The notes below the pieces were generated by a model. The model had not been told where the DNA came from and searched no databases. It worked only from the letters and a program-made list of their open reading frames with translations. Below are positions 1 through 64,000 of a DNA stretch of 64,000 nucleotides, one piece after another. Each line of letters opens with the position of its first letter. The stretch's first letter is position 1. A program made the translations under genes and the position numbers. The stretch comes from Streptomyces sp. CB01201 (lineage in GTDB: Bacteria > Actinomycetota > Actinomycetes > Streptomycetales > Streptomycetaceae), in the NCBI RefSeq assembly GCF_002803085.1, contig NZ_NNBJ01000004.1:969-64968 (forward strand), written 5' to 3'.

Positions 1-915
<915 letters not shown>

Positions 916-966
916 GCCTGGCGGAACGCCCGTTGAGGCATCCGCCTCTGCGCCCGCATCCGTGAC

Positions 967-995
967 GAAGCCCCGGCAGCCACTGCCGGGGCTTC
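967..995. terminator. bidirectional intrinsic terminator
   Basis: A perfect 13-bp inverted repeat (GAAGCCCCGGCAG and its complement) with a 3-nt loop lies between mdh and the oppositely oriented 1026-1343 gene. It can serve both converging transcripts. There is no clear T tract, which is usual in Streptomyces. Confidence 0.75.
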
Positions 996-1025
996 GCCCG
1001 TTCCCGCTGCCGTCGCGCCGCCGCC

Positions 1026-1343
1026 CTACTCCCGCACGGCGTCCCGGGTCAGCTGTACGGCGGCCAGCAGGCTGAGCTCCGGCTGGGCGTCGCGCAGCGC
1101 CTTGACCGCGCGCACCGACTCGTCGTCCGGGCCCGTGTAGCCCACCGAGGCCCGCTGCTCGCGCACCCAGCGCCCGCGCAGCTCGCGCTCCGGCACGGCC
1201 GCCGCCTCCTCGGCCATCACCAGGGCCGCCTCAAGGCCCGGCCGTTCCGCCTCCCCGGCGTCGGCGAGCGCCGAACGCAGCGCCGCCGCGATGTCGTCCG
1301 CGTCACGCAGCACCAGGACTGAAAGTTCCTTGCGGCCAAACAT
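1026..1343 (-). CDS. small hypothetical protein, 105 aa
   Basis: Unrecognised small cytoplasmic protein, rich in Ala, Glu and Arg. It starts MFGRKELSVLVLRDADD and has no signal peptide or membrane segment. The C-terminal stretch AVKALRDAQPELSLLAAVQL faintly resembles the C-terminal fold of ribosomal protein L7/L12 (VKxLR...L..A), a resemblance seen in several short actinobacterial proteins; this is only a suggestion. The ATG at 1343 is preceded by a GGGGAG ribosome binding site about 7 nt away, which fixes the start. A longer open frame continues upstream but has no coding character. It converges on mdh across the hairpin at 967-995. Confidence 0.7.
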   Translation of the reverse strand: MFGRKELSVLVLRDADDIAAALRSALADAGEAERPGLEAALVMAEEAAAVPERELRGRWVREQRASVGYTGPDDESVRAVKALRDAQPELSLLAAVQLTRDAVRE

Positions 1344-1455
1344 GCAAACTCCCCGATGATCGTGGTCGTGATCATCAAATGTAGGCCGGGGGACCGGCCC
1401 ATGGCGAAATCCCCGGTCCTTCCCGGCCGGGGTCTCGCGCACGCGGAAGGCGCCG

Positions 1456-2184
1456 CTACAGCTCGCGCACCTGGCGGGCGATGTCCCGCAGCGCGTGCGT
1501 CGCCCGGATCTGGAGGCCCGGGCCGAAGGTGATGCGGCCGGCGCCCAGCTCGCCCAGGCGGCGCGGCCCCGGTGCGTCCGGGAGCACCACCATGTTGACC
1601 GGTACGGGCACGGCCGCGGCGATCTCCGGGAGGTGCTCCGGCGCGGCGGCGAACGGATAGACCCCGTCCGCGCCGGCCGCCACGTACGCCCGCGCCCGCG
1701 CGATGGTCGCGTCCCGCTCGGGCAGCCCGCGCAGATAGGTGTCGACCCGGGCGTTGATGAACAGCGCGTCACCCGCCTCCGCGCGCACCTCGGCCAGCCA
1801 ATCGGCGTGCCGGGCCGGGTCGTTGAGGACGCCGTCGATGGAGTCCTCCAGGTTGCAGCCGACCGCGCCGGTCTCCAGGAGCCGGGCCACCAGCTCCTTC
1901 GGGGCGAGGCCGTAGCCGCCCTCGACGTCCGCCGAGACGGGGATCGAGACCGACCGGACGATCCGGGCCACCGCGGCGAACATCTCGTCCGCCGGCGTCG
2001 AGCCGTCCTCGTATCCGAGGGACGCCGAGACCCCCGCACTCGGCGTCGCCAGGGCGGGGAAACCTGCCTCCTCGAAGACCCGGGCACTGGCCGCGTCCCA
2101 GGGACCCGGCAGGATCAGCGGGTCGCCGGCGGCGCGGCCCTGGTGCAGGGCGCGAAAGGTGGCGGCGGGGCTCAGCTGTGCCAT
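1456..2184 (-). CDS. isocitrate lyase / PEP mutase family protein
   Basis: A 242-aa TIM-barrel enzyme of the isocitrate lyase/phosphoenolpyruvate mutase superfamily, which cleaves or forms C-C or P-C bonds next to a carboxylate. Family marks are LPGPWDAASARVFEEAGF near the N-terminus, the metal-binding segment SADVEGGYG around residues 80-90, NLEDS around residue 110 and FINARVDTYL. The KKCGH motif of true isocitrate lyases is absent, so the substrate is unknown; 2-methylisocitrate or oxaloacetate-type chemistry is possible. The ATG at 2184 overlaps the upstream AhpD-like gene by 13 bp, so it is the third, translationally coupled gene of an operon divergent from a MocR regulator. Confidence 0.85.
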   Translation of the reverse strand: MAQLSPAATFRALHQGRAAGDPLILPGPWDAASARVFEEAGFPALATPSAGVSASLGYEDGSTPADEMFAAVARIVRSVSIPVSADVEGGYGLAPKELVARLLETGAVGCNLEDSIDGVLNDPARHADWLAEVRAEAGDALFINARVDTYLRGLPERDATIARARAYVAAGADGVYPFAAAPEHLPEIAAAVPVPVNMVVLPDAPGPRRLGELGAGRITFGPGLQIRATHALRDIARQVREL

Positions 2185-2630
2185 TCCGTCTCTCCGGGTG
2201 CCGTGCGGCGGGTCACCATCAGCCGGTTCCAGCTGTTGATGACCGCGATCGCCGCGATGAGATGGGCGAGTTGGGTCTCGGTGAAGTGCTCGGCGGCGCG
2301 TCCGTACACCTCGTCGGGCACGAAGCCCTCGGTCAGGACGGTGACCGCCTCGGTGAGGGCGAGGGCCGCGCGCTCGCGCCCCGTGAACGTGTCGCCGGAC
2401 TCCTCCCACGCGGCGACGAGGTCGAGCCGCTCCTGGGACTCGCCGCCCTTGCGGGCGGCGGTCAGATGCATGTCCAGGCAGAACGCGCAGTGGTTGAGCT
2501 GGGAGGCGCGGACCATCACCAGCTCGGCCAGGGCCGGGTCGCCCAGGCCCCGCTTCGCGGCCGCACCGAGCCCGGCAAGGCTCAGATAGACCGGCTCGGG
2601 GACCTGGAACTCCCTTGCCCCGCTGCTCAC
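2172..2630 (-). CDS. AhpD-like carboxymuconolactone decarboxylase family protein (second copy)
   Basis: A 152-aa all-helical protein of the AhpD/carboxymuconolactone decarboxylase fold. It carries the peroxidatic signature RASQLNHCAFCLDMH, with CxxC followed by His three residues later, typical of alkylhydroperoxidase-like members that reduce peroxides or act as thiol-disulfide partners. The GTG start at 2630 overlaps the stop of the upstream paralogue in a GTGA arrangement (2627-2630), which fixes the start and implies coupling. The two neighbours are clearly related along their whole length (LTEAVTVLTEGFVPD against LTEAITVLTEGFVPD), so this is a tandem duplication. The substrate cannot be told from sequence. 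Confidence 0.88.
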   Translation of the reverse strand: MSSGAREFQVPEPVYLSLAGLGAAAKRGLGDPALAELVMVRASQLNHCAFCLDMHLTAARKGGESQERLDLVAAWEESGDTFTGRERAALALTEAVTVLTEGFVPDEVYGRAAEHFTETQLAHLIAAIAVINSWNRLMVTRRTAPGETEWHS

Positions 2631-3124
2631 TTGTACATCCCGGGGGTGTAGTGGCCGGGTACGCCGCGGGTGGTCACGCCGAAGCGGTTCCAGGCGTTGA
2701 TGACGGTGATGGCCGCGATGAGATGGGCCAGCTCGGCCTCCTCGAACTGCTCGGCGGCCTTCGCGTACACCGCGTCCGGCACGAAGCCCTCGGTCAGGAC
2801 GGTGATCGCCTCGGTCAGCTCCAGGGCGGCCAGTTCCTTCTCGGTGTAGAAGTGCCTGGACTCCTCCCACGCGTTGAGCTGGATGATCCGCTCGACCGTC
2901 TCGCCCGCCGCCAGCGCGTCCTTGGTGTGCATGTCCAGGCACAGGGCGCAGTGGTTCAGCTGCGAGGCGCGGATCTTGACCAGCTCGGCGATCGTCGGAT
3001 CCAGGCCCTGCTCGGCGGCCGCGCTCAGCTTGATCATGGCCTTGTAGACCTCGGGCGCGGCCTTGGCCCACTGGAGGCGGGGAGTGTGCTCGGGCGCGTG
3101 GTTCTTGCTCTCGTTCGTGGTCAT
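2627..3124 (-). CDS. AhpD-like carboxymuconolactone decarboxylase family protein (first copy)
   Basis: A 165-aa paralogue of the following gene and the first gene of the operon. It carries the redox signature RASQLNHCALCLDMH (CxxC plus His) around residues 52-66 and the family block WEESRHFYTEKELAALEL. The start at ATG 3124 is the likely one: it lies only 46 bp from the MocR start and a possible -10 box (TACCTT) ends 6 nt before it, which suggests leaderless translation. Divergence from a MocR-type regulator implies control by that protein. The role is probably peroxide or organic hydroperoxide handling, by family only. Confidence 0.88.
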   Translation of the reverse strand: MTTNESKNHAPEHTPRLQWAKAAPEVYKAMIKLSAAAEQGLDPTIAELVKIRASQLNHCALCLDMHTKDALAAGETVERIIQLNAWEESRHFYTEKELAALELTEAITVLTEGFVPDAVYAKAAEQFEEAELAHLIAAITVINAWNRFGVTTRGVPGHYTPGMYK

Positions 3125-3170
3125 GGAACGAAGGTACGTCTCGTGTGGCACACGGGTATGGTCCATTTCC
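3125..3170. promoter_or_regulatory. compact divergent promoter region
   Basis: Only 46 bp separate the AhpD-like operon from the MocR gene. On the + strand TATGGT ends 8 nt before ATG 3171; on the - strand TACCTT ends 6 nt before ATG 3124. Both fit leaderless transcripts. ATGGT occurs twice in the same orientation (about 3158 and 3171), a layout compatible with the direct-repeat operators usual for MocR proteins. The assignment is by inspection only. Confidence 0.45.
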
Positions 3171-4652
3171 ATGGTGAAATCCTGGGCCACTTCTCCGGAA
3201 ACACTCGGTGTCGATCTGCATATCGAGCTGGGCGGTGCGGGCCTGCGCTCGGGCCTCATGGACGCCCTGCGCGAGGCCGTGCGCGGCGGCCGGCTCACGC
3301 CGGGCACCCGGCTGCCGTCCTCGCGCACGCTCGCCGCCGACCTGGGGATCGCCCGCAACACGGTCGCCGACGCGTACGCCGAACTGGTCGCCGAGGGCTG
3401 GCTCACCGCGCGCCAGGGCTCCGGGACGCGGGTGGCCCAGCGTGCCGCGGCCCGCCAGGACCGCGGCCACCCCCACCGCCCGCCGGCCCGCGGCAAACCC
3501 ACCTACAGCCTGATGGCGGGCTCGCCCGACCTCGCCTCCTTCCCGCGTGCCGAATGGCTCAAGGCGGCCCGGCGGGCGCTCGCCGAGGCCCCGCACGAGG
3601 CCTTCGGGTTCGGCGATCCGCGCGGCCGGATCGAGCTGCGCACGGTCCTCGCGGACTATCTGGCCCGCTCCCGGGGGGTGTACGCCTCGCCGGAGCGCAT
3701 CGTCGTCTGCTCCGGGTTCGTGCACGGCCTGGCGCTGATGGGCCGGGTGCTGCGGGCGCGCCGGGTGCGGGAGGTGGCGGTCGAGACGTACGGGCTCGAC
3801 TTCCACTGGAAGCTGCTCACCGATGAGGGGCTGCGCACCCCGGCCCTGCCCCTGGACGAACTCGGTACGCACACAGGGGAGTTGGGGAACAGTCGTGCTG
3901 TGGGCGCGGTCCTCATGACGCCCGGGCACCAGTTCCCGATCGGGCTTCCGCTGCTGCCCGACCGGCGCGCGGCCGCCATCGACTGGGCGCGGGCCACCGG
4001 CGGACTGATCCTGGAGGACGACTACGACGGCGAGTTCCGCTACGACCGCCAGCCGGCGGCCCCCGCACCCCTGCGACCCCACGGGAAGCCGGTCCGGTAC
4101 TGGAAGGGCCAGGTGGGCGCCCTCCAGGGCCTGGACCCCGACCGGGTCGTCTACATGGGCACCGCCAGCAAGTCGCTGGCGCCGGCGCTGCGGCTGGGCT
4201 GGATGGTGCTGCCGGAATCGCTCGTCACGGAGGTGGCGGAGGCGAAGGGCCTCGGGGACTCGTGCGGGGCCCTCGACCAGCTGACGCTGGCGGAGTTCAT
4301 CCGGTCCGGCGCCTATGACCGCCATGTGCGGGGCATGCGGCTGCGCTACCGCCGCCGCCGCGACGAACTGGTGGCGGCCCTCGCCGAACACGCCCCGCAC
4401 ATCGGCGTGACCGGCCTCGCCGCGGGCCTCCACGTCGTACTCAGCCTGCCGCCGGGACTCGACGAGCGCAGCATCGTCCGAGCGGCCAACTGGCGGGGCC
4501 TGGCCATCCAGGGCCTCGGGGCATTCCGCCATCCCGACGCGACGTCCGCGAAGTGGGGCGGCCTGGTGGTGGGGTACGGCACGCCGTCCGACTCCGCCTG
4601 GGCGGGGACGCTGGAGGTTCTGCTGGATGTTCTGGCGGCGGTGGCGGGGTGA
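3171..4652 (+). CDS. MocR/PdxR-family transcriptional regulator (GntR HTH plus aminotransferase domain)
   Basis: A 493-aa regulator with an N-terminal GntR winged helix (about residues 20-85; PGTRLPSSRTLAADLGIARN and NTVADAYAELVAEGWL) joined to a fold-type I aminotransferase domain. The PLP-binding motif YMGTASKSLAPALRLGW contains the expected lysine, and LEDDYDGEFRYDR is the family's aspartate block. Such proteins sense PLP-linked ligands and bind direct repeats in divergent promoters. The open frame extends upstream to 3063, but that part overlaps the divergent gene; ATG 3171 gives the usual family length. The likely target is the adjacent AhpD-AhpD-lyase operon; the effector is unknown. 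Confidence 0.92.
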   Translation: MVKSWATSPETLGVDLHIELGGAGLRSGLMDALREAVRGGRLTPGTRLPSSRTLAADLGIARNTVADAYAELVAEGWLTARQGSGTRVAQRAAARQDRGHPHRPPARGKPTYSLMAGSPDLASFPRAEWLKAARRALAEAPHEAFGFGDPRGRIELRTVLADYLARSRGVYASPERIVVCSGFVHGLALMGRVLRARRVREVAVETYGLDFHWKLLTDEGLRTPALPLDELGTHTGELGNSRAVGAVLMTPGHQFPIGLPLLPDRRAAAIDWARATGGLILEDDYDGEFRYDRQPAAPAPLRPHGKPVRYWKGQVGALQGLDPDRVVYMGTASKSLAPALRLGWMVLPESLVTEVAEAKGLGDSCGALDQLTLAEFIRSGAYDRHVRGMRLRYRRRRDELVAALAEHAPHIGVTGLAAGLHVVLSLPPGLDERSIVRAANWRGLAIQGLGAFRHPDATSAKWGGLVVGYGTPSDSAWAGTLEVLLDVLAAVAG

Positions 4653-4735
4653 GGATCCGGCGTGGTGCCGCGGCCACGTCGCCGGGGCGGCCGGTACGGG
4701 GACCGACGCCCCGGGCCCGTCGGCCGGCCGGGCCC

Positions 4736-5353
4736 TCACCGGCCGCCCGGCGTCCGAGCGAGGAAGTCCCTGCGCGCCGGGCGCCGGTCCAGGGGATGCC
4801 CCACCAGGGCGTGCAACGTGCCGAGTTCCACGCCGCTGGTCAGCAGCTCCGTCCTCCGCGTCGCGGCCGCTTCGTACAGGATTCTGACGACCATCGCGCA
4901 AGCGGGACACGTCGTGGGGTCGATGTCGCCGGGACGGCGCTCGCCGAAGTCCGTGAACCGTAGCTCGGCGAGGTCCAGCGCCATGACCCGGGCGCTGTGC
5001 CGCCCGTGCCCGAGTCGGTGCGCCCGGATGACCCCGCCGGCCCGGCGCACGCCGTCGGCGTCGCCCTTCCCGTGGGCCCGCCCCCGCGCGATGCTCGCCC
5101 TTCGGCAGACGGGGCAACCGGGTTCGGGGACGACCTCCCGCGGCATGGCATCCAGTCGCGCCTGGAGTTCTGCCAGCGTCGCTCCCAGGGAGTCCGGGAC
5201 CGCCGCGGCGTACGGCGGGGCGAGCCGCCAGAACCCGTCCCGCGCTGAGGGAGCGGCCGTCCCCGCCCGGTGGGCCGTCGGCCAATGTGGCTGCTGGGCA
5301 GCCCGGTTCACGTCCACTGCGTCGCTCCCGCGATCGGCGATCTCTCCTGTCAC
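4736..5353 (-). CDS. hypothetical protein with two CPxC motifs
   Basis: A 205-aa protein I do not recognise. It has no signal peptide or membrane segment. Two cysteine pairs, GCPVCRRA near residue 83 and TCPACAMV near residue 150, sit in similar contexts and could form a zinc site. The middle, RAGGVIRAHRLGHGRHSARVM, is basic. The start is a GTG at 5353; other in-frame starts further in cannot be excluded. It is divergent from the XRE/TPR regulator at 5448, with about 95 bp between them, and the pair may be co-regulated or functionally linked. Confidence 0.65.
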   Translation of the reverse strand: MTGEIADRGSDAVDVNRAAQQPHWPTAHRAGTAAPSARDGFWRLAPPYAAAVPDSLGATLAELQARLDAMPREVVPEPGCPVCRRASIARGRAHGKGDADGVRRAGGVIRAHRLGHGRHSARVMALDLAELRFTDFGERRPGDIDPTTCPACAMVVRILYEAAATRRTELLTSGVELGTLHALVGHPLDRRPARRDFLARTPGGR

Positions 5354-5447
5354 TACGCAACCGCACGATCACGCACGGCGGTACCGTGTAGGGGCGGTCG
5401 GAGCATGAAAGCCATGAACGCCAGCCATCATGCGGGGAGTTGAGGGC

Positions 5448-6797
5448 ATGACCAAGCGCACGCGAACCCCCAACGAGAACTTGAGCCTCCTGCTCGAACA
5501 GGCGAAATGGTCTCGCTCCCAGTTCGCGCTCATCGTCAACCGCATGGGCGCCGAAGCCGGAATGGATCTGCACTACGACCAGTCGGCCGTGTCTCATTGG
5601 GTCCGTGGCACGGTGCCCAACCCACCCGTCAGGCGCCTGATCCTCGAAGCCTTCTCCCGGAAGCTGCACCGGCCCGTGACCCACTCGGAGGCGGGGCTGC
5701 CTCCGGCCGTGTCGGACCAGGCCCCGTCCGGGATCGACACGGTTGAAGAGATCGTCGATCTGGGAAGGGCCGACATGGATCCCTCACGCCGTGGACTGAT
5801 GGCCGCGGGCCTGTTCTCCGCCGCCTTGGCCGTGCCCCTGTTCTCCGGGACCGCGCGTGCCGCCGACGCTCCCTCAGCGGCGCCCGGCAAGACGGCCCGG
5901 ATCGGTGCGGGCCAGGTCGAGTCCGTCCGCATCATGACCGACAGGATCGCGGACATCCTCGACGATCTCGGCGGCGCGCACGCGCGACCGATGGCAGCCG
6001 CGTTCCTGGTCAACACGGTGGTTCCGTGGCTCCGGGCCGAGGCCACGGACGCCGTGCGGAAGGACATGTGGTCGGCGGCGTCGGACCTCGTCTATCTGAC
6101 CGGGTGGATGGCGATGTACGAGCGCGACCACGGCACCGCGCAGACGTACTACCTCAAGGCGTTGAAACTGGCCGACCGGGCCGAAGACCATGTCACGTAC
6201 TGCCGGACGCTACGCGGCATGAGTCTGCAGGCCTCCAACCTCGGGTACGGGCCCCTCGCCCTCGAACTCGCGGACTCGGCGGCTGAAGCCGCCCCCAAGG
6301 CGGGCCCCCGGTTGCAGGCGTTCCTCTCCGGCCAACAGGCACATGCGGCCTCAATGGTGGGCGACCATCGACGGGCGCGAAGTCTGCTTTCCGCAACGGA
6401 ATCCGCCCTGATGAGGGCCGACAACCGGCGCGAGTCCATCGGCGGGTACGACCAGTCCGCGTACGCCTTCCATACCTCCCACGTGTTGTACGAGGGGAAA
6501 GACCTGCCGGGTTCGATCAAAGCGCTCCAGCACGCGCTGCGAGTGCAGCCCACGAACGAGCGTCAGGGCCGGGTCCACTTCCATGCCGTCCTCGCGCAGC
6601 GGCAGCTGGAGCATGGACATCTGGATGCGGCGTGTGAGTCGTGGGGGCGTTTCCTGGATGACTACGAACTCGTGTCCTCCGCCCGCGGGGACGAGCATTT
6701 CGACACCATGCGGCTCCGTCTGAAACCGCACAGGAACGCCCGGGCGGTGCGGCGACTGGCAACGCGAGTGCAGGCGGTTGCGGCGCTCAAGGCGTAG
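5448..6797 (+). CDS. XRE-type HTH protein with embedded Tat-like segment and TPR-like C-terminus
   Basis: A 449-aa protein of a type common in Streptomyces. Residues 1-75 form an XRE-like helix-turn-helix (YDQSAVSHWVRGTVPNPPVR). Around residues 110-140 comes PSRRGLMAAGLFSAALAVPL followed by FSGTARA, which looks exactly like a twin-arginine signal with a signal peptidase site yet lies in the interior. The remaining 300 residues are alpha-helical repeats (AQTYYLKALKLADRAEDHVT, GSIKALQHALRVQPTNERQG) of TPR type. ATG 5448 is chosen over 5430 because GGGGAG lies about 10 nt upstream. DNA targets are unknown; the partner may be the divergent CxxC protein. Confidence 0.8.
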   Translation: MTKRTRTPNENLSLLLEQAKWSRSQFALIVNRMGAEAGMDLHYDQSAVSHWVRGTVPNPPVRRLILEAFSRKLHRPVTHSEAGLPPAVSDQAPSGIDTVEEIVDLGRADMDPSRRGLMAAGLFSAALAVPLFSGTARAADAPSAAPGKTARIGAGQVESVRIMTDRIADILDDLGGAHARPMAAAFLVNTVVPWLRAEATDAVRKDMWSAASDLVYLTGWMAMYERDHGTAQTYYLKALKLADRAEDHVTYCRTLRGMSLQASNLGYGPLALELADSAAEAAPKAGPRLQAFLSGQQAHAASMVGDHRRARSLLSATESALMRADNRRESIGGYDQSAYAFHTSHVLYEGKDLPGSIKALQHALRVQPTNERQGRVHFHAVLAQRQLEHGHLDAACESWGRFLDDYELVSSARGDEHFDTMRLRLKPHRNARAVRRLATRVQAVAALKA

Positions 6798-6904
6798 GTG
6801 CGGGCCGGCGCGCCCGGCCGGGTGCGGCCCTGGCGTCCGTTCCCAGCTCCGGGCGCCACGGCCGAAGCAACCCCGATCAGCCACCCCGCACCCCGCACCG
6901 CGCC

Positions 6905-7783
6905 TCAGCCCCGCTGATCCGCCCCCCGCACCGCGCCCGGCCCGGGCACCGGCTCCGGGGCCTCGCCGAAGCGGGCCAGGGCGAGGGCGCCGGCCACCGC
7001 CACCGCGAAGCCGGCGACCGTCAGCCAGCCGAGGCCGTCCCGCGTGCGGTCGCCGAGCCAGGCCACGCCGACCAGCGCGGGGCCGATGGTCTCGCCGATG
7101 ACCATGCCGGCCGTCGCCGTGGTGACCGAGCCGCGCGACAGGGCGGAGGTCAGCAGCAGGAACGCCGCGCCGCCGCCGAGCAGCAGCGCGTACAGGGCCG
7201 GGTTCGTCAGGTCGAAGGGGTCGTCGATGAGCCGGACCGCGACCTCCACCACGCCGAAGCCGCAGCCCGCGCCGAGGCCGAGGACCAGGGCCCGCGGCCG
7301 GTCCGGCAGCCGCCCGCCGGCCACCCCCGCGGCGAGCACCGCCGCCGCCACCCCGAGCAGCCACCAGGGCAGCGAGGACGGACCCGGGTCGCTGCCCTCC
7401 GCGCCCGACGACAGACCGAGCATGGCCAGGCCCGCGCACACCACGCCGACCGCCGCCCACTCGGTACCGGAGAGCCGGACCTTCAGGAGGCGGGACGCGA
7501 CCACCGCCGTCACCGCGAGCGAGGCGGCGAGGGCTGCGCCGACGGCGTAGATCGGCACCGAGCGCAGGGCCACGATCTGGAAGACGAAGCCGAGGCCGTC
7601 GAGCGCGAGGCCCACGACATAGCGCCACTGGCGCACGGCCCGAAACAGCAGCGCCGCGTCGACACCGGACCCGGCACCGGCCCCCGTGCCGGGCTCGGCG
7701 GCACGCGTCGCGGCGGCCTGGAGGACGGTGGCCGTGCCGAAGCAGACGGCGGAGGCGAGCGCGCAGATCATCCCGAGGAACAC
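6905..7783 (-). CDS. DMT/EamA-type membrane transporter
   Basis: A 292-aa integral membrane protein with about nine to ten hydrophobic helices in two halves, as in the drug/metabolite transporter superfamily. It begins with the family-like segment FLGMICALASAVCFGTATVL, and the second half contains SVTTATAGMVIGETIGPALV. The substrate is unknown. The open frame runs upstream to 7972, but that part is arginine-rich and overlaps the promoter of the divergent lipoprotein gene. GTG 7783 is preferred because TACAGT ends 6 nt upstream, compatible with a leaderless transcript; ATG 7771 is an alternative. Confidence 0.82.
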   Translation of the reverse strand: MFLGMICALASAVCFGTATVLQAAATRAAEPGTGAGAGSGVDAALLFRAVRQWRYVVGLALDGLGFVFQIVALRSVPIYAVGAALAASLAVTAVVASRLLKVRLSGTEWAAVGVVCAGLAMLGLSSGAEGSDPGPSSLPWWLLGVAAAVLAAGVAGGRLPDRPRALVLGLGAGCGFGVVEVAVRLIDDPFDLTNPALYALLLGGGAAFLLLTSALSRGSVTTATAGMVIGETIGPALVGVAWLGDRTRDGLGWLTVAGFAVAVAGALALARFGEAPEPVPGPGAVRGADQRG

Positions 7784-7913
7784 ACAGGGACTGTAGTCCC
7801 AGGCCGAGCGGCCGGCCGAAAGCCCGGGAGTGGGCCGCCGCCGGACGGGAACTAGGGTGTGGCGAAAACGCGTCCCACAGCGAAGCCAGTACGTGAACGG
7901 GGGAGGTCGCACG

Positions 7914-8180
7914 ATGCGCAGGTTCAGGTCCACGACCGTGGTGCTCGGCGGGATGGGAGTGCTCGCCGCCACGCTCGCCGCGTGCAGTCACGAGCCGGAC
8001 AAGCGGTGCGTCAACCCGGTCACGTACAAGGAACTGCCGAAGTACGAGTGCAAGAGCGGCGGCAGCGGCACCTACTACTACGGCGGGACCAGCCGGGGCG
8101 GCAAGGTCTCCGGCGGCTCCTTCGACAAGTCCGGCGTCTCGCGCGGCGGCTTCGGCCACGACGGGTCGAGCGGCGGCTGA
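7914..8180 (+). CDS. small secreted lipoprotein, YgiB-like
   Basis: An 88-aa lipoprotein. It has a basic N-terminus (MRRFRSTTVV), a hydrophobic stretch and the lipobox LAAC, with the lipidated Cys at about residue 25. The mature part is short, with two more cysteines (KRCVNP, KYECKS) and a Gly/Ser-rich tail (GGTSRGGKVSGGSFDKSG) resembling the flexible tail of YgiB/DUF1190 proteins. GGGAGG lies just upstream of ATG 7914, which decides the start. It precedes the ATP-grasp ligase by 31 bp, the same order as ygiB-ygiC in enterobacteria, so it likely works with that enzyme at the envelope. The YgiB link is inference from tail and context. Confidence 0.8.
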   Translation: MRRFRSTTVVLGGMGVLAATLAACSHEPDKRCVNPVTYKELPKYECKSGGSGTYYYGGTSRGGKVSGGSFDKSGVSRGGFGHDGSSGG

Positions 8181-8211
8181 GGGGCCGGACGGAACGACGC
8201 AGGGCAGACGC

Positions 8212-9396
8212 ATGGAACGCCATCACATACAGCCGCGCCCCGACTGGCAGCGGATTGTCGAGGAACAGGGTGTGATCTACCCCCTGACGCGGTATCCCGA
8301 CGACTCACTGCGGCCCTACTGGGACGAGAGCGCCTACTACTCCTTCACGCTGCCCGAGGTCGAGGCCCTGGAGGAGACCGTCGAGGAACTGCACGGCATG
8401 TGCCTCGCGGCGGCGGCCCACATCGTCGAGAAGGGCCGCTTCGCGGACCTCGGCATCATGGACGGCCGGCTCGCCGACCTGGTCGCCGAGTCCTGGCGCC
8501 GACGGGCCGAACTCCCGTCCCTGTACGGCCGGTTCGACCTGCGGTACGACGGCGAGGGCCCCGCCAAGATGCTGGAGTACAACGCCGACACCCCGACCTC
8601 GCTCGTCGAGGCGGCGAGCGCGCAGTGGTTCTGGATGGAGGACCGCTTCCCCGGCGCCGACCAGTGGAACTCGCTGCACGAACGCCTCGTCGAGGCCTGG
8701 CGGCGCCAGGCGCGCCTGCTGCCGCCCGGCCCCGTGCACTTCGCGCACTCCGACGGCGACGAGCTCGGCGAGGACCTGATGACCGTCGCCTATCTGCGCG
8801 AGACGGCCGAGCAGGCGGGGCTCGACACGGAGGCCCTCTCGGTCGAGACCATCGGGTGGGACAGCATCACCGGCCGCTTCGTGGACGACCGCCTGCGGTT
8901 CATCCGGGCCTGCTTCAAGCTGTATCCGTGGGAGTGGCTGGCGGCCGACGCGTTCGGGCCGCAGGTCCTGGACACCCTCGACAACGGGGGCGGCACGGGC
9001 ACCACCTGCTGGATCGAGCCGGCCTGGAAGATGCTGCTCTCCAACAAGGCGCTGCTCGCGGTGTTGTGGGAGCTCTACCCGGGTCACCCCAACCTGCTGC
9101 CCGCCTATCTGGACGGACCGCGCGACCTCGCTTCCGGGCGGGGCTACGTGGCCAAGCCCCTGCTCGGTCGCGAGGGCGCGGGCATCAGCCTGCACCCGCC
9201 GGGATCCGCCCCGGCTCCGCGGCCCGAAGAGCCCTCCTGCTACCAGGAGTTGGCGCCCCTGCCCGACTTCGACGGCAATCGGGTGGTGCTGGGCGCGTGG
9301 GTCGTGGAGGACGAGGCGGCCGGGCTCGGGATCCGGGAGTCGGCGGGCCTGGTGACGGACGAGTACGCGAGGTTCGTTCCGCATGTGATCCGCTGA
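8212..9396 (+). CDS. glutathionylspermidine synthase-like ATP-grasp ligase (YgiC family)
   Basis: A 394-aa protein of the glutathionylspermidine synthase preATP-grasp family. Diagnostic blocks are MLEYNADTPTSLVEAASAQW (around residues 120-140), the aspartate-rich HSDGDELGEDLMTVAYL and the C-terminal ATP-grasp part VAKPLLGREGAGISL. The full family length is present. Streptomycetes make mycothiol rather than glutathione, so the peptide-amine ligase activity must use another acceptor; the E. coli homologue YgiC also lacks a confirmed substrate. The start ATG 8212 has AGGG about 9 nt upstream. It is in an apparent operon behind the YgiB-like lipoprotein. Confidence 0.88.
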   Translation: MERHHIQPRPDWQRIVEEQGVIYPLTRYPDDSLRPYWDESAYYSFTLPEVEALEETVEELHGMCLAAAAHIVEKGRFADLGIMDGRLADLVAESWRRRAELPSLYGRFDLRYDGEGPAKMLEYNADTPTSLVEAASAQWFWMEDRFPGADQWNSLHERLVEAWRRQARLLPPGPVHFAHSDGDELGEDLMTVAYLRETAEQAGLDTEALSVETIGWDSITGRFVDDRLRFIRACFKLYPWEWLAADAFGPQVLDTLDNGGGTGTTCWIEPAWKMLLSNKALLAVLWELYPGHPNLLPAYLDGPRDLASGRGYVAKPLLGREGAGISLHPPGSAPAPRPEEPSCYQELAPLPDFDGNRVVLGAWVVEDEAAGLGIRESAGLVTDEYARFVPHVIR

Positions 9397-9486
9397 CCCG
9401 GCCCGCCGGTACGCCCGTCGACGGCCCGGTGCGCGCGCCCGGTGGCCCGCGCCCGGGACACGATGTGCGCGCACCGTGAACGGGGC

Positions 9487-9514
9487 GGCGCCACCAGTGG
9501 TGCGCCGCTACCAT
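9487..9514 (+). promoter_or_regulatory. inverted repeat and candidate -10 upstream of the RHIM-like cassette
   Basis: The 20-nt inverted repeat GGCGCCACCAGTGGTGCGCC (9487-9506, arms GGCG-CACCA and TGGTG-CGCC with one bulged C) is followed at once by TACCAT (9509-9514), a plausible -10 hexamer about 90 nt before the ATG at 9601. It could be an operator overlapping the promoter of the 9601-12704 operon. No convincing -35 was found. Confidence 0.4.
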
Positions 9515-9600
9515 GTTCACCCTGGCGGCGCCCTCGAACACCCCTTCCGTTCGGCTCAGTTGAGGTCACGCGTCCGCCCACCGTCCCGGGGGAGCAGGAC

Positions 9601-11388
9601 ATGACGCAGGCCCAGGTGCCGCAGCAGGCGCAGCCGGCGGGAGCGCCGCCCGGCGGGCTGCCGCCGGTGCATCCCTCGCTCAGCGAGGCGACTCGCCTGA
9701 TGGCCGCGGGCACCTATCTCGACGACGGGTTCCGCGACGCCGTCATCGACGAGCTGTACGTCCACGAGGAGCGGGTCGTCGCGCCCTCGCTCGGCTTCGA
9801 CGCGGCCCGCGTCCTCGCTCACGCGCTGCGCGCCCGCAATCTGCAGATCGCCTGGTCGATCGGCATCGTCGCGCTCTGGGCGCTCGCCGTCGTCGTCACG
9901 GACTACACCCTCCTGATCCTCGTGGGCCCCTGCCTCCAGCTCGGCCTCGCCCGCCTCGTCCGCGGCAGGTCCAGGACCGCACCCTGGTACCGCACGGTGC
10001 CGGCCTTCTTCCTGCGCTGGTGGGCGAGGCTGGTGCTCGTCCTGTTCGCCGCCGTGCTGCTGGTCTCGCTGTTCGGCGGATACGACACCTCCTCGCACAA
10101 CTACTCGTCCGGGTACGGGAGTTACGGCGGCCCCGGAAGCGGGGGATACGACGTCTTCGGGGACGCCGCCGCGAGCGGCAACACCGTCGCGCCGGTCGTC
10201 GCGGGCCCGGCCCTGGTGTTCGGCGGCGGCACCGTCGGCCTGGTGGACCAGGGTCTGAGCCCGGGCCTCGGCTGGGGGATCGTCGGCTGCTTCGCGGTGA
10301 TCGCCCTGTGCGTCGGGCTCCAGCGCCTCCAGTTCGCCCGGCTCATGGCGGCCGAGCTGTCCCCGCAGGGCTTCCAGGACTTCGCCGCCGACCCCGCGCA
10401 GCGCGGCGACAACGGCAGGTTCCAGCGCCTGGCCGCCACGATCCGCGCCGAGCAGCACGCCCCGCTCGCCGTCTACCGCTCCGACGCGCCCTTCCGCGGC
10501 GCGGGCGACCCCTTCGAGCCCTGGTCGGTCTCCATCCAGCTGCGCCCGCGCAAGTCCCTGGGCGACCGGAGCCCGACCCGGGTCAGCAACGCCGAGGTCC
10601 TGCGCATCGTCGAGCCCCTGGTCACCCGGCTCCGCGTGCCCGCCCCGGCCGCGCCCGCCGCGGCGGAGGCCGTACGCGACCGGCTGCGCCAGCTCGAAGT
10701 GTCCGAGTACGTGTTCCTGCCGGTCGACGGGCTGCCCTCGCGCAGCTACGCGCCCTACCGCGACGGCGCGTTCGAGGAGCACCGGGCCGCCGCTCTGGAG
10801 GAGGGCGGCGAGGCGCGCCGGCACTTCCTGCGGATCCGGGTGGGCGGCTGGGAGGAGCACCTCGTCACCACCGTGTTCGTACGGGTCCACACCCAGGGCG
10901 GCATGCTGGTCCTGGAGATCGCCCCGCACGTCCTGCCGCCGCTGCGCGAGGACTTCCTGCGCGCGGACCACACCGCCCGCGGCTTCGCCTGCCTCACCCC
11001 GGTGGGCAAGGCGGCGTGGGCGCTGAAGCGGACGCCGAGGTCCCTGATCGAGGCCCTCGCCGTCCTGGTCCGCGCGGTCGGCTCGCTGTGGCACCGGCTT
11101 ACCGGAGGGCACGCCCGGGCGCTGCCCGACGGCCCGGCGCGCTCGGTGCGCGAACTGGCGGCGGCGCCCGGTACCTCCCTGTTCCAGGCGATGGACTACC
11201 GGCGCTATGTGAAGTCCATCGAGGACCGGGTGACCACCGGTGTGCGCGACGCGCTGTACGAAGCGGGCTACGACACCGGGCAGTTCGAGCAGAAGATCGT
11301 CAACATCGCCCAGGGCGGTGTCATGATCGAGAACGCCCGAGGGGCGATCAGCGTCGGCGACCACAACACCGTCAACAACGAGGGCTGA
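9601..11388 (+). CDS. membrane protein with C-terminal RHIM-like motif
   Basis: A 595-aa protein of unknown function, first gene of a three-gene operon. Residues about 35-75 are soluble. Hydrophobic segments lie at about 80-120 (AWSIGIVALWALAVVVT and TLLILVGPCLQLGLA), 137-160 and 225-245, separated by a Gly/Ser/Tyr-rich loop (SSGYGSYGGPGSGGYDVFGD). A large cytoplasmic region of about 340 residues follows. The extreme C-terminus reads IENARGAISVGDHNTVNNEG; residues 583-591 fit the RHIM-like amyloid core [IV]x[IV]Gxx N x[VLM]. The next gene carries the same core. ATG 9601 is chosen because GGGGAG precedes it by 7 nt; the open frame extends upstream to 9442 without coding character. Confidence 0.75.
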   Translation: MTQAQVPQQAQPAGAPPGGLPPVHPSLSEATRLMAAGTYLDDGFRDAVIDELYVHEERVVAPSLGFDAARVLAHALRARNLQIAWSIGIVALWALAVVVTDYTLLILVGPCLQLGLARLVRGRSRTAPWYRTVPAFFLRWWARLVLVLFAAVLLVSLFGGYDTSSHNYSSGYGSYGGPGSGGYDVFGDAAASGNTVAPVVAGPALVFGGGTVGLVDQGLSPGLGWGIVGCFAVIALCVGLQRLQFARLMAAELSPQGFQDFAADPAQRGDNGRFQRLAATIRAEQHAPLAVYRSDAPFRGAGDPFEPWSVSIQLRPRKSLGDRSPTRVSNAEVLRIVEPLVTRLRVPAPAAPAAAEAVRDRLRQLEVSEYVFLPVDGLPSRSYAPYRDGAFEEHRAAALEEGGEARRHFLRIRVGGWEEHLVTTVFVRVHTQGGMLVLEIAPHVLPPLREDFLRADHTARGFACLTPVGKAAWALKRTPRSLIEALAVLVRAVGSLWHRLTGGHARALPDGPARSVRELAAAPGTSLFQAMDYRRYVKSIEDRVTTGVRDALYEAGYDTGQFEQKIVNIAQGGVMIENARGAISVGDHNTVNNEG

Positions 11389-11389
11389 G

Positions 11390-11779
11390 ATGACCATGCC
11401 GGGTGACGACAGCACACAGCGGGGCGGCGCGCAGCGCTCCGTCCACATCAGCGGAGTGACCGGGTCCGTCTCGGTCGGTGACAACAACCGGGTGTCCAGC
11501 GTCTACCGTGCCGGCGCCGCCGACGAGGCGCACCTCCAACTCCTGGACGCGATCACGGAGTTCAGGACCGGCCTCGCGCAGCTGGTACGCAATGACCAGA
11601 CCCGCGCCCTGGACGCCGAGCTCGCCGACACCGAGGAGGAGATCCGCGCCGACGGACAGGCGAGCCCCGGACGGCTCGCCCGCCTCGGCGAGCTGCTCAC
11701 CGGCGCCACCGCCCTGACCGGCCTGCTCGCCTCCGGCGAGACGCTGGTGCAGCGGGTCCGCGAACTGATCGGGATGTGA
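11390..11779 (+). CDS. small helical protein with N-terminal RHIM-like motif
   Basis: A 129-aa cytoplasmic protein, starting one base after the stop of the upstream gene, with GAGGG of that gene's end as ribosome binding site. Residues 1-25 are polar; residues 27-35, VSVGDNNRV, match the same [IV]x[IV]GxxNx[VLM] core found at the C-terminus of the upstream membrane protein. The rest (about 45-129) is predicted helical: LLDAITEFRTGLAQLV, ELADTEEEIRAD, RLARLGELLTGATALTGLLA. Similar short proteins of unknown function (DUF5955-like, from memory) occur in Streptomyces. The shared motif suggests homotypic contact with the membrane protein; this is inference. Confidence 0.75.
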   Translation: MTMPGDDSTQRGGAQRSVHISGVTGSVSVGDNNRVSSVYRAGAADEAHLQLLDAITEFRTGLAQLVRNDQTRALDAELADTEEEIRADGQASPGRLARLGELLTGATALTGLLASGETLVQRVRELIGM

Positions 11780-11786
11780 GGCCGCG

Positions 11787-12704
11787 GTGAGCGGGGGCAC
11801 GGGCGAAGTCCGCTGGAACGCGGCGACCCAGAAGTGGGAGACGGTGGAGGACGCCTCGTCGGCGCCTCCGCCCCCGGTAGCGGCCCCGCCGGCCGCACCC
11901 CCGCCGCCTCCGGCGATGCCGCCCCGGGCGCCCGGCCCGTATCCGCCCGCGGGGGCGCACCAGGAGCCCCCGCCGTTCCCCGACCCCCCGCCGTTCCCGG
12001 AGCCGCGCCGGACCCGGCGGGTGCCGGTCGCCGTGGTGATCGCGCTGGTCGTCGTCGCCGTGGCCGGTGCGGGCGGCGGCTGGTTCCTGGCCCGTGGCGG
12101 CTCCGGCCACCCGAAGGCCACCGCCACCCCCTCCGCGCCGCCTTCCGAGCTGCCTTCCGGCACGGCCGGGCGCACCGGCGACGGCGGCCCGACCGCTTCG
12201 CCCTCGGCGTCCGCCTCGCCGAGCGCCACCGTGCCCGCCGGGTTCCAACTCCAGCAGGATCCAAGGGGGTTCAGGCTGTACGTGCCGACGGGCTGGACCC
12301 GGCAGGACCAGGGCGCCAAGGGCGTCTTCTACAACTCGGCGGACGGCGCCCGGCTGATCCAGGTGTACCCGGTCTCCGAGGCGGGCCTGAGCCCGTACGA
12401 CGCGCTCAAGCAGACCTCGGGGGAGCTGGCGAAGAACCCCGGGTACCAGGAGATCAGCCTGGCGAACGACGCCGCTGTGCCCGGCGGTACGCAGGCCGCA
12501 CGGCTGGTCTACGCGTACGACAACCAGCAGCTCGGCCACCGGCGCCAGGTGGTGGACTACGCCTTCCTGACGCCCGGCGGCGAGCACTACGCCGTCCTGT
12601 CCGCGGCCCCGGCGAACGTGTGGCCCGAGCAGGAGGGGACCCTGAAGACCGCGCTCAGTGTCTTCTGCGCGGGCACGAACTGCCCGTCACCCGCGACGGG
12701 TTGA
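11787..12704 (+). CDS. membrane-anchored protein with Pro-rich cytoplasmic region and extracellular C-terminal domain
   Basis: A 305-aa protein, third gene of the cassette, with GTG start 11787 seven bases after the previous stop. The N-terminus begins GEVRWNAATQKWETVED and is followed by a proline-rich stretch (about residues 28-75). A single transmembrane helix (VPVAVVIALVVVAVAGAGGG, about 78-98) leads to a Ser/Pro-rich linker and a C-terminal domain of about 150 residues (GFRLYVPTGWTRQDQGAKGV onward) that resembles the PsbP/Mog1-like fold seen in other actinobacterial surface proteins. Topology would place that domain outside. Its 3' end overlaps the convergent rocD gene by 18 bp. Function unknown. 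Confidence 0.75.
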   Translation: MSGGTGEVRWNAATQKWETVEDASSAPPPPVAAPPAAPPPPPAMPPRAPGPYPPAGAHQEPPPFPDPPPFPEPRRTRRVPVAVVIALVVVAVAGAGGGWFLARGGSGHPKATATPSAPPSELPSGTAGRTGDGGPTASPSASASPSATVPAGFQLQQDPRGFRLYVPTGWTRQDQGAKGVFYNSADGARLIQVYPVSEAGLSPYDALKQTSGELAKNPGYQEISLANDAAVPGGTQAARLVYAYDNQQLGHRRQVVDYAFLTPGGEHYAVLSAAPANVWPEQEGTLKTALSVFCAGTNCPSPATG

Positions 12705-13928
12705 GGGCACCTGCTGCTCCGCCAGGACCGCGCGCAGCTGGTCGAGGCCCCAGTCCAGGTCCTCCTTGCTGATCACCAGGGGCGGGGCGATGCGGATCGT
12801 GGAACCGTGGGTGTCCTTGACCAGGACGCCCCGGGCCATCAGCCGCTCCGAGATCTGCCGCCCGGTGCCGTGCGCCGGGTTGATGTCCACGCCCGCCCAC
12901 AGGCCGCGGCCACGGACCGCCTCGACCGCGCCCGCGCCGGTCAGCAGGCCCAGCTCGTGGTGCAGGTGGTCGCCGAGCTCGGCGGCGCGCTGCTGGTACT
13001 CGCCGGTGCGCAGCATCGCGATGACCTCCAGGGCGACCGCACAGGCCAGCGGGTTGCCGCCGAACGTCGAACCGTGCTCCCCGGGCTTGAACACGCCGAG
13101 CACCTCCGCCGACGCGGCCACCGCCGACACCGGGACCACGCCGCCGCCAAGCGCCTTGCCCAGGATGTAGACGTCCGGCACCACGCCCTCGTGCTCGCAG
13201 GCGAAGGTCTTCCCGGTGCGGCCGAGCCCGGACTGGATCTCGTCCGCCATGAACAGAACGTTCCGCTCGCGCGTCAACTCCCGTACGCCCGCCAGGTATC
13301 CGGCCGGCGGGACGAGCACGCCGGCCTCGCCCTGGATGGGTTCGAGCAGCACCGCCACGGTGTTGTCGGTGACCGCGGCCCGCATCGCGGTGAGGTCGCC
13401 GTACGGCACGATCTCGAAGCCGGGCGTGTAGGGGCCGTAGTCCGCGCGGGCCTCCGGATCCGTGGAGAAGCTGACGATCGTGGTCGTACGGCCGTGGAAG
13501 TTGTCCCGCGCCACCACGATCTTCGCCGTGTTGTCCGGCACGCCCTTGACCCGGTAGCCCCACTTGCGGGCGGTCTTCACGGCGGTCTCCACCGCCTCCG
13601 CCCCGGTGTTCATGGGGAGCACCATGTCCGTGCCGCACAACTCCGCCAGCTCCGTACAGAACTGGGCGAAGCGGTCGTGGTGGAACGCTCTCGACGTCAG
13701 CGTCACCCGCTCCAGCTGGGCCTTCGCCGCCTCGATGAGCCGGCGGTTGCCGTGCCCGAAGTTGAGCGCCGAGTAGCCGGCCAGCATGTCGAGGTAGCGG
13801 CGGCCCTCGACGTCGGTCATCCAGGCGCCCTCGGCGGAGGCGACGACGACGGGCAGCGGATGGTAGTTGTGCGCACTGTGGGCCTCGGCGGAACGGATGG
13901 CGTCTTCGGTCGCGGCGTGTGTCGACAC
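12687..13928 (-). CDS. rocD: ornithine aminotransferase
   Basis: A 413-aa class III PLP aminotransferase that converts ornithine and 2-oxoglutarate to glutamate semialdehyde and glutamate in arginine/ornithine catabolism. Motifs: AHNYHPLPVVVASAEGAWM, MLAGYSALNFGHGNRRLIEA, the cofactor-binding MADEIQSGLGRTG and the PLP lysine motif YILGKALGGG. GTG 13928 is preferred over ATG 13946 because GGAG lies about 5 nt ahead of the GTG, while the ATG lacks a Shine-Dalgarno sequence. The C-terminal end overlaps the convergent gene 11787-12704 by 18 bp. It is divergent from glyA. Confidence 0.93.
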   Translation of the reverse strand: MSTHAATEDAIRSAEAHSAHNYHPLPVVVASAEGAWMTDVEGRRYLDMLAGYSALNFGHGNRRLIEAAKAQLERVTLTSRAFHHDRFAQFCTELAELCGTDMVLPMNTGAEAVETAVKTARKWGYRVKGVPDNTAKIVVARDNFHGRTTTIVSFSTDPEARADYGPYTPGFEIVPYGDLTAMRAAVTDNTVAVLLEPIQGEAGVLVPPAGYLAGVRELTRERNVLFMADEIQSGLGRTGKTFACEHEGVVPDVYILGKALGGGVVPVSAVAASAEVLGVFKPGEHGSTFGGNPLACAVALEVIAMLRTGEYQQRAAELGDHLHHELGLLTGAGAVEAVRGRGLWAGVDINPAHGTGRQISERLMARGVLVKDTHGSTIRIAPPLVISKEDLDWGLDQLRAVLAEQQVPSTRRG

Positions 13929-14042
13929 GGGTTCTCCGATCGTCATGCGGCATGGGGCGTTGGTGGTGCCCTTTTCTATCGTCGCTCGGATGTCGGACGA
14001 AGAAACCTTGCCGCCGGGACCGGCCGGTAGGGTGTTCGGTAC

Positions 14043-14124
14043 GCGCGGCGACTGGCGAACGGGGAAGCGACCCCGGGGAAGCCGCGCGCGGCCTGCCGCA
14101 CGAGGTGCCGCCCGCCTGGGCACC
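14043..14124 (+). ncRNA. ZTP (pfl-type) riboswitch upstream of glyA
   Basis: The leader contains the two conserved halves of the ZMP/ZTP aptamer: the 5' part GGCGACTGGCGAACGGGGAA with the following CCCCGGGGAAGC, and the 3' part CCGCCCGCCTGGGCA ending about 35 nt before the glyA ATG. In this class a purine-synthesis alarmone (ZTP/ZMP, accumulating when one-carbon folate is short) turns on folate and glycine-serine metabolism genes, and glyA is a known target. A TAGGGT -10-like box at 14028-14033 would start transcription just upstream. The boundaries are by eye. Confidence 0.82.
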
Positions 14125-14157
14125 CCGGGAACCTGTCAACGGACCCCGGAGGACGCC

Positions 14158-15429
14158 ATGAGCCTTCCCCTTTCCCACCCCGCCCTGCTGGCCGCCGACC
14201 CCGAGCTGGCCTCCCTCGTCGCCGCCGAGGAGCGGCTCCAGTCGGACACCCTGCGCCTGATCCCCAGCGAGAACTACGTCTCGACGGCGGTCCTTGAGGC
14301 CTCGGGCACGGTGCTCCAGAACAAGTACAGCGAGGGCTACCCGGGCCGGCGCTACTACGAGGGCCAGCAGAACATCGACAAGGTCGAGACGCTGGCGGTC
14401 GACCGGGCCAAGGCCCTGTTCGGCGTCGAGCACGCCAACGTCCAGCCGTACTCCGGCTCGCCCGCCAACCTCGCCGTCTACCTCGCCTTCGCCGAGCCCG
14501 GCGACACCGTGATGGGCATGGCGCTGCCGATGGGCGGGCACCTCACGCACGGCTGGGGCGTCTCGGCGACCGGCAAGTGGTTCCGGGGCGTGCAGTACGG
14601 GGTGCGCGCCGACACCGGGCTCGTCGACCTCGACGAGGTGCGCGAGATCGCGCTCAAGGAGCGGCCGAAGCTGATCTTCTGCGGGGGTACGGCGCTGCCC
14701 CGCACCATCGACTTCGCCGCGTTCGCGGAGATCGCCGAGGAGGCGGGCGCGGTGCTCGTCGCGGACGTCGCGCACATCGCGGGCCTCATCGCGGGCGGTG
14801 CCCACCCCTCCCCGGCGCCGTACGCGGACGTCATCTCGACCACCACGCACAAGACCCTGCGGGGGCCGCGCGGGGCCATGCTGATGTCCCGCGCGGAGCA
14901 CGCGAAGGCCCTCGACAAGGCGGTCTTCCCCGGGCTCCAGGGCGGCCCGCACAACCAGACCACGGCGGCGATCGCGGTCGCGCTCCACGAGGCGGCGCAG
15001 CCCGCGTTCTGCGCCTACGCGCACCAGGTGGTGGCCAACGCCCGGGCCCTCGCGGACGCGCTTCTGGAGCGGGGCTTCGACCTCGTGTCCGGCGGCACGG
15101 ACAACCACCTGATCCTGATGGACCTCACCCCCAAGGACGTGCCCGGCAAGGTGGCGGCGAAGGCGCTGGACCGGGCGGGGCTCGTCGTCAACTACAACAC
15201 CGTGCCGTACGACCCGCGCAAGCCGTTCGATCCGTCCGGGATCCGGATCGGGACGCCGTCCCTGACGTCCCGGGGGCTCGGCGTCGACCACATGCCGCGG
15301 GTGGCCGAGTGGCTCGACCGGGGTGTGTCGGCGGCCCGGGCGGGCGACGAGGGCGCGCTGTCCGCGATCCGCGCGGAGGTGACGGACCTCCTGTCCGCCT
15401 ACCCCGCCCCGGGCCTCCCCCAGGACTGA
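14158..15429 (+). CDS. glyA: serine hydroxymethyltransferase
   Basis: A 423-aa PLP enzyme converting serine and tetrahydrofolate to glycine and 5,10-methylene-THF. Family motifs in order: RLIPSENYVS, EGYPGRRYYEGQQNID, NVQPYSGSPANLAVY, DVAHIAGLIAGG and the PLP-lysine motif STTTHKTLRGPRG, ending with GIRIGTPSLTSRG. ATG 14158 has GGAGG seven bases upstream; the open frame reaches back to 13867 but that region is the riboswitch leader. Expression is probably governed by the ZTP riboswitch at 14043-14124, linking it to one-carbon status. Identification firm. Confidence 0.97.
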   Translation: MSLPLSHPALLAADPELASLVAAEERLQSDTLRLIPSENYVSTAVLEASGTVLQNKYSEGYPGRRYYEGQQNIDKVETLAVDRAKALFGVEHANVQPYSGSPANLAVYLAFAEPGDTVMGMALPMGGHLTHGWGVSATGKWFRGVQYGVRADTGLVDLDEVREIALKERPKLIFCGGTALPRTIDFAAFAEIAEEAGAVLVADVAHIAGLIAGGAHPSPAPYADVISTTTHKTLRGPRGAMLMSRAEHAKALDKAVFPGLQGGPHNQTTAAIAVALHEAAQPAFCAYAHQVVANARALADALLERGFDLVSGGTDNHLILMDLTPKDVPGKVAAKALDRAGLVVNYNTVPYDPRKPFDPSGIRIGTPSLTSRGLGVDHMPRVAEWLDRGVSAARAGDEGALSAIRAEVTDLLSAYPAPGLPQD

Positions 15430-15762
15430 CCCCCTGGGGCTCCGCCCCCAGACCCCGTTCGCGCCTTAAGGGCGCTCGTCCTCAATCTCCCCCAAGGCCT
15501 TAAGGGCCAGGGGGGACCCCCATGACGGGCTGGGCATGCCTGTGCGGGCCAGCACCGAGGCATTCGGGGTCACCTACAGGGGCGCGGGGAACTGCGCGAG
15601 AAGCGAGCACGGTCCGCAGACGAGAAAGGATTTGAGGGGCGCGGGGAACTGCGCAAACGGGGGTTCGGGGGCAGCGCCCCCCGAGGTGCTGGGGCACCTT
15701 GTGGGGCCGGTCACAAGCGCGGGGTTTCCGCCACGACGGGCCCACCTGAGAGAATGCTGAGC
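15430..15762. repeat. glyA-trpS intergenic region with Streptomyces-type dispersed repeat, two copies
   Basis: This 333-bp stretch has no gene. It opens with hairpins that can end glyA transcripts (GGGGC-TCC-GCCCC at 15436-15448, and GCGCCTTAAGGGCGC at 15461-15475). It then holds two identical copies of AGGGGCGCGGGGAACTGCGC at 15578-15597 and 15635-15654, 57 bp apart, each able to fold with GCGC arms around GGGGAACT. Similar sequences occur in many Streptomyces intergenic regions, from memory. Short open frames here look like shadows. Confidence 0.65.
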
Positions 15763-16776
15763 ATGCCCTCGACTCGTCCCCGCGTGCTCTCCGGAATCCA
15801 GCCCACCGCCGGCTCGTTCCACCTCGGCAACTACCTCGGCGCGGTCCGCCAGTGGGTCGCGCTCCAGGAGTCCCACGACGCGTTCTACATGGTCGTGGAC
15901 CTGCACGCGATCACCGTCCCGCAGGACCCGGTCGAGCTGCGCGCCAACACCCGGCTCGCCGCCGCCCAGCTGCTCGCCGCCGGTCTCGACCCCGAGCGCT
16001 GCACGCTGTTCGTCCAGAGCCACGTGCCCGAGCACGCCCAGCTCGCCTGGATCATGAACTGCCTGGCCGGGTTCGGCGAGGCCAGCCGGATGACGCAGTT
16101 CAAGGACAAGTCCGCCAAGCACGGCGCGGGCAACGCGACCGTCGGCCTGTTCACGTACCCGATCCTCCAGGTCGCCGACATCCTGCTGTACCAGGCGAAC
16201 CAGGTCCCCGTCGGTGAGGACCAGCGCCAGCACATCGAGCTCACCCGTGACCTCGCCGACCGCTTCAACGGCCGGTTCGGCGAGACGTTCACCGTCCCGG
16301 AGCCGTACATCCTCAAGGAGACGGCCAAGATCTACGACCTCCAGGACCCGTCGATCAAGATGAGCAAGTCGGCGTCGACGCCGAAGGGCCTCATCAACCT
16401 GCTCGACGACCCGAAGACGACGGCCAAGAAGGTCAAGAGCGCGGTCACCGACACCGACACGGTGATCAAGTACGACACCGAGAACAAGCCCGGCGTCTCC
16501 AACCTGCTCTCCATCTACTCGACCCTCACGGGCAAGGCGATCGCGGAGCTGGAGGCCGAGTACGAGGGCAAGATGTACGGCGCGCTCAAGACCGACCTCG
16601 CCGAGGTGATGGTCGAGTTCGTCACGCCGTTCCGTACCCGGACCCAGCAGTACCTGGACGACCCCGAGACGCTGGACTCGCTGCTCGCCAAGGGCGCCGA
16701 GAAGGCCCGCGCGGTCGCCGCCGAGACGCTGGCGACGGCGTACGACAAGGTCGGCCTGCTGCCCGCCAAGCACTGA
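15763..16776 (+). CDS. trpS: tryptophanyl-tRNA synthetase
   Basis: A 337-aa class I aminoacyl-tRNA synthetase charging tRNA-Trp. The HIGH-like signature is [19 protein letters not shown] (residues about 15-33) and the KMSKS loop is IKMSKSAST near residue 200; [11 protein letters not shown] and [14 protein letters not shown] are typical TrpRS blocks. Length equals the bacterial family. Two in-frame ATGs exist, 15754 and 15763; the second gives an N-terminus ([15 protein letters not shown]) in register with homologues, so it is preferred. It follows the repeat region and probably has its own promoter. Confidence 0.95.
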
Positions 16777-16876
16777 GACCGACGCCGTGGCCGGAGCTCG
16801 ACCCCGGGCTCTGGTCAGCGGCCGGTCGGGCCGTCACACTGCACACCATCGACACCACAGCACGGAGGAGAACGAC

Positions 16877-17455
16877 GTGGGGACCGTAACGCTCGGCGTT
16901 TCGATCGCGGTCCCGGAGCCCTACGGCAGCCTGCTCCAGGAGCGGCGCGCGGGCTTCGGTGACCCCGCCGCGCACGGCATCCCCACGCACGTCACCCTGC
17001 TGCCGCCGCACGAGGTCGCGGCCCAGTGCCTGCCGGAGGTCGAGGCGCATCTGGCCTCGGTCGCGGCGGCCGGGCGCGCGTTCCCGATGCGGCTGGCGGG
17101 CACGGGCACCTTCCGCCCGCTGTCCCCGGTGGTGTTCGTGCAGGTGGTGGAGGGCGCGGGCGAGTGCGCGTGGCTCCAGCAGAAGGTGCGGGACGAGACG
17201 GGCCCGCTGGTGCGCGAGCTCCAGTTCCCGTACCACCCGCACGTCACGGTCGCGCACGGCATCTCCGAGGAGGCGATGGACGTGGCGTACGAGTCCCTCG
17301 CCGGGTTCTCGGCGTCCTGGATGTGCGGCGGGTTCGCCCTGTACGAGCAGGGTGGCGACGGGGTGTGGCGCAAGCTGCGCGACTACCCCTTCGGCATCGG
17401 CGCGCTCGGCGTCCCCGCCCAGGGCGCCTGTCTCGACCACCCCTCGCTGCGCTAG
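16877..17455 (+). CDS. 2'-5' RNA ligase family protein (2H phosphoesterase)
   Basis: A 192-aa protein of the two-histidine phosphoesterase superfamily. The two catalytic HxT/S motifs are THVTLLPPHE near residue 38 and PHVTVAHG near residue 122, spaced as in LigT/YjcG-like members that open cyclic phosphodiesters or act on 2'-5' RNA linkages. The open frame begins at 16787, but GTG 16877 is preceded by GGAGGAG at an ideal distance and begins the conserved strand VTLGVSIAVPEP. It lies 100 bp behind trpS, probably in the same transcription unit. The substrate is unknown. Confidence 0.85.
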   Translation: MGTVTLGVSIAVPEPYGSLLQERRAGFGDPAAHGIPTHVTLLPPHEVAAQCLPEVEAHLASVAAAGRAFPMRLAGTGTFRPLSPVVFVQVVEGAGECAWLQQKVRDETGPLVRELQFPYHPHVTVAHGISEEAMDVAYESLAGFSASWMCGGFALYEQGGDGVWRKLRDYPFGIGALGVPAQGACLDHPSLR

Positions 17456-17516
17456 CTCCGCCCGCCCGGACGGGGCGCCGGCTCCCACCGGAGGCCCGCC
17501 CGCACCGGACGGCGGC

Positions 17517-18272
17517 TCACACCGGAAGCCGCCGGAACACCCCGCGCGGCACGTGCCGCAGGGCCGACATCACCACCCGCATCACGCCCGGCACCCACAC
17601 CAGCTCCGCCCGGCGCCGCAGCCCCGCCTCGATGGCCAGGGCCACCGCCTCGGGGGTGGTGGCCAGCGGGGCCTCGGCGAGCCCGGCCGTCATCTTCGTG
17701 CGGACGAATCCGGGGCGTACGACCATGACGTGCACCCCCGTGCCGTGCAGCGCGTCCCCGAGGCCCTGCGCGAACGCGTCGAGGCCCGCCTTGCTCGACC
17801 CGTAGATGAAGTTGCTGCGGCGGGCGCGTTCGCCGGCCACCGAGGAGAGCACGACGAGCGAGCCGTGGCCCTGGGCCTGGAGGGCCTTCGCGCACACCAG
17901 GCCGGCCGAGACCGCGCCGGTGTAGTTGGTCCCCGCGACCCGCACCGCGGCGAGCGGCTCGCTCTCGTCGCGGGACTGGTCGCCGAGGACCCCGAACGCG
18001 AGCAGCACCATGTCGATGTCGCCCTCCGCGAACACCTTGCCCAGCGCGACCTCGTGCGCCGCGGGGTCGAGCGCGTCGAAGGCGAGGGTGTGGACGTCCG
18101 GGCCGAGCGCCCGCAGCTCGGCCGCGGCCGCTTCGAGGGCGGGGGAGGCCCGGCCCGCGAGCCATACCGTACGGGTGCGGCGCGCGATCAGACGGCGGGC
18201 GGTGGCCAGGCCGATCTCGGAGGTGCCGCCGAGCACGAGCAGTGACTGCGGGGTACCGAATGCGTCCTTCAT
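17517..18272 (-). CDS. dprE2: decaprenylphosphoryl-2-keto-ribose reductase-like SDR (DprE2 homologue)
   Basis: A 251-aa short-chain dehydrogenase. The nucleotide-binding motif is VLGGTSEIGLATA, the active site is SSVAGERARRSNFIYGSSKA with YxxxK, and the family-specific tail PGVMRVVMSALRHVPRGVFR supports the DprE2 branch. In mycobacteria DprE2 reduces decaprenylphosphoryl-2-keto-erythro-pentofuranose to the arabinose form. Here it lies 95 bp downstream of the DprE1 homologue on the same strand, and divergent genes supply the transferase and phosphatase steps. AAGGAG lies before ATG 18272. Assignment is strong from context plus motifs. Confidence 0.88.
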   Translation of the reverse strand: MKDAFGTPQSLLVLGGTSEIGLATARRLIARRTRTVWLAGRASPALEAAAAELRALGPDVHTLAFDALDPAAHEVALGKVFAEGDIDMVLLAFGVLGDQSRDESEPLAAVRVAGTNYTGAVSAGLVCAKALQAQGHGSLVVLSSVAGERARRSNFIYGSSKAGLDAFAQGLGDALHGTGVHVMVVRPGFVRTKMTAGLAEAPLATTPEAVALAIEAGLRRRAELVWVPGVMRVVMSALRHVPRGVFRRLPV

Positions 18273-18367
18273 CGGGGCTCCTTGGAAACCTGGGGAGGAG
18301 GGAAGGGGGGAGGGGGAGGAGGCGGGAGCCGCGGGTGGCTTTCAGGGCGGCCCCGGCGCGGTCGGAC

Positions 18368-19753
18368 TCACAGGTCCAGGCGTCTGCTCATGTCCGATCT
18401 GAAGACGCCCTTCGGGTCCAACTCGGCCCGCAGCTGCCGGAATTGGGCCAGGCGTGGATACATGCGTGCCACCAGTTCCGGCCGCATCCGCGCGTCCTTC
18501 GCCAGATAGACCCGGCCCCCCGCGCCCGCCACCTGTTCGTCGAGGTCGTCGAGCAGGGCGCCGAGGCCGGGCAGGTTCGCCGGGATGTCCAGGGCCAGGG
18601 TCCAGCCGGGGACGGGGAAGGAGAGCCAGCCCGGGTCCGCGTCGCCGAAGCGCTTGAGGACGGCGAGGAAGGAGGGGCAGCCGTGCCGGGAGATGCGCCG
18701 CACGATGGCGCGCAGGGCCTCCTCCTGCCCGTATCCGACGACGAACTGGTACTGCACGAAACCGCCCCTGCCGTAGACGCGGTTCCAGTGCGGCACCCCG
18801 TCGAGCGGGTGGAAGAACGTGGAGATGCGCTGGAGTTCGCCGGTGCGGTGCCGGGGCGCCCTGCGGTACCAGAGCTCGTTGAAGGCCGACACGGAGGCGC
18901 GGCCCAGCAGTCCCTCGGGCAGGAACGAGGGGGCGGCCGGGAGCCGGCGGGGCCGGAAGGCGAGCGGGGCCCGGGCGGCGCGGGGCGGCAGCATGTCGAG
19001 CGGGGCGTGGTCCCCGCGGGTCAGCACCGATCTGCCGGTCCGCGCGCCCCGTGCGAGGAGGTCGATCCAGGCGACCGAGTACCGGTAGCGGTGGTCCCCC
19101 GATTCGAGCCGGTTCATCAAGTCGTCAAGATCTACGGCCCGTTCGGTGTCCACCGTCATCAACGAGGTGCGTACGGGCAGGAGTTGGATCGTGGCGCGCA
19201 GTACCACCCCGGTGAGGCCCATGCCGCCCGCGGTCGCGTCGAAAAGGGCGGTGTCCGGAGTGACGGTGCGTACCGTGCCGTCGGCGGTGAGGAGCTCGAA
19301 CTCGCGCACATGGCGGGCGAAGGAGCCGGACACGTGGTGATTCTTGCCGTGGATGTCGGCGCCGATCGCGCCGCCCACGGTCACGTACCGGGTGCCGGGG
19401 GTCACCGGCACGAACCAGCCGAGCGGCAGCAGGACTTCCATCAGGCGGTGCAGGCTGACGCCCGCGTCGCAGACCACGACGCCCGCCTCGGCGTCGACCG
19501 TGCGGATGCGGTCGAGGCCCGTCATGTCGAGGATCGCGCCGCCCGCGTTCTGTGCGGCGTCCCCGTACGCCCGGCCGAGACCGCGCGGGATCGTGCCGCG
19601 CGCCCCGCACGCGAGCACCGCGGCCGCCGCCTCCTCGTAGCTGTGCGGGCGCAGCAGATGGGCGGTGGAGGGGGCGGTGCGGCCCCAGCCGCTCACGGAC
19701 GTCGGCGGGCCGGTGGGCGCGGGCGCGGTGTCGGATGTCGTGTCGGCAGCCAT
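18368..19753 (-). CDS. dprE1: decaprenylphosphoryl-beta-D-ribose oxidase-like flavoprotein (DprE1 homologue)
   Basis: A 461-aa FAD-dependent oxidase of the VAO fold. The FAD-binding N-terminal half contains RGLGRAYGDAAQNAGG and PGTRYVTVGGAIGADIHGKN, the latter matching the GAxxHGKNH block of DprE1. The C-terminal half has SFPVPGWTLALDIP, GRVYLAKDARM and DPKGVFRSDMSRRL, all DprE1-like. The residue aligned with Cys387 of the M. tuberculosis enzyme, the covalent target of benzothiazinones, is Ala387 here; the FAD-site Lys (K419) is kept. TACCGT ends 7 nt before ATG 19753, so it may be leaderless. Confidence 0.9.
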   Translation of the reverse strand: MAADTTSDTAPAPTGPPTSVSGWGRTAPSTAHLLRPHSYEEAAAAVLACGARGTIPRGLGRAYGDAAQNAGGAILDMTGLDRIRTVDAEAGVVVCDAGVSLHRLMEVLLPLGWFVPVTPGTRYVTVGGAIGADIHGKNHHVSGSFARHVREFELLTADGTVRTVTPDTALFDATAGGMGLTGVVLRATIQLLPVRTSLMTVDTERAVDLDDLMNRLESGDHRYRYSVAWIDLLARGARTGRSVLTRGDHAPLDMLPPRAARAPLAFRPRRLPAAPSFLPEGLLGRASVSAFNELWYRRAPRHRTGELQRISTFFHPLDGVPHWNRVYGRGGFVQYQFVVGYGQEEALRAIVRRISRHGCPSFLAVLKRFGDADPGWLSFPVPGWTLALDIPANLPGLGALLDDLDEQVAGAGGRVYLAKDARMRPELVARMYPRLAQFRQLRAELDPKGVFRSDMSRRLDL

Positions 19754-19984
19754 GAATGTGACGGTATCGCCTAACTCGTCCCCTTCCGTTTAGCCACCCG
19801 CCCCGGGGCGGGTGGCGGTTCGCGGCAGCCGCCCGCCGATAACTCTTCGGTAAATCACTCACCGAAATGGGTGATTACCTGAGTGTCAGTCCCTTTTGTC
19901 CCGTATTAGTCCTCCCCGGCGCAGGAGAGTCGCCGGTGGCCTACGGCCAGTTGGCGGGCCGACGTCACGGAAGAGGGGTGGCAG

Positions 19985-20524
19985 ATGCAGAAGCCGTCGT
20001 GCACCGACGCCGACCAACGACTCCTGGCCGCGCTGCGCGACTGCGCCGCGGATCCGCGGGTGGCCGCCGCCGCCCGCGCCCTGTCCTTCGCGGGCGAGCA
20101 CGGCGCGCTCTGGCTCGCGGCCGGCCTCGGCGCGGCCGCCGCCGACCGCGACCGGCGCGGCGCCTGGCTGCGCGGCACCGCCCTGGTCGCCGTCGCCCAC
20201 CTGGCCAGCATGGGCGTCAAGCGCGTGGTGCGCAGGCCCCGGCCGCACCTGCCCGCCGCCGAGCCCCTGGTGCGTACCGCCGGGCGGCACTCCTTCCCCA
20301 GCTCGCACGCCAGCTCGGCCGCGGCCGCGGCCGTCGCGTTCGGCGCGCTGCGGCCGGCCGGGGCGCGCCTGGTGCCACCGCTGGCCGCCGCGATGTGCGT
20401 GTCCCGGCTGGTCGCCGGGGTGCACTACCCGAGCGACATCGCGGCCGGCGCGCTGCTCGGCGGTGTCACCGCGCGGGCCGGCGCCGCCTGGATGCGCAAA
20501 CCGCTCGAAGGGGAGCGCCGATGA
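19985..20524 (+). CDS. PAP2-family phosphatase, probable decaprenylphosphoryl-5-phosphoribose phosphatase
   Basis: A 179-aa membrane-associated phosphatase. The three PAP2 motifs are present: KRVVRRPRP (KxxxxxxRP), SFPSSHASSAA (PSGH-like) and SRLVAGVHYPSD (SRxxxxxHxxxD). Its size and its position directly before the UbiA transferase match Rv3807c beside Rv3806c in M. tuberculosis, where such an enzyme removes the 5-phosphate from decaprenyl-phosphoryl-5-phosphoribose. Start ATG 19985 follows a G-rich Shine-Dalgarno. The stop overlaps the next start (ATGA), implying coupling. Confidence 0.85.
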   Translation: MQKPSCTDADQRLLAALRDCAADPRVAAAARALSFAGEHGALWLAAGLGAAAADRDRRGAWLRGTALVAVAHLASMGVKRVVRRPRPHLPAAEPLVRTAGRHSFPSSHASSAAAAAVAFGALRPAGARLVPPLAAAMCVSRLVAGVHYPSDIAAGALLGGVTARAGAAWMRKPLEGERR

Positions 20525-21480
20525 CCGAGCCCGGCGCGGCACTCCTCGACGAGGGCGGCACCCCGGCGGCTCCGGCCGCCCCCGCGGCCCGGCGGCTGCT
20601 CGCACTGCCCGGTGCCCTGGTGCGCACCGCGCGGCCCCGCCAGTGGATCAAGAACGTGCTCGTGGTGGCCGCCCCGGCCGCCGCCGGCCGCCTGGCGAGC
20701 CCGTACGACATCGCCCAACTCTCCTTGGTCTTCTGCCTGTTCACCATGGCCGCCTCGGCGGTCTACCTCATCAATGACGCCCGCGACGCCGAGGCGGACC
20801 GCGCGCATCCCGACAAGTGCCGCCGCCCGGTCGCCGCCGGAGAGGTGCCGGTGGGCGTCGCGTACGCGACCGGCGCGGCGCTCGCCGTGCTCGCCCCGCT
20901 GGCCGCCGCGCTGACCTGCAACGCGATGACGGCCACCCTGCTCAGCGGGTACGTCGTCATGCAACTCGCCTACTGCGTCAAGCTGAAGCACGTCCTGGTC
21001 GTCGACCTGGTCGTGGTCACCGCCGGATTCCTGATGCGGGCGATGACCGGCGGGGTCGCGCTCGGCATCCCGCTGTCCCGCTGGTTCCTGATCACCGCCG
21101 GGTTCGGCGCGCTGTTCATGGTCTCCGCCAAGCGGTACTCCGAGGCCCTCCAGATGGAGGGGCGCGGCGGCGCCACCCGCGCGCTCCTGGACGCCTACAC
21201 CACCGGCTATCTGCGCTTCGTGTGGCAGCTCGCGGCCGGTGTCGCCGTGCTCGCGTACTGCATGTGGGCCCTGGAGGCGGGCGGCATGGAGGGCGGATCG
21301 CTGCTGCCCTGGCGGCAGTTGTCGATGGTCCCCTTCATCGGCGCGATCCTTCGCTACGCCGTCTTCGCCGACCGGGGCAGCGCGGGGGCGCCCGAGGACG
21401 TCGTCCTGCACGACCGGGCGCTGGCCGTCATCGGCCTGGTCTGGGTCACGCTGTACGCGCTCGCGGTGGCCGACCTGTGA
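20521..21480 (+). CDS. ubiA: decaprenyl-phosphate phosphoribosyltransferase (UbiA family)
   Basis: A 319-aa polytopic membrane prenyl-phosphate transferase with about nine helices. The first aspartate motif NDARDAEADRAHPDKCRRP is the variant seen in DPPR synthases (NDxxDxxxDxxxPxKxxRP); the family block RPRQWIKNVLVVAAP precedes it, and AKRYSEALQMEG is in the second conserved loop. The reaction is transfer of 5-phosphoribose from PRPP to polyprenyl phosphate. It overlaps both neighbours by 4 bp (ATGA with the phosphatase, GTGA with GtrA). The pathway is completed by the phosphatase and the divergent dprE1-dprE2. Confidence 0.9.
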   Translation: MTEPGAALLDEGGTPAAPAAPAARRLLALPGALVRTARPRQWIKNVLVVAAPAAAGRLASPYDIAQLSLVFCLFTMAASAVYLINDARDAEADRAHPDKCRRPVAAGEVPVGVAYATGAALAVLAPLAAALTCNAMTATLLSGYVVMQLAYCVKLKHVLVVDLVVVTAGFLMRAMTGGVALGIPLSRWFLITAGFGALFMVSAKRYSEALQMEGRGGATRALLDAYTTGYLRFVWQLAAGVAVLAYCMWALEAGGMEGGSLLPWRQLSMVPFIGAILRYAVFADRGSAGAPEDVVLHDRALAVIGLVWVTLYALAVADL

Positions 21481-21941
21481 GCATCGCCAAGTCCGAGGTG
21501 ATCGGCTTCGCGCTGGCCGGGATCTGTGCGTACGCCGCCGACCTCGGGCTCTTCGTGTGGCTGCGCTCGGGGCTCGGCTGGGACCCGATCACCGCCAAGT
21601 CCCTCTCCTTCGTGGCCGGTTGCACGGTCGCCTACCTCGGCAACGCGTTCGGCACCTATCGCGGACGCCGGGTCGGCTGGCGCGAGTACACGGTGTTCTT
21701 CGCCGTCAACATCGCGGGCGCCGTCGTCCAGCTGCTCTGCATCGGTGTCTCGCACTACGGTCTCGGGTTCACCTCACCGCGCGCCGACACGCTCTCCGGA
21801 GCCGTGTTCGGCATGGCGCTCGCGACCTGTCTGCGCTTTTGGGGGACGAGGACGCTGGTCTTCGGCGGGCAGCCGGAAGGATTGCCTCCGGAACGACACA
21901 GCCGAGCTGAAGAGGGTAGTCGTACGTCATGGACTGGCTGA
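21477..21941 (+). CDS. GtrA-family membrane protein
   Basis: A 154-aa protein with four predicted membrane helices (EVIGFALAGICAYAADLGLF, SLSFVAGCTVAYLGNAFGTY, EYTVFFAVNIAGAVVQLLCI, GAVFGMALATCLRFWGTRTL). The GtrA signature FxxxGxxxxxxDxxxxxxL is evident near the N-terminus. GtrA proteins are implicated in moving or organising polyprenyl-linked sugars; Rv3789, beside dprE1 in M. tuberculosis, is such a protein. The GTG start overlaps the UbiA stop, and the 3' end overlaps the next gene by 13 bp. A role in handling decaprenyl-phosphoryl-arabinose is inferred from context. Confidence 0.85.
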   Translation: MSIAKSEVIGFALAGICAYAADLGLFVWLRSGLGWDPITAKSLSFVAGCTVAYLGNAFGTYRGRRVGWREYTVFFAVNIAGAVVQLLCIGVSHYGLGFTSPRADTLSGAVFGMALATCLRFWGTRTLVFGGQPEGLPPERHSRAEEGSRTSWTG

Positions 21942-22858
21942 AGAAACTTCCCGTCGTCGGGCCCTGGATCACCCGGCTCATGCGGACGCACGCCTGGCGT
22001 TCGTACGAGCGGCTCGACCGGGTCTACTGGTCCCGGCTGGCCGCCGCCATCACCTTCATCAGCTTTCTGGCGCTGTTCCCGCTGCTGACGGTCGGCGCGG
22101 CCGTCGCGGCCGCGCTGCTCTCCGGCGACCAGGTGCACAAGCTCCAGAACACCATCGCCGAGCAGGTCCCCGGCATCTCCGACCAGCTCGACCTCCAGGC
22201 GCTCATCGACAACGCCGGCACCGTCGGCATCGTCGCGGGCGCCCTGCTGCTCTTCACCGGCATCGGCTGGATCTCCCAGATGCGCGGCTGCCTCCAGGTC
22301 GTGTGGGAGATGGAGGAGGCGGACGCCGACGAGAACCCGGTGCTGCGCAAGCTCAAGGACGGCGGCATCCTGCTCGGCCTCGGCGCCGCCGGACTCGCCT
22401 CGGCGGCCGCCTCGTCCGTCGGCTCCACCGCGGTCGGCTGGGCCGCCGACAAGCTCGGCATCGACCAGGGCGGCGCGGGCGGCGTGCTGCTGCGCGTCGC
22501 GGCGATCGCCGTCGCCGTCCTCGCCGACTTCCTGCTGCTGCTCTACGTCCTGACGCTGCTGCCCGGCGTGAACCCGCCGCGCCGCCGCCTGATGGTGGCG
22601 GCCCTGCTCGGCGCGGTCGGCTTCGAATTGCTCAAGCTGCTGCTCGGCGGCTATATGAAGGGCGTCGCCGCCAAGAGCATGTACGGGGCCTTCGGGGTGC
22701 CCATCGCGCTGCTCCTGTGGATCAACTTCACGGCGAAGCTGCTCCTGTTCTGCGCCGCGTGGACGGCCACCCCGTCCAAGGAGGACGACCCGGCCCTGGC
22801 CGAGGAGGACGCCCCCGAACTCATGGAGGACGACGGCCCCGGCCTCACGGCGTCCTGA
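21929..22858 (+). CDS. YihY/BrkB-family inner membrane protein
   Basis: A 309-aa integral membrane protein of the YihY (formerly ribonuclease BN) family, with about six helices. Characteristic stretches are YWSRLAAAITFISFLALFPL near residue 33, GIGWISQMRGCLQVVWEM and the C-terminal GAFGVPIALLLWINFTAKLL. The tail after residue 285 is acidic (EDDPALAEEDAPELMEDDGP). Family function is poorly defined. It overlaps the GtrA gene by 13 bp with AGAGGG as ribosome binding site, so it is the last gene of the PAP2-UbiA-GtrA operon. A 38-bp tandem duplication covers its stop codon. Confidence 0.87.
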   Translation: MDWLKKLPVVGPWITRLMRTHAWRSYERLDRVYWSRLAAAITFISFLALFPLLTVGAAVAAALLSGDQVHKLQNTIAEQVPGISDQLDLQALIDNAGTVGIVAGALLLFTGIGWISQMRGCLQVVWEMEEADADENPVLRKLKDGGILLGLGAAGLASAAASSVGSTAVGWAADKLGIDQGGAGGVLLRVAAIAVAVLADFLLLLYVLTLLPGVNPPRRRLMVAALLGAVGFELLKLLLGGYMKGVAAKSMYGAFGVPIALLLWINFTAKLLLFCAAWTATPSKEDDPALAEEDAPELMEDDGPGLTAS

Positions 22859-22920
22859 CCGGCCGGCGCCGATGTACGGGGCCCACGGCGTCCTGACCGG
22901 CCGGCGGCGATGTACGGGGC
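22846..22920. repeat. tandem duplication of about 38 bp spanning a stop codon
   Basis: The 37 bp at 22846-22882 recur at 22884-22920 with one mismatch (GCGCC against GCGGC). The unit contains the end of the YihY gene including its TGA, so the last codons and stop of that gene are duplicated in the 3' untranslated region. The second copy abuts the stop codon of the convergent carboxypeptidase gene. Confidence 0.85.
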
Positions 22921-24219
22921 TCAGCGCTTCCTGAGCGGCCAGCGGCGGTTGATGAGGAACACCGCACCCGAGATCAGAACCAGCGCGCCGCCCGTGATCC
23001 CGAGCGCCATGCCGACCCCGCCGCTCTCGGCCTCGGCAGCGTGGGCCGGCCGCCCGGGCCGGTTCTTCGAGCCGCTCTGCGCGCCGCCCGACGCGGTGTC
23101 CCGGTTCGCCGTCGCGGACTTGGGCGGCACCAGCTCACCGACCGGGGTGACCTTCCCGCTCGACGCGAATCCCCAGTCGAGCAGCCGGGCCGCCTCCTTG
23201 TAGACGGCCTGGCTCTCGGTGGACTCGGGGTTCATGACGGTGACGAGCAGCACCTTGCCGTTGCGCTCGGCGACCCCGGTGAAGGTGGCGCCCGCGTTGG
23301 TGGTGTTGCCGTTCTTGACGCCCGCGATGCCCTTGTAGGGGTTGAGCCCGAAGTCCCCGGTCAGCAGCCGGTTGGTGTTCTGGATCTCGAACATCTCGCG
23401 CTTCTTGTCCTTGCCCTCGGCGCCGGGGAACTTCGCGGTCGCCGTCGCGCAGTACTCGCGGAAGTCCTTGTTCTGGAGTCCCGCACGGGCGAACAGGGTC
23501 AGGTCGTACGCGCTGGAGACCTGGCCCGGGGCGTCATAGCCGTCCGGCGAGACGACCCGGGTGTCGAGCGCCTGGAGGTCGTCCGCCTTGCGCTGCATGT
23601 CGGAGACGGTCTGGGCCACCCCGCCGTTCATCGACGAGAGCACGTGCACGGCGTCGTTGCCGGAGCGCAGGAACACCCCGAGCCAGAGGTCGTGCACCGA
23701 GTACGACAGGTTCTCCTTGACCCCGACCAGGCTGCTGCCCGTGCCCATCCCGGACAGGTCCGCCGCGGTGACCGTGTGCTGTTCGCTCCGGTCGAACTTG
23801 GGCAGCACGGTGTCCGCGAACAGCATCTTCAGGGTGGAGGCGGGCGGCAGCCGCCAGTGCGCGTTGTGCGCGGCGAGCACCTGCCCGCTCTCGGCGTCCG
23901 CGACGATCCAGGACCGTCCGGTCACCTCCTTCGGCAGCACCGGCGCGCCGGCGCCGAGCCGCGCCTGGGTGCCCGCCTCGCCGAGCTGGTCACCGCCGAC
24001 CTTGGACATGCCGGTCGGGGGCGCGTCATTGCGCTTGCCCGGCGCGCCGGGCGTGGCGGAGGCGGCCGGCTTGTCGTCCCGGGGCACCGCCGCGGCGGGG
24101 ACCGCGGCGAGCGCGGGCAGCGTGGCCGCGGCGGCCACGACGACGGACAGGGCGAGCCCGGCGGGCCGCTGCGGGACGCGCCGGCGCGAGGCGCTCTTCT
24201 TCACGTTCAGGGCAGACAC
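22921..24219 (-). CDS. D-alanyl-D-alanine carboxypeptidase (penicillin-binding protein, S11 type)
   Basis: A 432-aa secreted, membrane-anchored enzyme trimming the terminal D-Ala of peptidoglycan stem peptides. An N-terminal signal peptide (LALSVVVAAAATLPALAAVP) is followed by a low-complexity linker and the S11 domain. Catalytic motifs: SxxK as S128-T-L-K131, SxN as SGND, and the third motif reads K302-N-G304 instead of the usual KTG. A C-terminal helix (GMALGITGGALVLISGAVFL) with the basic tail NRRWPLRKR anchors it. GTG 24219 is chosen over ATG 24258 because TACGTT ends 7 nt before the GTG; this is uncertain. Confidence 0.88.
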   Translation of the reverse strand: MSALNVKKSASRRRVPQRPAGLALSVVVAAAATLPALAAVPAAAVPRDDKPAASATPGAPGKRNDAPPTGMSKVGGDQLGEAGTQARLGAGAPVLPKEVTGRSWIVADAESGQVLAAHNAHWRLPPASTLKMLFADTVLPKFDRSEQHTVTAADLSGMGTGSSLVGVKENLSYSVHDLWLGVFLRSGNDAVHVLSSMNGGVAQTVSDMQRKADDLQALDTRVVSPDGYDAPGQVSSAYDLTLFARAGLQNKDFREYCATATAKFPGAEGKDKKREMFEIQNTNRLLTGDFGLNPYKGIAGVKNGNTTNAGATFTGVAERNGKVLLVTVMNPESTESQAVYKEAARLLDWGFASSGKVTPVGELVPPKSATANRDTASGGAQSGSKNRPGRPAHAAEAESGGVGMALGITGGALVLISGAVFLINRRWPLRKR

Positions 24220-24326
24220 GTCCGAGAACGTACAGGCTGCGGGCACGGATCGGATCATCGTACGGATGACCCGCCGACAGCTCCCACCCGGCCGGGGGTG
24301 TCCTGACGACCGGCGAACGCATTCAG

Positions 24327-24620
24327 CTACTTCGCGGGCGTCGTGGAATGCCCCGCCCGGTCCTCGCTGTTCACCCGGTTCACCCGGTTCACCCGGTTCG
24401 CCCGGATCCCCCGAAGCCCGATGACCCCGATGACCGTCCCGAGGACGAACGAGACGATCGCGAGCGTCAGGTGGACCCAGAAGTACGCCGTGGGGTGGCC
24501 GTCGTCGAAGGCGAGCCCGCTCGCGTCCGCCCACAGGTTCTTGGCGAAGGTCACCCAGACCACCCAGGACCAGGCCCCGAACGCGAGCAGGAACCAGGAG
24601 ACGCGGCGGCTGAGCTTCAT
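24327..24620 (-). CDS. small membrane protein of the SCO4848 type
   Basis: A 97-aa protein with two membrane helices (VSWFLLAFGAWSWVVWVTFA and YFWVHLTLAIVSFVLGTVIG) separated by a short polar loop with NLWADASG. It matches the actinobacterial SCO4848 membrane family, of unknown function, which lies next to the D,D-carboxypeptidase gene as it does here. The cytoplasmic tail contains RVNRVNRVN, encoded by a 9-bp DNA repeat at 24369-24404. ATG 24620 has AAGGA about 8 nt upstream. Confidence 0.78.
   Translation of the reverse strand: MKLSRRVSWFLLAFGAWSWVVWVTFAKNLWADASGLAFDDGHPTAYFWVHLTLAIVSFVLGTVIGVIGLRGIRANRVNRVNRVNSEDRAGHSTTPAK
24369..24404. repeat. 9-bp tandem repeat, four units
   Basis: GTTCACCCG is repeated four times head to tail, the last unit with one change (GTTCGCCCG). 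It lies inside the coding region of the SCO4848-type protein and encodes its repeated Arg-Val-Asn tail. Unit length is a multiple of three, so copy-number change would keep the frame. Confidence 0.9.
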
Positions 24621-24898
24621 GGGGGAGGTCCTTCGGGAGGGGGTGGGGCACGGCGTGCACTGCCAGTATCGAACCGGCCGGGCGGGGCCCGGTGGGCGGG
24701 GTTCCGTTCGCCGGTCCGGTCGTGGCGTGAACGCTCGGCTACGGAGAGCTGCGTCACGCTCGGCTAACAAGTAGCTGTGAGCGGAAGGTTGACCCTTCCA
24801 CAATGTGAAGGTCGTGTGATTGGGTGAGCGTCATCACAGGCGCAGCGTGCTGATTCCGCGCGTCTGGCAGGGTGGGGCGTTCCGAGGAGAGCACGGCG

Positions 24899-26467
24899 AT
24901 GCGGTCGATCCGTATGCGAATTATGGCGATTGGTGCGGCCGTGGTGGTCGCCGGAGTGGGCGGCTGGCAGCTGTTGCCGTCCGATCAGGCGAAGAAGGAC
25001 CCCATAGCCGTCGGCACGACCGACGTCATCACCTCGCTCGACCCGGCGGGCGCGTACGACGCGGGCTCCTGGGCGATCTACAACAACGTCTACCAGTCGC
25101 TGCTCACCTTCCGGCAGGGCAGCACCACCCCGGTCCCGGACGCGGCCAAGAGCTGCGCCTTCGTCGGGCAGAAGCTGACGACGTACCAGTGCGTGATGCG
25201 CGACGACATCAGCTTCTCCAGCGGGCGCAAGATGACCGCGGAGGACGTGAAGTACTCCTTCGACCGGATGCTGAAGATCGCCGACAAGCTGGGCCCCGCC
25301 CCGCTGTTCTCGATGCTCGGCTCGGTGCAGGCGCAGGGCGACACGGTCACCTTCAACCTGAAGAGCAAGGACGCCACGTTCCCGTCCAAGCTCGCCACCG
25401 GTGCGGGCTCGATCGTCGACAGCAGCCAGTACCCGGCGAACGCCCTGCGCAAGGACGACTCGGTCGTCGGCTCGGGGCCCTATCTGCTCAAGGAGTACAA
25501 GAAGGACGCCTCCGGGGCGCCGGTCAGCGCGAGCCTTGAGCCCAACACCGGCTACAAGGGCGCGGTGACCAAGCAGGGCATGCCCATCACCGTCCGGTAC
25601 TTCGCCGAAGCCGACCAGCTGAACGCGGCCTGGCAGGCCAAGCAGGTCGACGTGGCGCACCGCGAGATGCCGCCCCAGGTGCTCGCCAAGCTCTCGCCCG
25701 GGGCCGACGTGCGGATCAGCACCTCGCCCGGCTACGACATCCGCCAGCTCACCTTCAACCTGAAGTCGTCGAGCCCGGTCTCCAAGACCAAGGTCCGCGA
25801 GGCCGCGGCCGCTCTCGTCGACCGGGCGGCGCTCGCCTCCAACGTCTACCTCGGCACCGTCGACCCGCTGTTCTCCGTGATCCCACAGGGCTTCACCGGC
25901 CACAGCACCGCCTTCTTCGACGCCTATCCGAAGCCCGATCCGGTCAAGGCGAAGAGCCTGCTGCGGTCCGCGGGCGAGTCGCTGCCGGTCACGTTCAACA
26001 TGGCGTACCGCAAGCTCGGCGCGAACGGCGCGGAGGCCGAGCAGATCAAGACGCAGCTGGAGAAGGACGGCCTGTTCAAGGTCAACCTCATCGCCGAGCC
26101 GGACTGGCCGAAGATGCAGCAGAACTACGCCGAGGGCAAGTACGACGCGTACACCGCCGGCTGGCTCGCCGACTTCCCGGACCCCGACAACTTCGGCGCG
26201 CCGCTCGTCGGCACGGGCAACAGCCTGCACAACAACTACTCCGACAAGACCGTCGACGATCTCATCAAGAGCACCCAGGAGTTCACCGACCGCGGCCGGG
26301 CGGCCGACGACTTCAAGGCGATCCAGGAGAAGGTCGCCCAGGACGTCCCGCTGATCCCGCTGTGGCAGGGCAAGAACTACGTCCTCGGCAACAAGGACGT
26401 CAGCGGCTCGCAGTACCTGTCGGACGGCACGGGCGTGTGGCGCCTGTGGGAACTCGGCTGGATCTGA
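24899..26467 (+). CDS. peptide-type ABC transporter substrate-binding protein (SBP_bac_5), orphan
   Basis: A 522-aa extracytoplasmic solute receptor of the oligopeptide/nickel family. The N-terminus (MRSIRMRIMAIGAAVVVAGV) is a basic-hydrophobic signal or anchor without a lipobox Cys. Family features: GTTDVITSLDPAGAYD, SGRKMTAEDVKYSFDRML and GWLADFPDPDNF in the C-terminal lobe. No permease or ATPase gene lies nearby, so it is an orphan or serves a distant transporter. ATG 24899 has GAGGAG upstream; an open frame from 24872 exists but lacks a better ribosome binding site. The ligand is unknown. Confidence 0.88.
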   Translation: MRSIRMRIMAIGAAVVVAGVGGWQLLPSDQAKKDPIAVGTTDVITSLDPAGAYDAGSWAIYNNVYQSLLTFRQGSTTPVPDAAKSCAFVGQKLTTYQCVMRDDISFSSGRKMTAEDVKYSFDRMLKIADKLGPAPLFSMLGSVQAQGDTVTFNLKSKDATFPSKLATGAGSIVDSSQYPANALRKDDSVVGSGPYLLKEYKKDASGAPVSASLEPNTGYKGAVTKQGMPITVRYFAEADQLNAAWQAKQVDVAHREMPPQVLAKLSPGADVRISTSPGYDIRQLTFNLKSSSPVSKTKVREAAAALVDRAALASNVYLGTVDPLFSVIPQGFTGHSTAFFDAYPKPDPVKAKSLLRSAGESLPVTFNMAYRKLGANGAEAEQIKTQLEKDGLFKVNLIAEPDWPKMQQNYAEGKYDAYTAGWLADFPDPDNFGAPLVGTGNSLHNNYSDKTVDDLIKSTQEFTDRGRAADDFKAIQEKVAQDVPLIPLWQGKNYVLGNKDVSGSQYLSDGTGVWRLWELGWI

Positions 26468-26576
26468 GTTCCGGCCCCCGGCCGGGGGCGCCCGCGTTGG
26501 CCCAAAGGGCTGCTGTCCGGGCGCCCACCGGTTCTGTTCCATTGACCGCGCACGGACACGCTGCTTCCGTCGGGGG

Positions 26577-28775
26577 ATGCGCCTTTCCCGTCGTACGCTG
26601 CTGAGCTCACTCGCCGGATCGGCCCTCGCCCTCGGGGCGGGCACCGAGGCCGGGCACGCCGCCGAGGCCGGTGGAGCGGCCGGCCCGGGGCCCGCCGCCC
26701 GGGCCCTGGCCCGGCTGCTGCCGGACCATCGCGATCAGGTCACCTTCCGTACGCTCGCGCCGGCCGCCGGCCGGGACCGCTTCCGGGTCTCGGGCGGGAC
26801 CGGCGAGATCCTGGTGGAGGGCAGCACCCCGGCCGTCCAACTCACCGGATTCCACCGGTACTTGAGACAGATCGCGCACGCCCACATCTCCTGGGCGGGC
26901 GAGCAGACCCGGCTGCCCCGGCTGCTCCCCGCGGTGCCCTCGCCCCTCACGAGCACGGCCAACGTCACCCACCGGTTCGTCTTCAACGACACCAACGACG
27001 GCTATACCGGGCCCTACCACGACTGGTCCTACTGGGAGCGCGAGCTCGACGTCCTGGCCCTGCACGGCTACAACGAGGTGCTCGTCTACCTCGGAGCCGA
27101 CACCGTCTACCACCGCACTTTCCTCCAACACGGCTACCGCGACGCAGAGTTGCGCAGCTGGCTCCCCGGGCCCGCGCACCAGCCGTGGTGGCTGCTCCAG
27201 AACATGTCCGGCTTCGGCGGCCCGGTGTCCCGACAACTCCTCGATCAACGGGCCGAGTTGGCGACCCGGATCGTCCACCGCCTGCGCGAGCTCGGCATGA
27301 CCCCGGTGCTGCCCGGCTACTTCGGCACGCTCCCGCCCGGCTTCGCCGACCGCAACCCGGGCGCGCACGTGGTGCCACAGGGGATCTGGGGAGGCTTCGC
27401 CCGGCCCGACTGGCTGGACCCGCGCTCCGAGCACTTCGCCCGGATCGCGGCCACGTTCTACCGCGTCCAGGACGAGCTGCTCGGCGCCACCACCATGTAC
27501 AAGATGGACCTGCTGCACGAGGGCGGCACCCCCGGTGACGTGCCGATCGGCGCAGCCGCCCGAGCCGTCGAGAAGGCGCTGCGCACCGCGCACCCCGGGG
27601 CGATCTGGAGCATCCTCGGCTGGCAGCAGAACCCGCACAAGGAGATCATCGAGGCGGTCGACAAGACCAAGCTGTTCGTCGTCGACGGCCTCTCCGACCA
27701 CTACCCCTCGGTGACCGACCGCGAGGCGTCCTGGGAGGGCACCCCGTACGCGTTCGGCTCCATCTGGAACTTCGGCGGCCACACCGCGATGGGCGCCAAC
27801 ACCCCCGACTGGGCTTCCCTGTACGAGAGTTGGCGCACCAAGCCGAACAGCGCGCTGGACGGCATCGCGCTCATGCCGGAGGGTGCCGACAACAACCCCG
27901 CCGCCTTCGCGCTCTTCTCCGACCTGCCCTGGACGGACGGCCCCGTCGATCTGGAGGAGTGGTTCGAGCAGTGGCCGCGCTACCGGTACGGCGCGAGGGA
28001 CCGGCACGCGACCGAGGCGTGGGACGTGCTGCGCCGCACCGCCTACGGCACCACCCGGGCCGACTCCTGGAGCGAGGCCGCGGACGGCCTCTTCGGCGCC
28101 CGGCCCGACCTGAAGGCCACCTCGGGCGGCTTCTGGTCCCCGCCCGCGCTCCGCTACGACGCGGCCGGGTTCGCCGAGGCCCTGCCGGCCCTGCTCGCGG
28201 TCTCCCCGAACCTGCGCGGCTCGTCGGCCTACCGCTACGACCTCCTCGACGTGACCCGGCAGACCCTCTCCAACGAGTCCCGCCGGCTGCTCCCGCGCAT
28301 CCGGGACGCCTTCGAGAACGCCGACAAGGACGCGCTCGCGGCACTGACCGGGGAGTGGCTGCGCGATCTGGCCCTGCTTGAGCGGGTGGTGGCCACCGAC
28401 CGGGGCCATCTGCTCGGCCGCTGGATCGCGGACGCGCGCTCCTGGGGCGGCACCGCGCAGGAGATGGACCGCCTCGCCCACGACGCGGTGTCGCTGCTCA
28501 CGGTGTGGGGTCCGCGCGCGGCGGCCAACGGCGGCACCCTGCGCGACTACGCGAACCGCGAGTGGTCGGGCCTGGTCGGCGGCCTCTACACGCTGCGCTG
28601 GCGCACCTACTTCGACACTCTGACCGCCTCGCTGACCACGGGCCGCCCCCCGGAGCCGGTCGACTGGTACGCCCTGGAGGACACCTGGGTGCGCACCCAC
28701 CCCGCGTACGGGACCGAGCCGAAGGGCGACATCGTGAAGGTGGCCCGAGAGGTCAGGGAGGCCCTGGACCTCTGA
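26577..28775 (+). CDS. alpha-N-acetylglucosaminidase (GH89), Tat-exported
   Basis: A 732-aa exo-glycosidase related to human NAGLU, removing terminal alpha-linked GlcNAc. It starts with a twin-arginine signal (MRLSRRTLLSSLAGSALALG). The three GH89 regions are recognisable: the N-terminal domain with LTGFHRYLRQIAHAHISWAG, the catalytic barrel with NDTNDGYTGPYHDWSYWERE, LHGYNEVLVYLG, PVLPGYFGTLPPGFADRNPG and LMPEGADNNPAAFALFSDLP, and the helical C-terminal domain ending near VDWYALEDTWVRTHP. GGGGG precedes ATG 26577. It sits alone, with no sugar transporter in the window; GH20 at 34277 could act on related glycans. Confidence 0.92.
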   Translation: MRLSRRTLLSSLAGSALALGAGTEAGHAAEAGGAAGPGPAARALARLLPDHRDQVTFRTLAPAAGRDRFRVSGGTGEILVEGSTPAVQLTGFHRYLRQIAHAHISWAGEQTRLPRLLPAVPSPLTSTANVTHRFVFNDTNDGYTGPYHDWSYWERELDVLALHGYNEVLVYLGADTVYHRTFLQHGYRDAELRSWLPGPAHQPWWLLQNMSGFGGPVSRQLLDQRAELATRIVHRLRELGMTPVLPGYFGTLPPGFADRNPGAHVVPQGIWGGFARPDWLDPRSEHFARIAATFYRVQDELLGATTMYKMDLLHEGGTPGDVPIGAAARAVEKALRTAHPGAIWSILGWQQNPHKEIIEAVDKTKLFVVDGLSDHYPSVTDREASWEGTPYAFGSIWNFGGHTAMGANTPDWASLYESWRTKPNSALDGIALMPEGADNNPAAFALFSDLPWTDGPVDLEEWFEQWPRYRYGARDRHATEAWDVLRRTAYGTTRADSWSEAADGLFGARPDLKATSGGFWSPPALRYDAAGFAEALPALLAVSPNLRGSSAYRYDLLDVTRQTLSNESRRLLPRIRDAFENADKDALAALTGEWLRDLALLERVVATDRGHLLGRWIADARSWGGTAQEMDRLAHDAVSLLTVWGPRAAANGGTLRDYANREWSGLVGGLYTLRWRTYFDTLTASLTTGRPPEPVDWYALEDTWVRTHPAYGTEPKGDIVKVAREVREALDL

Positions 28776-28815
28776 ACCACTTCTGAACCGACTCTGAACT
28801 CACCCTCCCGGAGCC

Positions 28816-29559
28816 CTACTTGGCGGACTTCCGGGAGGCGGCGGCCTGGGACATCCCCGGCAGGAAGTCCGTGAACAGCTCGTGCACCTCGTGCACGAGC
28901 GGCCGCAGCACCCGGAACCGGGCGAGGGCGATGCCCCGGGTGGTGAGCTTGGCCCCCCGGGCCGCGAGCCGGTAGCTCCGCTCGCGGTCGGGGGAGCGGT
29001 CGAAGACCCAGTACAGGACCAGCCCCATCTGGGACAGCCACATCAACTCGGGCAGTACGTCGACGAGTTCGGCCGGCACCTTGGTCTTCGTGCCGGCCAG
29101 CACCTCCCGGTGCACGGAGATCGCCTCCTGCCGCGCGTGCTCCGACTCCGCGGAGAACGGGCTGAGCGGGCTGTCCGGGTCGGCCGCGTTCTTGAAGAAC
29201 TGCGCCGCGAACTCGTGGTACGGCGACGCGATGTCCAGCCACACCCGCAGCACCCCCGCGAGCCGGGCCTCCAGGTCGGTCTCGGTGTCGAGCACCTCGC
29301 GCACCGCCGCCTGGTGCTCGGCCGCGATCCGGTCGTAGAAGCCCTGGATCAGGTGCTCCTTGCCGGCGAAGTAGTAGTACGCGTTCCCGACCGAGACCCC
29401 GGCCTCCTGCGCGATCACCCGCATCGTGGTCTTGTCGTACCCCCGCTCCTGGAAGAGCCGCATGGCGGTCTCCAGAATGAGAGTGCGGGTCTGCTCCCCC
29501 TTGGCGGGCCGGGACCCCACCGCCTCGGAATCCGTCTCGTCACGCGCGTTCTCTGCCAC
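28816..29559 (-). CDS. TetR-family transcriptional regulator
   Basis: A 247-aa repressor-type protein. The N-terminal HTH (residues about 22-68) is typical: RTLILETAMRLFQERGYDKT, TTMRVIAQEAGVSVGNAYYY and FAGKEHLIQGFY. The C-terminal ligand domain has the helical pattern of the family with LPELMWLSQMGLVLYWVFDR, often seen in lipid or fatty-acyl-responsive members. The start is GTG 29559. It is downstream of, but separated by a strong terminator from, sdhB, and converges on the GH89 gene. No operator was recognised. Confidence 0.88.
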   Translation of the reverse strand: MAENARDETDSEAVGSRPAKGEQTRTLILETAMRLFQERGYDKTTMRVIAQEAGVSVGNAYYYFAGKEHLIQGFYDRIAAEHQAAVREVLDTETDLEARLAGVLRVWLDIASPYHEFAAQFFKNAADPDSPLSPFSAESEHARQEAISVHREVLAGTKTKVPAELVDVLPELMWLSQMGLVLYWVFDRSPDRERSYRLAARGAKLTTRGIALARFRVLRPLVHEVHELFTDFLPGMSQAAASRKSAK

Positions 29560-29708
29560 GGCAAGAGCCTAATCGGCCAGGCGGTCGGGGCGACGTGAGG
29601 GTTCGGGCGGACATCTCGTGCCTCCCGTGGCTGTGCTGGTCGAGGCCGTCATCGTAGGACGGACAGGCCCCCCGGCGGGGATCACCGCGCGTTCACCCGT
29701 ACGTGCGA

Positions 29709-29752
29709 GAGGGCCCCGCACCCGGAAGCGAACTTCCGGGTGCGGGGCCCTC
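29709..29752 (-). terminator. intrinsic terminator of the sdhCDAB operon
   Basis: A perfect 20-bp inverted repeat (GAGGGCCCCGCACCCGGAAG at 29709-29728 and its complement at 29733-29752) with a CGAA tetraloop lies 16 bp beyond the sdhB stop. It is the strongest hairpin in the window and should end the sdh transcript ahead of the TetR gene. Confidence 0.88.
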
Positions 29753-29767
29753 GGGCACATGCCGGGA

Positions 29768-30544
29768 TCAGAAGCGGCGCGTGATCAGGGCGCGCTTGAC
29801 TTCCTGGATCGCCTTGGTGACCTCGATGCCACGGGGGCACGCGTCGGTGCAGTTGAACGTGGTGCGGCAACGCCACACGCCGTCCTTGTCGTTGAGGATC
29901 TCCAGGCGCTGCTCGCCCGCCTCGTCACGGCTGTCGAAGATGAAGCGGTGCGCGTTCACGATCGCGGCCGGGCCGAAGTACTGGCCGTCGTTCCAGAAGA
30001 CCGGGCAGGAGGACGTGCACGCCGCGCACAGGATGCACTTCGTGGTGTCGTCGAAGCGCTCGCGGTCCTCGGGGGACTGGAGACGCTCACGCGTCGGCTC
30101 GTTGCCCTTCGTGATGAGGAAGGGCATCACGTCGCGGTACGCCTGGAAGAACGGCTCCATGTCCACGACCAGGTCCTTCTGGACCGTGAGGCCCTTGATG
30201 GCCTCGATGGTGATGGGCTTGGAGGGGTTGATGTCCTTGATCAGCGTCTTGCAGGCGAGACGGTTCTTGCCGTTGATGCGCATGGCGTCGGAGCCGCAGA
30301 TGCCGTGCGCGCAGGAGCGGCGGAAGGTCAGGGACCCGTCCAGCTCCCACTTGATCTTGTGGAGACCGTCGAGCACGCGCTCCTTCGGGTCGATCTCCAG
30401 CTGGAAGTCCTCCCACGTCGCTTCCTCGGAGATCTCCGGGTTGAAGCGGCGGATGCGGAAGGTGACCGTGATGTAGGGCGAGTCCGCGAAGCCGGGCTCC
30501 GGCGCGCCTGCCGTGTCGGCCTTGTCCAGGGTCGGGGTTGCCAT
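29768..30544 (-). CDS. sdhB: succinate dehydrogenase iron-sulfur subunit
   Basis: A 258-aa electron-transfer subunit of complex II. Ligands of the [2Fe-2S] cluster are in RRSCAHGICGSDAM with the later NRLAC; the [4Fe-4S] and [3Fe-4S] clusters are ligated by CILCAACTSSCP and CRTTFNCTDACPRG. It passes electrons from SdhA flavin to the membrane quinone site. ATG 30544 shares one base with the sdhA stop (TGATG), so translation is coupled. It is the last gene of the operon and is followed by the terminator at 29709-29752. Confidence 0.97.
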   Translation of the reverse strand: MATPTLDKADTAGAPEPGFADSPYITVTFRIRRFNPEISEEATWEDFQLEIDPKERVLDGLHKIKWELDGSLTFRRSCAHGICGSDAMRINGKNRLACKTLIKDINPSKPITIEAIKGLTVQKDLVVDMEPFFQAYRDVMPFLITKGNEPTRERLQSPEDRERFDDTTKCILCAACTSSCPVFWNDGQYFGPAAIVNAHRFIFDSRDEAGEQRLEILNDKDGVWRCRTTFNCTDACPRGIEVTKAIQEVKRALITRRF

Positions 30545-32298
30545 CAGTACTTACGCTCCATCGGCTGGTAGCGGGTCTGGACGACGGGCTTGTAGTCGAG
30601 GCGGATCGAGTCCTTGCCGCCGTCCGCGACCTCGCGGTACGCCATGGTGTGGCGCATGAAGTTGACGTCGTCGCGGTTCGGGTAGTCCTCGCGGTAGTGA
30701 CCGCCGCGGGACTCCTTGCGCGCCAGGGCCGAGACGGCCATGACCTCGGCCAGGTCGAGCAGGTTGCCCAGCTCGATGGCCTCCAGGAGGTCGGTGTTGA
30801 ACCGCTTGCCCTTGTCCTGGACGGACACGTTGCGGTAGCGCTCGCGCAGCTCGCCGATCTTCTCGACCGCGGTCTTGATCGTCTGCTCGGTGCGGAAGAC
30901 CATGACGTTGGCGTCCATGGTCTCCTGGAGCTCCTTGCGGATGACCGCGACGCGCTCGGTGCCGGTCGCCGACAGCAGGTTCTCGACCTGCGCCTGGACC
31001 TGCGCCGCCGGGTTCTCGGGGAGCTCGATGTAGTCCGCGGTGTGCGCGTACTCCGCCGCCGCGATGCCCGCGCGCTTGCCGAACACGTTGATGTCCAGGA
31101 GCGAGTTGGTGCCCAGGCGGTTGGCGCCGTGCACGGAGACACAGGCGACCTCGCCGGCCGCGTACAGACCCGGGACGACCGTGGTGTTGTCGCTGAGGAC
31201 CTCGCCCTGGACGTTCGTCGGGATGCCGCCCATGGCGTAGTGCGCGGTGGGCTGGATCGGGATCGGGTCCGTGTAGGGCTCGATGCCGAGGTAGGTGCGC
31301 GCGAACTCCGTGATGTCCGGGAGCTTGGCGTCGAGCTGCTCCGGCGGGAGGTGCGTCAGGTCGAGGTAGACGTGGTCGCCCTCGGGACCGCAGCCGCGGC
31401 CCTCGCGGATCTCCGTGTAGATGGAGCGCGAGACGACGTCACGGGACGCGAGGTCCTTCATGACCGGCGCGTACTTCTCCATGAAGCGCTCGCCGTCCTT
31501 GTTGCGGAGGATGCCGCCCTCACCGCGGGCGCCCTCCGTCAGCAGGATGCCCATGCGCCAGATGCCCGTCGGGTGGAACTGGAAGAACTCCATGTCCTCC
31601 AGGGGCAGTCCGCGGCGGTAGCACGCGGCCTGGCCGTCACCGGTCAGGGTGTGCGCGTTGGAGGTCACCTTGAAGAACTTGCCGGTGCCGCCCGAGGCGT
31701 AGATGACCGACTTCGACTGGAAGACGTGGATCTCGCCGGTCGCCAGCTCGTAGGCGACGACGCCGGCGGACTTCTTGACGCCGTCCTCCTCGACCAGGAG
31801 CTGATCGAGGACGTAGAACTCGTTGAAGAACTCCACGCCCTCCTTGATGCAGTTCTGGTAGAGCGTCTGGAGGATCATGTGGCCGGTGCGGTCGCCCGAG
31901 TAGCAGGCACGGCGGACCGGGGCCTCGCCGTGGTTGCGGGAGTGACCGCCGAAACGGCGCTGGTCGATCTCACCGGCGGGCGTGCGGCCGAACGGCAGGC
32001 CCATCTTCTCCAGGTCGAGGACCGCGTCGATGGCCTCCTTCGCCAGGATCTCGGCGGCGTCCTGGTCGACCAGGTAGTCGCCGCCCTTGATCGTGTCGAA
32101 GGTGTGCCACTCCCAGTTGTCCTCCTCCACGTTGGCGAGCGCGGCGGCCATGCCGCCCTGCGCCGCGCCCGTGTGGGAGCGGGTGGGGTAGAGCTTCGTC
32201 AGCACGGCGGTGCGGCTGCGCTTGGTCGACTCGATGGCCGCGCGCATACCGGCGCCGCCGGCGCCGACGATGACGGTGTCGTACTTGTGGATCTTCAT
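30544..32298 (-). CDS. sdhA: succinate dehydrogenase flavoprotein subunit
   Basis: A 584-aa FAD protein oxidising succinate to fumarate. The dinucleotide-binding start is DTVIVGAGGAGMRAA; covalent FAD attachment is expected at the histidine of TRSHTGAAQGG; the substrate region includes FHPTGIW and GEGGILRNKDGERF, and the active-site arginine region is ACVSVHGANRLGTNSLLD. Full family length. Lies 31 bp after sdhD and overlaps sdhB by one base. Confidence 0.97.
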   Translation of the reverse strand: MKIHKYDTVIVGAGGAGMRAAIESTKRSRTAVLTKLYPTRSHTGAAQGGMAAALANVEEDNWEWHTFDTIKGGDYLVDQDAAEILAKEAIDAVLDLEKMGLPFGRTPAGEIDQRRFGGHSRNHGEAPVRRACYSGDRTGHMILQTLYQNCIKEGVEFFNEFYVLDQLLVEEDGVKKSAGVVAYELATGEIHVFQSKSVIYASGGTGKFFKVTSNAHTLTGDGQAACYRRGLPLEDMEFFQFHPTGIWRMGILLTEGARGEGGILRNKDGERFMEKYAPVMKDLASRDVVSRSIYTEIREGRGCGPEGDHVYLDLTHLPPEQLDAKLPDITEFARTYLGIEPYTDPIPIQPTAHYAMGGIPTNVQGEVLSDNTTVVPGLYAAGEVACVSVHGANRLGTNSLLDINVFGKRAGIAAAEYAHTADYIELPENPAAQVQAQVENLLSATGTERVAVIRKELQETMDANVMVFRTEQTIKTAVEKIGELRERYRNVSVQDKGKRFNTDLLEAIELGNLLDLAEVMAVSALARKESRGGHYREDYPNRDDVNFMRHTMAYREVADGGKDSIRLDYKPVVQTRYQPMERKY

Positions 32299-32329
32299 CG
32301 TTGAATTCCTCAGTCCCTCAGCCCGTGGA

Positions 32330-32812
32330 CTAGCGCATGTTCGGGTCGAAGGTGAAGATCACCAGCGTGCCCAGCAGGACGGTGAACACCGTGGCGGTGT
32401 AGAGCAGCATCTTCAGCCAGAAGCGGGTGTTGTCCCGCTGCGCGTAGTCGTTGATGACGGTGCGCAGGCCGTTGGCGCCGTGCAGCATGGCCAGCCAGAG
32501 CATGGCCAGGTCCCAGATCTGCCAGAACGGGGACGCCCAGCGGCCCGCGACGAACGCGAAGCCGATCTTGGAGACGCCGCCGTCGAGGACGAGCTGGATC
32601 AACAGGTGGCCGAGGACCAGGACGACCAGCACGATGCCGGACAGCCGCATGAACATCCAGCCGTACAGCTCGAAGTTCGTACGGGTGGACTTCGGGGTCT
32701 TCTTGGTGCGCTTGCGCGGGGCCTCGATGAGCGGGGCCGGGTGATCGGTGTCGTACAGGCTCGCGCCCTCGACTTCGCCGATCGCGGCAGCGGAAGAGGT
32801 TTCGGCAGACAT
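32330..32812 (-). CDS. sdhD: succinate dehydrogenase membrane anchor subunit D
   Basis: A 160-aa membrane subunit with three hydrophobic helices (FMRLSGIVLVVLVLGHLLIQ, WDLAMLWLAMLHGANGLRTV, LLYTATVFTVLLGTLVIFTF). The RLSG and LHGANGLRTVINDYAQ motifs carry the conserved Arg/Ser and heme-ligand His region of SdhD. The N-terminal 45 residues are polar, longer than in many homologues. The ATG lies 8 bp after the sdhC stop. It anchors SdhAB and helps form the quinone site. Confidence 0.93.
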   Translation of the reverse strand: MSAETSSAAAIGEVEGASLYDTDHPAPLIEAPRKRTKKTPKSTRTNFELYGWMFMRLSGIVLVVLVLGHLLIQLVLDGGVSKIGFAFVAGRWASPFWQIWDLAMLWLAMLHGANGLRTVINDYAQRDNTRFWLKMLLYTATVFTVLLGTLVIFTFDPNMR

Positions 32813-32820
32813 CTCAGTCC

Positions 32821-33201
32821 TCAGCTCCCGAACAGTTCACGGACGGCATGGCCGAGCACCGGGTAGAGCGCGCCCACCATCAGCACGACCCAGACACCCA
32901 CGACGGTCCAGAGCATCTGCTTCTGGTAGCGCGGGCCCTTGGCCCAGAAGTCGACCGCGATGATGCGCAGGCCGTTGAGCGCGTGGAACAGGATGGCGGC
33001 CACCAGGCCGTACTCCAGACACGCGACGATGGGCGTCTTGTAGGTCGCCACGACTTTGTCGTACGCCTCGGGGGAGACACGCACGAGAGCGGTGTCGAGG
33101 ACGTGGACGAACAGGAAGAAGAAAATGAGGACGCCGGTGACTCGATGAGCCACCCAGGACCACATTCCTTCCCGGCCGCGGTACAGCGTTCCAGCCGGCA
33201 C
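32821..33201 (-). CDS. sdhC: succinate dehydrogenase cytochrome b556 subunit
   Basis: A 126-aa membrane subunit, first gene of the operon. Conserved SdhC features: TLYRGREGMWSWVAHRVTGV with SxxHRxTG-like residues, FVHVLDTALVRVSPEAYD, and HALNGLRIIAVDFW carrying the heme His region; three helices. The open frame extends to 33276, but GTG 33201 follows GGAGG by 8 nt and gives the length of homologues, so it is chosen. Operon order is sdhC-sdhD-sdhA-sdhB with short gaps. Confidence 0.93.
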   Translation of the reverse strand: MPAGTLYRGREGMWSWVAHRVTGVLIFFFLFVHVLDTALVRVSPEAYDKVVATYKTPIVACLEYGLVAAILFHALNGLRIIAVDFWAKGPRYQKQMLWTVVGVWVVLMVGALYPVLGHAVRELFGS

Positions 33202-33335
33202 GGAAGAACCCTCCGGGAGCGGTGTCGAGGGCCGGCCGGCTTCAGTGTCGGTCTGACCCGGCCGGGTACGGTCCACCGGCCCCGGTCATCGTAGCGACGA
33301 GATGTCGGTTCCCTTGCGCCGGGTCCATAGGTGTG

Positions 33336-33358
33336 ATCAAACAGGCAATCAAACAGGC
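33336..33358. repeat. direct repeat upstream of sdhC
   Basis: ATCAAACAGGC occurs twice (33336-33346 and 33348-33358), period 12, in the 165 bp between sdhC and the gene at 33368. This AT-richer patch stands out from its surroundings and lies about 140 bp upstream of sdhC, so it may be a regulator site for the sdh operon. Confidence 0.45.
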
Positions 33359-33367
33359 TCGTACGGC

Positions 33368-34015
33368 CTAGAGAACGCCGTGTGCCGCGCTCGGGGCGTC
33401 CGGTTCGGGCTGGCTTGCCACGAGATGGGCGAGCCGGGCGCGGGCGAGGCGGCGCAGTTCGTCGGCGGCGATCGAGCGCTCCTCGTCCGGATCGTTGTTC
33501 ATCCGCAGCCGGATCCCGCTCAGCACCTGGTCGAGGTGCTCGGCCGGACTGAAAGCGTCGAGACAGATCACGAAGGCGTGCCGGAAGGTGCTCTCGTACG
33601 CTGCGTGTGCGGCCCGCAGCGCGGTGCGCGCGGACTGCGGCGCGCTCTCGTGCAGGCCCGGCGAGGACTCGTCGGCCAGCGCCTCGGCGAGGTCGGCGGC
33701 GCTCAGGTCGTAGCTGGCCTCGTCGGCCGCGGCGAGCAGCGACTCCAGGTCCGGGTACGGGCGGTGGGCGGCGAGCCGCAGTGCCCAGCGGCGGCTGGCA
33801 CAGCATGCGAGCAGGGCGGTTTCGGCGGCGCCGACCGGGGCGAGATTGAAACGGTCGAGCCCGTCGGGCCGTGGCGGGGCCGCCGGAACGGATGTGCCCC
33901 GGAGCTGATTCGGTATGGCTGCCCGCCCCTGGGCACGAGGAGTGTGATGAAGTGTCGGCGGTCGCTTCCGGGGGCCGGCGTGGGAATCGCTGGACAGCGT
34001 GGGCTCCTCGAACAC
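33368..34015 (-). CDS. OHCU decarboxylase-like protein
   Basis: A protein of up to 262 aa whose last 158 residues match the fold of 2-oxo-4-hydroxy-4-carboxy-5-ureidoimidazoline decarboxylase of ureide/purine breakdown (LACCASRRWALRLAAHRPYP, DLSAADLAEALADE, YESTFRHAFVICLDAFSPAE, LSGIRLRMNNDPDEE). The canonical catalytic HP motif and the S..EQ motif are missing, so activity is doubtful. The start is unclear: GTG 34156 gives the longest frame; GTG 34015 is given here as a compromise, and neither has a good ribosome binding site. No other purine catabolism genes are adjacent. Confidence 0.65.
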   Translation of the reverse strand: MFEEPTLSSDSHAGPRKRPPTLHHTPRAQGRAAIPNQLRGTSVPAAPPRPDGLDRFNLAPVGAAETALLACCASRRWALRLAAHRPYPDLESLLAAADEASYDLSAADLAEALADESSPGLHESAPQSARTALRAAHAAYESTFRHAFVICLDAFSPAEHLDQVLSGIRLRMNNDPDEERSIAADELRRLARARLAHLVASQPEPDAPSAAHGVL

Positions 34016-34276
34016 TGCGCGGGACGCGGCAGTACGGGACGGGGCGTGCTGCGAAGCACGGAGACTGGAGTGGAAAGTGAGGTGGGAGTGCCGCCACGCT
34101 ATCCACGTGGAAAGCGAGCTGCCCGACTGTTGCGCGATTTTCACCCGGACGTGCACACCGGGTCGCCCGCGGTGGACGGACTCCCGGGCCCTTCGGCGTA
34201 CCTTCGCCCCAGTTGTCCGGCCGGTATCGGGGGCCGCCGGGTCCGGCCTTACTGTTGTTGGACGGGAGGTTTCTGA

Positions 34277-36019
34277 GTGATGTCGCGTTTCAGGATGTCA
34301 CGGGCCCGGAAGGCGGGATCCGAAGACCCGAAGCGGTCGTCCTCCCCGTCGTCCGAGGCGCGTGCCTCCCAGCCTCGTGCGCCGCGGTCCCGCCCCGCCT
34401 GGCTGCACCGGCCCCGTGGCCGGCGCGCGCTGGTGCTCAAGGTCGCCGTCGCGGGCGCGGCGGTGCTCGCCCTGATCATCGCGGTCTGGCCGGACGACGA
34501 CACCCACGGCGGACACGGCGGCCCCGCCGACAACAAGCGCGCGTCCTCCGCGCTGCCCTCCCCCTCGCCGATCTACCCGATCTCCTCGCCGCCCCGGACC
34601 ATCCCCTCGGTACGCGAACACCGGCCCGCGCGCGGGCCCGGCTTCCGGCCGGTGGACGGGACGCGGGTGATCGTGGATGTCAACAGCCAGAGCCTCGCGG
34701 ACGAGGGCAAGCTCTTCGCGCAGGAGCTCGGCGCCGACTACGTCCTGGGCGGACAGCCCCGCGAGGGCGACGTCGAGCTGGCCCTGACCCCGCCGCCGGC
34801 CGGCCAGAAGCCGGTGCCCGAGTCGTACACGCTGACCACCCGTGACCGCCGGGTGCGGATCACCGGGGCCGACGACGCCGGGGTCTTCTACGGCACCCGC
34901 ACCCTCAAGCAGGCGCTCAAGGGCGGCGGCGTGATGCCCGAGGGCGTCGTCGACGACCGGCCGGACAAGCCGCAGCGCGGCCTCAACCTCGACATCGCGC
35001 GCAAGCCGTACACCGAGGCGTGGATCGAGGACCAGCTGCGCCAGATGGCCGACCTCAAGCTCAACCAGCTCGGGCTGCACTTCTCGGACGACCAGGGCTT
35101 CCGCATCGAGTCGTCGAGCCACCCCGAGATCGTCTCGCGCGAGCACCTCAGCAAGCGCGATGTGCAGCGGATCGTCGCGCTCGCCACCAAGCTGCACATC
35201 ACGGTGGTCCCCGAGATCGACTCGCCCGGACACCTCGGCGCGGTGCTCGCCGCCCACCCCGACCTCCAGCTGCGCGACAAGGACGGCAAGGCGGTCAAGG
35301 GCGCCATCGACATCGCCAACCCCGCCTCCGGCCGGATCGTCGACGACCTGCTGCGCGAGTACGCGGACCTGTTCCCCGGCACGTACTGGCACCTGGGCGG
35401 TGACGAGTACCAGGCCCTGACGGTGAAGTCCCCGGAGACGTCCTTCCCGGGGCTCGCCACCGCGGCCCGGGACAAGTACGGCTCCAAGGCGGGCATCCGG
35501 GACCTGGCGACGGGCTGGCTCAACGACCGTGCGGCGGTGCTGCGTTCGGCCAACGCCGGGCGCACCCTGAAGGCGTGGAACGACGGCTTCTTCGCCGGCG
35601 GCGAGGTGGCCGCCGACCAGGGCCGCGAGGTCGAGTACTGGACCGGCAAGGAACCCGGCGAGCGGGCGCCCGAGGACCTGCTGGCCCAGGGCCGCCCGCT
35701 GGTCAACCTCAACGACGAGTACCTGTACTACGTCCTGGGGGAGCCCGGCCCCTTCAAGTACCCGACGGGCAAGCGGATCTACGAGGAGTGGACGCCGCTC
35801 GTGGTGCGCGGCACCAAGCCCGTGGACGGCAAGTACGCCCCGCAGATCCTGGGCGGCCGGTTCGCGGTCTGGTCGGACGTGCCGGGTGCGCAGACCGAGG
35901 AGCAGGTGGCGCGCGGCATCCGGCTGCCGCTGCGGGCCACGGCCCAGAAGCTGTGGGACGCGCGCACGCCGACGATGGACTGGGAGGACTTCAAGTCCCT
36001 GGCGGACCGGCTGGGTTGA
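34277..36019 (+). CDS. beta-N-acetylhexosaminidase (GH20), membrane-anchored
   Basis: A 580-aa glycosidase removing terminal beta-GlcNAc/GalNAc. A basic N-terminus and one hydrophobic helix (ALVLKVAVAGAAVLALIIAV, about residues 51-70) make it a secreted or surface-anchored protein; a Pro/Ser linker follows. The GH20b domain (about 125-230) precedes the catalytic barrel with RGLNLDIARKPYTEAWI, GLHFSDDQGFRIES, PEIDSPGHLGAVLAAHPDL and the catalytic pair in YWHLGGDEYQ. GGGAGG is placed 7 nt before GTG 34277; ATG 34280 is an alternative. An 18-bp triplication covers its stop codon. Confidence 0.92.
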   Translation: MMSRFRMSRARKAGSEDPKRSSSPSSEARASQPRAPRSRPAWLHRPRGRRALVLKVAVAGAAVLALIIAVWPDDDTHGGHGGPADNKRASSALPSPSPIYPISSPPRTIPSVREHRPARGPGFRPVDGTRVIVDVNSQSLADEGKLFAQELGADYVLGGQPREGDVELALTPPPAGQKPVPESYTLTTRDRRVRITGADDAGVFYGTRTLKQALKGGGVMPEGVVDDRPDKPQRGLNLDIARKPYTEAWIEDQLRQMADLKLNQLGLHFSDDQGFRIESSSHPEIVSREHLSKRDVQRIVALATKLHITVVPEIDSPGHLGAVLAAHPDLQLRDKDGKAVKGAIDIANPASGRIVDDLLREYADLFPGTYWHLGGDEYQALTVKSPETSFPGLATAARDKYGSKAGIRDLATGWLNDRAAVLRSANAGRTLKAWNDGFFAGGEVAADQGREVEYWTGKEPGERAPEDLLAQGRPLVNLNDEYLYYVLGEPGPFKYPTGKRIYEEWTPLVVRGTKPVDGKYAPQILGGRFAVWSDVPGAQTEEQVARGIRLPLRATAQKLWDARTPTMDWEDFKSLADRLG

Positions 36020-36062
36020 GCGGGCCGGCTGGGTTGAGCGGGCCGGCTGGGTTGAGCGGGCC
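36009..36062. repeat. 18-bp tandem triplication spanning the GH20 stop codon
   Basis: GGCTGGGTTGAGCGGGCC is present three times without change, followed by a partial fourth unit. The unit includes the TGA stop of the hexosaminidase gene, so the last codons and stop are repeated in frame three times. This is the second case in the window of a tandem duplication covering a stop codon. Confidence 0.92.
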
Positions 36063-36101
36063 GGCTGTAAAGGCGCCGCCGGGAAGGGCGGTCATGGCCC
36101 C

Positions 36102-36683
36102 TCAGCTGCTCCGTGGAGGCGTGAGCTTGTCGAGGTCGAGACTGATCTCGAAGGGCACCGGGCGCCGAAGCGAGCCCCGGAAGATCCCGGCGGGCGCATA
36201 GGCCGCCGTAGGCTCGTCGAGCTCGTACACATGAACCACGGGTGCGCCATCCTCATCTTCGATGCACCAGTAGTGCGGAATGCCGGCTTCTGCGTACTTG
36301 CGGAGCTTGACCGTCCGATCACGGTGGGCGGACTCGGGGGAGACGACCTCCACGACGAGCTTCACGTCCCCGGGGGCGTACCAAGTGCGGTCGGGGTCGT
36401 AGGGCAGATCCGTCAGCAGGAGGTCCGGCTCGGGTCGGTTACGGGCATCGAGGCGGATGGTCATTTCCCGTTCGACCTCGACGCCGGTCGGTGCCTGCGC
36501 CATGAGGCTGGTGGTCAGAACGGTGATGAGCCGGCCGTGCCAGGACCGCTGGGGCGACAGCACGAATACGAGGGCTCCGTCGATCAACTCGGTGTGGCGC
36601 GGCGCATCGGGGAGGTGATCAAGATCCTCCGCGAACCAGCCTTCCGCGCGGGGCGGGCGCATCCAGTCGGGCAGTGCGGTCAT
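36102..36683 (-). CDS. Uma2-family (DUF820) putative restriction-endonuclease-fold protein
   Basis: A 193-aa protein of the Uma2/DUF820 family with a PD-(D/E)xK nuclease-like core: HTELIDGALVFVLSPQRSWH, RPEPDLLLTD, KLVVEVVSPESAHRDRTVKL and RKYAEAGIPHYWCIEDE. The acidic residues of PEPD and EV..S and the lysine of the K-YAEAG region form the predicted active site. Function in vivo is unknown; members are abundant and paralogous in Streptomyces and cyanobacteria. Two others lie in this window (41804 and 61865). ATG 36683 is the first plausible start. Confidence 0.85.
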   Translation of the reverse strand: MTALPDWMRPPRAEGWFAEDLDHLPDAPRHTELIDGALVFVLSPQRSWHGRLITVLTTSLMAQAPTGVEVEREMTIRLDARNRPEPDLLLTDLPYDPDRTWYAPGDVKLVVEVVSPESAHRDRTVKLRKYAEAGIPHYWCIEDEDGAPVVHVYELDEPTAAYAPAGIFRGSLRRPVPFEISLDLDKLTPPRSS

Positions 36684-37099
36684 GGCTTTTCACGGTAGCG
36701 GTTGCGGTCTCGGGAGGCCGGAAGCTCCCTGGATCCACGGAATCGGGGACGCGGACAGGGAGCGACCCGGAGGCGTCGGCGTGCGCAGGGGTGGCTGAGC
36801 GCCAGGACGCGTTGGCCACCCGTTGGTCACGCGGTGGTTGTACGGAAGCCGTGCGCGCCGGATGCCGCCTGGTCAGAGCGCCACATGTGCGGAGGACGAC
36901 CGGGGCCGCCACCCCCCACAGGAGAGGCCCCGGCCGTCTTCCGGCGGGGCCGTTGTGGCGACCCCGTACTTGCTTCAGCGCCGAGCGTGCGTTTTCTGTC
37001 ACACCCCGCTGTGTCAGTGGGTCGTTGCAGGTTGTACAAGTCGTGGACTTAGGGGGCGCCGAGGCCGTAGCGTGCAGACTCGCGTTCGGGGACGCGACA
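36684..37099. other. intergenic region between Uma2 gene and ECF sigma factor
   Basis: About 416 bp without a convincing gene. The frame of the downstream sigma factor stays open through it, but its translation is rich in Arg, Gly and Pro and lacks family similarity. A hairpin with a 7-bp GGCCCCG/CGGGGCC stem lies at 36926-36951. Near the end, TTGCAG (37025-37030) and TAGCGT (37068-37073) could belong to promoters of the sigma-factor gene; spacing of a single pair is not ideal. Confidence 0.5.
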
Positions 37100-37813
37100 G
37101 TGGTGACCAGCGGTGACATCGAAACAGCCAGTCAAGACAGGGTGCAGGGATTGCTGGGGGACGACGCGGAGCTGACCGCCGCGGTGCTCAGGGCGCAGGA
37201 CGGGGACGAGGAAGCCTTCCGTGCTGTCTATCGCGCTGTCCACCCGCGCCTGCTCGGCTACATCCGCACCCTGGTCGGCGAGCCCGACACCGAGGACGTG
37301 GCCTCCGAGGCCTGGCTCCAGATCGCCCGTGACCTCGAACGCTTCGAGGGCGACGCCGACCGGTTCCGCGGCTGGGCCGCCCGCATCGCCCGCAACCGCG
37401 CCCTCGACCACATCCGGATGCGCGGCCGCAGACCCGCCGTCGGGGGCGACGAGAGCGAGCTGACCGGACGGCCCGCCGCCTGCGACACCGCCGACGAGGC
37501 TATGGAGGCCCTCGGCACCGGACGTACGATGGCGCTCATTGCCCAACTCCCGCAGGACCAGGCCGAGGCCGTGGTGCTGCGCGTGGTGGTCGGCCTCGAC
37601 GCGAAGAGCGCGGCGCGGACTCTGGGCAAACGGCCCGGCGCGGTGCGGACCGCCGCGCACCGGGGCCTCAAGCGGCTTGCTGAACTGCTCGGCGCGGACG
37701 GCTCCCCGGGGGACGTGGCCCAGGATGTGGAGGAGCTGGGCGCCGTGCCGTCGCAGCGAGCGCCGGAACGCGGTGTGACGCAATCGCGCGCCCGGACGCA
37801 GAAGGACATGTGA
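37100..37813 (+). CDS. ECF-type RNA polymerase sigma factor
   Basis: A 237-aa sigma factor with region 2 (EEAFRAVYRAVHPRLLGYIR, VASEAWLQIARDLERF, RFRGWAARIARNRALDHIRM) and region 4 (LIAQLPQDQAEAVVLRVVVG, KSAARTLGKRPGAVRTAAHR). GTG 37100 or 37103 is the probable start, with GGGG about 8 nt upstream; GTG 37043 is an alternative. The stop overlaps the next gene's ATG (TGATG), a common layout for a sigma factor and its anti-sigma partner. Target promoters are unknown. The C-terminal 40 residues after region 4 are polar and unassigned. Confidence 0.88.
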   Translation: MVTSGDIETASQDRVQGLLGDDAELTAAVLRAQDGDEEAFRAVYRAVHPRLLGYIRTLVGEPDTEDVASEAWLQIARDLERFEGDADRFRGWAARIARNRALDHIRMRGRRPAVGGDESELTGRPAACDTADEAMEALGTGRTMALIAQLPQDQAEAVVLRVVVGLDAKSAARTLGKRPGAVRTAAHRGLKRLAELLGADGSPGDVAQDVEELGAVPSQRAPERGVTQSRARTQKDM

Positions 37814-38847
37814 TGGCTGACGAGCGGCACGAGTGGCTTGACGGGGATGCCGCCGATCGACTGCTGCGCGGCGAAGGGGTCGAGCCCGGTGACGAGCGGG
37901 CCCGCGCCGAGGCGGACCGCCTCACGGCCCTGCTGCGCTCCCTCGGTCCCGCCGAGCCGGCCACCACCGAACTCCCCGGCGAGGAAGCCGCCCTGGCCGC
38001 CTTCCGCAAGGCCCGCCCCGAAGGCACCGCGTACGACGGCGAAGCGCTCGGTGTCGTACGGGTCGGACGGGTGGCCGAGCTGCCCGGGGCACCCCGGCGC
38101 AGACGGTTCGCACCGGTACGCCTCGGCCTCGCCGCGGCGCTGGCCTGCTGTGCGATCGGCGGGGTCGCGGTAGCCGCGGGCACCGGTGTGCTGCCCGGTC
38201 CCTTCGCCTCCGACGGGCAGGATCCCGTACCCGCCTCCACCGTCTCGGCGGCGGTGACCCCGGGCCCCGTCGCCACCTCGCCCACCTACTCCCTGCCCCC
38301 GGGCTCCCCGAGCCCCGACCGGGCGGTGCCGTCCTTCGGCACGCCCGCACCGGGCGACCCCACCCACCGGGCGAGCCCCGGAGGAGCTGCCACGGGCGGC
38401 ACCTCCGACCCCGGCCGCAAGGACCCCGACCCGACGTCCGGCCCGGGCGGGGACGAGGGCGGTGCGGGCGGCTCGGACGGTAATCGGTGGCTGGCCCGGA
38501 CGACCGAGGCCTGCCGCGAGTACCGCTCGGGGAAGCTCGACTCGAACAAGCGCCGTGACCTGGAGTCCGAGGCCCATGGGTCGGCCGCCCTGAAGGGCTT
38601 CTGCGATCTGGTCCTCGACGGCAAGCCCGGCAAGTCGAACGGCGGAGGCGGCACGGGCTCCGGCGGCTCCGGCGGCGACGGGCACGGCGGCGGCAAGGGC
38701 GGTGGCAGGGGCAACGGCGACGGCGAAAGCCCCGGGAACAAGTACGGCGGCGGAGGCGGCGGCAAGCAGAGCTCCGTCGGGCCCCGCCCCGGCCGGCTCC
38801 TGGACTGGTTCAAGCCCGCAACGCTCGGCCCGGCCGCCTCACACTGA
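37813..38847 (+). CDS. membrane protein, probable partner (anti-sigma) of the adjacent ECF sigma factor
   Basis: A 344-aa single-pass membrane protein. The N-terminal cytoplasmic part (about residues 1-90; EWLDGDAADRLLRGEGVEPG) precedes one helix (VRLGLAAALACCAIGGVAVA). The outer part is a Ser/Pro linker, a short conserved block RTTEACREYRSGKLDSNKRR ... ALKGFCDLVLDG with two cysteines, and a glycine-rich tail. No HxxxCxxC zinc anti-sigma motif is present. ATG 37813 has AAGGA 6 nt upstream and overlaps the sigma-factor stop by one base. The anti-sigma role is inferred from topology and coupling only. Confidence 0.72.
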   Translation: MADERHEWLDGDAADRLLRGEGVEPGDERARAEADRLTALLRSLGPAEPATTELPGEEAALAAFRKARPEGTAYDGEALGVVRVGRVAELPGAPRRRRFAPVRLGLAAALACCAIGGVAVAAGTGVLPGPFASDGQDPVPASTVSAAVTPGPVATSPTYSLPPGSPSPDRAVPSFGTPAPGDPTHRASPGGAATGGTSDPGRKDPDPTSGPGGDEGGAGGSDGNRWLARTTEACREYRSGKLDSNKRRDLESEAHGSAALKGFCDLVLDGKPGKSNGGGGTGSGGSGGDGHGGGKGGGRGNGDGESPGNKYGGGGGGKQSSVGPRPGRLLDWFKPATLGPAASH

Positions 38848-38965
38848 GGCCCAAGAGCCCGCAGTAACGTTTTTTGAGACGGCGGCGCAGTACAGAGTGA
38901 GCCGACTGGTCATCGGCGGCGCAGATGAGCCGGGGTTCCCCCCGTACCCATGGCTCCGCGCGAAT

Positions 38966-39004
38966 GGCGCGGGCGGGACACGTTCCCCCGGTCCCGCCCG
39001 CGCC
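38966..39004. terminator. bidirectional intrinsic terminator
   Basis: A perfect 14-bp inverted repeat (GGCGCGGGCGGGAC and its complement) with an 11-nt loop lies between the convergent sigma-partner and L,D-transpeptidase genes. It can terminate both. A separate T-run (GTTTTTTGAG) lies about 90 bp to the left. Confidence 0.78.
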
Positions 39005-39038
39005 CCCCCCCACGCAGAGCGACCGCGCGACGCTTCGG

Positions 39039-39932
39039 CTACCAGGAGACGACGACCTTGTCGCCGATGTGCACCTGGTCGAACAGGGCCGAGACCTTGG
39101 CCTTGTCCCGGACGTTCACGCAGCCGTGCGAGGCGCCGTTGTAGCCGCGCGCCGCGAAGTCGGACGAGTAGTGCACCGCCTGGCCGCCGCTGAAGAACAT
39201 CGCGAACGGCATGGCCGTGTGGTAGATCGTCGAGACGTGGTCGCGGCTCTTCTCGAAGACCTTGAAGACGCCCTCGCGGGTCGGCGTGTACTGCGAGCCG
39301 AAGCGGACGTCCATCGTCGACTGCACCTTGCCGTCGACCACCCACGACAGCGTGCGGCTGGTCTTGTTGATGCAGATCGTGCGGCCCGTCATACAGCGCG
39401 GGTCGAGCTTGGCGGTCGGCTTGTTGACCGCGCGGCCCGCCAGCTCGTCGGCCGTCGGCCTGGTGGTCATGCCGAGCAGCTTGTCCCAGGTCACGGTGTC
39501 CGTCGCGCCCGTCGCCGGGAGCCCGCGCTTGCCCTGGAAGCCCTTGACGGCGGCGGTGGTCGCGGCCCCGTACGTGCCCGTCGGGGTGTCGTCGAACCAG
39601 CCGATCTGGGCGAGGCGGGCCTGGAGCTCCTTGACCTGGGCGCCCTTGGAGCCGTTGGACATCAAGACCTTCGCCGGCGGCGCCGGCTTGGCCGTCTTGG
39701 TGGCCGGGGCGCCGGAAGCGGCCGGCGAACCGGACGGCTTGTCGTCGGTGGCCGCGGAGGCGGACGCGGCGGGCGTGCCCTTGGCCGGCGTCGAGGCGGA
39801 GGGTGCCGCGGGAGTGGCGGGCGCGCCCGCGTCCGCGGTGCCGCCCTGCGGACCGCAGCCCACGGCCACCGCGATGACCGCGGTCGCGGCGAGGGTTCTG
39901 GCTATGAGAGTGGTGCGTTGGTTCCGGCGCAT
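39039..39932 (-). CDS. L,D-transpeptidase lipoprotein with peptidoglycan-binding domain
   Basis: A 297-aa secreted cell-wall enzyme. The signal ends at VAVGC, a slightly atypical lipobox, with the Cys near residue 26. A long Ala/Pro/Ser linker follows, then a PG_binding_1 domain (SNGSKGAQVKELQARLAQIG, about 90-150) and the YkuD catalytic domain (about 180-297) with CINKTSRTLSWVVDGK and the active-site motif HYSSDFAARGYNGASHGCVN, in which Cys is the nucleophile. It forms 3-3 crosslinks or attaches ligands to peptidoglycan. ATG 39932 has AGGGGG upstream. Confidence 0.93.
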   Translation of the reverse strand: MRRNQRTTLIARTLAATAVIAVAVGCGPQGGTADAGAPATPAAPSASTPAKGTPAASASAATDDKPSGSPAASGAPATKTAKPAPPAKVLMSNGSKGAQVKELQARLAQIGWFDDTPTGTYGAATTAAVKGFQGKRGLPATGATDTVTWDKLLGMTTRPTADELAGRAVNKPTAKLDPRCMTGRTICINKTSRTLSWVVDGKVQSTMDVRFGSQYTPTREGVFKVFEKSRDHVSTIYHTAMPFAMFFSGGQAVHYSSDFAARGYNGASHGCVNVRDKAKVSALFDQVHIGDKVVVSW

Positions 39933-40129
39933 CGGTCGCCCCCTGTTCCTGTGGTGTCCCCTGAGACAGATTCCCGGCCCGAACGGTTGCAAAAGCTGCC
40001 GCGGGCATCGCGGATGTTGTGAGCAAGCTCCCAGCGTGCGCCTCTCCACCCGCCGCACGCCCGCCGCTACAGTCCGTCGCGAGGGTTGGGTACCAGTGAG
40101 TAGTAGAGCTCTAGCGGGAGGCACAGCAC

Positions 40130-41710
<1,581 letters not shown>

Positions 41711-41732
41711 TCTGCGCTTTTCATTCGTACGG

Positions 41733-41767
41733 GTGACCGGGGGCGGAAACCGCACGCCCCCGGTCAC
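41733..41767 (+). terminator. intrinsic terminator after the mutase gene
   Basis: A perfect 13-bp inverted repeat, GTGACCGGGGGCG and its complement, with a 9-nt loop, begins 22 bp after the mutase stop and ends 36 bp before the next gene. It separates the mutase from the Uma2 gene. Confidence 0.82.
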
Positions 41768-41803
41768 TCTCGTGAAGAGTGAGCTTCCGACAGGGAGGAT
41801 GCC

Positions 41804-42382
41804 GTGGCCGTAGTGCAACACGAGCTGACGATGAGCGAAGCCGCCGACCTGCTCTCCAGTGCGCTGCGTGGTCACCGTGTGGAGATTCTCCAGGGGAGGC
41901 TCACTGTGACACCGCCGCCGGACGGCTCGCATCAACTGACGCTGACCAGGCTCGGCCGGGCATTCGACCGGGCGGGGATCGTGGAGGCGGGGTATGAGTA
42001 CGTCCAGGGCGTCGGCCTCTGGCTGCCCACGCTTCCGCAGGACTTCGCGATCCCGGACTTCGCGGTCGTGGACGAGGACTTTCGTGATGCCCACGTCCGG
42101 AAGAACTGCTACGCACCGAACGTCTTCCGCCTGGTGGTCGAGGTGACGTCGTCGGACTGGTCCGACGACCTCGGCCCGAAGGTCGAGTGTTACGCCCAGG
42201 CCGGGATCCCCGTCTACCTCGTCGCCGACCGTAAGCACGACGAGGTGCTCCTGTACCAGGACCCCGTCGACGGTAAGTACGCCAAGCCCCAGCTCTACAA
42301 GCGCGGGCAGAGCGTGCCGGTGCCGGAAGTCGTGGGCGTCGCCCTGGAACTGTCCGTGGACACCCTGCTCGACGGCGACTGA
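41804..42382 (+). CDS. Uma2-family (DUF820) putative restriction-endonuclease-fold protein
   Basis: A 192-aa Uma2/DUF820 protein with the core IPDFAVVDEDF, LVVEVTSSDWSDDLGPKVEC and YAQAGIPVYLVADRKHDEVL, corresponding to the PD...ExK...YA.AGIP pattern of the family. GGGAGG precedes GTG 41804 by 5 nt. It stands alone between two terminator-bounded units and converges on the acyltransferase gene. It is a paralogue of the proteins at 36102 and 61865, with low mutual identity by eye. Confidence 0.86.
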   Translation: MAVVQHELTMSEAADLLSSALRGHRVEILQGRLTVTPPPDGSHQLTLTRLGRAFDRAGIVEAGYEYVQGVGLWLPTLPQDFAIPDFAVVDEDFRDAHVRKNCYAPNVFRLVVEVTSSDWSDDLGPKVECYAQAGIPVYLVADRKHDEVLLYQDPVDGKYAKPQLYKRGQSVPVPEVVGVALELSVDTLLDGD

Positions 42383-42407
42383 CCCCGCGACTCTCGTTCG
42401 GCCGGGG

Positions 42408-43568
42408 TCAGCGGGGTCTGCCCGCCGGGATGGGCTTGCGGGCCAGTGCGCCGCGCAGGAGCGGCGTCGCCCAGCGTTCCACGTAGCGGTTGAGCAGCCA
42501 GGCCAGGAGCAGCATCGCCGCGACCGTGAGGGCGAAGGTGGCCGGGGCCGGGATGTGCAGGCCGCGGTGGAGTACGCCCACGACCACCCAGCCCAGGTGC
42601 TCGTGGACCAGGTAGAACGGGTAGGTGAGGGCGCCCGCCACGGTGAGCCAGCGCCAGTTCGCCCAGCGCAGGTGGCCGAGCGCGATCAGGCCGACCAGCA
42701 CGAAGCCCAGCGTGATGATGGCGATGATCACCGAGGCGTGCCGGTTGGAGAAGGCCGCCGGATTCGGCTTGTGCCACAGGCCCGCGACCGCCCAGTGCTG
42801 GCCGATGGCCCAGCTGACGGCGACGATGCCCCACGCGGTGACGTCACGCCGGTTGCGGTGCAGCAGGTACAGGCCCATGCCGCCGATGAAGAAGGACGCG
42901 TACTCGGGCATGAACACGGCGTTCAGGAAGGGCTGTTGGGCCGTCGCGGTGAGCGCGGCGGCCAGCGTCCAGCCCGCGCAGAACAGCACGACGCGGCGCC
43001 GGGTCGCGCCGGGCAGCACCACACAGACGGCGAACAGGGCGTAGAAGCGCAGCTCCGCCCAGAGCGTCCAGCACACCCCGAGCACCCGGGGCACCCCGAC
43101 CGGCATCTGGAGCATGGTCAGGTTCACCACGAACTCGCTGGGCGTGACGGTCTTGTAGACCACCCACGGCAGCGCGAACACGGCGGTGATGATGATCAGC
43201 GCGGCCCAGTACGCCGGGTAGAGCCGGGAGACGCGCGAGGCGAAGAAGGAGCGCAGGGGCCGGCCCCAGCCGCTCATGCAGATGACGAAGCCGCTGATGA
43301 CGAAGAAGATCTGCACCCCGAGGCAGCCGTAGGAGAACCACTCGTGGGCGGACGGGAACAGCTTCTTGGGGGAGGCGCCCCAGCCCCGGCTGATGTCGCC
43401 CGAGCGGCCGCCGTAGTGGTAGAGCGCCACCATCAGGGCGGCGACCAGGCGCAGCCCGTCGAGCGCGCGCAGCCGGGAGACCGGGGCCGCCACCGGGGCG
43501 CGCTCGGGCGCCTCCTCCTGCGGCTGACCGCCGCCGGTGCTTCGTACCCGCGGCAGGGTGTTGGTCAC
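42408..43568 (-). CDS. acyltransferase-3 family membrane protein (OafA/YrhL type)
   Basis: A 386-aa polytopic membrane protein with about ten helices, transferring acyl groups to exported sugars or polymers. Family marks: RLRALDGLRLVAALMVALYH, GCLGVQIFFVISGFVICMSG, RVSRLYPAYWAALIII and WTLWAELRFYALFAV. The conserved catalytic His is in ALYHYGG and the Arg in SRLYPAYW. GTG 43568 has GAGGAG upstream. The acceptor is unknown; O-acylation of the nonulosonate wall polymer made by the 46-53 kb locus is a possible but unproven role. Confidence 0.88.
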   Translation of the reverse strand: MTNTLPRVRSTGGGQPQEEAPERAPVAAPVSRLRALDGLRLVAALMVALYHYGGRSGDISRGWGASPKKLFPSAHEWFSYGCLGVQIFFVISGFVICMSGWGRPLRSFFASRVSRLYPAYWAALIIITAVFALPWVVYKTVTPSEFVVNLTMLQMPVGVPRVLGVCWTLWAELRFYALFAVCVVLPGATRRRVVLFCAGWTLAAALTATAQQPFLNAVFMPEYASFFIGGMGLYLLHRNRRDVTAWGIVAVSWAIGQHWAVAGLWHKPNPAAFSNRHASVIIAIITLGFVLVGLIALGHLRWANWRWLTVAGALTYPFYLVHEHLGWVVVGVLHRGLHIPAPATFALTVAAMLLLAWLLNRYVERWATPLLRGALARKPIPAGRPR

Positions 43569-43736
43569 GGCGCTCCTCTTCCCGGCGTTCCGCTGCGGCC
43601 CGTCGGGCCTTGGCGTCGACAGAGTAGGACCGCCACGGCCCGCGAACGGGGCCGTGGCGGTGGAGTTCCGCTGTCCGACGCGGAGCGTTCATCTGCTGCC
43701 GGAACGGGTTTGCCCGGGCGTCGCCTGGGGCGGGCG

Positions 43737-45233
43737 TCAGGCCGCGCCGAGCGGGGCGAGGTAGTCGTCCAGTCCGGTGGCGTCCGTTCCCGCCCAGCCC
43801 ACGTATCCGTCGGGGCGGACCAGGAAGAGGCCGCGCCCGTACGCCTCGTACGGGCCCAGCTCGTGCACCCGGACGAGGTCGGACGCGAGGGCGGGGGCCG
43901 GGGTGTCGAAGGCGAGCAGGGTGAAGTGCGGGCCGCGCAGGAGGTCGAAGATCCTGCCCTCGGGCAGGATGCCGTCCGGGGCGCGGTCGCCGGCTTCCAG
44001 GGCTCCGGCCCGCCCGGCGGAGAGCGGGCCGCCCCGGTAGCCGAGGCCGAGCTGGCCGGTCTCCGACCGGCGTCTGCTGTTCTCGCCGACCATGGCCGTG
44101 CGGTGCAGCCGGGTGCTCATGCCGAGCACCCCGGCGGCGATCGGCCTGCGCTCCTCCTCGTAGGTGTCGAGCAGGGTGTCGGGGGCGCCGTGGCGGAGCA
44201 CCTGGGCGAGCTTCCAGCCCAGGTTGTACGCGTCCTGGACGCTGGTGTTGAGGCCCTGGCCGCCGGCCGGGGAGTGGATGTGCGCCGCGTCGCCCGCGAG
44301 CAGGACGCGGCCCGCGCGGTAGCGGTCGGCGAGCGCTGCCCGGGGCCGGAAGTCGGAGGCCCAGTGGACCTCGGCGACCTGCTCCTCGGTCATGGGCGTA
44401 CGGGCCGCGACCACCTTGCGGACGCCCGCGTCGCTGGTGTCGGGGACGGCGCCCTCGTCGGCGTACTGGGCGATCAGCTGGAACAGGCCGGGCCCGCCGG
44501 GCAGCGGGCAGATCAACACGCTGCCCTCCGGACTGCCGTTCCACAGATGCCAGTTGAGGTCGTCGACGAGTGCGTCCGGGGTCATGGTCAGGTCCGCGAC
44601 GAGCATGGGACGGGGGTCGACGCTCTCGCCTCGCAGGGCGATGCCGAGGGCGCGGCGGATGCCGGAGCGGCCGCCGTCGGCGGCGACGAGGTGGCGGGAG
44701 CGGACGGTACGGCCGTCGGCCAGGGCGGCGGTGACGCCGTCGGCGTCCTGGGTGACCGCGGTCACCTCGGCGTCGAAGACGACATCGCCGCCGAGGCTCC
44801 GCAGGTGCGCGTACAACAGGTCCTGGAAGCGGGCCTGGCCGATGAGCAGGCCGTTGGCGTGGGGCTCGCGCTCGGTGGGCTCGTAGCGCTCGATCATGTC
44901 CCACTCGCGGCCGCGCTCGGTGCCGTCGGGGCCCACCCACTCCAGCATGCGCGGGTAGGCGCGGCCGGCCCGCAGCACGGTCTCGACCAGGCCGAGGTCG
45001 TCGAGCAGCTCCAGGGTGCGCGGCTGGAGGCCCTTGCCGCGCGAGCCGGGGAAGAGCCGGTCGGACCTCTCGACGAGGAGGGCGGGGACGCCGCGCCGGG
45101 CGAGGTCGATGGCGAGCACGAGACCGGTGGGCCCGGCGCCCACGATCAGGACGTCGGTGGACTCGGGAAGGGCCCCGGAGCCGGTGGCGGGAGCGGTCGC
45201 GGGCACGGGTTCCTTAACGTCGTTAAGTTCCAT
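43737..45233 (-). CDS. FAD-dependent aromatic monooxygenase (PheA/TfdB-type hydroxylase)
   Basis: A 498-aa class A flavoprotein monooxygenase. The FAD motif is VLIVGAGPTGLVLAIDLARR (residues about 29-48), the DG motif is LVAADGGRSGIRRALG, and the GD motif is LLAGDAAHIHSPAGGQGLNT; the C-terminal thioredoxin-like domain ends FLVRPDGYVGWAG. Such enzymes hydroxylate phenols, polyketides or antibiotics such as rifampicin. It is divergent from a TetR regulator, and a 15-bp operator-like palindrome lies inside its first codons. The substrate is unknown, and inducible detoxification is the likely theme. Confidence 0.9.
   Translation of the reverse strand: MELNDVKEPVPATAPATGSGALPESTDVLIVGAGPTGLVLAIDLARRGVPALLVERSDRLFPGSRGKGLQPRTLELLDDLGLVETVLRAGRAYPRMLEWVGPDGTERGREWDMIERYEPTEREPHANGLLIGQARFQDLLYAHLRSLGGDVVFDAEVTAVTQDADGVTAALADGRTVRSRHLVAADGGRSGIRRALGIALRGESVDPRPMLVADLTMTPDALVDDLNWHLWNGSPEGSVLICPLPGGPGLFQLIAQYADEGAVPDTSDAGVRKVVAARTPMTEEQVAEVHWASDFRPRAALADRYRAGRVLLAGDAAHIHSPAGGQGLNTSVQDAYNLGWKLAQVLRHGAPDTLLDTYEEERRPIAAGVLGMSTRLHRTAMVGENSRRRSETGQLGLGYRGGPLSAGRAGALEAGDRAPDGILPEGRIFDLLRGPHFTLLAFDTPAPALASDLVRVHELGPYEAYGRGLFLVRPDGYVGWAGTDATGLDDYLAPLGAA
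45213..45227. promoter_or_regulatory. TetR operator 1 (inside monooxygenase codons 3-7)
   Basis: CTTAACGTCGTTAAG is a 15-bp inverted repeat with 6-bp arms (CTTAAC/GTTAAG). It overlaps codons 3-7 of the monooxygenase gene and is matched by a second copy 36 bp away. Binding by the divergent TetR protein is inferred. Confidence 0.8.
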
Positions 45234-45248
45234 GTTCGGAAGCGTGCG

Positions 45249-45263
45249 CTTAACGGTGTTAAG
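45249..45263. promoter_or_regulatory. TetR operator 2 (in divergent promoter)
   Basis: CTTAACGGTGTTAAG repeats the arms of operator 1. On the - strand it falls in the spacer after a TTGACA -35 hexamer for the monooxygenase; on the + strand TTAAGT at its edge ends 7 nt before the GTG start of the TetR gene, so it also covers that promoter and predicts autoregulation. Confidence 0.82.
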
Positions 45264-45271
45264 TTGTCAAG

Positions 45272-45919
45272 GTGGCTACGACGAAGATCGACCGGGCGCA
45301 GGTCGCCGACACCGCGCTGCGGCTCCTGAACGAGGTGGGCCTCGACGGGCTCACACTGCGCGCCATCGCGAAGGAACTCGGGGTCCAGGCGCCCGCGCTG
45401 TACTGGCACTTCAAGAACAAGCAGGCGCTGCTGGACGAGATGGCGACCGTCATGTACCGGCGGATGGCCGCGGACGGCCCGCCGGGACTCGCCGAGCCCA
45501 CCTGGCAGGGCCAGTTGTGCGCCGTCAACCGCGCCCTGCGCGCGATGCTGCTCGGCTACCGCGACGGCGCGAAGGTGTACGGCGGCGCCCGCTTCACCGG
45601 TACCGACCACGCGGAGGCCCTGGAGGCCCACCTCGGCCGGATGTGCCAGGAGGGCTGGACGCTGCGCGACGCGGTACGGGCGGGCACGCTGGCGTACGCC
45701 TACACGATGGGCTTCGTCGCGGAGGAGCAGGGCAGCGTGCCCGCGCCGGGCGGGCAGGGCGAGTCCGTCGACGTGGCCGCCCGCGCGGAGCGCCTGTCCG
45801 CCTACCCGCTGGCGGCCGCGGCGGGCGCGGACATCTTCGAGTCGTTCGACGAGCGGTTCGAGGAGGGGCTGACCGTCCTGGTGGCCGGCATCGAGGCGAC
45901 GTACCGCCCACGGGGGTGA
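45272..45919 (+). CDS. TetR-family regulator with TetR_C tetracycline-repressor-like C-terminal domain
   Basis: A 215-aa regulator. The HTH is at residues about 5-50 (LTLRAIAKELGVQAPALYWH, FKNKQALLDEMATVMYRRM), and the C-terminal domain has the pattern of classical TetR (QLCAVNRALRAMLLGYRDGA, TLAYAYTMGFVAEEQ). GTG 45272 lies 8 nt after a candidate -10 (TTAAGT), so translation is probably leaderless. Two CTTAAC-N3-GTTAAG palindromes in the 38-bp divergent region and adjoining codons are its likely operators. It probably represses the monooxygenase until an aromatic ligand binds. Confidence 0.92.
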   Translation: MATTKIDRAQVADTALRLLNEVGLDGLTLRAIAKELGVQAPALYWHFKNKQALLDEMATVMYRRMAADGPPGLAEPTWQGQLCAVNRALRAMLLGYRDGAKVYGGARFTGTDHAEALEAHLGRMCQEGWTLRDAVRAGTLAYAYTMGFVAEEQGSVPAPGGQGESVDVAARAERLSAYPLAAAAGADIFESFDERFEEGLTVLVAGIEATYRPRG

Positions 45920-45959
45920 GCCGCGGCTTCCCGGCGCCGGAGTCCGCGGCTCCTGGTGG

Positions 45960-47279
45960 CTAGGCCCGCCGCGGCGTCAGCCGCCGGACCCGCCGGGCCA
46001 CCCGGCGCACCGTCGCGTTGCGCGGGATGAAGCCCAGCTGGGACGGGATCGCGCCGGGCAGGGCGAGCGCGGTCAGGCGGCGGCGCTTGAAGTACCGCCA
46101 GGTGTGGGTGTTCAGGGAGGCCGAGAGATAGCGCTCGGCCGCGCCGCGCAGGTCCGGGCGCAGCTCGGGCTGCATCGCATAGCCCACCGCACGCAGCAGC
46201 TCCGGCAGGTCCACGGCCGGGTGTGCCTCGCCCTCCAGGGGCGGGAGCATCGCGTCCGCGATCGTCACCGGGACCCGGTTGCTGTTCTGGTACGGGGCGA
46301 TCCGGTCCAGGAGCAGCTCGGTGCCGACCCGGGCCACCGCGATGCCGTAGAACGCCGACGCCGTCAGGAGCGCCGTCGAGAAGCAGCCCACCACGAGCGC
46401 GGGGGAGAGGCGCTCGTAGAGCACCTCGGCCATCAACGGGCGTTCGAGGAAGGTCAGTTGGACGTCGAGCGTCACCGCCTCCGCCTCCAGCGCCTGCGAC
46501 CAGGCCGGCGGCGCCGACGGGTGCGGCTTGAAGACGATCCGCCGATGGCCCCGCGCCGCAGCGCCCCGCAGCATGCGCAGGTGCAGCTCCTCCTCCTGGG
46601 CCGGGGTGAGGATGGACAGCGCGGACAGGTACTGGCCGAGCAGGAGGGCCGGCGGCTCGCCCTCCGAAGGCAGGCCCAACTCGGTTTCCGCTGCGGCCAG
46701 TTCACCCACCGTCTGCACGAAGGCCGCCGTCGGCACCGTCTCGCTCGGCACGCCGAACTCCCCGAGCAGCAGGGGCCGCAGCTCCGGAACCAGGTCCAGG
46801 TGCAGCACCCGGCGCACCCGTGAGCCGATCAGCGGGTCCAGCTTGTTGCGCGTCGGGCCGTACGTCATCAGGCCGTCCGCGTACACCGTGATCGGCGCGT
46901 CCGGGAAGAGCTGGGCGACCGCCTGCGCCGGGTTCACCTGGATGGACTCAAGGGCGAGCTCGATCCGGTCGTCCCCGAGGTCCCACAGCACCCTCAACTG
47001 CCGCTCCCAGAGCGGGACATCGTCCGGGCGCGGGGACCAGCCGCCCGGGTGGAAGGGGGCGATCGTGTCGTTCCAGGAGAGCACCCCGTCGAATCGGCCG
47101 CGCAGCAGCTCGAAGCCCGGCATGGTGTCGAGCGACGGCGACACCTCCGGCGCGGGCGCGTTGTTGCTGATGAGCAGCAGCCGCCGGTCGGCCGTGGGGA
47201 AGCAGCCGCTGTCGAGGGCGGCGGCGAGCGTGGCCACCCCGTACAGGGTGGACGCCGCGAAGATCTGGGTCGTGGGCAT
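45960..47279 (-). CDS. alpha-2,8-polysialyltransferase-like glycosyltransferase
   Basis: A 439-aa cytoplasmic or membrane-peripheral protein of the bacterial polysialyltransferase family. Recognisable parts: MPTTQIFAASTLYGVATLAA at the start, WNDTIAPFHPGGWSPRPDDV, HRRIVFKPHPSAPPAW with the HP motif used in CMP-sugar binding, and PALVVGCFSTALLTASAFYG with the catalytic-site Ser region. It would polymerise or transfer nonulosonic acid residues from CMP donors. The ATG shares a base with the GT2 stop (TGATG), so the two are coupled. The neuA/neuB homologues lie on the divergent arm. Confidence 0.82.
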   Translation of the reverse strand: MPTTQIFAASTLYGVATLAAALDSGCFPTADRRLLLISNNAPAPEVSPSLDTMPGFELLRGRFDGVLSWNDTIAPFHPGGWSPRPDDVPLWERQLRVLWDLGDDRIELALESIQVNPAQAVAQLFPDAPITVYADGLMTYGPTRNKLDPLIGSRVRRVLHLDLVPELRPLLLGEFGVPSETVPTAAFVQTVGELAAAETELGLPSEGEPPALLLGQYLSALSILTPAQEEELHLRMLRGAAARGHRRIVFKPHPSAPPAWSQALEAEAVTLDVQLTFLERPLMAEVLYERLSPALVVGCFSTALLTASAFYGIAVARVGTELLLDRIAPYQNSNRVPVTIADAMLPPLEGEAHPAVDLPELLRAVGYAMQPELRPDLRGAAERYLSASLNTHTWRYFKRRRLTALALPGAIPSQLGFIPRNATVRRVARRVRRLTPRRA

Positions 47280-48262
47280 CAGGCGGCAGCTCCCGCCGAG
47301 GGCGCGGCCGGGCGGTGGCGCAGCCTGCGCAGCCGGGCGGCGCGGCGCGCGTCCATCGAGTTCAGCGCGTCCCTGAGGTGGTCCTGCGGCAGCCGTTTCA
47401 GCGCGCCCGCGCTCAGGGCCTTGAGTTTTCTGGCCACGGCCGGTTCGAACCTTTCGATGCCGCTCATATGGTGGGAAATGATCGCGCAGTACGTCCGTAC
47501 GGCTTTCGGGAGCAATTCGTCCGCATCCCGGTCCGCGGCCGTCTCCGCTATTACTTGATCGAATGCGCGAATGAAATCGAGTTGTCGCACATCGCCGATT
47601 TGCGTCAGCGAGGAGGCGACCCCGCGCCGGTAGAACACGCCGAGCTGCCCCGTCACCGCGAAGGACTCCGCCTCGCGGTGCAGCCGCCAGATCCACGGCC
47701 GGTCCTCGGCCGTGCGCAGCCCGTCGGTGAAGTGGAGCAGCCCGCGCTCGGCCAGCCTGCGGTGGTACATCCCGGCCCAGGCGAACGCGTAGTCCACCGA
47801 GGTGGAGCGGGTGGCGGGCAGGATCGCCTCGCGCGGAGACATCACCTCACCGCGCCGGCCGTGCGGCACCCGGTGCACCGTACGCTCCTGGCCGGTCACC
47901 TGGACGTGGTCGGTGCGGACGAAGTCACAGCCCAACTCCTCGATGACGGAGAGGAGTTGGGAGAAGTAACCGGGAGCGAGCCAGTCGTCGCCGTCCAGGT
48001 ACGTCAGATATTCGCCGCGGGCCGCGTCCAGGCCGGTGTTGCGGGCCGTGGCCAGACCGCCGTTGCGTTCGTGTCTGAGCAGCACCGCCCCCGGCAGCTC
48101 GCGCTCGGCGCGTTCGAGCAGCTCGATCGTGCCGTCCGACGAGCAGTCGTCGACCAGCAGGAACTCGAAGTCGTCGCGGGCGTTCGCGCGCAGACTTCGC
48201 AGGGTGTCGGATGCGTAGGCGCGCACGTTGTAGAACGGCACGATGACGGAGAGCTTGACCAC
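47279..48262 (-). CDS. family 2 glycosyltransferase
   Basis: A 327-aa GT-A fold glycosyltransferase. Typical GT2 motifs: VKLSVIVPFYNVRAYASDTL, FEFLLVDDCSSDGTIELLER, HERNGGLATARNTGLDAARG and the metal-binding YLTYLDGDDWL, followed by the acceptor region AEDRPWIWRLHREAE. GTG 48262 is chosen because it starts directly at the conserved first strand and TAGCGT ends 7 nt upstream; ATG 48292 is an alternative giving 10 more residues. It is coupled to the polysialyltransferase-like gene and probably adds another sugar of the wall polymer. Confidence 0.88.
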   Translation of the reverse strand: MVKLSVIVPFYNVRAYASDTLRSLRANARDDFEFLLVDDCSSDGTIELLERAERELPGAVLLRHERNGGLATARNTGLDAARGEYLTYLDGDDWLAPGYFSQLLSVIEELGCDFVRTDHVQVTGQERTVHRVPHGRRGEVMSPREAILPATRSTSVDYAFAWAGMYHRRLAERGLLHFTDGLRTAEDRPWIWRLHREAESFAVTGQLGVFYRRGVASSLTQIGDVRQLDFIRAFDQVIAETAADRDADELLPKAVRTYCAIISHHMSGIERFEPAVARKLKALSAGALKRLPQDHLRDALNSMDARRAARLRRLRHRPAAPSAGAAA

Positions 48263-48450
48263 GGCGGTGACGCTATGGCGCCGTTCCGTCATTCGTCCTG
48301 TCCGGCACCAAGATGATGGGTGAACGAAGAATGGCGGGACTGTTAACCCGTCCGCCGGGCCGCCCCGCACTCCTTGAGTAGTCGCGCTGTTAACCAGTTG
48401 TTGCAGTCGAGTTGGGCCGCGAATACGCGGGGCTTCCTAGTTTCTACGGC

Positions 48451-49815
48451 GTGCCATCACGTACCGATTCAAGGCTGCGGATCGCGGTTCTCGCGGATTC
48501 GGACACCCGGTGGAAATGGGGTGCGCTCACCGCGCGCCGCCTCGCCGAACAGGCTCCCGGGACCGACTCCGCCGCGACCGCGCCCCTCGCCCCCGAACTC
48601 GACGGCTTCCTGCTCCGGGGCCGCGCCACCCCCACGCCTCGCCAGCTCGCCGAGGTGGGGGTCGCGGCGGACGCCCTGCGCGAAGTGACGATGGCTCAAT
48701 TCCTGGATGCCGTGGCCAAGTCGGGCTCGGCAGGTGCGGCGTACGACGTCATCGTGCTCGCGCTCGTCGGCGGCGCCGCCCAGGCCGCGCTGCACGGGCT
48801 CGCCGCCCGGCTGCGGGGCCGGAGCCGCCGCCCCGTGATCGTCACCGGCTATGTGGGCGTCGTCTACGAGAAGCTCGCCGACGGTCTGCTCCTGCGGCAC
48901 GGCGCCGACATCGTGCTCGCCAACTCCCGCCATGACGCGGCCCGTTTCCGCGCGGTGTACGAAGGCGTGGGCGCCGACGCCTCCGCCGTCACCGAGGCCG
49001 CGCTGCCCTTCCTCGGCGGCGCCGCCTACACGGCCGAGCCCGGCCGCGACACGGTCGTCTTCGCCGCCCAGCCCTCCGTGCCGGAGAGCCGCGCCGACCG
49101 CCGGTACCTCCTTGACCGCCTGGTCGGGCACGCCCGGCTGCACCCGGAGCGCGAGGTCGTCCTCAAGCTCCGCTCCAAGCCGGGCGAGCACACCACGCAC
49201 ATCGAGGAACACCCCTTCCAGAAGCTCGCCAAGGGCATCGACCTGCCGCCCAACTTCTCGCTGGCGTACGGGAACATGGGCGGGATCCTGGACCGCGCCG
49301 ACCTCCTGGTGACGGTCTCCTCGACCGCCGCCCTGGAGTCCCTGCACCGCTCGGTGCCGACGGCCGTCCTCACCGACCTCGGTGTCCGCGAGGTCCTCGG
49401 CAACCACCACTTCCTCGGCTCCGGCTGTCTGGCCTCCTGGGACCGGCTCGACGCCGGGCACCGGCCCGTGCCCGACCCCGAGTGGCTCGCCGCCCAGGGT
49501 GTGGCCCCGGGTGACGCGTACCACCGCGCCTTCGACCAAGTGCGGTCCCGCGTGGCCGAGTTGCTCGCCGCGGCGAGCCTGCCGCCGATCGCCCCCTACT
49601 ACACCGCCGCCACCGCGCCCGGCTACCTCCCGGGCATCCTCGCCCGCCACCACCTCGCCCCCGACGGCACCCCGCTGCCGGGCGCGGCCCCCGCCACCGA
49701 GCGGACCGGGCTGCGCCGGGTGATCAGGGACGCCGTGCGCGACGCGGCGCGCGGCGCCTACCGCCACGGCGTGCAGCGGGTCGCGCCCGTCATCCGCCGG
49801 ATGGGAGAACTGTGA
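48451..49815 (+). CDS. putative glycosyltransferase, DUF6716-like
   Basis: A 454-aa protein with a GT-B-like appearance: the first strand RLRIAVLADSDTRWKWGALT, then RPVIVTGYVGVVYEKLADGL, a central strand HPEREVVLKLRSKPGEHTTH and the donor-site-like block RADLLVTVSSTAALESLHRS. I recall it as the DUF6716 putative glycosyltransferase family, usually next to neuA homologues. GTG 48451 is the likely start, with TAGTTT ending 7 nt upstream (possible leaderless mRNA). It overlaps neuA by one base, so it belongs to the nonulosonate operon. Donor and acceptor are not known. Confidence 0.75.
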   Translation: MPSRTDSRLRIAVLADSDTRWKWGALTARRLAEQAPGTDSAATAPLAPELDGFLLRGRATPTPRQLAEVGVAADALREVTMAQFLDAVAKSGSAGAAYDVIVLALVGGAAQAALHGLAARLRGRSRRPVIVTGYVGVVYEKLADGLLLRHGADIVLANSRHDAARFRAVYEGVGADASAVTEAALPFLGGAAYTAEPGRDTVVFAAQPSVPESRADRRYLLDRLVGHARLHPEREVVLKLRSKPGEHTTHIEEHPFQKLAKGIDLPPNFSLAYGNMGGILDRADLLVTVSSTAALESLHRSVPTAVLTDLGVREVLGNHHFLGSGCLASWDRLDAGHRPVPDPEWLAAQGVAPGDAYHRAFDQVRSRVAELLAAASLPPIAPYYTAATAPGYLPGILARHHLAPDGTPLPGAAPATERTGLRRVIRDAVRDAARGAYRHGVQRVAPVIRRMGEL

Positions 49816-51044
49816 TGCCCCCGACCGCCGCACCGAGCACGCCCCCCAAGGTGCTCGCCGTCATCCCCGCCCGGGGCGGCTCCAAGGGTGTGCCCGGCAA
49901 GAACCTCGCCTCCGTCGCCGGGGTGCCGCTCGTGGTGCGGGCCGTGCTCGCCTGCCGGGCCGCCCGGCTCGTCACCGACGTCGTCGTCTCCACCGACGAC
50001 CCGGCGATCGCGGCCGCCGCCCGCTCGGCCGGCGCCGACGTGGTCGTCCGCCCGGCCGGGATCTCGGGCGACACCGCCAGCAGCGAGGCCGCCGTCCTGC
50101 ACGCCCTGGACGCGCACCCGGACGCCCGGGTGGTGCTGCTCGTGCAGTGCACCAGCCCGTTCCTGACCCGCGAGGACGTCGAGGGCGTGGCCGCGGCGGT
50201 CCTGGAGGACGGCGCCGAGACCGCCGTCACCGTCGCCCCCTTCCACGGCTTCCTGTGGCGCGAGGACGAACTCGGCGGCGGCCAGGGCATGGGCCACGAC
50301 AAGTCGTTCCGGCCGCGCCGCCAGGACCGTCCGCAGGACTTCCTGGAGACCGGCGCCGCCTACGCCATGGACGCCGAGGGCTTCCGCACCCACCAGCACC
50401 GCTTCTTCGGCCGCACCGCGCTGGTGCGCACCGACCCGGCACGGGTCCTGGAGATCGACGAGCCGCACGACCTGGACCGGGCCCGCGCACTCGCCCCCGT
50501 CCTCGACCGGCTGCCCACCCCGACCCGCGACGACGTCGACGCGGTCGTCCTCGACTTCGACGGCACCCAGACCGACGACAAGGTCCTCATCGACTCCGAG
50601 GGCCGCGAACTCGTCGCCGTGCACCGCGGTGACGGGCTCGGCATCGCCGCCCTGCGCCGGGCCGGGCTCAGGCTGCTCGTCCTGTCCACCGAGCAGAACC
50701 CCGTCGTCGCCGCCCGCGCCCGCAAGCTCAAGATCCCGGTCCTGCACGGCATCGACCGCAAGGACCTCGCGCTCAAGCAGTGGTGCGAGGACGAGGGCGT
50801 CGACCCCCAGCGGGTGCTCTACGCCGGCAACGACGTCAACGACCTGCCCTGCTTCGCCCTCGCCGGCTGGCCGGTGGCCGTCGGCAGCGCCCACGACTCG
50901 GTGCGCGCAGCGGCGCGTGCCGTGACCCGCACCCCCGGCGGCGAAGGAGCGATCCGCGAGATCGCCGCCTGGCTCCTCGGACCCGAACTCACCCACACCC
51001 CACCGCCCCCGCACGCCCCCGAGACCCACCACACCCCCGCCTGA
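49815..51044 (+). CDS. neuA: bifunctional acylneuraminate cytidylyltransferase / HAD phosphatase
   Basis: A 409-aa fusion. Residues about 10-220 are a CMP-sialic/Kdn synthetase: LAVIPARGGSKGVPGKNLAS (CTP loop), STDDPAIAAAARSAGADVVV, LLVQCTSPFL. Residues about 235-395 are a KdsC/YrbI-like HAD phosphatase: VVLDFDGTQTDDKVL (DxDGT), LLVLSTEQNPVVAARARKLK, and YAGNDVNDLPCFALAG. The phosphatase would dephosphorylate the 9-phosphate of the nonulosonic acid before activation, as in known Kdn enzymes. ATG 49815 has GGGAG 7 nt upstream and overlaps the previous stop by one base. Confidence 0.92.
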   Translation: MPPTAAPSTPPKVLAVIPARGGSKGVPGKNLASVAGVPLVVRAVLACRAARLVTDVVVSTDDPAIAAAARSAGADVVVRPAGISGDTASSEAAVLHALDAHPDARVVLLVQCTSPFLTREDVEGVAAAVLEDGAETAVTVAPFHGFLWREDELGGGQGMGHDKSFRPRRQDRPQDFLETGAAYAMDAEGFRTHQHRFFGRTALVRTDPARVLEIDEPHDLDRARALAPVLDRLPTPTRDDVDAVVLDFDGTQTDDKVLIDSEGRELVAVHRGDGLGIAALRRAGLRLLVLSTEQNPVVAARARKLKIPVLHGIDRKDLALKQWCEDEGVDPQRVLYAGNDVNDLPCFALAGWPVAVGSAHDSVRAAARAVTRTPGGEGAIREIAAWLLGPELTHTPPPPHAPETHHTPA

Positions 51045-51087
51045 CCTCCCCGCCCGACCTCCCCATCCGATGTAAGGAAAGACCCTC

Positions 51088-52032
51088 ATGAGCAACCGTC
51101 TGCGCACCCTCGGCAGCCGCACCGCAGGCCCGGGCCACCCCGTGTACGTCACCGGCGAGATCGGCATCAACCACAACGGCGACCTCGACAACGCGATCGC
51201 CCTGATCGACGCCGCCGCCGACGCCGGCTGCGACGCGGTCAAGTTCCAGAAGCGCACCCCGGAGATCTGCACTCCGCGCGACCAGTGGGACATCGAGCGG
51301 GACACCCCGTGGGGCCGGATGACGTACATCGACTACCGCCACCGGGTGGAGTTCGGCGAGGACGAGTACCGCACCATCGACGCGCACTGCAAGGAGCGCG
51401 GCATCGATTGGTTCGCATCGCCGTGGGACACCGAGGCCGTCGCGTTCCTGGAGAAGTTCGACGTGCCGGCCCACAAGGTGGCCTCCGCCTCGCTCACCGA
51501 CGACGAGCTGCTCCGCGCCCTGCGCGCCACCGGCCGCACCGTCATCCTCTCCACCGGCATGTCGACGCCGAAGCAGATCCGGCATGCGGTCGAGGTGCTC
51601 GGCAGCGACAACATCCTTCTGTGCCACGCCACTTCGACCTACCCGGCCAAGGCCGAGGAGCTCAACCTGCGCGTGATCAACAGCCTGATGGCCGAGTACC
51701 CCAACGTGCCGATCGGCTACAGCGGCCACGAGACCGGCCTCCAGACCACGCTCGCCGCCGTCGCGCTCGGCGCTGCGTTCGTCGAGCGCCACATCACTCT
51801 GGACCGCGCGATGTGGGGCTCCGACCAGGCCGCCTCCGTCGAGCCCGGCGGCCTGACCCGCCTGGTCCGTGACATCCGCACCATCGAGGCGGCGCTCGGC
51901 GACGGCGTCAAGAAGGTCTACGACTCCGAGCTGGCCCCGATGAAGAAGCTGCGCCGCGTCGCCGGCGTCGTCGCCCAGGCCGAGGCCGCCGACGCCGAGA
52001 GCGCCGGGGACCGCGCCCCGGCCGCGGTCTGA
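51088..52032 (+). CDS. neuB: N-acetylneuraminate/Kdn synthase family protein (NeuB)
   Basis: A 314-aa PEP-dependent aldolase-type synthase forming a nine-carbon keto acid from a hexose (mannose or ManNAc type, possibly 6-phosphate) and PEP. Conserved parts: VTGEIGINHNGDLDNAIALI, AGCDAVKFQKR, DWFASPWDTEAVAFL, LLCHATSTYPAKAEELNLR and IGYSGHETGLQTTLAAVALG with VERHITLDR. The C-terminal SAF (antifreeze-like) domain of most NeuB proteins is missing, making it shorter than the usual 345. AAGGAAAG precedes ATG 51088. It follows neuA by 43 bp. Confidence 0.93.
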   Translation: MSNRLRTLGSRTAGPGHPVYVTGEIGINHNGDLDNAIALIDAAADAGCDAVKFQKRTPEICTPRDQWDIERDTPWGRMTYIDYRHRVEFGEDEYRTIDAHCKERGIDWFASPWDTEAVAFLEKFDVPAHKVASASLTDDELLRALRATGRTVILSTGMSTPKQIRHAVEVLGSDNILLCHATSTYPAKAEELNLRVINSLMAEYPNVPIGYSGHETGLQTTLAAVALGAAFVERHITLDRAMWGSDQAASVEPGGLTRLVRDIRTIEAALGDGVKKVYDSELAPMKKLRRVAGVVAQAEAADAESAGDRAPAAV

Positions 52033-52047
52033 GGGGGCGGGCCCGCC

Positions 52048-53139
52048 GTGCCTCGGGACACCTCCGCCACGCTCGCCTTCGTGGAGAGCCCGGTCCAGCT
52101 GCTCAACGTCCTGGAGTGGGCCCATTCGGCGGGCCCGCTGCTCGACGGCGTACCCGCACAGCAGCGTCCCGAGGCGCCCGACCTCTCCGGGCTGACCGTC
52201 GTGGTGCTCTCGCCGACCGACCCCATGTCGCGCGGCCAGCTGCGCCGGATGGCCGAGCTGGCCCGGGACGCCGGCACGAAGGTGCGCTGGGAGGAGGCCC
52301 GGGGCGGCCTCACGGCGCCGCTGCACACCATCGGCGGGCTCACCCCGATGCTGCGCAGGGCCGACCGGATCGTCATGGGCGACCCGTTCTCGCGCTACGT
52401 CCAGCTCCTGCTCACCGTCTCGCGCGCCCGTGACCTGGTGGTCGTGGACGACGGGACGGCCACCATGGAGTTCGTCTCCCAACTCGCCCGCGGCGAGCGC
52501 CTGGTGCGCTGGCACCGGCGGGGCAGCCGGGCCGGCATACGTGACCTCGTGTTCGCGCCGGTCTCCGCGGCGGCCCGCCGCCGGCTCACCCCGGCGCGGC
52601 GCCGCAGCGTGGAGGTGTTCAGCGCGATGCCCGTCGAGGCGCCCGAGGGCGTCACCGTCACCGCCAACACCTTCGGCTGGACGCGGGCGGGCTTCGGGCC
52701 GCCGCGCCTGACCAAGGGCGCCGACCTGGTGGGGACTTCACTGGTGGAGACCGGGGTCGTCGACCCGGAGAGCTACCTCGCCGCGGTCGAGCAGCTGGCC
52801 CGTACGCACGGGGTGACCCGCTACTTCGCGCACCGCAGGGAGTCCGCCGAGAAGCTGCACACCCTGCATGCCCGCACCGGCCTCGAAGTCGTACGGCCCG
52901 ATCTGCCGCTCGAACTCATCGCGCGCCGGGGCCCGGTGGGCCGCACGATCCTCAGCTTCCCCTCCACCGTGGTACACACCCTGCCGCTCGCGCTCGCGGG
53001 GACCGGGGTACGGGTCGTGGTCTGCGACATAGACCCCCGGTGGCTCACCGACAAGGCCTCGCCGCGCGCCCAGGGCTTCCTCGACGGTGTGACGGGGGCG
53101 GCGCGCCGGGCCCACGGCCTGGCCAGAGTGGCTGCCTAG
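52048..53139 (+). CDS. putative glycosyltransferase, GT52/sialyltransferase-like
   Basis: A 363-aa protein and last gene of the nonulosonate operon, 15 bp after neuB. It begins LAFVESPVQLLNVLEWAHSA, a strand-helix found at the start of GT52-like sialyltransferases; RADRIVMGDPFSRYVQLLL and the C-terminal TRYFAHRRESAEKLHTLH (HRRE motif) and SFPSTVVHTLPLALAGTGVR (SxxS, CMP-site like) agree with that family. No signal peptide. It may transfer the first nonulosonic acid to an acceptor. Start GTG 52048. The family assignment is moderate. Confidence 0.72.
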   Translation: MPRDTSATLAFVESPVQLLNVLEWAHSAGPLLDGVPAQQRPEAPDLSGLTVVVLSPTDPMSRGQLRRMAELARDAGTKVRWEEARGGLTAPLHTIGGLTPMLRRADRIVMGDPFSRYVQLLLTVSRARDLVVVDDGTATMEFVSQLARGERLVRWHRRGSRAGIRDLVFAPVSAAARRRLTPARRRSVEVFSAMPVEAPEGVTVTANTFGWTRAGFGPPRLTKGADLVGTSLVETGVVDPESYLAAVEQLARTHGVTRYFAHRRESAEKLHTLHARTGLEVVRPDLPLELIARRGPVGRTILSFPSTVVHTLPLALAGTGVRVVVCDIDPRWLTDKASPRAQGFLDGVTGAARRAHGLARVAA

Positions 53140-53351
53140 GGCGGGGCGGCGGATGTCGTCCGGCCCGGGGGAGGACGGCCGCTCCTACTCTGGGGGGAAC
53201 GTCCATGCCCGGACATCGGGCGGAAGGATGAAATAGTTTACCCAGTTGTCACGAACGGCATGCGCCGTGCGACCAGCTTTCTTTCCCCTATGCGGCTGAA
53301 CTTTTGTTGATCGCGCGTGAGTTGACCCTCCGAGAGGCCTACCCTCAACGA

Positions 53352-54590
53352 GTGAACCAGTTGATGTCCCGTGAGTCGTCCGAAGCCGATCTGCCCGGCG
53401 AAGCACCGCTGCCCGGCGAGCTGAGCGAGGCGCTGTTCGCCGAACTCGTCGCCTTCCGGCGGGACTTGCACATGCATCCCGAGCTCGGCAACCAGGAGTT
53501 CCGGACCACCGCCGCGATCAAGGCCCGCCTCGAAGCGGCCGGCCTCGAACCGCGGGTGCTCCCCTCCGGCACCGGCCTCATCTGCGACATCGGAACCTGG
53601 GACCATGAGCGTCCCGTGCTTGCGCTGCGCGCGGACATCGACGCGCTGCCCATCCCCGACGCCAAGGCGGGCGTGCCCTACCGCTCCACCGTGCCCGACC
53701 GCGCGCACGCCTGCGGCCACGACGTGCACACCACCACCGTCCTCGGCGCGGGCCTGGTCCTCGCCGAGCTGCACCGCCAGGGCCTGCTGCCCGCCCCCGT
53801 GCGGCTGCTCTTCCAGCCCGCCGAGGAGGTGCTGCCCGGGGGTGCGGCCGATGCCATCGCGGCCGGCTGCCTGGACGGCGTGGGCCGGATCATCGCGGTG
53901 CACTGCGACCCGCGCGTGGACGCCGGGCGCATCGGCCTGCGGCACGGCGCGATCACCTCCGCCTGCGACCGCCTGGAGGTCTCCCTGGACGGGCCCGGCG
54001 GCCACACCGCGCGCCCGCACCTGACGACCGACCTGGTGACCGCCGTCGCCCGGGTCGCCGCCGACGTGCCCGCGCTGCTCGCCCGCCGCATCGACGCCCG
54101 CGCGGGCCTCGCGCTGACCTGGGGCCGCATCGAGGCGGGCCACGCCTGCAACGTCATCCCGATGCACGCCGAGCTGGCCGGAACCGTGCGCTGCCTGGAG
54201 CTGGCGGCCTGGCGCGACGCGCCCGACCTGGTGCACGCCGCGATCGACGAGGTGGCCACCCTGCACGGGGCCAAATCGGAGATCAACTACGTCCGCGGAG
54301 TCCCCCCGGTCGTCAACGACCCGATCGTCACCGAGCTGCTCGCGGAGGCGATGACGGCCCGCCGCGGGGCGCACGCGGTGGAGGACACGGAGCAGTCGCT
54401 GGGTGGCGAGGACTTTTCCTGGTACCTGGAGCACGTACCCGGGGCGATGGCCCGCCTCGGGGTCCGCACTCCGGGCTCGAATGCCCGGCTCGACCTGCAT
54501 CGGGGTGATTTCGACGCGGACGAGGCCGCCATCAAGGTCGGGGTCGAACTCTTCACCGCCGCGGCGCTGCTCGATGGCAACCGCTCGTAA
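53352..54590 (+). CDS. M20-family amidohydrolase
   Basis: A 412-aa di-zinc amidohydrolase of the hippurate/IAA-amino-acid hydrolase type (M20D). Motifs: FRRDLHMHPELGNQEFRTTA, ALRADIDALPI, the metal ligands in HACGHDVHTTTVLGAG and FQPAEEVLPGGA, HCDPRVDAGRIGLRHGAITS, and the dimerisation segment DGPGGHTARPH. GTG 53352 is preferred over ATG 53364 because TACCCT ends 6 nt before the GTG (leaderless); the open frame starts earlier at 53304. It lies between the wall-polymer locus and the nucleoside regulon with no clear link to either. The substrate is unknown. Confidence 0.9.
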   Translation: MNQLMSRESSEADLPGEAPLPGELSEALFAELVAFRRDLHMHPELGNQEFRTTAAIKARLEAAGLEPRVLPSGTGLICDIGTWDHERPVLALRADIDALPIPDAKAGVPYRSTVPDRAHACGHDVHTTTVLGAGLVLAELHRQGLLPAPVRLLFQPAEEVLPGGAADAIAAGCLDGVGRIIAVHCDPRVDAGRIGLRHGAITSACDRLEVSLDGPGGHTARPHLTTDLVTAVARVAADVPALLARRIDARAGLALTWGRIEAGHACNVIPMHAELAGTVRCLELAAWRDAPDLVHAAIDEVATLHGAKSEINYVRGVPPVVNDPIVTELLAEAMTARRGAHAVEDTEQSLGGEDFSWYLEHVPGAMARLGVRTPGSNARLDLHRGDFDADEAAIKVGVELFTAAALLDGNRS

Positions 54591-54656
54591 CCGGACACTT
54601 CATCCTCTGTTCGCGGCGATTCGATAACGGCTTACGAACAGGGCTTTACGCGACAT

Positions 54657-54668
54657 CTACGCGCGTTA
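54657..54668. promoter_or_regulatory. operator-like site upstream of the BMP lipoprotein gene
   Basis: CTACGCGCGTTA is a 10/12 match to the perfect palindrome CTACGCGCGTAG found at 55886 and is placed 63 bp before the GTG of the lipoprotein gene. It is the weakest of three related sites in this region. Confidence 0.65.
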
Positions 54669-54730
54669 CGATCCGACGCGAAACCAGCGCCGGTAGGGGC
54701 GCCTCGGTTCAGGTTTGAAGGGACCTCCTC

Positions 54731-55795
54731 GTGCGCCGGGTATCCAAGATCGCTGCGGCAGGTATCGCCACCGCCGCGCTCGCGCTTTCCGCCACCGCCT
54801 GTGGCTCCACGTCCTCCCAGAAGGACTCGGGCAACTCCTCCTCGTCCGCCGCGGGCGGCAAGGGCGTCAAGATCGGTGTCGCGTACGACGTCGGCGGCCG
54901 TGGCGACCACTCGTTCAACGACTCCGCCGCGCGCGGCATCGACAAGGCCAAGGCCGAGTTCGGCGGTGACGTCAAGGAGCTGACCGCCAAGACCACCGAC
55001 ACCGAGGCCGACCGCGAGCAGCGGCTGACCGACCTCGCGGGTGCGGGCTACAACCCGGTCATCGGCATCGGCTACGCGTACGCGAACTCGATGAAGAAGG
55101 TCGCGGTCAAGTACCCGAACGTCACGTTCGGCATCGTCGACTCCGTCGTCGAGGGCCCCAAGAACATCGACAACATCGTCTTCACCGAGGAGCAGGGCTC
55201 CTACCTCGCGGGTGTCGCCGCGGCGCTGAAGACCAAGACGAACCACGTCGGCTTCATCGGCGGCGTCGACGTCCCGCTCATCAAGAAGTTCGAGGCGGGC
55301 TTCAACCAGGGCGTCAAGGACACCAAGCCCGACGTCAAGGTCGACAACCAGTACCTGTCGCACGGCTCGGACACGTCCGGCTTCGCCAGCCCCGACAAGG
55401 GCAAGGAAGCCGCCCAGGGCATGCTCGACAACGGCGCGGACGTCATCTACACCGCCGCCGGCTCCTCCGGCACCGGTGCGATCGAGGCCGTCGCGGGCAA
55501 GAAGGGCGCCTGGGCGATCGGGGTCGACTCCGACCAGTACCAGCAGGCCTCGCTCTCCAAGTACAAGAACTCGATCCTGACCTCGGTCGTCAAGAACGTC
55601 GACATCGGCGTCTACGACCTGATCAAGTCGATCAAGGACGGCAAGCCGCTGGTCGGCACCAACAGCTACCCGCTGGCCAAGGGCGGCGTTTCGCTCGCCA
55701 CCAGCGGTGGCTTCATCGACGACCTGAAGCCGCAGCTCGACGCGGCCCAGAAGAAGATCGTCGACGGCTCCATCAAGGTCAAGACGACCCCGTGA
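54731..55795 (+). CDS. BMP-family nucleoside-binding lipoprotein
   Basis: A 354-aa extracytoplasmic substrate-binding lipoprotein of the BMP/PnrA family, which binds purine or pyrimidine nucleosides. The N-terminus (VRRVSKIAAAGIATAALALS, then ATACGS) gives a lipidated Cys near residue 24, although the position -3 residue is Ala. Family blocks: GVAYDVGGRGDHSFNDSAAR, NPVIGIGYAYANSMKKVA, GIVDSVVEGPKNIDNIVF, EEQGSYLAGVAAALKT and DVIYTAAGSSGTGAIEA. AAGGGA precedes GTG 54731. It serves the ATPase and two permeases encoded downstream but is separated from them by a terminator and a second operator. Confidence 0.94.
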   Translation: MRRVSKIAAAGIATAALALSATACGSTSSQKDSGNSSSSAAGGKGVKIGVAYDVGGRGDHSFNDSAARGIDKAKAEFGGDVKELTAKTTDTEADREQRLTDLAGAGYNPVIGIGYAYANSMKKVAVKYPNVTFGIVDSVVEGPKNIDNIVFTEEQGSYLAGVAAALKTKTNHVGFIGGVDVPLIKKFEAGFNQGVKDTKPDVKVDNQYLSHGSDTSGFASPDKGKEAAQGMLDNGADVIYTAAGSSGTGAIEAVAGKKGAWAIGVDSDQYQQASLSKYKNSILTSVVKNVDIGVYDLIKSIKDGKPLVGTNSYPLAKGGVSLATSGGFIDDLKPQLDAAQKKIVDGSIKVKTTP

Positions 55796-55830
55796 CCCGG
55801 GACGGTCACTGACCGTCTCCCGTTGCATCC

Positions 55831-55868
55831 GGCCCGGTGAAGCAGGGACCGCCCTGCCTCACCGGGCC
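55831..55868 (+). terminator. intercistronic hairpin after the BMP gene
   Basis: GGCCCGGTGA at 55831-55840 and GCAGGG at 55842-55847 pair with CCCTGC and TCACCGGGCC, giving a 16-bp stem with one A-C mismatch and a 4-nt loop. A smaller GACGGTC hairpin precedes it. It should end most transcripts of the lipoprotein gene. Confidence 0.78.
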
Positions 55869-55885
55869 ATAACGAAGTGTCAACT

Positions 55886-55897
55886 CTACGCGCGTAG
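55886..55897. promoter_or_regulatory. palindromic operator upstream of the nucleoside ABC operon
   Basis: CTACGCGCGTAG is a perfect 12-bp palindrome placed just after the lipoprotein terminator. Closely related sites precede the lipoprotein gene (54657) and deoA (60434), so a common repressor is likely. Confidence 0.8.
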
Positions 55898-55951
55898 GCC
55901 GGAGTTGGCGCGCCAGGAGTGTGCTGAACTACTAGGCCGGGCGTCCGGCCG

Positions 55952-57589
55952 GTGGCCCAGTGCGCTTCCAGGCTTCCCCGGAAGCTTCCCGCCCCCCGCT
56001 CCTGCCCACGAGGAGAGTGCGCCATCAACGCGTCCAGCCCTCCCGCCGTCGAACTGCGCGGCATCACCAAACGATTCCCCGGTGTCGTCGCCAACAAGGA
56101 CATCGACATCACCGTCCGCAAGGGCACCGTGCACGCGCTGTGCGGTGAGAACGGCGCCGGCAAGTCGACCCTGATGAAGATCCTCTACGGCATGCAGAAG
56201 CCGGACGAGGGCACCATCACCATCGACGGCGCCCAGGCCTCCTTCTCCAGCCCGGCCGACGCCATCGCGCTCGGCATCGGCATGGTCCACCAGCACTTCA
56301 TGCTGGCCGACAACCTGACCGTCCTGGAGAACGTCGTCCTCGGCGGCGAGAAGCTGTACGGCATCGGCTCCAGGGCCCGCAACAAGATCAAGGAGATCTC
56401 GGACGCGTACGGCCTCGGGGTCCGCCCGGACGCCCTCGTCGAGGACCTCGGGGTCGCCGACCGCCAGCGCGTGGAGATCCTCAAGGTCCTCTACCGCGGC
56501 GCGCGCACCCTCATCCTCGACGAGCCGACCGCGGTCCTGGTCCCGCAGGAGGTCGAGGCGCTCTTCGACAACCTGCGCGAGCTCAAGGCCGAGGGCCTGA
56601 CCGTCATCTTCATCTCGCACAAGCTCGGCGAGGTCCTCTCGGTCGCCGACGAGATCACGGTGATCCGGCGCGGCACCACCGTCGGCACCGCCGACCCCCG
56701 CAGCACCACCACCAAGCAGCTCGCCGAGCTGATGGTGGGCAGCGAGCTGCCCTCGCCCGAGACCCGCGAGTCGACCGTCACCACGGTCCCGATGCTCAAG
56801 GTCGACGGCCTGCGGCTGGCCGCCACCGACCCCGACGGGGTGGTGCGCGAGGTGCTGTCCTCGGTGTCCTTCACCATCCACAAGGGCGAGGTGCTCGGCA
56901 TCGCCGGCGTCGAGGGCAACGGCCAGGCCGAGCTCGTCGAGGCCATCATGGGCATGCGCATCCCCGACGGCGGTGTCATCACGCTCGACACCACCGACAT
57001 CTCCACGGCCCCCACGCGCAAGCGCCGCGAGGACGGCATCGGCTACATCCCCGAGGACCGCCACCGCCACGGCCTGCTCCTGGAGGCCCCCCTCTGGGAG
57101 AACCGGATCCTCGGCCACGTCACCGAGAAGCCCAACTCCAAGGGCGCCCTCCTCGACAACAAGGCCGCGCGCAAGGACACCGAGCGGATCGTGCGCGAGT
57201 ACGACGTGCGCACCCCCGGCATCGAGGTCACCGCGGCGTCCCTGTCCGGCGGCAACCAGCAGAAGCTGATCGTCGGCCGCGAGATGAGCCACAACCCCAA
57301 GCTGCTGATCGCCGCGCACCCCACCCGGGGCGTGGACGTCGGCGCCCAGGCGCAGATCTGGGACCAGATCCGCGAGGCCCGCCGCGAGGGCCTTGCCGTA
57401 CTCCTGATCTCCGCCGACCTGGACGAGCTGATCGGCCTGTCCGACGCCCTGCGGGTGATGTACCGGGGCCGTCTGGTCGCCGACGCCGACCCCGCCACGA
57501 TCACCCCCGAGGAACTGGGTTCCGCCATGACCGGTGCCGCCACCGGCCACCTGGAGCACCAGGAGAACACTGGGGGAGAGGACCGATGA
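55952..57589 (+). CDS. nucleoside ABC transporter ATPase (two nucleotide-binding domains)
   Basis: An ATPase of the RbsA/YufO type with two fused domains. The first has Walker A GENGAGKST, the Q-loop MVHQHFM, LILDEPTA and ISHKLGE; the second has the family's degenerate Walker A (GVEGNGQAE), the signature LSGGNQQK and AAHPTRGVDVGA. It powers nucleoside import with the permeases that follow. The only ordinary in-frame start is GTG 55952, which has no Shine-Dalgarno sequence. AGGAGAG at 56011 instead lies 8 nt before an in-frame ATC (56024), where similarity begins, so the true start may be a rare AUC. The coordinates given use the canonical start. Confidence 0.92.
   Translation: MAQCASRLPRKLPAPRSCPRGECAINASSPPAVELRGITKRFPGVVANKDIDITVRKGTVHALCGENGAGKSTLMKILYGMQKPDEGTITIDGAQASFSSPADAIALGIGMVHQHFMLADNLTVLENVVLGGEKLYGIGSRARNKIKEISDAYGLGVRPDALVEDLGVADRQRVEILKVLYRGARTLILDEPTAVLVPQEVEALFDNLRELKAEGLTVIFISHKLGEVLSVADEITVIRRGTTVGTADPRSTTTKQLAELMVGSELPSPETRESTVTTVPMLKVDGLRLAATDPDGVVREVLSSVSFTIHKGEVLGIAGVEGNGQAELVEAIMGMRIPDGGVITLDTTDISTAPTRKRREDGIGYIPEDRHRHGLLLEAPLWENRILGHVTEKPNSKGALLDNKAARKDTERIVREYDVRTPGIEVTAASLSGGNQQKLIVGREMSHNPKLLIAAHPTRGVDVGAQAQIWDQIREARREGLAVLLISADLDELIGLSDALRVMYRGRLVADADPATITPEELGSAMTGAATGHLEHQENTGGEDR
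56011..56017 (+). promoter_or_regulatory. strong ribosome binding site ahead of an ATC codon
   Basis: AGGAGAG lies 6-8 nt before ATC AAC GCG (56024 onward), in frame with the ABC ATPase. No ATG, GTG or TTG occurs in frame between GTG 55952 and the conserved start of the protein, so this site points to initiation at AUC. Confidence 0.6.
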
Positions 57590-58710
57590 AGAAGCTCACC
57601 TCCCGCATCGACAAGGAGAAGCTGCTCCTCGCGGTCGCGGCCCCCGTGCTCGCGCTCGTCGCGGCCCTTGTCGTCACCGCGCTGATCATCCTCGCCACCG
57701 GCAAGAACCCGTTCCCGGCCTTCAACGACATGCTGTCGTACGGCTCGGCGAGCGACAGCCAGGTCTACATCCTCAACAAGGCGACGACGTACTACCTGGC
57801 GGGCATCGCGGTGGCCATCGGCTTCCGGATGAACCTGTTCAACATCGGCGTCGACGGCCAGTACCGCCTGGCCGCGTTCCTCGCCGCGGTGGTCGGCGGC
57901 GCGCTGAGCCTGCCCGGCATCGTGCAGATCCCGATCATCATCGTCGTCGCCATGCTGGTCGGCGCGATGTGGTCGGCGGTCGCGGGCATCCTCAAGGTCA
58001 CCCGGGGCGTCAGCGAGGTCATCTCGACCATCATGCTGAACGCCATCGCGACCGCGATCATCGCCTATCTGCTCCAGCCCGACCGGCTCGGCCAGCTCGA
58101 CGAGGCGGGCACGCTCGTCTCGACCAAGCCGCTGCCCACGTCGTCCTGGTTCTTCACCATGGACATGGGCCCGGCCGGCCAGCTGTGGGGCTTCATCGTC
58201 GTCGCGGTGCTCGTCGGCGTCGCGTACTGGTTCACGCTCGGCCGCACCCGCTTCGGCTTCGACCTGCGGGCGGTCGGCCAGTCCGAGTCCGCGGCCGCGG
58301 CCAGCGGTGCCAACGTCAAGAAGATGATCGTCACCAGCATGATCATCTCGGGTGCGGTGGCCGGTCTGGTCGGCATGCCGACGTTGCTCAACGACAGCCA
58401 CCAGTTCGACAACAGCTTCCCGCTCGGGCTCGGCTTCACCGGCATCGCCATCGCCCTGCTCGGCCGCAACCACCCGGTGGGCGTCGCGCTCGCCGCGCTG
58501 CTCTGGGGCTACCTGGAGCGCACCACCGGCCACTTCGAAGTGATCGGTTACGACAAGGAGATCCTCGGCGTGATTCAGGGCGTCATCGTCCTGTGCGTCG
58601 TGATCGCCTACGAACTCGTCCGCCGTTACGGCCTCAAGCGCCAGCAGCAGCGCGTCGGCGCCGAGCTCGCGGCCCAGGCCGCCAAGACCGAGACGGAGGT
58701 GACGGCATGA
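57586..58710 (+). CDS. nucleoside ABC transporter permease 1
   Basis: A 374-aa integral membrane permease (BPD_transp_2 type) with about ten helices. Typical features: TTYYLAGIAVAIGFRMNLFN, IGVDGQYRLAAFLAAVVGGA and VSEVISTIMLNAIATAIIAY, with the EAA-like loop RAVGQSESAAAASGANVKKM. ATG 57586 overlaps the ATPase stop by 4 bp (ATGA), implying coupling. With permease 2 it forms the membrane channel for nucleosides delivered by the BMP lipoprotein. Confidence 0.94.
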   Translation: MKKLTSRIDKEKLLLAVAAPVLALVAALVVTALIILATGKNPFPAFNDMLSYGSASDSQVYILNKATTYYLAGIAVAIGFRMNLFNIGVDGQYRLAAFLAAVVGGALSLPGIVQIPIIIVVAMLVGAMWSAVAGILKVTRGVSEVISTIMLNAIATAIIAYLLQPDRLGQLDEAGTLVSTKPLPTSSWFFTMDMGPAGQLWGFIVVAVLVGVAYWFTLGRTRFGFDLRAVGQSESAAAASGANVKKMIVTSMIISGAVAGLVGMPTLLNDSHQFDNSFPLGLGFTGIAIALLGRNHPVGVALAALLWGYLERTTGHFEVIGYDKEILGVIQGVIVLCVVIAYELVRRYGLKRQQQRVGAELAAQAAKTETEVTA

Positions 58711-59996
58711 GCGTCACGACCGAAACGACCACGACCCCACCGCCTCCGGCCGGGGTCAAGCGGGGCAACGCCAAGCGCAAGTTCTCCCTCGCGCAGGTCC
58801 TGATGATCATCGCGGGCGCGCTGATCCTCGTCTCCGCCGTACGCATCATCACCGGCGCCAACCAGCTCACCAGCGAGGGCCAGATCAGTGCCGCGCTCGG
58901 CCTCGCGGTGCCCATCGGGCTCGCGGGCCTGGCGGGCCTGTGGTCCGAGCGGGCCGGCGTGGTCAACATCGGCCTCGAAGGCATGATGATCCTCGGCACC
59001 TTCGGGGCCGGCTGGGTCGGCTGGCAGACCAGCCCCTGGCTCGGGCTGCTCGCGGGCATCGGCTTCGGTGTGCTCGGCGGACTGATCCACGCGGTCGCCA
59101 CCATCACCTTCGGCGTCGACCACATCGTCTCCGGTGTCGCGGTCAACCTGCTCGCGCTCGGCGTGACGCAGTACCTGGCCAAGCTGTTCTTCAACGGCGG
59201 CGAGGCCCAGGTCAAGGGCGGCAACCCCAAGCAGTCGCCGCCCGCGGACGCGCTGCCCAGCTTCTCCGTCCCGGGTCTGTCCTCCGGTCTTGAGTCGCTC
59301 CAGAACCACCACTGGTTCCTGATCTCCGACCTCGCGGGCATCGTCGGCGGCCTGGTCACCGAGGTCTCCTGGGTCACCGTCATCGCCGTCGCGCTGTTCG
59401 TCGGCACCTGGTGGCTGCTGTGGAGGACGGCCTTCGGCCTGCGCCTGCGCTCCTGCGGCGAGAACCCGATCGCGGCCGAGTCGCTCGGCGTCAACGTGTA
59501 CTCCTACAAGTACGCGGCGGTCGCCGTCTCCGGCGGACTCGCCGGTCTCGGTGGCGCGTTCCTCGCCCTGGTCACCTCGCACATCTACCTGGAGGGCCAG
59601 ACCGGCGGCCGCGGTTACATCGGCCTCGCCGCGATGATCTTCGGCAACTGGCGTCCGGGCGGACTCGCCATGGGCGCGGGCCTGTTCGGCTTCTCCGACG
59701 CGCTCCAGCTGCGCAACGGCGGTCCGACCGTGCACGCCCTGCTGCTCCTGCTCGTCGTGCTGCTCGCGGCGCTCGCGGGCTGGAAGCTGTACAAGAAGGC
59801 CACGCTGCAAGCCGCGATCAGCGCGGTGATGGCCGTGCTGATCCTGGTCTGGTACCTGCTGACCGACGACGTGCCCGGCGACTTCGTCGGCGCGACCCCG
59901 TACGTCGTGACGCTGCTCGTCCTGTCGCTCTCCGCCCAGCGTCTGCGGATGCCCAAGGCGGACGGCATGCGCTACCGGAAGGGCCAGGGCAAGTGA
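58707..59996 (+). CDS. nucleoside ABC transporter permease 2
   Basis: A 429-aa permease of the same superfamily. Conserved parts: AALGLAVPIGLAGLAGLWSE, RAGVVNIGLEGMMILGTFGA, HIVSGVAVNLLALGVTQYLA and LRSCGENPIAAESLGVNVYS. The C-terminus carries extra helices (LILVWYLLTDDVPGD). The ATG overlaps the permease 1 stop by 4 bp and has GGAGG 5-6 nt upstream; its stop overlaps the cdd start, so cytidine deaminase is translationally linked to uptake. Confidence 0.94.
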   Translation: MSVTTETTTTPPPPAGVKRGNAKRKFSLAQVLMIIAGALILVSAVRIITGANQLTSEGQISAALGLAVPIGLAGLAGLWSERAGVVNIGLEGMMILGTFGAGWVGWQTSPWLGLLAGIGFGVLGGLIHAVATITFGVDHIVSGVAVNLLALGVTQYLAKLFFNGGEAQVKGGNPKQSPPADALPSFSVPGLSSGLESLQNHHWFLISDLAGIVGGLVTEVSWVTVIAVALFVGTWWLLWRTAFGLRLRSCGENPIAAESLGVNVYSYKYAAVAVSGGLAGLGGAFLALVTSHIYLEGQTGGRGYIGLAAMIFGNWRPGGLAMGAGLFGFSDALQLRNGGPTVHALLLLLVVLLAALAGWKLYKKATLQAAISAVMAVLILVWYLLTDDVPGDFVGATPYVVTLLVLSLSAQRLRMPKADGMRYRKGQGK

Positions 59997-60385
59997 CGCC
60001 GGCGCCCGACTGGGACGCCCTGCGCACGGCCGCGCGCGAGGCCATGTCCCGCGCATACGCGCCGTACTCGGGCTACTCGGTCGGGGCCGCGGCCCTGGTC
60101 GACGACGGGCGCACCGTCACCGGCTGCAACGTCGAGAACGCCTCGTACGGCATCGGCCTGTGCGCCGAGTGCGGTCTCGTCTCGGCGCTCCAGCTGTCCG
60201 GCGGCGGCCGGCTGACGCACTTCACCTGCGTCGACGGGCACGGCGACGTGCTGGTTCCGTGCGGCCGGTGCCGTCAGCTGCTCTTCGAATTCGGCGGCCC
60301 CGAGCTCCTGTTGGAGACCCCGAAGGGCATCCTGACGCTGGCCGAGATGCTGCCCCAGGCCTTCGGCCCGGACCACCTGAAGTAA
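59993..60385 (+). CDS. cdd: cytidine deaminase
   Basis: A 130-aa zinc enzyme deaminating cytidine and deoxycytidine. The catalytic motifs are GLCAECGLVSAL (the zinc Cys and catalytic Glu of CAE) and LVPCGRCRQLLFEF (PCxxC); NVENASYGIG is also conserved. The GTG at 59993 overlaps the permease stop (GTGA). Its co-location with a nucleoside transporter and thymidine phosphorylase shows a salvage pathway. A hairpin follows the stop. Confidence 0.95.
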   Translation: MTPAPDWDALRTAAREAMSRAYAPYSGYSVGAAALVDDGRTVTGCNVENASYGIGLCAECGLVSALQLSGGGRLTHFTCVDGHGDVLVPCGRCRQLLFEFGGPELLLETPKGILTLAEMLPQAFGPDHLK

Positions 60386-60389
60386 CCCG

Positions 60390-60420
60390 GCGGCCCCCGC
60401 ACAGCCCGTGCGGGGGCCGC
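60390..60420 (+). terminator. intrinsic terminator after cdd
   Basis: A perfect 13-bp inverted repeat (GCGGCCCCCGCAC and its complement) with a 5-nt loop lies 4 bp beyond the cdd stop, followed by a weakly T-rich tail. It precedes the deoA operator. Confidence 0.82.
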
Positions 60421-60433
60421 TCCTTCAACTCCC

Positions 60434-60449
60434 CTCTATGCGCGTAGAG
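60434..60449. promoter_or_regulatory. palindromic operator upstream of deoA
   Basis: CTCTATGCGCGTAGAG is a 16-bp inverted repeat with one mismatched pair and contains an 11/12 match to CTACGCGCGTAG. It is 40 bp before the deoA ATG, so the deoA promoter should fall under the same regulator as the transporter. Confidence 0.8.
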
Positions 60450-60489
60450 TCGCGTACGTACCAACGTGCACCAAGCCGGAAGGAATGCC

Positions 60490-61767
60490 ATGGACGTCAT
60501 CTCCGTCATCCGCACCAAGCGAGACCGGGGCGAGCTGTCTCCCGAGCAGATCGACTGGGTCATCGACGCCTACACGCGCGGCGAGGTCGCCGACGAGCAG
60601 ATGTCCGCCCTGGCCATGGCCATCCTCCTGAACGGCATGAACCGCACGGAGATCGCCCGCTGGACCGCGGCCATGATCGCCTCCGGCGAGCGCATGAACT
60701 TCGACTCGCTCTCGCGCCCGACCGCCGACAAGCACTCCACCGGCGGCGTCGGCGACAAGATCACCCTGCCGCTCGCCCCGCTGGTCGCCGCCTGCGGCGC
60801 GGCCGTGCCGCAGCTCTCCGGCCGGGGCCTCGGCCACACCGGCGGGACGCTCGACAAGCTGGAGTCCATCCCCGGCTGGCGCGCGCTGCTCTCCAACGAG
60901 GAGATGCTGAACGTCCTCGACACCACCGGCGCGGTCATCTGCGCGGCGGGCGACGGCCTGGCCCCCGCCGACAAGAAGCTGTACGCGCTGCGCGATGTGA
61001 CGGGCACGGTCGAGGCGATCCCGCTGATCGCCTCCTCCATCATGTCCAAGAAGATCGCGGAAGGCACCGGCTCGCTGGTCCTGGACGTGAAGGTCGGCAC
61101 CGGCGCGTTCATGAAGAACATCGAGGACGCGCGTGAACTCGCCTCCACGATGGTCGCGTTGGGCACCGACAGCGGCGTCAAGACGGTGGCCCTGCTCACC
61201 GACATGTCCACCCCGCTCGGCCTGACCGCGGGCAACGCGCTCGAAGTCCGGGAATCCGTCGAGGTGTTGGCGGGCGGCGGCCCCGCCGACGTCGTCGAGC
61301 TCACCATCGCGCTGGCCCGCGAGATGCTGGACGCGGCCGGCATCAAGGACGCCGACCCGGCGAAGGCCCTGGCCGACGGCTCCGCGATGGACGTGTGGCG
61401 CCGGATGATCGCGGCCCAGGGCGGCGACCCGGACGCGACCCTGCCGGTCGCCCGCGAGCAGCACGTCATCACCGCCCCCTCCTCGGGCGTCCTGACCCGC
61501 CTCGACGCGTACGACATCGGCGTGGCCGCCTGGCGCCTCGGCGCGGGCCGCGCCCGCAAGGAGGACCCGGTCCAGGCCGGCGCCGGCGTCGAACTCCACG
61601 CCAAGCCCGGCGACACGGTCACCGCGGGCCAGCCCCTGCTGACCCTGCACACGGACACGCCGGAGAAGTTCGAGTACGCGCTGAAGTCGCTGGACGCGTC
61701 GTACGACGTGGCGCCGGCCGGCACGGCGTTCTCGGCGACGCCGATCGTGCGGGAACGTATCGCCTGA
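60490..61767 (+). CDS. deoA: thymidine phosphorylase
   Basis: A 425-aa pyrimidine-nucleoside phosphorylase cleaving thymidine (and possibly uridine) to base and sugar 1-phosphate. The phosphate-binding signature ADKHSTGGVGDKITLPLAPL, the family block LSGRGLGHTGGTLDKLESIP and SLVLDVKVGTGAFMKNIEDA are all present; the C-terminal beta domain has PGDTVTAGQPLLTLHTD. GGAAGGAA precedes ATG 60490; an upstream in-frame start at 60466 is less likely. It has its own operator site and is ended by the hairpin at 61790. Confidence 0.96.
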   Translation: MDVISVIRTKRDRGELSPEQIDWVIDAYTRGEVADEQMSALAMAILLNGMNRTEIARWTAAMIASGERMNFDSLSRPTADKHSTGGVGDKITLPLAPLVAACGAAVPQLSGRGLGHTGGTLDKLESIPGWRALLSNEEMLNVLDTTGAVICAAGDGLAPADKKLYALRDVTGTVEAIPLIASSIMSKKIAEGTGSLVLDVKVGTGAFMKNIEDARELASTMVALGTDSGVKTVALLTDMSTPLGLTAGNALEVRESVEVLAGGGPADVVELTIALAREMLDAAGIKDADPAKALADGSAMDVWRRMIAAQGGDPDATLPVAREQHVITAPSSGVLTRLDAYDIGVAAWRLGAGRARKEDPVQAGAGVELHAKPGDTVTAGQPLLTLHTDTPEKFEYALKSLDASYDVAPAGTAFSATPIVRERIA

Positions 61768-61789
61768 CCTGGGGATTCCTCATATGGGT

Positions 61790-61823
61790 GAACGGGACCG
61801 GTGGACCTGTGCCGGTCCCGTTC
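61790..61823 (+). terminator. intrinsic terminator after deoA
   Basis: A perfect 12-bp inverted repeat (GAACGGGACCGG and its complement) with a 10-nt loop lies 22 bp past the deoA stop and 41 bp before the next ATG. Confidence 0.8.
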
Positions 61824-61864
61824 GGCATGCTGGACTCGTGACGAACCGACGCAGGGAGACCGCC

Positions 61865-62455
61865 ATGAGCGCACTCACCGTCGACCACGCCGGCAGCGGC
61901 CACGAGTGGGACGACGTCGTCCGGATCTGGGAGGAGACGGACGCACCCGAGGGCTGCAAGGTGGAGATCATCGAGGGGATCGTCACCGTGTCACCACCGC
62001 CATCCGACGAACACAACGACACCGCTGAACAGCTACACCGCCGCCTCTACAGCGTGATTCCAGAGGACTGGGGCGTTTACCAGACTCTCGGCGTCGCCCT
62101 CCAGCAGAGCGCGGGCCTCTACGTGCCCGACCTCGTGGTCATGCCGCGATCACGCCTGAGCCAGGGGCCGGACGGGCGTACCGCTGCGGAAGACGCCGAG
62201 CTCGTCGTCGAGGTCACCTCCAAGAGCAACGCCAACCATGACCGGGTGACGAAGACCCACGGCTATGCCAGGGCAGGCGTGCCGTTGTACTTGCTCCTCG
62301 ACCCCTGGCACTCCGGTCGGCCGACCGCGACGCTCTACGGCGAACCGGAGCACGGCACCTATCGCGTCCTCGGCACGGTCGAATACGGCGAGAAGCTGAC
62401 GCTGCCCGCGCCCTTCGACCTGGAGATCGACACCGGAAGCTTCCCGGTCGACTAG
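61865..62455 (+). CDS. Uma2-family (DUF820) putative restriction-endonuclease-fold protein
   Basis: A 196-aa Uma2/DUF820 protein: CKVEIIEGIVTVSPPPSDEH, YVPDLVVMPRSR, AELVVEVTSKSNANHDRVTK and HGYARAGVPLYLLLDPWHSG give the PD...ExT...K..YA.AGVP pattern. The open frame begins at 61784, but ATG 61865 has GGGAG 5 nt upstream and fits the family length. It follows the deoA terminator. This is the third family member in the window; the role is unknown. Confidence 0.86.
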   Translation: MSALTVDHAGSGHEWDDVVRIWEETDAPEGCKVEIIEGIVTVSPPPSDEHNDTAEQLHRRLYSVIPEDWGVYQTLGVALQQSAGLYVPDLVVMPRSRLSQGPDGRTAAEDAELVVEVTSKSNANHDRVTKTHGYARAGVPLYLLLDPWHSGRPTATLYGEPEHGTYRVLGTVEYGEKLTLPAPFDLEIDTGSFPVD

Positions 62456-62476
62456 CCCGGTCGGCTTCCGCCACCG

Positions 62477-62797
62477 ATGAATTCCACGCCCCGCCCCGGT
62501 CTCACCGTTGTGGAAGCCACCGAGCCCCCGGAGCAGCACCCTGTCCTCGTCGTCCCCGACCCCGTCACCTTTGCCGACGTCCCGCACCTGTGCGAGCGGC
62601 TGCGCCGGCTCTACGGAGGCGGGGCCGCGGAGGTCGTGTGCGACCTCGCCGCGGTGACCCGGGCCGACCTCGCCGCCGTCGAGGCCGTGGCCCGGCTGCG
62701 GCTCACGGCCCGGCGGGCCGGGAGACGGGTCCGTATGCGCAACGCCGGGGCCGGGCTGGTGGCGCTCCTGGAGCTGACGGGGCTGGGGGGCGAGTAG
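62477..62797 (+). CDS. STAS-domain protein (anti-sigma antagonist-like)
   Basis: A 106-aa protein forming a single STAS-like domain: a first strand HPVLVVPDPVTFADVPHLCE, the central AEVVCDLAAVTRADLAAVEA and the C-terminal AGRRVRMRNAGAGLVALLEL. The position of the phospho-acceptor Ser/Thr (DxSxxx) reads TRADLAAV, so phosphorylation in the usual way is not evident; it resembles MlaB-type STAS proteins as well. It lies 21 bp after the Uma2 gene and converges on the ECF sigma factor at 62840. A regulatory link is not shown. Confidence 0.72.
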   Translation: MNSTPRPGLTVVEATEPPEQHPVLVVPDPVTFADVPHLCERLRRLYGGGAAEVVCDLAAVTRADLAAVEAVARLRLTARRAGRRVRMRNAGAGLVALLELTGLGGE

Positions 62798-62839
62798 GGG
62801 GCGGCGCCCCCGACGGCCACCCCGGCCCCATCCCTATGC

Positions 62840-63838
62840 CTACGGCGTCTCCGGGTTGCCCTCCGCGTCCAGGCGGGCCGGGAGGTTGAACAGGGGGAAC
62901 CAGCGGTCCGTGTCCAGGAACGAGCAGATGCCGGAGACCTTGCCCCCGCTCGTCTCGATCACCATCAGGGCCCACGGCGTGAAGCCGCCCGCCGGGTCCG
63001 GGTGGTAGTGGGCGAACGCCGGGGTGCCGTTGGCCACCGTGGGGAGCAGGCGGGAGCCCCGGCAGACCTCGCCCACGCCCAGCATCCAGCCCACGATGTC
63101 GTCGTGGCCGCGCAGCCACAGGTCGTACGGCGGCATGGACAGCGTCGCGTCCTCGTGGAGCAGGGCGGTCAGGGCCGTCATGTCGTAGCCCTCGAAGGCC
63201 GCCACGTACCGCTCCAGGAGCTTCTGCTGCTCCTCGTCCAGCGGGTCCGCCGCGTCCGACTGCTTCGGCTCCGACTCGGCCAGCGTCGAACGGGCGCGCT
63301 GGAGCGCCGAGTTGACCGATGCCACGCTCGTGTCGAGCAGCTCGGCGACCTCCGCCGCCTTCCAGGCGAGCACCTCGCGCAGGATCAGCACCGCGCGCTG
63401 CTTGGGCGGCAGGTGCTGGAGCGCCGCGACGAAGGCGAGCCGCACCGACTCCCGGGCGAGCGCGGCCTCCGCCGGGTCCTCGATGGTGGGCAGCACCCGA
63501 CCGTCCGGCACCGGCTCCAGCCAGGTCACCTCCGGGCGGGAGTTCAGCTGGGCGTTGGCCACCGGCGTGGCCGCCGTCAGGTCCATGGGGCGGGCCCGTT
63601 TGTTGCCCGCGGTCAGCATGTCCAGACAGACGTTGGTCGCGATGCGGTACAGCCACGAGCGCAGCGAGGAGCGGCCCTCGAACTTGTCGATGCTGCGCCA
63701 CGCCCGCACCAGCGTGTCCTGCACCGCGTCCTCCGCCTCGAAGGCCGAGCCGAGCATCCGGTAGCAGTACCCCGTCAGCTCTCTTCGGTGTTCTTCGAGG
63801 CGTACGTCCAGATCCGCCGCCGCTGCCAGATCACTCAT
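62840..63838 (-). CDS. ECF sigma factor with C-terminal SnoaL-like domain (SigG/SigJ type)
   Basis: A 332-aa sigma factor. Region 2 (ELTGYCYRMLGSAFEAEDAV, TLVRAWRSIDKFEGRSSLRS, YRIATNVCLDML) and region 4 (ALQHLPPKQRAVLILREVLA, KAAEVAELLDTSVASVNSAL) are followed by a C-terminal SnoaL/NTF2-like domain (about residues 205-325; LLERYVAAFEGYDMTALTAL, HEDATLSMPPYDLWLRG, PWALMVIETSGGKVSGICSF). ECF factors of this class have no dedicated anti-sigma factor and may be controlled by their own C-terminal domain. ATG 63838 has GGGGTGG upstream; the frame is open to 63874. Confidence 0.92.
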   Translation of the reverse strand: MSDLAAAADLDVRLEEHRRELTGYCYRMLGSAFEAEDAVQDTLVRAWRSIDKFEGRSSLRSWLYRIATNVCLDMLTAGNKRARPMDLTAATPVANAQLNSRPEVTWLEPVPDGRVLPTIEDPAEAALARESVRLAFVAALQHLPPKQRAVLILREVLAWKAAEVAELLDTSVASVNSALQRARSTLAESEPKQSDAADPLDEEQQKLLERYVAAFEGYDMTALTALLHEDATLSMPPYDLWLRGHDDIVGWMLGVGEVCRGSRLLPTVANGTPAFAHYHPDPAGGFTPWALMVIETSGGKVSGICSFLDTDRWFPLFNLPARLDAEGNPETP

Positions 63839-63929
63839 CGGTCCACCCCGCGTCGTGCCGTGTAATGCCAGCACTTCGGAAGCTACCCGACCCCACTGAC
63901 AATCGCGCGTGAACCGAAGAACGCGCAGG

Positions 63930-64000
63930 TCAGTGACGGGCGTGCGCCAGGTGAAGACGGTGGGTGCGGCGCTCGGCGCGGGCCGCGTGCGAGCCGTACA
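63930..64000 (-). CDS. 3' end of a reverse-strand gene (partial)
   Basis: On the reverse strand the last 22 codons of an open frame (ending HAARAERRTHRLHLAHARH, then TGA) run off the right edge. The basic, Ala/Arg/His-rich tail has a codon bias typical of this genome and lies upstream of the ECF sigma factor on the same strand. Too little is present to name a product, and it could also be chance. Confidence 0.35.
   Translation of the reverse strand, partial: YGSHAARAERRTHRLHLAHARH

Follow-up and report, generated by a model that had tools for sequence, protein, structure and literature searches.

A conserved six-gene Streptomyces locus predicted to make and polymerise CMP-Kdn for a phosphate-free wall polymer

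In Streptomyces coelicolor, SCO4873-SCO4882 are described as PhoP-controlled teichulosonic acid genes (PMC13011467, citing Ostash 2014), and the same cluster is also described in PMC2824715. In the passages drawn on here the locus is characterised as containing neuAB and as specifying a putatively phosphorus-free polymer (PMC2267785), and the polymer is given as one of Gal and Kdn (PMC11481543, PMC7831098). The window analysed here, a 64,000-nucleotide stretch of DNA from Streptomyces sp. CB01201, carries at 45960-53139 NeuA and NeuB together with conserved glycosyltransferases in the order of SCO4877-SCO4882, and by the published names the products of all six genes correspond. Because the compared loci included no S. 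coelicolor sequence, this gene-for-gene match is one of order and product names. The first-pass annotation had tied this kind of locus to a Kdn-containing teichulosonic acid in S. coelicolor, and the relevant text of PMC13011467, PMC2267785, PMC11481543 and PMC7831098 shows that link to be right. The locus is an ortholog of a known Streptomyces system and a normal feature of the genus; the present analysis adds a more explicit scheme of the enzyme steps and predicts both a function for one family-less protein (X52) and a control region.

Profile searches and inspection of the open reading frames resolved the locus into two divergent, tightly packed groups, the leftward one comprising the GT2 and PF07388 genes and the rightward one the DUF6716, NeuA-HAD, NeuB and X52 genes. 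The features are as follows.

45960..47279, minus strand: PF07388 polysialyltransferase-like glycosyltransferase, 439 aa (Pfam PF07388, 4.8e-29); placed second in the leftward pair; by order SCO4877
47279..48262, minus strand: GT2 (GT-A) glycosyltransferase, 327 aa (PF00535, 1.6e-31); by order SCO4878
48260..48453: promoter region shared by the two divergent groups, carrying PHO-box-like repeats and two GTG starts, both probably leaderless (footprint over 73 regions and repeat counts)
48315..48347, minus strand: three 11-bp PHO-box-like units facing GT2, the inner one an exact GTTCACC and the other two degenerate
48389..48421, plus strand: three 11-bp-spaced PHO-box-like units (GTTAACC / GTTGCAG / GTTGGGC) facing DUF6716
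48451..49815, plus strand: DUF6716 (PF20471) putative GT-B glycosyltransferase, 454 aa (PF20471, 8.5e-104); by order SCO4879
49812..51044, plus strand: fusion of NeuA (CMP-nonulosonate cytidylyltransferase) and a KdsC-type HAD phosphatase (PF02348, 2.2e-23); by order SCO4880
51088..52032, plus strand: NeuB-type synthase without a SAF domain, 314 aa, predicted to be a Kdn-9-phosphate synthase (PF03102, 4.1e-81); by order SCO4881
52048..53139, plus strand: X52, polysialyltransferase-like GT-B protein without a family match, predicted to be a CMP-Kdn-dependent transferase (predicted fold); by order SCO4882

All six genes that the first-pass annotation had proposed (NeuB-like, NeuA-HAD, polysialyltransferase-like, GT2 and two further glycosyltransferase-like genes, in divergent arrangement) are present, five of them by family match and X52 by its GT-B model. 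The place it gave to the locus also holds, but the reading frame 45960-47696 is too long: the PF07388 gene most likely starts at the ATG at 47279, which overlaps the GT2 stop as TGATG. The conserved promoter footprint most likely places the GT2 start at the GTG at 48262 and that of DUF6716 at the GTG at 48451. Third-position GC (GC3) is 0.85-0.96 across the six chosen frames and, together with the profile E-values, rules out chance or a frame artefact.

Among the 80 highest-ranked of at least 583 confirmed stretches from named relatives, all six genes occur in the same order in 68. Ten of the other 12 are broken by a contig end and two, which had room for the full set, are real departures: L018 is without the GT2 and PF07388 genes and L076 is without GT2. 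Two records of the window's own genome (L001 and L002) were excluded from these counts. In a profile search, NeuB was found in 139 of 150 genomes of the genus.

We consider it likely, at a probability of about 0.87, that the locus builds CMP-Kdn and polymerises it to give a wall polymer free of phosphate (a teichulosonic acid), by the following steps. ManA would supply mannose 6-phosphate. The SAF-less NeuB would condense this with phosphoenolpyruvate, giving Kdn 9-phosphate, from which the HAD half of NeuA-HAD would remove the phosphate; the NeuA half would then form CMP-Kdn. Kdn would be transferred by the PF07388 protein and X52, while the GT2 and DUF6716 proteins would add a linker or the remaining sugar(s). 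Gene content, synteny, motifs, predicted folds, conserved repeats and the lack of NeuC or NanE over cut-off were observed here; phosphate/PhoP control and the Gal and Kdn composition are taken from the cited portions of the S. coelicolor papers; we infer the substrate and the roles of the single transferases. The predicted route resembles the CMP-Kdn pathway of Bacteroides thetaiotaomicron and Prymnesium parvum, as given in the text consulted (PMC6200933), in running from Man-6-P through Kdn-9-P and Kdn to CMP-Kdn and in including a phosphatase. It differs in that the phosphatase is here fused to NeuA, that the HAD half scores under the Kdn-9-phosphatase cut-off and that the pathway is predicted from genes. 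A Pfam search of the six genes found no flippase or exporter among them, and export of the polymer is presumed.

In the NeuA-HAD fusion, the NeuA half carries RGGSKGVPGKN at residue 21. The HAD half retains DFDGTQTDD at 248, LSTEQN at 291, RKDLALK at 316 and GNDVND at 339, and so has every element of the HAD catalytic set (DxDG(x)xTD, S/T, K and GNDxxD), as would be needed in a Kdn-9-phosphate phosphatase. The D-x-D-G motif is present in 77 of 78 related NeuA-HAD reading frames, and the HAD half matches a solved relative, 3mmz, at 4.9e-87. Its top-ranked HAD model in NCBIfam is KdsC (88.6 bits; cut-off 208), followed by a KdsC subfamily (77.6; cut-off 106.95), the phenylphosphate carboxylase delta subunit (74.8; cut-off 281.95) and, fourth in rank, Kdn-9-phosphatase NF058599 (67.5 bits; cut-off 180). 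Both the HAD half and NeuB score under the curated cut-offs of every equivalog that they match. Vertebrate CMAS is a NeuA-HAD fusion with an inactive HAD half, a precedent for a scheme in which Kdn is made here, but from free mannose as the NeuB substrate and with a vestigial HAD half. The intact motifs, and the near-universal D-x-D-G among the relatives, argue against such decay. Moreover, the Prymnesium Kdn-9-phosphate synthase, as reported in the part of PMC6200933 used here, does not use free mannose, and we judge this scheme very improbable.

The NeuB protein shares its catalytic barrel with N. meningitidis NeuB/SiaC (1xuu, 2wqp, 4ipi) and, in an alignment read by eye against the residue list in the available text of PMC6795526, retains equivalents of Glu25, Gln55, Lys129, Tyr186, Ser213, His215 and Glu234. 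It differs by the changes Asn184 to Ser and Phe288 to Leu, also read by eye, and by the absence of the antifreeze-like (SAF) domain. In the meningococcal enzyme, whose substrate is unphosphorylated ManNAc, Arg314 of the SAF domain positions the N-acetyl group and the R314A variant is inactive (same passage of PMC6795526); without the SAF domain the window NeuB is also without this residue. Against TIGR03569, the model of N-acetylneuraminate synthase, it scores 250 bits, under the curated cut-off of 399.65, with the match ending at position 284 of 329. A SAF-length tail is missing from all 79 complete relatives. In 74 relatives measured by pattern the tail has 16-39 residues, apart from a single case in which reading on through a stop gives 98. 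The pattern missed six relatives: in five, which are complete, the tail is short on visual inspection, and the sixth is truncated by a contig end. SAF loss by itself proves nothing, because 6ncs, a 290-aa chain deposited as N-acetylneuraminic acid synthetase, is SAF-less and the human synthase, which has a SAF domain, uses both substrates. For the latter, a table in PMC6200933 lists both Man-6-P and ManNAc-6-P as accepted.

The same profile searches bear on a different nonulosonic acid, of the pseudaminic or legionaminic type and destined for a surface glycan, since the best NCBIfam match of the NeuA half is PseF (109.5 bits) and NeuB matches PseI (208 bits). Both scores fall under their cut-offs (205.7 and 340.25, respectively), TIGR03569 is the better match for NeuB, and no aminotransferase, dehydratase or acetyltransferase family occurs among the six genes. 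Of the alternatives weighed, this one is the least credible.

A sialic acid product would call for a source of ManNAc or its 6-phosphate. In a profile search of the genome no NeuC was found above cut-off (2 of 14 controls gave matches over cut-off), as the first-pass annotation had supposed; the lone sub-cut-off match is a non-hydrolysing WecB (269.8 bits; cut-off 210.15). NanE was likewise not found in the genome, in a search that matched 8 of 14 controls, 6 of them over cut-off. Across the 150 genus genomes, NeuC over cut-off occurs in none and NanE over cut-off in 25. ManA is present in the genome, and a Pfam search of the six genes gave no match to a NeuD-type family. One match to PF07221 (GlcNAc 2-epimerase family) lies on another contig, at 60.9 bits against a cut-off of 23.4, and gives ManNAc a slight chance of being supplied. 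It carries one internal stop, its reading frame on re-scanning spans only profile positions 140-319 of 347, and that frame has no NCBIfam name at 1e-8.

The DUF6716 protein was considered as a hidden NeuC. Its structure model, made with 29 relatives thinned from 57 usable, has a GT-B fold (pLDDT 75.4) and ranks WecB-type epimerases first (Z 18.1), but the ranking continues without a gap into GT-B transferases (MGD1, 16.3; MurG, 15.2; TarL, 14.8). The candidate was set aside, as the fold ranking does not part epimerases from transferases and the invariant DUF6716 motifs look unlike those of WecB and NeuC. The PF07388 protein matches its family at 102.3 bits (gathering score 23.3) and is the sole PF07388 match in the genome; GT29 gave no match in the genome, but none in the controls either, so that search is uninformative.

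Taken with the name of PF07388, which refers to polysialyltransferases, the PF07221 match and the epimerase-like DUF6716 fold would suit a locus in which Neu5Ac is made, alone or with Kdn, from an epimerase outside NeuC and NanE, so that the polymer holds sialic acid. A mixed product is conceivable because a Serratia neuA/neuB capsule locus yields Kdn and Neu5Ac at about 20:1, according to the section of PMC9000132 cited. The defects of the PF07221 match, the grading of DUF6716 into ordinary transferases, its dissimilar motifs and the lack of NeuC and NanE over cut-off all weigh the other way, as does the S. coelicolor polymer, reported as Kdn in the cited text of PMC11481543 and PMC7831098. 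We regard this alternative as unlikely. Kdn as the probable product, which the first-pass annotation had favoured over sialic acid, thus gains support from the absence of NeuC and NanE over cut-off, the absence of NeuC throughout the 150 genomes, the intact HAD motifs and the SAF-less NeuB.

X52 has no Pfam or NCBIfam family. A search at E up to 5 gave no family for X52 itself; across 37 members, 11 families were matched by one or another, without PF07388 among them, and one member matched PF07922 (GT52) at 0.18. A profile search of the PDB gave only two chance matches. The AlphaFold2 model, made with 36 relatives thinned from 72 usable, is of pLDDT 81.0 and pTM 0.83. In a second structural alignment it lies nearest to the bacterial polysialyltransferase 5wc6_A (Z 19.6, rmsd 5.6, 322 aligned), the next different protein being 2z4t (Z 14.4). 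Foldseek ranks a GT80-type sialyltransferase, 2zwi, first (3.1e-05), then MurG and epimerases, and 5wc6 is absent from its 50 best rows. Thus the polysialyltransferase fold is recovered by structure and has no counterpart in a sequence-profile match: 5wc6/5wcn, a Mannheimia enzyme of CAZy GT38, is the closest solved fold in the second alignment but is only 12% identical to X52. Residues D134, D135, G136, H262 and S303-T307 are invariant in the 37 sequences. X52 is predicted to be a polysialyltransferase-like GT-B protein and a CMP-Kdn-dependent transferase, a proposed role for the conserved SCO4882-type protein of Streptomyces.

It is possible, at slightly less than even odds, that X52 represents an unrecognised CMP-Kdn-dependent family of polysialyltransferase fold, that the SAF-less NeuB of the genus is a dedicated Kdn-9-phosphate synthase and that SAF loss is the cause of its refusing N-acetylated substrates. 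If true, a SAF-less NeuB, a fused HAD and no NeuC would make up a rule, readable from sequence, that predicts Kdn polymers across bacteria. Kdn-specific synthases and transferases would be useful to glycochemists.

The promoter region was compared over 73 regions, one from the window and one from each of 72 loci, with the PHO-box consensus GTTCACC taken from the relevant text of PMC4415409 and PMC6283541. In the window's own promoter only one unit is exact and the others match partly, with 14 of 21 letters at 48315..48347 agreeing with three GTTCACC units. An exact GTTCACC occurs in 61 of the 73 regions, where mononucleotide shuffles give 2.2; the shuffles preserve base composition only, and the counts are not independent because the regions are related. 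Two units score at least 9 of 14 in 73/73 regions (43.7 in shuffles) and at least 10 in 64/73 (10.8), and three units reach 13 in 73/73 (9.6). On the other side, GTTAAC-11-GTTG is found in 65/73 regions, with a further GTT[GC] 11 on in 64/73. A score scan of the whole window did not place the divergent promoter among the 25 best PHO-box sites; since the repeats emerged only by comparison, the operator claim rests on conservation. A scan with the sigma-70 consensus was negative for promoters, and the single terminator-like site that turned up is within chance. Leaderless-start patterns, in permissive expressions, fit 73/73 and 61/73 regions, and both GTG starts are probably leaderless.

The conserved 11-bp repeats are a candidate PhoP operator within a putative control region, and phosphate/PhoP control like that published for the S. 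coelicolor cluster would be expected from them. Under phosphate starvation PhoP would bind the repeats between the gene groups and start both as leaderless mRNAs, and a phosphate-free polymer could then take the place of phosphate-rich ones. Overall, the data support the presence in this strain of a genus-wide, phosphate-sparing Kdn wall-polymer system, and offer a testable reason for Kdn and not sialic acid.

The published SCO4873-SCO4882 cluster, by its gene range, is wider than the six-gene set. An FAD monooxygenase gene and an acyltransferase-3 gene lie to the left of the window's locus. A survey of the flanks took in 69 loci in which both end genes are present, 65 of them with a gene called on the left side, and one representative was scanned for each of eight clusters; the left arms differ among the relatives' loci.

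The region 45960-53139 contains six genes in two divergent groups, as the first-pass annotation had claimed:

Leftward group: GT2 glycosyltransferase and PF07388 polysialyltransferase-like protein.
Rightward group: DUF6716 protein, NeuA-HAD fusion, NeuB and X52 (52048-53139, plus strand; without any family).

The GT2 stop codon overlaps the ATG of the next gene as TGATG, NeuA and DUF6716 overlap by 4 bases, and the following rightward gaps are 43 and 15 bases. The likely start of the PF07388 gene is ATG 47279, the reading frame given originally being too long.

By gene order and product names, the locus maps to SCO4877-SCO4882 of Streptomyces coelicolor. The tie to the teichulosonic acid locus of that species, already drawn in the first-pass annotation, is borne out by published work. 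SCO4873-SCO4882 are PhoP-controlled teichulosonic acid genes (PMC13011467, citing Ostash 2014), and PMC2267785 describes the SCO4877 region as neuAB-containing and putatively phosphorus-free, with SCO4877 a hypothetical protein, SCO4878 a glycosyltransferase, SCO4879 a conserved hypothetical protein, SCO4880 a transferase and SCO4881 a polysaccharide biosynthesis protein. Moreover, SCO4873-4882 track phosphate transporters (PMC2824715), and the S. lividans proteins SLI_5146-5156 are raised in a phosphate-stressed mutant (PMC8003754). Matching Planobispora genes are tabulated in PMC8269224, which, however, pairs a sialic acid synthase with SCO4880, one gene off from the order inferred here. To this picture the present analysis adds the absence of NeuC at genus level, the SAF-less synthase (SAF, antifreeze-like domain), the predicted fold of X52 and a promoter footprint.

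Named genomes were scanned with NeuB and the best 80 of 583 loci were kept (79 Streptomyces and one [Kitasatospora] papulosa; NeuB identity 87-96%). The complete core is present, with order and strands kept, in 68 of these best 80; among the remaining 12, ten end at a contig edge and two truly depart. Of 150 genomes sampled from the genus, NeuB-family matches occur in 139 and are lacking in the other 11. The locus is this strain's version of a system that is already known and occurs across the genus. Four sampled genomes (G085, G039, G146 and G018) carry an additional NeuB-family gene that is less closely related (E values between 1.4e-74 and 3.6e-69), and in three more (G013, G133 and G037) the additional gene is a close one; these perhaps serve another nonulosonic acid or belong to a second locus copy. 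An M20 peptidase gene (family match) adjoins the core on the right, with an M20 match in 67 of the best 80 loci, and a putative BMP/ABC transporter group, judged from translations, lies beyond it; both look unrelated to the polymer.

The earlier preference for Kdn over sialic acid is supported, as far as sequence can tell, by three lines: precursor supply (neither NeuC nor NanE), a HAD phosphatase with intact motifs, and the SAF-less NeuB. Profile searches of the CB01201 genome found ManA, no NanE and no NeuC over cut-off. The claimed lack of NeuC held, the sole NeuC-like match being WecB, and it extends to the genus (0/150 over cut-off, with weaker WecB-like matches in 59/150). NanE exceeds its cut-off in 25/150 genomes, none of which is among the 11 without NeuB, so that 114 of the 139 NeuB-bearing genomes have neither enzyme, genome handles being taken as identical between searches. 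A PF07221 epimerase-family match on another contig of the genome, above its cut-off (60.9 against 23.4 bits; one internal stop), counts against this argument from precursor supply.

The HAD half of NeuA-HAD retains all four expected motifs, and a phosphatase is required only on the 9-phosphate route (PMC6200933). KdsC models match it best and the Kdn-9-phosphatase model fourth, all under cut-off; 3mmz is the solved structure of a close relative. The TIGR03569 match to NeuB ends at 284/329, and NeuB frames of complete relatives among the best 80 of 583 loci stop no more than about 40 residues past the barrel. Since Arg314 of the SAF domain helps to position the N-acetyl group of ManNAc, R314A being inactive (PMC6795526), we infer that SAF loss reflects a substrate without this group. 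SAF loss alone is no proof of Kdn, because the SAF-less chain 6ncs is nevertheless deposited as an N-acetylneuraminic acid synthetase and the human synthase accepts both Man-6-P and ManNAc-6-P (PMC6200933). A minor second product beside Kdn is also possible, as a Serratia neuA/neuB locus makes both acids (Kdn:Neu5Ac about 20:1; PMC9000132). In alignments judged by eye, NeuB has Ser in HKVASAS (residues 129-135), where the meningococcal enzyme has Glu and 6ncs Asp, and Ser in place of Asn184 in HATSTYP (residues 180-186). Both are unchanged in all of the best 80 of 583 relatives and are possibly a specificity mark of this NeuB subfamily.

Sequence searches with X52 gave no match. For its model, built from 37 sequences (pLDDT 81.0, pTM 0.83), Foldseek ranked a marine sialyltransferase first, with MurG and epimerases coming just after and 5wc6 absent from the 50 matches shown. 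A second structural alignment placed the bacterial polysialyltransferase 5wc6/5wcn on top (Z 19.6 and 19.4, rmsd 5.6, 322-323 aligned), followed by marine sialyltransferases (14.4 and 14.2) and many GT-B enzymes (12.2-13.6). X52 is read as a predicted CMP-Kdn transferase, a shared fold being no demonstration of role. Searches by gene number or topic, covering few subscription papers, found no fold or activity for SCO4882 in the titles and passages covered. The DUF6716 model (pLDDT 75.4) has a GT-B fold; WecB-type epimerases lead its ranking (Z 18.1), with transferases at 16.3 and lower.

Conserved blocks emerge when the divergent promoter region of the window is aligned with those of 72 loci (73 regions in all). 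GTTCACC, the S. coelicolor PHO box consensus (PMC4415409, PMC6283541), occurs exactly in 61/73 regions, against 2.2 in composition shuffles, and GTTAAC-11-GTTG in 65/73. In 22/73 regions GTGAAC/GTTAAC recurs at a distance of exactly 22 bases; among the other spacings tried from 15 to 31, only 15 gave any (3). PhoP repeat units have the same 11-bp step. In the window, two sets of PHO-box-like units are predicted from conservation; a PHO-box scan confined to the window would have missed them:

48315-48347, minus strand, predicted PHO-box-like units.
48389-48421, plus strand, predicted PHO-box-like units.

On each side a TAGNNT block stands 7 bases ahead of a GTG (48262 and 48451), a spacing which suggests that the mRNAs of both groups are leaderless, as is reported for phoR (PMC6283541). 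A PHO-box-like pair 5' of the M20 gene (53236-53257) scores within scan background.

Left of the core, relatives differ (for example L053:27-1352, L021:1243-3669, L008:1461-2390, L041:3690-4787, L072:74-1036 and L040:2069-3412), and this variable arm may set the decoration of the polymer. In 69 loci, with one representative scanned per cluster, the protein clusters, named after their representatives, include GT29-like (12 proteins; PF00777, 26.6 against 23 bits), pyruvyltransferase-TPR (12), Methyltransf_24 (11), acyltransferase-3 (10), second GT2 copy (6) and second PF07388 copy (4). In the window, family matches identify two genes in this position, and genes of these kinds stand on the left in 17/69 and 16/69 loci, respectively:

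42408-43568, left of the core, same strand as the next, acyltransferase-3 gene.
43737-45233, left of the core, same strand as the preceding, FAD monooxygenase gene.
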